Below the pieces are notes generated by a model. It ran no database searches. It was given only the letters and a program-made list of their open reading frames with translations, and was not told where the DNA came from. Position numbers and translations under genes: made by a program. DNA of 17,691 bases from an uncultured Eubacterium sp. (GTDB lineage: Bacteria; Bacillota; Clostridia; Peptostreptococcales; Anaerovoracaceae): contig UQNP01000024.1 in assembly GCA_900542385.1 (NCBI GenBank), positions 1 to 17,691 of the forward strand, read 5' to 3'. Shown in pieces: positions 1 through 17,691 of this stretch (the first letter of the stretch is position 1; each line of letters starts with the position of its first letter).

Positions 1-864
1 AGACTCTGTATATATGATGTGGAAGGGGAAAAGATAACGTCGCTTTTCAATAACAAGACAACGGCCGGACTCATAGGATACGTACATGACGGAGAATTGA
101 GCAAGGTGGGCATAAAAAAAGCGTGCAATGTTTTGAGTACTTACAAAGAAATGGCTGCAAGGGCTCAGGTGGAGGCGCTATATGTATTTGCGACAGCATC
201 CTTAAGAAATATTTCCAACACTGAGGAAGCCGTAAAGGAGATAAAAGAAACGACAGGTCTTGATGTAGATATATTAAGCGGATATGAAGAAGCCGTTTTA
301 GATTTTGAAGGAGCCGCCAGCTCTATGAAGCTTGATGACGGAGTTATGGTAGACATAGGAGGCGGCAGCACAGAGATACTTGTATTCAAAAATGGAAAGA
401 TAAAGGATGCGGAAAGTCTTGATTTTGGCTCTCTTTCCATGTACAAGACATATGTATCAAAACTGTTTCCAAAAGGAAGCGAAAAAAAGGCAATAAAGAA
501 ACGAGTGGAGGCTGAACTCAAGGAAGTCAGATTCCTTCACAAAGGTGAACATAAAAAAATGATAGGAATAGGCGGAACCATACGTGCCGTTAAGAAATTC
601 AACAATGAAAGGTTCGATATGGGACGTGAAAACGACAGGATACCTGTAGGTAATATGCAGCTCCTGCTCGAAGAATTTAAAGACGAAGAAAAACAGATCT
701 TAAACAAAATACTCAGAGTAGCGCCTGATCGCGTGCATACACTGATACCGGGAATGATAATCCTCGATACCGTATGCAGATACTGCGGGTGCGACGAAAT
801 AGTCATGAGCAGTTTTGGAGTAAGAGAAGGATATTTATACAAGAAAGTGGTGGGAAAAAAGTGA
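1..864 (+). CDS. ppx: Ppx/GppA-family exopolyphosphatase, 5' end outside window
   Basis: This cytosolic enzyme of the Ppx/GppA phosphatase family would release phosphate from the ends of polyphosphate or hydrolyse pppGpp. The sequence shows the family's ASKHA-type phosphate loops: DIGGGSTE at about residues 118-125 of the visible part, and GIGGT near residue 183. The frame is open from base 1 and reads RLCIYDVEGEK, which fits just after the usual N-terminal DxGSNT(I/V)R loop, so about a dozen residues lie upstream. A GTG at 19 is in frame but is not the real start. The 287 visible residues match the short (about 300-residue) form that lacks the extra C-terminal domain of E. coli Ppx. The stop TGA overlaps the GTG start of ppk1, which supports the polyphosphate role over a purely pppGpp role. 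Family call firm; exact substrate inferred. Confidence 0.9.
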   Translation, partial: RLCIYDVEGEKITSLFNNKTTAGLIGYVHDGELSKVGIKKACNVLSTYKEMAARAQVEALYVFATASLRNISNTEEAVKEIKETTGLDVDILSGYEEAVLDFEGAASSMKLDDGVMVDIGGGSTEILVFKNGKIKDAESLDFGSLSMYKTYVSKLFPKGSEKKAIKKRVEAELKEVRFLHKGEHKKMIGIGGTIRAVKKFNNERFDMGRENDRIPVGNMQLLLEEFKDEEKQILNKILRVAPDRVHTLIPGMIILDTVCRYCGCDEIVMSSFGVREGYLYKKVVGKK

Positions 865-2996
865 AAGAGACTATCTACACGCAGAACAGGGAACTTTCGT
901 GGCTCAGATTCAATGAGAGAGTTATGGATGAAGCTAAGGAAAAGGGAGTTCCCGCTTTTGAAAAGCTCAAATTCATATCAATATTTACGAGCAACCTGGA
1001 TGAGTTTTTTATGATACGTGTCGGAAGTCTTTACGATCAGACTTTTATGGCGAAACCTCAGATAGACAACAAGACGGGAATGGATGCCGAGGAACAGCTT
1101 GCAGAGGTGTTCAAAGCTGTGGCTCCTTTATATAAAAAGAGAGATAAGATCTACAAAGAAGTTACCGGACTCCTTCAGGAAAAAGGTATAACATATGTCG
1201 AAATGAGCAGTATGACTCCAGTGGGCAGAAGATATGCGGAGGATTATTTCACATCGTATATACAGCCTATCTTATCGCCTCAGATAATTAATGCGCATCA
1301 TCCATTTCCACATTTAATAAATAAAGCGCTGTACATAGTGCTGCTGCTTAAGATAAAAGAAAAGACAGCCTACGGCATAGTGCCGGTCCCTACGACTCTT
1401 GAAAGGGTGGTGCACGTGCCGGGTGATAATACGAGATATACGCTTCTTGAAGATCTGGTATGTGAATACGTAGACAGAGTGTTCGATAACTGCACCATAG
1501 AAGCTAAAAGTATAATAACAGTTACGAGAAATGCTGATGTAAATGTCGGCAGTCTCGTAGATGACGATGATGATTTCAGGCATCAGATGAAAAAAGTCCT
1601 GAAAAAACGATCAAGACTTGCACCTGTAAGGCTTGAAGTTTTAGGAAATATAGATGAAAAGCTGGAGAAGTTTCTGAGAGAAAAGCTGGAGCTGAAAAAA
1701 GAGCAGGTATTCAGAAGCAATGCGCCTCTTGAGATGTCGTATGTATACCCTCTTTTAGACAAACTGCCTAAGAGTCTGCTTTCAGACATAACTTACGAGC
1801 CTTTCGAGCCTCAGCCTCCTAAATGGATGACTCCCGGAGAGAGCATGATAAACAGAGTCATGTCGGAAGATCTGCTGCTGTCGTATCCTTATGAGCAGAT
1901 GAATCCGTTTTTGCAGCTTATAAAGGAAGCGGCGTCAGATGAAAGAGTAGTTTCGATTAAGATCACCATATACAGACTGGCAAGAAGAGCGACTCTTGTG
2001 GACTATCTCAGGACCGCAGCCGAAAACGGCAAGGAAGTCACCGTTATAATGGAACTTCGTGCCAGATTTGACGAAGCAAACAATATCAACTGGTCCGAGA
2101 GCCTGGAAGAAGCCGGATGTACGGTGATATACGGACTGAAAGATTATAAGGTACATTCTAAAGTGTGCCTTATCACGTTGATGGAGAGAAGAAAAATAAG
2201 GCGCATAACCCAGGTTGGTACAGGCAACTACAATGAAAAGACGGCAAAACTTTACACTGACCTTTCTTTCATAACCTCGGATGAGGAAATAGGAAACGAT
2301 GCGGCAGTGTATTTCAAGAATATGGCTATAGCAAATCTGAATGGCCATTACGATGCGCTTCTCGTAGCTCCTAACAGTATGAAAAACAAGATCCTTGCGC
2401 TGATACAGGGAGAAATAGAGAAAGCAAAGCAGGGATTGGATGCGTCCATAACGATAAAGATAAATTCTCTGACCGACAGAGAAACGATAGACCGGCTCAA
2501 AGATGCATCTCAGGCAGGTGTAAAGGTGCAGATGATAATAAGGGGAATATGCTGTCTGCTGCCTGATATAGAAGGGTACACGGAGAACATATTCATAACA
2601 AGTATAGTCGGAAGATTTCTCGAACATTCAAGAGTATACTGCTTTGGAAGCGGTGATGATATGGTCATGTATATATCTTCAGCGGATTTTATGACGAGAA
2701 ATCTAAATCGCAGAGTTGAAGTAGCATGTCCTATAAAGTCTCCGAAGATACGAAAACAGATAATGGATATACTCGATATAATGCTTCGCGATAATGTAAA
2801 AGCAAGAAATTTAAGATATGACGGACTTTATGAAAAGAAAGGCGTCGGAGAAGGCGGAGAGCTGATAGACTCCCAGCAGGAGCTCATAAACAGAGCTATG
2901 CTGCCTGAAACTGCGTATAACAGGCAGGAAAACGGAATGAAAGAAAAAGAGCCGGAAGGCGTTTGGGAGAAATTAAAAAATATTTTTAAAAGGTAA
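861..2996 (+). CDS. ppk1: polyphosphate kinase 1
   Basis: PPK1 reversibly transfers the terminal phosphate of ATP to a polyphosphate chain. The 711-residue length is normal for the family. The N-terminal region has the conserved NRELSWLRFNERV. The two phospholipase-D-like histidine motifs are at H432 (VHSK, the expected autophosphorylated histidine) and H589 (FLEHSR). They lie 157 residues apart, the same as H435 and H592 of E. coli PPK. The start is taken as GTG at 861 because it overlaps the ppx stop (GTGA) and a GGTGGG purine run lies about 6 bases upstream. A longer frame back to ATG 774 would run through ppx and is not credible. Phosphatase and kinase are thus translationally coupled in one operon, ending at the terminator at 3008-3050. 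Confidence 0.95.
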   Translation: MKETIYTQNRELSWLRFNERVMDEAKEKGVPAFEKLKFISIFTSNLDEFFMIRVGSLYDQTFMAKPQIDNKTGMDAEEQLAEVFKAVAPLYKKRDKIYKEVTGLLQEKGITYVEMSSMTPVGRRYAEDYFTSYIQPILSPQIINAHHPFPHLINKALYIVLLLKIKEKTAYGIVPVPTTLERVVHVPGDNTRYTLLEDLVCEYVDRVFDNCTIEAKSIITVTRNADVNVGSLVDDDDDFRHQMKKVLKKRSRLAPVRLEVLGNIDEKLEKFLREKLELKKEQVFRSNAPLEMSYVYPLLDKLPKSLLSDITYEPFEPQPPKWMTPGESMINRVMSEDLLLSYPYEQMNPFLQLIKEAASDERVVSIKITIYRLARRATLVDYLRTAAENGKEVTVIMELRARFDEANNINWSESLEEAGCTVIYGLKDYKVHSKVCLITLMERRKIRRITQVGTGNYNEKTAKLYTDLSFITSDEEIGNDAAVYFKNMAIANLNGHYDALLVAPNSMKNKILALIQGEIEKAKQGLDASITIKINSLTDRETIDRLKDASQAGVKVQMIIRGICCLLPDIEGYTENIFITSIVGRFLEHSRVYCFGSGDDMVMYISSADFMTRNLNRRVEVACPIKSPKIRKQIMDILDIMLRDNVKARNLRYDGLYEKKGVGEGGELIDSQQELINRAMLPETAYNRQENGMKEKEPEGVWEKLKNIFKR

Positions 2997-3007
2997 TAAA
3001 AACAAAG

Positions 3008-3050
3008 CCGCTGCATCAGCGAAACACGATCCGCCGATGCAGCGGTAATT
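3008..3050. terminator. bidirectional intrinsic terminator between ppk1 and the MFS gene
   Basis: A perfect 10-bp stem, CCGCTGCATC at 3008-3017 with GATGCAGCGG at 3036-3045, has an 18-base loop. On the plus strand it is followed by TAATTTTT. Upstream, the AATAAAAAC run gives a T-rich tail on the minus strand. It lies between two convergent genes, so it probably ends both transcripts. Confidence 0.85.
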
Positions 3051-3068
3051 TTTATAATGCAGGAAATA

Positions 3069-4295
3069 TTATTCATGCCTGTTTTGGATACGGTACATAA
3101 ATAAGGTTATCGCTATTATGAACAGTCCCGATATGAAAAACCAGGTATTAACACCGGTGTGCTCAGCTATAGGACTGCTTACGAGAAGTCCTACAGGAGT
3201 GGTGACGGATGAGATCAGAGTAAGCATGGAAAATGCTCTGCCCATCTTTTTTTCATCCACAGTCTCCTGAATATATGCGGTGAGAGGTATGATGTGCACG
3301 TTTGCTGAGGCGCCCATCAGAACGCACATAAGTGCAAATACGATCCAGGCGGAAAATGTTGGAGGAAGTATGCCGCATATTGAGGAGAAAAGACCAACGC
3401 CGGCAAGACCTATGAATGAAGTCCTTATCTTTTTATTCACGTTGAGCACTGAGAAGAACAGCAGTGAGGATATTATCATCCCTGAGGCGTAGGCAAGCTC
3501 CACGGCGCTCCCGTACATCGCTGAAAGATCGAAGAAATCGCTGGTCATCAGCGGATAAAAGGATGCGAGAGGAGCGTAAAAGAACATACACATCGCCTGA
3601 GCGGCAACGAGGTATAGAAGTCTTCTGTCGCTGCGGAATATCAGAACTCCTTCTTTGAACTCCGTTGATATGCTGCTGCGGCTTCTGTTTTCTTTATCGC
3701 GGGCGGGTATTCTCACTGCTGCAAGCGCTGCGCTTGCAAGAGCTGCTCCGAGCACATCGCTTATGAGCACTACATGTATAGGAAATATGGAATAAAGCAG
3801 TGCACCGATAACCGGACCGATCAGAAAGGAGCCGGAATTCATAAGCTGCATTATACCGTTGGTCTTAAGCAGACGATCTTTAGGCACCAGCTGAGGTATT
3901 ATCGACTGTATTGCCGGCTGCTGGAAAGTACTTCCTGCACCTCTCATACATAAAAGGATGAATACTGTCCATACAGGAAGGTCAAAGTGCATCAGCAGTA
4001 TGGAGTATATCAGAGCGGCTGCTCCCATAGTCATATCTGAAAATATAGATATGAATTTCCTGTTGTATCTGTCTGCTGCTATGCCGGCGGCGGGACTCAG
4101 GACAGCCATGGGTATATATGCTACGAATCCTGAGATGCCGAGCATGAGAGGAGAAGATGTCTCCTCTGCCAGCCACCATATGAGCGCAAACTGTACGCCG
4201 TTGCTGCCGAGCATGGATATTGCCTGTCCGGATGCAACGAGTACGAATTGAGTTTTCCAGTTTTTTTGTTTAAGTGTTCCTTTTTTTTCTGACAT
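3069..4295 (-). CDS. MFS exporter, DHA3 (macrolide-efflux, Mef-like) family
   Basis: A 408-residue, strongly hydrophobic protein of the major facilitator superfamily, expected to have 12 membrane helices and to export a drug or metabolite by proton antiport. The N-terminal pattern QFALIWWLAEET followed by GIAADRYNRK (residues 71-80, the GxxxDRxxR motif A between helices 2 and 3) is typical of DHA3 pumps such as MefA. Two in-frame starts are possible. ATG 4301 sits only 4 bases from the AGAAGG ribosome site, while ATG 4295 is 10 bases away and is preferred here. The gene is alone on the minus strand, ends at the shared terminator, and is preceded by an elaborate leader (4353-4634) with a short peptide frame, suggesting drug-induced attenuation. 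Substrate unknown. Confidence 0.88.
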   Translation of the reverse strand: MSEKKGTLKQKNWKTQFVLVASGQAISMLGSNGVQFALIWWLAEETSSPLMLGISGFVAYIPMAVLSPAAGIAADRYNRKFISIFSDMTMGAAALIYSILLMHFDLPVWTVFILLCMRGAGSTFQQPAIQSIIPQLVPKDRLLKTNGIMQLMNSGSFLIGPVIGALLYSIFPIHVVLISDVLGAALASAALAAVRIPARDKENRSRSSISTEFKEGVLIFRSDRRLLYLVAAQAMCMFFYAPLASFYPLMTSDFFDLSAMYGSAVELAYASGMIISSLLFFSVLNVNKKIRTSFIGLAGVGLFSSICGILPPTFSAWIVFALMCVLMGASANVHIIPLTAYIQETVDEKKMGRAFSMLTLISSVTTPVGLLVSSPIAEHTGVNTWFFISGLFIIAITLFMYRIQNRHE

Positions 4296-4343
4296 TTTCA
4301 TTATCCCTTCTTTTTATTTAAGCAGAATATTTACGGTCTTAAA

Positions 4344-4553
4344 AAGGACAATAAAAAACGGGCGGCTTCGTATGATGAGCTGTCCGTATATAGATCGTGC
4401 AAAGCAATGCAGACATACTTCGAGGAAGCTTCCTCGGTATAGCATGTTTTGAATGATAAAATTTACAGGTATGCATGATGATCCTATCCGAAAACAAGTA
4501 CAACAAAAAACTCATCACCGAAGTCATGATAAAGTAAGGAATTTATTGTCCTT
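4344..4553 (-). promoter_or_regulatory. long imperfect inverted repeat in the MFS leader
   Basis: The outer arms are a perfect 12-bp inverted repeat, AAGGACAATAAA at 4344-4355 and TTTATTGTCCTT at 4542-4553. Inside lie CTTCGTATGATGAG (4366-4379) against CTCATCACCGAAG (4511-4523), then weaker matches. Off-centre is a 16-base palindrome, CGAGGAAGCTTCCTCG, at 4421-4436. In the MFS transcript the 5' arm begins just after the stop of the five-codon leader frame and the 3' arm covers the end of the terminator T run, as an attenuator would need. The alternative reading is a small non-coding mobile element with terminal inverted repeats; TTAA occurs at both edges, but no clear target duplication is visible. 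Confidence 0.55.
4353..4386 (-). terminator. terminator-like hairpin in the MFS leader (candidate attenuator)
   Basis: Read on the minus strand, CGGACAGC and GCCGCCCG form an 8-position stem with two A·C mismatches around a 12-base loop, followed at once by six T (4358-4353). The loop and inner stem (4366-4379) are complementary to an earlier leader segment at 4511-4523: 5 bp plus 7 bp with a small internal mismatch. An alternative fold could therefore break this hairpin. The mismatches make it a weak terminator as written. Confidence 0.45.
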
Positions 4554-4556
4554 AAG

Positions 4557-4574
4557 TTAACGAATAGACGACAT
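4557..4574 (-). CDS. candidate five-residue leader peptide MSSIR
   Basis: On the minus strand ATG TCG TCT ATT CGT TAA follows a very strong ribosome site, AAAGGGAGGTGG at 4590-4579, with GGAGG 7 bases from the ATG. It lies about 24 bases after the predicted transcript start. This ribosome site is better than the exporter's own. Known macrolide-inducible erm and mef genes use leader peptides of 5-20 residues on which the drug stalls the ribosome; that this peptide works the same way is inference. It lacks the basic-x-basic motif of the ermD/mefE type. It could instead be the start of an older gene cut by insertion of the inverted-repeat element. Confidence 0.55.
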   Translation of the reverse strand: MSSIR

Positions 4575-4605
4575 CAAGCCACCTCCCTTTCAAAATTCTT
4601 TAATG

Positions 4606-4634
4606 AATATAACATATATGATAGGGGAATGCAA
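4606..4634 (-). promoter_or_regulatory. sigma-A promoter for the MFS leader
   Basis: On the minus strand TTGCAT (4634-4629) and TATATT (4611-4606) are separated by exactly 17 bases. Transcription would start near 4598, just upstream of the leader-peptide ribosome site. Confidence 0.65.
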
Positions 4635-4667
4635 CACATTGATGGATGTATAAGATCGAAAGCCGGC

Positions 4668-4696
4668 TTTTCAAAACCCTGCCGCGAATATATAAT
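4668..4696 (+). promoter_or_regulatory. sigma-A promoter for rarA
   Basis: TTTTCA at 4668-4673 (four of six consensus bases) and a perfect TATAAT at 4691-4696 have 17-base spacing, about 30 bases before the rarA start. The palindrome AAAGCCGGCTTT at 4659-4670 overlaps the -35 end and could be an operator; nothing else supports that. Confidence 0.65.
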
Positions 4697-4733
4697 GAAA
4701 TGAGAACATCAGCAGAAAGAAAGGTATATGAAA

Positions 4734-6062
4734 ATGGAGCAGATGACATTTTTCGAAAAAGAAAATTCAGCGCCTCTTGCTTTTAGACTGAGACCTGAAT
4801 CACTTGATGAATTCATGGGACAGCAGCATCTACTCGGAGAGGGAAAGATACTAAGGCGGCTTATAGAAAGCGATAAAATATCGTCGATGATATTCTGGGG
4901 TCCGCCGGGAGTAGGGAAAACGACGCTGGCACGTATAATAGCGAAAAGGACAAAAGCTGAATTCATCGATTTTTCAGCGGTCACCAGCGGAATAAAAGAG
5001 ATAAGAACTGTTATGCAGCAGGCTGAGAGTAATCGTATGTACGGTGAGCGGACGATAGTATTCGTGGATGAGATCCATCGCTTTAATAAAGCTCAGCAGG
5101 ATGCCTTTCTGCCTTTTGTAGAAAAAGGAAGCATAATACTGATAGGGGCGACTACTGAAAATCCTTCTTTTGAAGTGAACGGAGCGCTGCTCTCAAGATG
5201 CCGTGTCTTCGTGCTTCAAAGTCTTGATACGAAAGATATAGTAAAACTTTTAAAGAGGGCTTTGGAAGATGATCGCGGATTTGGAAGGTTAAACGCAGAA
5301 GTAAGCGATGATATCCTGGATGTCATCGCAAATTTTGCAAACGGTGATGCGCGCTCTGCGCTTTCGGTGCTTGAGATGGCAGTACTTAACGGTGACGCGG
5401 GCGAGGACTGCATAAAGGTCACGAGGGAGACCATAGAGCAGTGTACATCGAAAAAATCTCTGCTTTATGATAAAAAAGGCGAAGAGCATTACAATCTGAT
5501 ATCAGCGCTTCATAAATCAATGAGAAATTCCGATCCGGATGCGGCAGTGTACTGGCTGGCGCGGATGCTTGAAGCGGGGGAAGATCCTCTCTATATAGCA
5601 AGGCGCATAATCAGATTCGCAAGCGAGGATATCGGACTTGCGACTCCGGCAGCCATGCAGCAGGCAGTAGCCGCTTATCAGGCATGTCACTTCATAGGTA
5701 TGCCGGAATGTACCGATAATCTGACCCAGGCTGTTGTGTATATGTCGCTGTCTCCAAAATCAAACGCTCTCGATAAGGCGTACAATGAGGCGAAAAGGGA
5801 TGCTCTGTCGCAGATCGCAGAGCCGGTTCCTCTTGTGATAAGAAACGCGCCAACTAAGCTGATGAAAGATCTGGATTACGGCAGAGGATATCAGTATGCT
5901 CATGATACGGAAGATAAACTGACGGACATGCAGTGTCTGCCGGATTCGCTTGTCGGCAGGGAGTATTACAGACCTACAGAACAGGGAAACGAAAAAAATT
6001 TCAAGACGCGTCTTGAGCAGATAAAGACGTGGAAAAAACAAAGAGCGGAAGAGAAGAAATAA
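4734..6062 (+). CDS. rarA: RarA/MgsA-type replication-associated AAA+ ATPase
   Basis: RarA (MgsA, the bacterial WRNIP1 relative) is a clamp-loader-like ATPase that acts at stalled or gapped replication forks. Visible motifs are the N-terminal [17 protein letters not shown] box, Walker A GPPGVGKT (residues 56-63), Walker [10 protein letters not shown] (about 109-117), sensor 1 [10 protein letters not shown] (about 138) and the arginine-finger region LLSRCRVF. The C-terminal half contains the typical SEDIGLA and tetramerisation segment. At 442 residues the length is normal. ATG 4728 is also in frame, but the AAGG ribosome site lies only 3 bases from it and 9 from ATG 4734, so the latter is preferred. 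The LysR gene begins 21 bases after the stop and could share its transcript. Housekeeping gene, apparently intact. Confidence 0.93.
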
Positions 6063-6083
6063 AAGAGGGGAGTGATCGTATAG

Positions 6084-6974
6084 ATGCTGTACAATACACA
6101 GCTTGAAACCTTTATACATGTAGCTGATGCAGGCAGTTTCAGCAAAGCTGCCGAAGAAATGTTCATAACGCCGACTGCTGTCATAAAGCAGATAAATCTT
6201 TTGGAATCAGATACCGGACTTAAGCTTTTGATACGCACTCACAGGGGAATAGAGCTTACCGAGGCGGGAAAGTCCATATATAAAGATGCTAAATACATCA
6301 TACATTATTGTGAAGAGGCTCTTACGAGAGCTAAAAATGCCATGAAAGAAACGGACAGCGTTATAAGGATCGGAACATCGCCGATGACGCCTGCTCAGTT
6401 ATTCGTCAATTTATGGCCGAAGCTTTCTCAGTACTGTCCTGATATGAAGTTTCAGTTGATACCCTTTGAGAACACTTTGGAGAATGCGCGGGAGATCCTG
6501 GCAAATCTCGGTCACAACATAGACGTAGTGGCAGGTATCTTCGACGAGACCATGCTGGATCTGAGAAAGTGCAGCGGACTTGAGATATCCAGGGAGGCTA
6601 TATGCTGCGCAGTTTCCATAGAACACAGACTGGCGCAGAAGGAAAGGCTTTCTGTGAGGGATCTGTACGGTGAGACTTTGATGCTGATGAAAAGAGGCTG
6701 GAGCCATCATGTGGATGTGCTCAGGGATGATCTTTGGAAGAATCATCCTGATATAAACATAGAGGATATCGAGTTCTACGATGTTGAGGCCTTCAACAGA
6801 TGTGAAAACGAGAACTGCGTCCTGATGGCGATAGAAAACTGGAAGTATGTGCATCCGCTTCTCAAGATAATACCTGTCGAATGGGAGTATACTATTCCTT
6901 TTGGTCTTCTTCACTCCCCAAAGCCTTCACATACAGTTGAGCAGCTTTTGCAGGCTGTTAAAAAGGTTATATGA
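6084..6974 (+). CDS. LysR-family transcriptional regulator
   Basis: A full-length (296-residue) LysR regulator. The winged helix-turn-helix covers about residues 1-60, with LETFIHVADAGSFSKAAEE leading into the recognition helix and the LLIRTHRGIELTEAGK wing. The effector-binding domain begins near residue 90 (IRIGTSPMTPAQLF). The start ATG 6084 has GAGGGGAG about 11 bases upstream. The gene is separated from the alcohol dehydrogenase operon by a strong terminator at 7017-7049 yet points the same way, so it is a candidate regulator of that operon. Typical LysR genes are divergent from their targets, so the link is only positional. Effector unknown. Confidence 0.9.
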   Translation: MLYNTQLETFIHVADAGSFSKAAEEMFITPTAVIKQINLLESDTGLKLLIRTHRGIELTEAGKSIYKDAKYIIHYCEEALTRAKNAMKETDSVIRIGTSPMTPAQLFVNLWPKLSQYCPDMKFQLIPFENTLENAREILANLGHNIDVVAGIFDETMLDLRKCSGLEISREAICCAVSIEHRLAQKERLSVRDLYGETLMLMKRGWSHHVDVLRDDLWKNHPDINIEDIEFYDVEAFNRCENENCVLMAIENWKYVHPLLKIIPVEWEYTIPFGLLHSPKPSHTVEQLLQAVKKVI

Positions 6975-7016
6975 GCAGCTCATCAGTATAAACCTTTAGG
7001 TATAAACTATATAACG

Positions 7017-7049
7017 AAACGAGACTTCTTATGAAGACTCGTTTTTTTT
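7017..7049 (+). terminator. intrinsic terminator after the LysR gene
   Basis: AAACGAG-A-CTTC (7017-7028) pairs with GAAG-A-CTCGTTT (7033-7044) across a TTAT loop with one A·A mismatch, and runs into eight T at 7042-7049. It isolates rarA/LysR from the operon starting at 7109. I see no clear promoter between this terminator and 7109; GATAAT at 7082-7087 is a possible -10 without a good -35. Confidence 0.85.
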
Positions 7050-7108
7050 ATAATTAAAGCATCAAAGGAAAAGAATATTCAGATAATAGGGAAAGGAGAC
7101 GGGAAGCT

Positions 7109-8281
7109 ATGAACAATTTTATATTCCAGAATTTAACGAAAGTATATTTTGGAAAAGGATGTGTTAAGGAATATCTTGCCAGTCTTATTGAAAACTGCGG
7201 TGATACGGTGATGCTGGCTTACGGAGGCGGCTCGATCAAAAGAAACGGCATATACGATGAAATCACAGGAATACTTGAGAAAAACGGAAAAAAAGTAGTG
7301 GAGTTTTCAGGTATAGTGGCAAACCCTACTTATGCAAAAGTCTGTGAAGGTGCGAAGCTCGCTAAAGAAAACCATGCAGATGTGATCCTTGCGGTGGGAG
7401 GAGGCTCTGTAATGGATTGCTGCAAAGCTGTGTCTTTAGCGGCAGTATACGATGGAGATATATGGGATGATTTCTGGGCAAGACCGGGAGAGATAAAAGT
7501 AAGACCTGTTACCTTGGGCATGATAGTAACGGTAACAGGGACAGGAAGCGAGTGCAATGGAGGTGCGGTGATAACCAACGAAGAGAAAAAGATAAAAACC
7601 GGAAGAGATTATCCTGCCCTCAATGCAGAGTTTGCTCTTTTAGATCCGGAATACACATACAGCGTACCGGAAAAACAGATGGTATCGGGAGGATTCGATA
7701 TACTGAGCCATATAATGGAGACTTATTTCAGCGCGCCGGATGAAGACAATGTATCAGATGATATTATGGAAGCTCTGATGAAAAGCGTCATACGCAATTT
7801 AAGAGCGGCAGTCAAAGATCCAAAGGATTATAATGCCAGAAGCAATCTGATGTGAGATTCAACTATGGCAGAAAACCGAATAATAAAGATGGGCAAGAGA
7901 TGCGATTTCCAGTGCCATAATATGGAGCATCAGCTCGGTGCGTATACTGACTGAAATCATGGATGCGGACTTGCGGTGATACATCCTGTTTACTATAGAC
8001 ATATTTATAAAGACGGACTGCATAAATTCGTAAAATTCGCTGAAAACGTATGGTCAGTCGAAAAAGATGGAAAATCAGATGAAGTGATAGCACTTGAAGG
8101 AATAAATGCACTGGCAGATTTCATAAAGGAGCTCGGTCTGCCGACGAGTCTTAAGGAATTAGGAGTACAGAGCAGGGAACAGCTCAGGGCGATAGCAGAT
8201 TCGTGCGGGATCTCACAGGGAAGCTACAGACAGCTCACCCATGATGAAATATATGAGTTGTTTTGTGAATGTTATGAGTAG
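7109..8281 (+). pseudogene. iron-containing alcohol dehydrogenase with two in-frame TGA codons
   Basis: Group III (Fe-dependent) NAD(P)H alcohol dehydrogenase, an aldehyde/alcohol interconverting enzyme. The frame is continuous for 390 codons, the normal length, but is broken by TGA at codon 249 (7853-7855) and codon 282 (7952-7954). The cofactor loop AVGGGSVMDC and metal ligands D197, H201, H270 and H284 are all recognisable at spacings like those of E. coli FucO. The last two ligands lie beyond the first stop, so the 248-residue product would be inactive. The first TGA falls where relatives have Trp (NLM-W), one G-to-A change away. The second falls two residues before H284, where I recall Cys in close relatives. 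The start ATG 7109 has AAGGAG 10 bases upstream. TGA is used as a normal stop by neighbouring genes, so code reassignment is unlikely. It leads the operon running to 13931. Confidence 0.85.
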
Positions 8282-8301
8282 TAATGATCAAGTGAAAGAG
8301 A

Positions 8302-8922
8302 ATGGAAATGAAAATGAGAAAAATAGCGGCAGTTTTCATGTGTTTTGCCCTTGCTTTGAGTTTTGCAGCGTGCGGCAGCGGTGAAGAGAGCAGCGGAAGT
8401 TCCAATGCAGGTAATGAATCATCAGGCAGTGTCGATCTTGGAAATACTCTTGTAGTATATTATTCAGCTACAGGCAATACTGAGGATGTTGCAAACACTA
8501 TTGCGGAAGAAACCGGCGGAGATATATTCGAGATAGAGCCGGCAGATCCGTATACGGATGATGATTTGAACTGGAACGATGAAAACAGTCGTGTAGTATA
8601 TGAACATGACAATCCTGATGCAAGAGATGTTGAGCTTGTATCCGACACAGTGGAAAACTGGGATTCCTGCGATACAGTATTTATCGGATATCCTATATGG
8701 TGGGGAATAGCAGCATGGCCGGTTGACGGATTTGTCGAAGCAAATGATTTTTCAGGAAAAAATGTCATACCTTTCTGCACTTCTGCAAGTTCTGATATAG
8801 GAGACAGCGGACAGCTTCTTGCCGATATGGCCGGAACAGGCAACTGGCTCGACGGAGCACGTTTTTCATCAGGTGCAGGGAATGATGAAATACAGGAATG
8901 GCTTAACGGACTGGAGCTGTAA
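8302..8922 (+). CDS. exported flavodoxin-like lipoprotein
   Basis: A 206-residue flavodoxin-fold protein carrying a lipoprotein signal peptide. Basic residues (KMRK) precede a hydrophobic stretch and the lipobox ending in C24 (LSFAAC), followed by a Ser/Gly-rich linker. The FMN phosphate loop is the motif YYSATGNTEDVA, and YPIWWGIAAWP and the later CTSASSDIG segment match the second and third flavin-contacting loops of the Flavodoxin_4 type. It is expected to be anchored on the outer face of the membrane. In-frame ATGs at 8308 and 8314 are also possible; no strong ribosome site separates them. It starts 20 bases after the dehydrogenase frame and ends 2 bases before the MATE start, clearly one operon. 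It appears intact although both neighbours are broken. Electron donor and acceptor unknown. Confidence 0.87.
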   Translation: MEMKMRKIAAVFMCFALALSFAACGSGEESSGSSNAGNESSGSVDLGNTLVVYYSATGNTEDVANTIAEETGGDIFEIEPADPYTDDDLNWNDENSRVVYEHDNPDARDVELVSDTVENWDSCDTVFIGYPIWWGIAAWPVDGFVEANDFSGKNVIPFCTSASSDIGDSGQLLADMAGTGNWLDGARFSSGAGNDEIQEWLNGLEL

Positions 8923-8924
8923 AA

Positions 8925-10265
8925 ATGGAAGAGTAATCGGAAAAATATCTGTTTGAAAGCATGCCTGTGCCTAAAGCTGTTGCGACGCTGGCGATCCCGA
9001 CAGTTATAAGCTAGGCTGTGACGATGATATACAATCTGGCAGATACTTTTTTCATAGGTCAGATAGGTGATCCATATATGGTGGCAGCCGTATCGCTGGT
9101 ATCACCGTGGTTCAATCTTCTCACTGCTCTCGGCAATCTCTTTGGGATAGGCGGGAGCAGCCTTATTTCACGTATGCTTGGAGCGCATAATCACGGAGAT
9201 ATCAGATTCGTATCAGCTTTCAGCATATGGGGCGGAGCCGCAGCAACACTTGTCTTTTCTGCTGCAACTTATTTTCAGCGCGATGTTCTTCTCGATTTTC
9301 TGGGTGCAAGCAGACAGACGATGGAATATGCTGAGAGTTATATGTTCTGGGTAGTGGTACTTGGAGGCGCACCGACTGTGGTAAGCCTTGTTTTAGGCCA
9401 TCTGCTCAGAAGCGAAGGCTTTGCACGTCAGGCGAGTGCAGGAATGATGTTTGGCGGGGTCCTGAATGTTGCGCTTGATCCATTACTGATATTTGTTATT
9501 CGAATGGATGTTACAGGTGCAGCTGTAGCAACTGCGTTATCGAATACAGCTTCTGTTATATTTTTCTCTGTTCAGTATTTCAGACTTGGAGAGAAAGCGG
9601 CTGTTTCTTTAAATCCGATTTTCTTTACAATTCGATTTGTCCGTCCTGTTTTTTCAGTGGGACTTGCTTCGGCGCTTGCCACTGCGCTTGGAAATATGTC
9701 CAATATGGTTATGGTGAGACTGGCGGCAGGATACGGAGATATACCGGTAGCGGCGTATGGGATAGTAAAGAGGATAGATCAGGTGTCTTTAAATGTGTGT
9801 ATGGGACTTTGTCAGGGATTCATGCCTCTCGTAGGTTACAACTATGCGTCAGGAAATTACAGACGTATGCGGGATGTATCTGTGTTTTCCTGGAAAACGG
9901 CTTTGGTGATATCCGCCTGTTTTATAACTTGCTTCGCTGTTTTTGCTCATGGGATAATGCACCTGTTCATCCCTGAGATAAGAACGAGTACTTTAGGCGC
10001 AAGTTTTCTTAGGATAGCATGTCTTGCCGTTCCGCTCACATCGATAAATTTTCTTATAAGCTATACTTTAAAGGCTATGGGAAAAGGTGCTAAATCGGCA
10101 ATACTCACTTTCAGCAGACAGGGACTTTTGAATATACCTCTGCTTATAATAATGAATATCACAATCGGACTTTACGGCATGATATGGACTCAGCTGGCAG
10201 TTGAAGTGATAATGCTTCCGGTGTCTTTTCTCATGTACAGACATACATTGAGAGAACTAAGATAA
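8925..10265 (+). pseudogene. MATE-family efflux transporter with two in-frame stops
   Basis: A multidrug and toxin extrusion (MATE) exporter with the usual length (446 codons) and two homologous halves of about six helices. The true start is ATG 8925, with GGAG 8 bases upstream, directly after the lipoprotein stop. Codon 4 is TAA (8934-8936) and codon 30 is TAG (9012-9014). Between them the frame reads SEKYLFESMPVPKAVATLAI, clearly MATE, and the TAG sits where relatives have Gln (PTVIS-Q-AVTMIYNLADTF), a C-to-T change. After that the frame is open to the stop at 10263-10265. Restart at GTG 9018 or ATG 9024 has no ribosome site and would lose much of the first helix. Most likely inactive unless the stops are suppressed. 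Confidence 0.85.
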
Positions 10266-10294
10266 GATCATGTGGATAAAAAGGAGTGATGAAT

Positions 10295-11296
10295 ATGAAG
10301 ATGAGAATATTAGGAGAAGATTTAAAGGTTTCTGCGGTAGGTTTCGGATGCATGGGACTGTCCCACGCATACGGCAGGCCTGTCGAAGAGAAGGAGGCTG
10401 TTTCTCTTTTTAGAGAAGCAGAAGAGATGGGATATACTTTTTTTGATACTGCGGAGGTGTACGGTACTGCTGATGATCCCCATGTAAATGAAGAACTGGT
10501 CGGCAAGGCATTGAAACCGGTACGCAGCAAAGTGGTGATAGCTACTAAGTTCGGATTGAGCTTTGATAAGGAAAGCGGGAAATTCCCATATCCTATCATT
10601 CCTGACTCCAGGCCTGAGACCATCAGGAAATCCGTAGAAGGTTCTCTTAGAAGGCTTGACACTGATCACATAGATCTGTATTTTCAGCACAGGACAGATC
10701 CTAATGTGAGTCCGGAAGAAGTTGCGGGGGTCATGGCTGATCTCATAAAGGAAGGGAAGATAACACACTGGGGAATATCGGAAACTGATGAAGAATATCT
10801 GCGCAGAGCTGATGCAGTGTGTCCGGTAACAGCGGTGGAAAACAGATATTCGATGATGGCGAGACATTATGAAAAGCTTTTTCCTGTCCTTGAAGAGCTC
10901 AATGTCGGCTTTGTCGCATTTTCTCCTATGGCAAACGGATTTCTGACAGGTAAATACGGGAAGGGAGAATCTTTTGACAAAAAGTACGATTACAGGGCTT
11001 CTATGCCGCAGTTCACAGATGATGCGGTGGATGAAAACAGGAAGCTTCTGAAACTTTTGAATGAGCTTGCAGAGAAAAAGAACAGTACTCCGGCTCAGAT
11101 CTCCATGGCATGGATGATGTGTAAAAAACCTTGGATAGTTCCTATACCGGGTATGAGAAAAGCAAAGCGGATGGCAGAGAATGCAGGAGCTGCTGATATA
11201 GTGCTTACAGGAAAAGAAGTCAAGGATATAGATAAAGCTTTAGATACGATGAAGATGTCGGAAGTATTCGGCGGTACGTCTACTACAGTAAAATGA
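10295..11296 (+). CDS. aldo/keto reductase (YhdN/Tas-like)
   Basis: NADPH-dependent aldo/keto reductase with a TIM-barrel fold, reducing aldehydes or ketones in the cytosol. With the start at 10295 the catalytic tetrad is D51, Y56 (FDTAEVYG), K85 (ATKFG) and H132 (FQHR). The C-terminal PIPGMRKAKRMAENAGA segment is the cofactor 2'-phosphate region. The start is chosen because AAGGAG (10281-10286) is 8 bases from ATG 10295. GTG 10286 and ATG 10289 are in frame but too close to that site. At 333 residues it is a normal length and shows no damage. It lies 29 bases after the MATE frame and 20 bases before the next reductase. Substrate unknown; the context suggests detoxification of reactive carbonyls or a small redox pathway. 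Confidence 0.92.
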   Translation: MKMRILGEDLKVSAVGFGCMGLSHAYGRPVEEKEAVSLFREAEEMGYTFFDTAEVYGTADDPHVNEELVGKALKPVRSKVVIATKFGLSFDKESGKFPYPIIPDSRPETIRKSVEGSLRRLDTDHIDLYFQHRTDPNVSPEEVAGVMADLIKEGKITHWGISETDEEYLRRADAVCPVTAVENRYSMMARHYEKLFPVLEELNVGFVAFSPMANGFLTGKYGKGESFDKKYDYRASMPQFTDDAVDENRKLLKLLNELAEKKNSTPAQISMAWMMCKKPWIVPIPGMRKAKRMAENAGAADIVLTGKEVKDIDKALDTMKMSEVFGGTSTTVK

Positions 11297-11316
11297 TGAT
11301 AAGAGGAGGAAATATC

Positions 11317-12162
11317 ATGGAATATAAATTGCTTAATAACGGAATAAAAATGCCGATGGAAGGTATCGGTACATTTATGATGAGTCCTGATGAAGCGGAA
11401 GAAGCGGTGGTCAATGCTCTTGATTACGGATACAGGCTTGTGGATACGGCAAACGCTTATGTAAATGAAAAAGCGGTAGGCCGCGCGATAAAAAGATCCG
11501 GCCTTAAGAGAGAAGATATATTTCTTGAAACTAAATTGTGGCCGAGCTTTTATGAAAATAAAGATGCTGTGGAAAAAACTCTTGAGCGCCTTGATACAGA
11601 TTATATAGATATGCTGCTGATACATCAGCCGGCAGGAAATTATACCGCAGGATACAGGCTCATGGAGAAAGCGTATAAAGAAGGAAAGGTGAGAGCTATA
11701 GGCCTTTCAAATTTTACAATGGAGCAGATAGAAGAAATACTGAGCATATGTGAGGTTAAGCCTGCTCTTTTGCAGACGGAAGTCCATCCATATTCCCAGG
11801 AAAAGAATATGAAAAAATTCCTGGACAGTGAGGAGATCGCTGTACAGGCATGGTATCCTCTGGGACATGGTGATGAAACGCTTATGAAGGAGCCTTTGTT
11901 TGCTTCTCTTGGGGATAAGTATGGTAAAAGCAGCGCGCAGATAATATTGAGATGGCATATCCAGGCGGGCAACATCATCATTCAGGGCTCGAAAAATCCA
12001 AAACATATAAAAGATAATTTCGATCTTTATGATTTTTCTCTGTCAGAGGAAGAAATGCAGAAAATATACGATATGGACAAGCAGAAAAGGTACTATGTAA
12101 GCAGTCCTGCGCTTCTTAAAAAGTATGCTGAAATGGTGCCGCCTGTGGATTCACAAAAATGA
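11317..12162 (+). CDS. aldo/keto reductase (2,5-diketogluconate reductase-like)
   Basis: A second, distinct aldo/keto reductase, resembling the AKR5 group (2,5-diketo-D-gluconate and glyoxal reductases). The tetrad D43, Y48 (DTANAY), K73 (ETKLWP) and H103 (LIHQP) is complete, and the cofactor segment IIIQGSKNPKHIKDN is present. The start ATG 11317 is fixed by AGAGGAGG 7 bases upstream; the frame stays open upstream to 11293 only by chance. Length 281 is normal. It is intact, follows the first reductase by 20 bases, and its TGA stop overlaps the start of the following hydrolase remnant (ATGATG), indicating translational coupling. Two different reductases in one operon suggest two carbonyl substrates or two steps; the substrate is unknown. 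Confidence 0.92.
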   Translation: MEYKLLNNGIKMPMEGIGTFMMSPDEAEEAVVNALDYGYRLVDTANAYVNEKAVGRAIKRSGLKREDIFLETKLWPSFYENKDAVEKTLERLDTDYIDMLLIHQPAGNYTAGYRLMEKAYKEGKVRAIGLSNFTMEQIEEILSICEVKPALLQTEVHPYSQEKNMKKFLDSEEIAVQAWYPLGHGDETLMKEPLFASLGDKYGKSSAQIILRWHIQAGNIIIQGSKNPKHIKDNFDLYDFSLSEEEMQKIYDMDKQKRYYVSSPALLKKYAEMVPPVDSQK

Positions 12163-12853
12163 TGAAAAAGATCAAAGGAGCAGTTCTTCTGCTGCTGACC
12201 GTTTCTGTTATGTTCCGGGAAGCTACGACGGCAGTTCGCCTTATGCGCTGTTCATAACGCTTCCCGGATATGAAGGATTGTATTTTCAGGGTGTGGGAGT
12301 CAATCTGAGATCAGAGGGTTTCGGATTTGAGGCTCAGGATTACAACGATAATATGATAATAGCAGCTCCTCAGCTGGAAGGCTGGGATGAATTGTCGGCG
12401 GATCAGACTATAACGCTGACGGAATACCTGATCTCGCATTATAATATCGATGAAAAAAGCGTTTATCTTGAAGGCATGTCAGGGGGAGGTGAGACAGGCT
12501 CGCTGGTCATGGGAAAACGTCCGGATCTTTATGCGGCATATCTTGCCGTAAGCACAAAATGGGACGGAGATCTTGAAGTGCTTGCCGATGCAGGAACTCC
12601 GGTATATATGGCTGTAGGAGCTGAGGATACCTACTATGGATCAGAGCCTCTCAGAGATGCGTATGGCGAGCTTTACGGAATCTATGAAGAAAGGGGAATG
12701 AGCGGCGAAGAAATCGATGAGATCCTTGTGCTTGACGTGAAAGATCAGGAATATTTTTCTTCCAGGGGATATTCCGATCAGCATGCGGGAGGGGCGGCTT
12801 TTGCCTACGATGAAAATGTGATGGGATGGCTGTTTGATAAACAGAGAGAATAG
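12159..12853 (+). pseudogene. exported alpha/beta hydrolase, signal peptide out of frame with the body
   Basis: ATG 12159, overlapping the stop of the upstream reductase, begins a secretion signal (MMKKIKGAVLLLLTVSV) in one frame that ends at a TAA near 12255. The hydrolase body is in another frame from about 12203 (YVPGSYDGSSPYALFITLPG) to the stop at 12853. The body is a PHB-depolymerase/esterase-like alpha/beta hydrolase with nucleophile motif GMSGGG, a later acidic segment (VGAEDTYYG) and a histidine segment (DQHAGG), so the catalytic residues look complete. The signal runs straight into the catalytic body with no mature N-terminal spacer, so an internal deletion that also changed frame near 12200-12215 is the simplest explanation. 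An ORF starting from ATG 12125 would give a protein without a signal peptide and with a nonsense N-terminus. Confidence 0.75.
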
Positions 12854-12867
12854 AGAGGCTTTGAAAT

Positions 12868-13931
12868 ATGAAAAAAGTAAGAGGAAAAGGAGCCGCTTTG
12901 CTGACTGCTCTCATGCTTATTTCAGGATGTTCGCAGCAGAGCGAGGAAAACACGCAGCTCGATGCTCAAAACAGAGTATATTCTGACCTTCGCGAGGGGA
13001 CCTCGGAATATACACTCGAAACTCCCTATGATTTTCCGGAGGAATATGATTACGGCAGCGGGCTTATGTCCGAATTGTCTTATGGGGATCAATACAGGAA
13101 ACTTCCGGAGCCTGAAAGTGATCAGACCGTCATGAATACTGCACCTGACACGTCGGGAATACAGGTGCTTTACCTGTGGGAAAAAGACAATATGCCTTCG
13201 TCGACTGTGTTTTCGGAAGATATGGACGGGTACTTTGATGAATATGATTTTCGTCCTTATGTTACAGCTATGCCTGCAAGAGAGGGTACTGAGATAAAAG
13301 GAGCGGTAGTGCTGATGGCAGGAGGCGCATATCAGTTCCGCGGGAATTATACTGACACTCTTCCTACGGCTGCACATCTGAGAGAACTGGGCTTTCAGAC
13401 CTTCATAGTAGACTACAGACTCAGACCGTATACGCAGCGTGAAGGCGCTATTGATGTGGCAAGAGCTGTGCGTTTCATCCGCAGCAATGCTGACGCATAC
13501 GGCATAGACCCTGAAGATATTGCTGTTATGGGATATTCAGCAGGGGGAATACAGGCCGGAGAATTTCTGCTGAATTTTGATGAAGATGTCAACGGAAGTG
13601 TTCTTGACGACAGTTATGTTCCCGATGAGCTTGACAGTGTGCCGGCGCGGGCTTCGGCTTGCGGTATGATATATTCATTTTACGGGAGACTGAGCGTAGC
13701 CTCTATGGATGAAGAAGAGCTTCGGAAAGGCGATCTGCCGCCTACTTTCTACTGTTACGGCACGGAAGATCCGTTTTACGGACAGTTTGAAGAGCAGTAT
13801 GAACTGATGCAGGATATGGGGCCGAAGTCAGCAGGATCGTTCTTGAAGACTGGCCTCACGGTTTCGGAGGAGACGGCGGCTGGGTAGAAGATTACGCAGT
13901 ATGGCTGGAACAGATCTTTAACGAAAAATAA
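12868..13931 (+). pseudogene. alpha/beta hydrolase lipoprotein with a single-base frameshift near its C-terminus
   Basis: Esterase of the alpha/beta hydrolase fold (BD-FAE/acetyl-esterase type), exported as a lipoprotein: MKKVRGKG, hydrophobic core, lipobox LISGC with C21. The oxyanion region is LMAGGAYQFRG, the nucleophile GYSAGG, and the acid residue is in YGTEDPFYG. The reading frame as written stops at 13885-13887 with a nonsense tail. One frame over, from 13821 to the stop at 13929-13931, the sequence reads AEVSRIVLEDWPHGFGGDGG and ends normally, including the catalytic His in WPHGFG. Adding one G to the four-G run at 13818-13821 (GAT ATG GGG GCC GAA) joins the two exactly, so one base has been lost, in the genome or in sequencing. 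It starts 14 bases after the preceding hydrolase. Confidence 0.82.
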
Positions 13932-13948
13932 AAAATAAATAGTTTTGC

Positions 13949-13996
13949 AAAAAAATTCAAAAAATTCTTGCAATGTGTGGCCGGCGGTGCTATAAT
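13949..13996 (+). promoter_or_regulatory. strong sigma-A promoter with phased A-tracts, driving the structured RNA
   Basis: TTGCAA at 13968-13973 and perfect TATAAT at 13991-13996 have 17-base spacing. Two A-tracts (13949-13955 and 13959-13964), 10 bases apart, lie directly upstream like an UP element. Start predicted near 14003. It lies just past the last operon gene, so the downstream transcript is independent of that operon. Confidence 0.75.
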
Positions 13997-14002
13997 AACA
14001 TT

Positions 14003-14367
14003 AAGAAAAGCGAAAGGCGATAGCCAAAGCTTTCAAGATAATCAGCTTACAGACGGTTTGTATGTAAGTCAAGAAAGAAGGTGATTCCGCCAGAAATCTA
14101 CACAGAAGAACAAAGATAATACCAACCTGCTGAATTTAAAACGCCGACGAAGGGGTGAGGAGAAGTCCCAGGCGGGATACCCCGTGCGGAAGATGGCAAA
14201 GCGGAAACTTCACAGTACCAACGAGCAGAAGACGAAAGAGCGGTCAAAGGACTGCAGATGAAAAAGATAAGAAAAAGAGTCACAGGCATCAGAGGTCAGA
14301 AGATGAAAGCTTTACAGATAAAAAGGTTTTAAAGGAAGAGGTTGGTATTATTATTTTTTGTTTTTTT
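14003..14367 (+). ncRNA. unassigned large structured RNA, about 365 nt
   Basis: I do not recognise this family. The plus strand is markedly poor in T and rich in A and G between helices. Helices visible: GAAAGGC(GATA)GCC...CTTTC at 14012-14034; GCTTAC/GTAAGT at 14045-14069; GGTG(ATTC)CGCC at 14080-14091; a perfect 13-bp long-range helix, 14116-14128 with 14339-14351; an 8-bp helix inside it, 14135-14142 with 14326-14333; GGGGT/ACCCC (14152-14156, 14179-14183) stacked on GTCCC(AGGC)GGGAT; and GCGGTC(AAAG)GACTGC at 14240-14255. The 3' strand of the 13-bp helix runs into T6-G-T7 (14354-14367), so the long-range helix itself forms the terminator. The strong promoter at 13968-13996 sets the 5' end. 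It could be a stand-alone RNA or a very long leader of the cupin gene. Confidence 0.65.
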
Positions 14368-14426
14368 GATCCGGTAAATATACTGCGGATGATCGAAAAA
14401 ATTATATATACAGTTTAAGCATATTG

Positions 14427-14475
14427 ATACATTCACTATAGGTATTTGACATATATAATTTGATTGAGTTAAAAT
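14427..14475 (+). promoter_or_regulatory. promoter and possible operator upstream of the cupin gene
   Basis: TTGACA at 14446-14451 and TAAAAT at 14470-14475 have 18-base spacing. A perfect TATAAT at 14454-14459 is also present but lacks a good -35. Just upstream, ATAC (14427-14430) and GTAT (14442-14445) form an inverted repeat with an 11-base gap abutting the -35, a plausible LysR-type site given the LysR gene at 14990. The stretch 14368-14426 holds a weak ATCCG/CGGAT hairpin (14369-14390) and nothing else I can name. Confidence 0.55.
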
Positions 14476-14523
14476 CAGGCTTAGGATAGAGGAATGAGAT
14501 CCCCGTCCAAAAGTCTGATTTTT
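14471..14523 (+). terminator. terminator-like hairpin in front of the cupin gene
   Basis: AAAATCAGGCTT (14471-14482) pairs with AAGTCTGATTTT (14511-14522): 12 bp with one G·T. A smaller GGAT/ATCC pair (14484-14487, 14499-14502) lies inside. It ends in five T (14519-14523), 5 bases before the cupin ribosome site. It overlaps the -10 box, so it would form only in transcripts arriving from upstream or starting from the earlier TATAAT. Confidence 0.5.
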
Positions 14524-14541
14524 ATTGAGGAGGTATGGAAT

Positions 14542-14961
14542 ATGGATAAAGATAAAATGATGGAAGATCTTGGCGGCGGTGCGGTATTTGAAGTTGGAGA
14601 AAAAAATCCTTTCGGAGAATATTTTTCTGGAGACAGCTATTTGAAAATGCTCACTACAGAGGGAGTAGGCATTGGCAATGTGATATTTGAGCCCGGATGT
14701 ATAAACAACTGGCATATACACCATAAGGGCGGACAGATACTGCTTGTTACAGGCGGAAGAGGCTGGTATCAGGAATGGGGCAAGCCTGCTCTTGAACTGC
14801 ATGCAGGAGATGTGGTAAACATTCCTCCTGAAGTAAAGCATTGGCATGGTGCGGCTAAGGACAGCTGGTTTTCCCATCTTGCTGTTGAAGTTCCTGCCGA
14901 TGGAGGATCCAATGAATGGCTTGAAGCCGTTTCAGAAGAAGAATACAGCAAATTAAAATAG
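14542..14961 (+). CDS. small single-domain cupin protein
   Basis: A 139-residue cytosolic cupin, a beta-barrel that usually binds one metal ion. Motif 1 is G52-CINNW-H58-I-H60 followed by Q65, where many cupins have Glu. Motif 2 includes GDVVNIPPEVKHWH with H100 and H102. The segment QEWGKPALELHAGDVV and the ending KDSWFSHLAVEV match the cupins often found beside or fused to carboxymuconolactone-decarboxylase-like proteins, and one of those is encoded at 16157. The start ATG 14542 has GGAGG (14529-14533) 8 bases upstream; the same frame is open back to 14494 without a ribosome site. It has its own promoter region and precedes the LysR gene by 28 bases. Enzymatic role unknown. Confidence 0.88.
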   Translation: MDKDKMMEDLGGGAVFEVGEKNPFGEYFSGDSYLKMLTTEGVGIGNVIFEPGCINNWHIHHKGGQILLVTGGRGWYQEWGKPALELHAGDVVNIPPEVKHWHGAAKDSWFSHLAVEVPADGGSNEWLEAVSEEEYSKLK

Positions 14962-14989
14962 ATGCCGAAAAGGACGGTATTCATAGAAG

Positions 14990-15877
14990 ATGGAATTCAG
15001 AATATTGAAGTACTTTTTGACGGTGGTAAGGGAAGAGAACATAACGAGGGCGGCAGAGGTGCTCCATATCACGCAGCCTACCTTGAGCAGACAATTGTCG
15101 CAGCTTGAGGAAGAGGTGGGAGTTAAGCTGTTTGAAAGAGGCAGCAGGAAGATAACTCTCACCAATGAGGGTCTGCTCCTGAGACGAAGAGCCGAGGAAA
15201 TAACGGAGCTCGTAGATAAGACAGAAAGGGAGCTTATCGAACAGGAAGAAATGATAGACGGCAGAGTGGTAGTCGGGTGCGGCGAAGTTGCTTCTGTAAA
15301 TCTGCTTCCGGATATATTTAAAACTTTCAGCAGAAAATATCCAATGGTCACATATGAGCTTTATACGGGTACTGCGGATCAGATAAAGGATCGAATGGAC
15401 AGAGGCCTTGTGGATATAGGACTTATGATGGAGCCTATAGATATAGACAAGTATGATTTTATAAAGCTGGATGTGAAGGAAAGATGGGTCGTTCTTATGA
15501 AACCGGATGATCCTCTTGCAGAAAAAGACAGCGTGCGTGCCGAGGATCTTGCTGACAAATCGATAATAATGGCAAAGAGGAGCAATGTGCAAAACCTCAT
15601 AGTGTCGTGGATGGGGGATCATTATAAAGATCTCAATGTGCTGTTTACCAGCAATCTTGGAACGAATGCCGCGATCATGGTGCAAAATGATCTGGGTTAC
15701 GCGGTGGTCATAGAAGGGGCGGTGCCTTTCTGGGATGAAAAATACATATGCAGGAGGCCTCTGGAGCCGGAGGTTTATACAAACTGTGTGCTTGCATGGA
15801 AGAGACAGCAGCCTTTCAGTCCTGCTGTAACGAAATTTATAGAGCATACAAAGGGGTTTTTCGGGCATGAAGTATGA
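14990..15877 (+). CDS. LysR-family transcriptional regulator
   Basis: A second full-length (295-residue) LysR regulator, not closely similar to the one at 6084. The N-terminal helix-turn-helix is canonical: EFRILKYFLTVVREENITRAAE, then HITQPTLSRQLSQLEEEVG and FERGSRKITLTNEG. The effector domain starts near residue 92 (GRVVVGCGEVASVNLLPDIF) and is of the common two-lobe type. The ribosome site is weak (AAAAGGACGG is too far upstream; GAAG abuts the ATG), so translation may depend on the cupin message 28 bases upstream. Its place between cupin and decarboxylase genes suggests it controls that small cluster, perhaps through the ATAC-N11-GTAT repeat at 14427-14445. The effector is unknown. Confidence 0.92.
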   Translation: MEFRILKYFLTVVREENITRAAEVLHITQPTLSRQLSQLEEEVGVKLFERGSRKITLTNEGLLLRRRAEEITELVDKTERELIEQEEMIDGRVVVGCGEVASVNLLPDIFKTFSRKYPMVTYELYTGTADQIKDRMDRGLVDIGLMMEPIDIDKYDFIKLDVKERWVVLMKPDDPLAEKDSVRAEDLADKSIIMAKRSNVQNLIVSWMGDHYKDLNVLFTSNLGTNAAIMVQNDLGYAVVIEGAVPFWDEKYICRRPLEPEVYTNCVLAWKRQQPFSPAVTKFIEHTKGFFGHEV

Positions 15878-15908
15878 CGGATTTTTAATGTAACGGGAGA
15901 AATGTTTG

Positions 15909-16154
15909 ATGGATATGCAAAAAGGAAAAGACGATTACATTTGTCTGATGTCGCTTTTGGACAAGACTGGTATGAGCGAGAAGAATATCAGGATCTTTGA
16001 TGAACTGAATCAGCACGGCTGCAGGGAAGATCAGATAAAAATGCTTAAAAAACACAGATACAGCTTGCTCGACGATATACATATGAGACAGCAGGATCTG
16101 GATTGTCTTGATTATATAATCCATAAGATGAAAAACGATCTGAAGGAGGGATAA
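15909..16154 (+). CDS. small protein resembling a MerR C-terminal half without the DNA-binding head
   Basis: An 81-residue protein. LLDKTGMSEKNIRIFDEL followed by KMLKKHRYSLLDDIHMRQQD and LDCLDYIIHKMK resembles the region of MerR-family regulators after the helix-turn-helix: the GMS..EI segment, then the HR..LL..I......L..L...I dimerisation helix. The N-terminal winged helix (about 60 residues with the LRYYE motif) is absent; only about 10 residues precede the match, and no remnant is visible in the 31 bases upstream. GGGAGA lies 8 bases before ATG 15909, so it is set up for translation as is. Its stop overlaps the first of two ATGs of the next gene. It could be a partner or dominant-negative regulator, or a decayed MerR gene. 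The MerR likeness is by eye. Confidence 0.72.
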   Translation: MDMQKGKDDYICLMSLLDKTGMSEKNIRIFDELNQHGCREDQIKMLKKHRYSLLDDIHMRQQDLDCLDYIIHKMKNDLKEG

Positions 16155-16156
16155 TG

Positions 16157-16858
16157 ATGGATATAAGAAAAACAGATGCAGCGTTTATGAAAATATTCGA
16201 TAATTTTCTTCAAAATGATGTAAAAAACGAAGAGCATGCCATGCTTGACGATAAGACGAGAATGATAGCTGTACTGGCAGTTCTGATTGGCTGTCAGGGC
16301 AGAGAAGCTTTTGGTGAGGAAGTCCGCAATGCACTTAAAGCGGGAGTAACGCCTGTTGAAATAAAAGAGATCGTATATCAGTCGGCTGCTTATATGGGAT
16401 ATGGAAGGATGATACCTTTTCTGTACAAGACAAATGAAATATTTGAAGAAGAGGGCATAAAACTGCCGATAAAAGATCAGGCAACTGTGACTGATGATAC
16501 GAGACTGGAGGCAGGAAACCAGAAGCAGGTGGATATATTCGGAGAGGGAATGAAGGATTTCTATAAAAAAGGAAATGAAAAAACAAGACATATCAACAAG
16601 TGGCTTGCGGCCAACTGTTTCGGAGATTATTACACGAGAGACGGACTTGACGATAAGACAAGAGAAATGATAACGTTCTGTTTCCTGGCAGGTCAGGGCG
16701 GATGTGAACCTCAGCTGACCTCCCATGCTGCAGGAAATATGGGAATAGGAAACGACAGGGGATTTCTGATAAGAATGGTTTCCCAGTGCCTTCCGTATAT
16801 CGGATATCCGAGAAGTCTCAATGCGCTTGAATGTATAAAGAAAGCCGCTGAAAAATAA
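16157..16858 (+). CDS. two-domain carboxymuconolactone decarboxylase/AhpD-like protein
   Basis: A 233-residue protein made of two carboxymuconolactone-decarboxylase (CMD) repeats. The first is DDKTRMIAVLAVLIGCQGRE through GVTPVEIKEIVYQSAAYMGY. The second is DDKTREMITFCFLAGQGGCE through MVSQCLPYIGYPRSLNA. The family includes true 4-carboxymuconolactone decarboxylases and AhpD-type thiol antioxidants. Neither repeat has the CxxC of AhpD; each has a single Cys in a G-C-(Q/E) setting, so a peroxidase-partner role is doubtful. ATG 16154 and ATG 16157 are both possible; AAGGAGGG at 16143-16150 is better spaced for 16157. It closes the cupin-LysR cluster and is followed by a strong terminator. A detoxification or aromatic/carbonyl role is inference. 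Confidence 0.9.
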   Translation: MDIRKTDAAFMKIFDNFLQNDVKNEEHAMLDDKTRMIAVLAVLIGCQGREAFGEEVRNALKAGVTPVEIKEIVYQSAAYMGYGRMIPFLYKTNEIFEEEGIKLPIKDQATVTDDTRLEAGNQKQVDIFGEGMKDFYKKGNEKTRHINKWLAANCFGDYYTRDGLDDKTREMITFCFLAGQGGCEPQLTSHAAGNMGIGNDRGFLIRMVSQCLPYIGYPRSLNALECIKKAAEK

Positions 16859-16873
16859 TCAAAGGATAAAATG

Positions 16874-16917
16874 AAAAAACACTGTGCAGTCTGATATATG
16901 TCTGCACAGTGTTTTTT
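16874..16917. terminator. strong bidirectional intrinsic terminator
   Basis: A perfect 16-bp stem, AAAAAACACTGTGCAG (16874-16889) with its complement at 16902-16917, has a 12-base loop. The A run on one side and T run on the other give a T tail on both strands, fitting its position between the convergent decarboxylase and DeoR genes. Confidence 0.93.
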
Positions 16918-16938
16918 GTTTCGATATTAAGCCTTATA

Positions 16939-17691
16939 TCAGGCGAATACGATGCTTACTTCTGCATCTTCAAATTCTGCCAGAGTTTCTCTGCTGAGCT
17001 TCCTGTCTGTGATTATGAGATCCACTGCACTTATAGGGGCTATGTGGGCCAGTACATTTCTTCCGAATTTGCTGCTGTCGGCAGTAAGGATGACTTCTCT
17101 GGACTGTTCTATTATTTTTCTTCTTACAAGGGATTCTTCTATATCGAAATCGGAAAGCCCGTAATCCAGCGTTATGCCTCCGGCGCCTATTATGGCTTTC
17201 CCTATATGAAAGTTTTCCATTTCAAACATTGACAGCGTGCCTGATATGGAGCCTTCTCCGTGTCTTATCTTTCCTCCGGATATATATATGTTGAAGTCTG
17301 TATCCATGAGTTCGTTCACTATAGGTATGGAATTTGTTATCACGGTGAGATTTTTTTTGTTTTTGAGCGCTTTTGCGACCTGCAGCACCGTCGTTCCGAC
17401 TTCAAGGAAGACAGAATCGCCGTCATTGATGAAATCTGCGCATTTTTGTCCTATGGCTGTTTTTTCATCGATGTTTTTAGAAAGTCTTTCGGCGTTGGCA
17501 GGTTCTTTAGCTTCTTGTTCTATTATCGTTGCACCGCCATATATTTTCTTTATAAGGCCTTCTTTTTCAAGATAGCTGAGATCGCGCCTCGCAGTTTCGA
17601 TTGATATACCGAACATTTCCATGAGTTTGTCTATCTTGATTATACCGTGTTCATTAAGATAGTCCATGAGCTTTTTGTATCTTTCCTGTGG
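16939..17691 (-). CDS. DeoR-family transcriptional regulator, 5' end outside window
   Basis: DeoR-type repressor, usually controlling sugar or nucleoside catabolism in response to a phosphorylated sugar. The N-terminal winged helix is clear: LNEHGIIKIDKLMEMFGIS and ETARRDLSYLEKEGLIKKIYGGA. The sugar-phosphate-binding domain of the DeoRC type follows, with DGDSVFLEVGTTVLQVAKAL, TVITNSIPIVNEL, GGKIRHGEGSISG and ITDRKLS. The frame stays open to the window edge (PQERYKKL before the first Met at 17667), which matches the usual start of these proteins, so the true start is a few codons beyond 17691. The 250 visible residues are near full length. Members usually lead the operon they control, which would lie downstream on the minus strand, but here the gene ends at a terminator, so its targets are unknown. 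Confidence 0.93.
   Translation of the reverse strand, partial: PQERYKKLMDYLNEHGIIKIDKLMEMFGISIETARRDLSYLEKEGLIKKIYGGATIIEQEAKEPANAERLSKNIDEKTAIGQKCADFINDGDSVFLEVGTTVLQVAKALKNKKNLTVITNSIPIVNELMDTDFNIYISGGKIRHGEGSISGTLSMFEMENFHIGKAIIGAGGITLDYGLSDFDIEESLVRRKIIEQSREVILTADSSKFGRNVLAHIAPISAVDLIITDRKLSRETLAEFEDAEVSIVFA

What the first reader, a model, noticed from the sequence alone, without database searches (positions are those of the whole stretch)
13949..14367. Unassigned large structured RNA with its own strong promoter and a long-range terminator helix
The 610-base gap between the hydrolase and cupin genes holds a near-consensus promoter with phased A-tracts, then T-poor sequence with several short perfect hairpins. 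A perfect 13-bp pairing (14116-14128 with 14339-14351) and an 8-bp inner pairing (14135-14142 with 14326-14333) close a domain of about 235 nt, and the outer helix ends in a U tract. Terminator stems are normally local; a 3' arm whose only visible partner is 210 bases upstream suggests a folded, abundant RNA of about 365 nt. I cannot match it to RNase P, tmRNA, 6S, SRP or any riboswitch I know.
Basis: partly seen in the sequence, partly recalled or inferred. Interest (0 to 1): 0.75.

Follow-up and report, generated by a model that had tools for sequence, protein, structure and literature searches.

The report
Lone intergenic RNA with split terminator
A gut bacterium carries, between two metabolic genes, what looks like a free-standing non-coding RNA of about 365 bases whose transcription stop is built from two distant stretches; no relative was found, so it is a modest candidate rather than a discovery.

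Summary
The anatomy is real: an extended -10 promoter, a T-poor stretch, a perfect 13-bp long-range pairing (14116-14128/14339-14351), a perfect 8-bp inner pairing and a U-tract. A helix of 9 bp or more abutting a T-tract occurred in 0 of 200 shuffles; the fold has z -4.5. That excess is nearly all the long helix: truncated at 14338, z is -1.6, within the window's ordinary range. So a long-range terminator is supported; a richly folded domain is not. No Rfam family matches. The organism is probably an Anaerovoracaceae bacterium (one named RarA hit). BLAST over draws of 299, 95, 28 and 345 genomes and a single-sequence covariance model over 28 and 95 genomes gave what I judge chance matches, but close relatives were probably not among them, so covariation is untested. 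Coding is disfavoured, weakly. Best reading: a lineage-restricted stand-alone sRNA closed by a split terminator (0.55). New detail: TACCAAC at 14216-14222 repeats part of the 5' arm and is a weak fallback partner of the 3' arm.

The parts
13949..13964 (+). two A-tracts about 10 nt apart, UP-element-like
   Evidence: read directly from the sequence; role inferred
13968..13996 (+). sigma-70-type promoter match TTGCAA-17-TATAAT, extended -10 (TGc)
   Evidence: consensus scan, 10 of 12
14003..14367 (+). inferred transcript, about 365 nt
   Evidence: promoter to U-tract; MFE z -4.5; both ends inferred, no RNA data
14007..14033 (+). 5' hairpin with inner GGC/GCC stem
   Evidence: (z -2.8)
14045..14069 (+). 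second local hairpin
   Evidence: (z -2.1)
14080..14091 (+). short hairpin GGUG-AUUC-CGCC
   Evidence: (z -1.5)
14104..14131 (+). 5' arm of the long-range terminator helix (13-bp core 14116-14128)
14135..14142 (+). 5' arm of the inner 8-bp helix
14144..14189 (+). G+C-rich interior hairpin
   Evidence: z -1.5 for 14140-14192; pair probabilities 0.4-0.92
14216..14222 (+). second copy of TACCAAC, fallback partner of the 3' arm
   Evidence: repeat finder; constrained folding
14240..14255 (+). 6-bp hairpin with 4-nt loop
   Evidence: (z -4.1 for 14236-14260)
14326..14333 (+). 3' arm of the inner 8-bp helix
14337..14351 (+). 3' arm of the terminator helix
14352..14367 (+). U-tract; pairs with A-rich 14104-14114 in the predicted fold

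Best explanation
A stand-alone, lineage-restricted small RNA gene. RNA polymerase starts near 14003 at an extended -10 promoter, makes a purine-rich RNA, and stops at the U-tract when the 3' arm (14337-14351) zips onto a 5' arm made about 210 nt earlier; local hairpins in between shorten the effective loop. The closed helix would protect the ends of the 264-nt domain. The purine-rich, weakly paired interior, with CAGAAGA repeated, would be the working surface, most likely binding a protein or mRNAs in trans. Shown: the sequence, the helices and their rarity in shuffles, the lack of a known family. Inferred: transcription, termination, stability, trans action.
For: Promoter match; helix plus T-tract in 0 of 200 shuffles; helix longer than in any of 300 shuffles; z -4.5; no local terminator found by the scan at this U-tract; strand asymmetry: folding z -4.5 on + against -2.9 on - and an exceptionally low T fraction on +; no Pfam domain in the 87-aa and 63-aa ORFs; the 87-aa ORF has two database relatives, both near-identical over the shared part, one implying a frame shift, and the 63-aa ORF none; a separate promoter match for the cupin gene downstream (14446-14475).
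Against: No homologue, hence no covariation and no sign of selection. Truncated at 14338 the fold is ordinary. Promoter-like sites are about as common in the window as in shuffles (41 found, 36.8 expected; but 4 against 1.7 in 13850-14600). A terminator spanning 210 nt is unusual. No transcript data. One of the three CAGAAGA copies lies at the start of the terminator helix, not in the interior.
Confidence: 0.55

Rival explanations
1. A cis-acting leader of the cupin gene (14542-14961): the closing helix is both the first helix of a sensor domain and the terminator, and a signal decides between closure (stop) and read-through. The second TACCAAC copy would be the alternative partner.
For: Same strand and next gene downstream; the closing helix abuts the U-tract; with the distal arm blocked the 3' arm moves to the second copy.
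Against: A better promoter match lies between the U-tract and the gene, 14446-14475, and the gene starts about 175 nt after the U-tract; no Rfam riboswitch match; the three BLAST hits of the RNA in 80 cupin loci of relatives are 16-30 nt long; the alternative is weak: -78.0 against -92.3 kcal/mol, only 2.2 better than with both copies blocked (-75.8), duplex -11.8 against -26.4.
Confidence: 0.17
2. A mobile-element or terminator relic: inverted repeats around about 200 nt of inserted or decayed sequence, for instance a MITE, or an ordinary terminator whose loop was invaded.
For: The two nested perfect inverted repeats resemble terminal repeats; the interior has no exceptional fold.
Against: No second copy in the window: the next best model match is 10.2 bits against 332.8. 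No copy among fetched loci, phages, plasmids or the genome draws. No target duplication seen by eye. The U-tract on one side fits a terminator better. But no whole genome of this species could be searched for copies.
Confidence: 0.13
3. An mRNA for tiny basic peptides: 22 codons from ATG 14193 overlapping (ATGA) 24 codons from ATG 14258, preceded by AAAGGA.
For: Overlapping stop and start and a ribosome-site-like AAAGGA, read by eye.
Against: T-poor sequence has few stops by composition; another predicted protein (P0122) implies one extra A in the run 14272-14276, which breaks the second frame (inferred by eye from the protein letters, and a homopolymer sequencing error is possible). The tiny ORFs themselves were not searched for.
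Confidence: 0.1

Closest known systems
Bacterial intergenic trans-acting sRNAs (general kind)
   Same: own promoter match, no long conserved ORF, stem plus U-tract at the end
   Different: terminator arms lie 210 nt apart; no homologue, target or RNA-chaperone evidence here
raiA motif RNA / ModT (RF03072)
   Same: intergenic RNA of Clostridia for which an intrinsic terminator is described (PMC11706538: abstract start, passages)
   Different: RF03072 is not among the matches even at E up to 10
OLE, ROOL, GOLLD large ornate RNAs
   Same: large bacterial non-coding RNAs (PMC12286853: search listing and start of abstract only)
   Different: no Rfam match; excess fold here is a single helix; those RNAs are longer (recalled)
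CsrB-type protein-titrating RNA (recalled)
   Same: similar length (recalled) and a repeated purine-rich motif (CAGAAGA three times)
   Different: few repeats, another motif, one copy in the terminator helix, no Rfam match

Membership tests
Any Rfam 15 family (RNase P, tmRNA, 6S, SRP, raiA, OLE, ROOL, riboswitches) | covariance-model score at or above gathering threshold | tested here: not met
   0 matches in the window; in 13880-14560 with E up to 10 five sub-threshold matches to unrelated families, best E 0.54
tmRNA | tRNA-like ends and tag ORF | tested here: not met
   ARAGORN found no gene in the window
Stand-alone sRNA gene with intrinsic terminator | promoter directly upstream | tested here: met
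   consensus match only
Stand-alone sRNA gene with intrinsic terminator | stem followed by U-tract, beyond chance | tested here: met
   as a long-range stem, since the scan for local terminators found none
Stand-alone sRNA gene with intrinsic terminator | detected transcript | not testable with these tools
   no RNA-seq available
Conserved structured RNA | covariation across homologues | tested here: inconclusive
   no homologue found, so nothing to align
Conserved structured RNA | fold more stable than shuffles throughout | tested here: not met
   z -4.5 whole, -1.6 when truncated at 14338, -1.7 for 14144-14325
Riboswitch or leader of the cupin gene | cotranscription with the gene and no separate promoter | tested here: inconclusive
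   strong promoter match between U-tract and gene; transcription untested

The most novel reading that the evidence does not exclude
A two-state RNA in which the terminator's 3' arm chooses between two copies of its partner, the distal arm (14116-14128) and the proximal TACCAAC copy (14216-14222), so that folding of the interior sets whether transcription stops: a split, switchable terminator of an undescribed RNA family restricted to one gut lineage.
Probability: 0.07. Interest if true: 0.65.

Novelty: new member of a known kind. Interest (0 to 1): 0.3.

Why it matters
If transcribed, it would add an unclassified RNA gene in a little-studied gut family and a clear example of an intrinsic terminator whose arms lie about 210 nt apart, a design that scans for local hairpins miss (one search reports none here). 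Without homologues or transcripts it is a lead, not a finding of general weight.

Tried and rejected
Homologues by DNA. blastn in phages and plasmids: no match. In 80 cupin loci of relatives: three hits of 16-30 nt; in the later loci L081-L125 only short hits, many of them the very matches that brought the loci in. Exact patterns in viral contigs: 0 in each of three scans. Searches scored 2 candidates a genome and seven, so weak homologues could be missed; there was no positive control for this query.

Of the many short matches five were read: two lie inside a gene that I take by eye for frr, one near a gene's end, one at a gene start, and one (L096) is in an intergenic-looking stretch behind a promoter-like box but shares only about 27 nt; Rfam has nothing there (where a tRNA in another locus was found). 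All five judged chance.

Covariance model R1 from the single sequence 14103-14367: 10 of 28 genomes with a match at E <= 1, best 0.002, and 2 of 95 at E <= 0.02, best 3.6e-4 (stricter filters). Nine of the 13 loci were examined as alignments: terminator-like hairpins, or purine-rich DNA that looks coding by eye (a Clp-type ATPase gene in two); L136-L139 were not read. The two were read as sequence only: one looks coding, one is a terminator-like hairpin. All judged chance.

Placing the organism: 15 RarA relatives at 99-100% identity, one of them named Anaerovoracaceae bacterium (capped list). Best RarA 77% in 10 genomes and 81% in 196; best Ppk1 45% in 28 and 56% in 391. So a close relative was probably not among the genomes searched, and the empty searches say little about sister species.

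Full report
Observation. The 13-bp pairing 14116-14128/14339-14351 and the 8-bp pairing 14135-14142/14326-14333 are exact. The longest Watson-Crick helix in 14003-14367 is 13 bp, while 300 dinucleotide-preserving shuffles reached at most 11. Asking for a helix of at least 9 bp that abuts a T-tract, 0 of 200 shuffles of 13949-14400 had one. The transcript folds at -92.3 kcal/mol, z -4.5. Pairs of the 13-bp helix have probabilities of 0.97 to 1.0, except the outermost at 0.74, and the helix is prolonged outward by pairing of the U-tract with the A-rich 14104-14114. The scan for local terminators finds none in 13850-14600; 14320-14352 folds into nothing, and stretches starting at 14260, 14280 or 14300 reach only -6.1, -6.0 and -4.7 kcal/mol.

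How much is structure? Truncated at 14338 the RNA has z -1.6; the interior 14144-14325 alone has -1.7; the 5' part 14003-14100 has -2.6; the opposite strand -2.9. Eighty-eight stretches of the same window (25 shuffles each; the two starting at 14001 overlap the RNA and score -3.4 and -3.0) have a mean of -0.87 and sd 1.3, with 2 at or below -4. Both of those are the two strands of the stretch starting at 2801, where a 16-pair terminator-like hairpin lies at 3008-3045. In plain energy, without the shuffle correction, the RNA is not remarkable either: 35% of 348 stretches of the window fold as well or better. The signal is the long helix; the case for an ornate, compact domain is weak. Some local hairpins are individually good, best the one at 14240-14255 (z -4.1 for 14236-14260).

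Promoter and composition. TTGCAA-17-TATAAT with TG before the -10 lies at 13968-13996, behind two A-tracts. Such sites are about as common in the whole window as in shuffles (41 found, 36.8 expected); in 13850-14600 there are 4 against 1.7, so position matters more than the match. The stretch 14080-14320 has 13% T; 3 of 1746 windows on both strands are as low, all overlapping it.

Coding? The 87-aa ORF on + and the 63-aa ORF on - have no Pfam match. Among 5.8 billion predicted proteins the first has two relatives. P0121 is the same but for the first residue and is listed without a source, so it may be the window's own sequence or another assembly of it. P0122 (53 aa) begins MKKIRKKSHRHQ and then agrees to the end, which by eye implies one extra A in the run 14272-14276 and so a change of frame. 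The 63-aa ORF has no relative. By contrast RarA of the same window has 15 relatives at 99-100% identity, one of which stands for 105 contigs. Two tiny overlapping ORFs (22 and 24 codons) were read by eye and not searched for; the implied insertion breaks the second.

Known family? No Rfam family reaches its threshold, and at E up to 10 only five weak matches to unrelated families appear. No tRNA or tmRNA.

Homologues. One RarA relative at 100% is named Anaerovoracaceae bacterium; no whole genome is held for the window. Searches in phages, plasmids, viral contigs, 80 cupin loci, and draws of 299, 95, 28 and 345 genomes gave no match, or short matches that I judge to be chance. A covariance model from the single sequence gave 10 of 28 genomes at E <= 1 and 2 of 95 at E <= 0.02; those examined are terminator-like hairpins or coding-like DNA. 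The draws probably contain no close relative (best RarA 81% in 196 genomes; best Ppk1 56% in 391), and few candidates a genome were scored in the large draws, so absence is weak evidence. Covariation could not be tested.

New detail. The repeat finder shows TACCAACCTGCTGAA (14120-14134) echoed by TACCAACGAGCAGAA (14216-14230), among four direct-repeat families. The four best internal repeats together exceed all of 200 shuffles; the best alone is reached in 3 of 200. CAGAAGA occurs three times, reached in 2 of 2000 shuffles, a test chosen after seeing the motif; the less chosen test, the number of 7-letter words that occur three times, is reached in 11 of 500. If the distal 5' arm is barred from pairing, the 3' arm moves to 14214-14222, at -78.0 instead of -92.3 kcal/mol; barring both copies costs only 2.2 more. 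A switch is conceivable but one-sided in energy.

Verdict. Most likely a lineage-restricted stand-alone sRNA closed by a split intrinsic terminator (0.55). Rivals: a leader of the cupin gene (0.17), a mobile-element or terminator relic (0.13), an mRNA for tiny peptides (0.10). Transcription, termination and function are all inferred. Papers: PMC11706538 was seen as the start of its abstract and passages, PMC12286853 only in a search listing with the start of its abstract. A search for 'noncoding RNA' with 'Anaerovoracaceae' listed two papers, neither about RNA genes judging by title and start of abstract.

Noticed in passing
12868-13931 +: The alpha/beta hydrolase gene (PF20434/PF07859) ends early at 13887; in another frame the sequence goes on as a hydrolase-like C-terminus to a stop at 13929-13931 (read by eye). 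Either a frame-shifted gene or a sequencing error.
   Followed up: partly
14446-14522 +: Upstream of the cupin gene: promoter match TTGACA-18-TAAAAT (11 of 12) and an inverted repeat AAAATCAG...CTGATTTT at 14471-14478/14515-14522 that overlaps the -10 box (by eye); could be an operator.
   Followed up: no
14026-14035 and 14304-14313: Perfect 10-bp complementarity containing the palindrome AAAGCTTT; it would cross the long helix as a pseudoknot or allow contacts between two molecules.
   Followed up: no
   Followed up: partly
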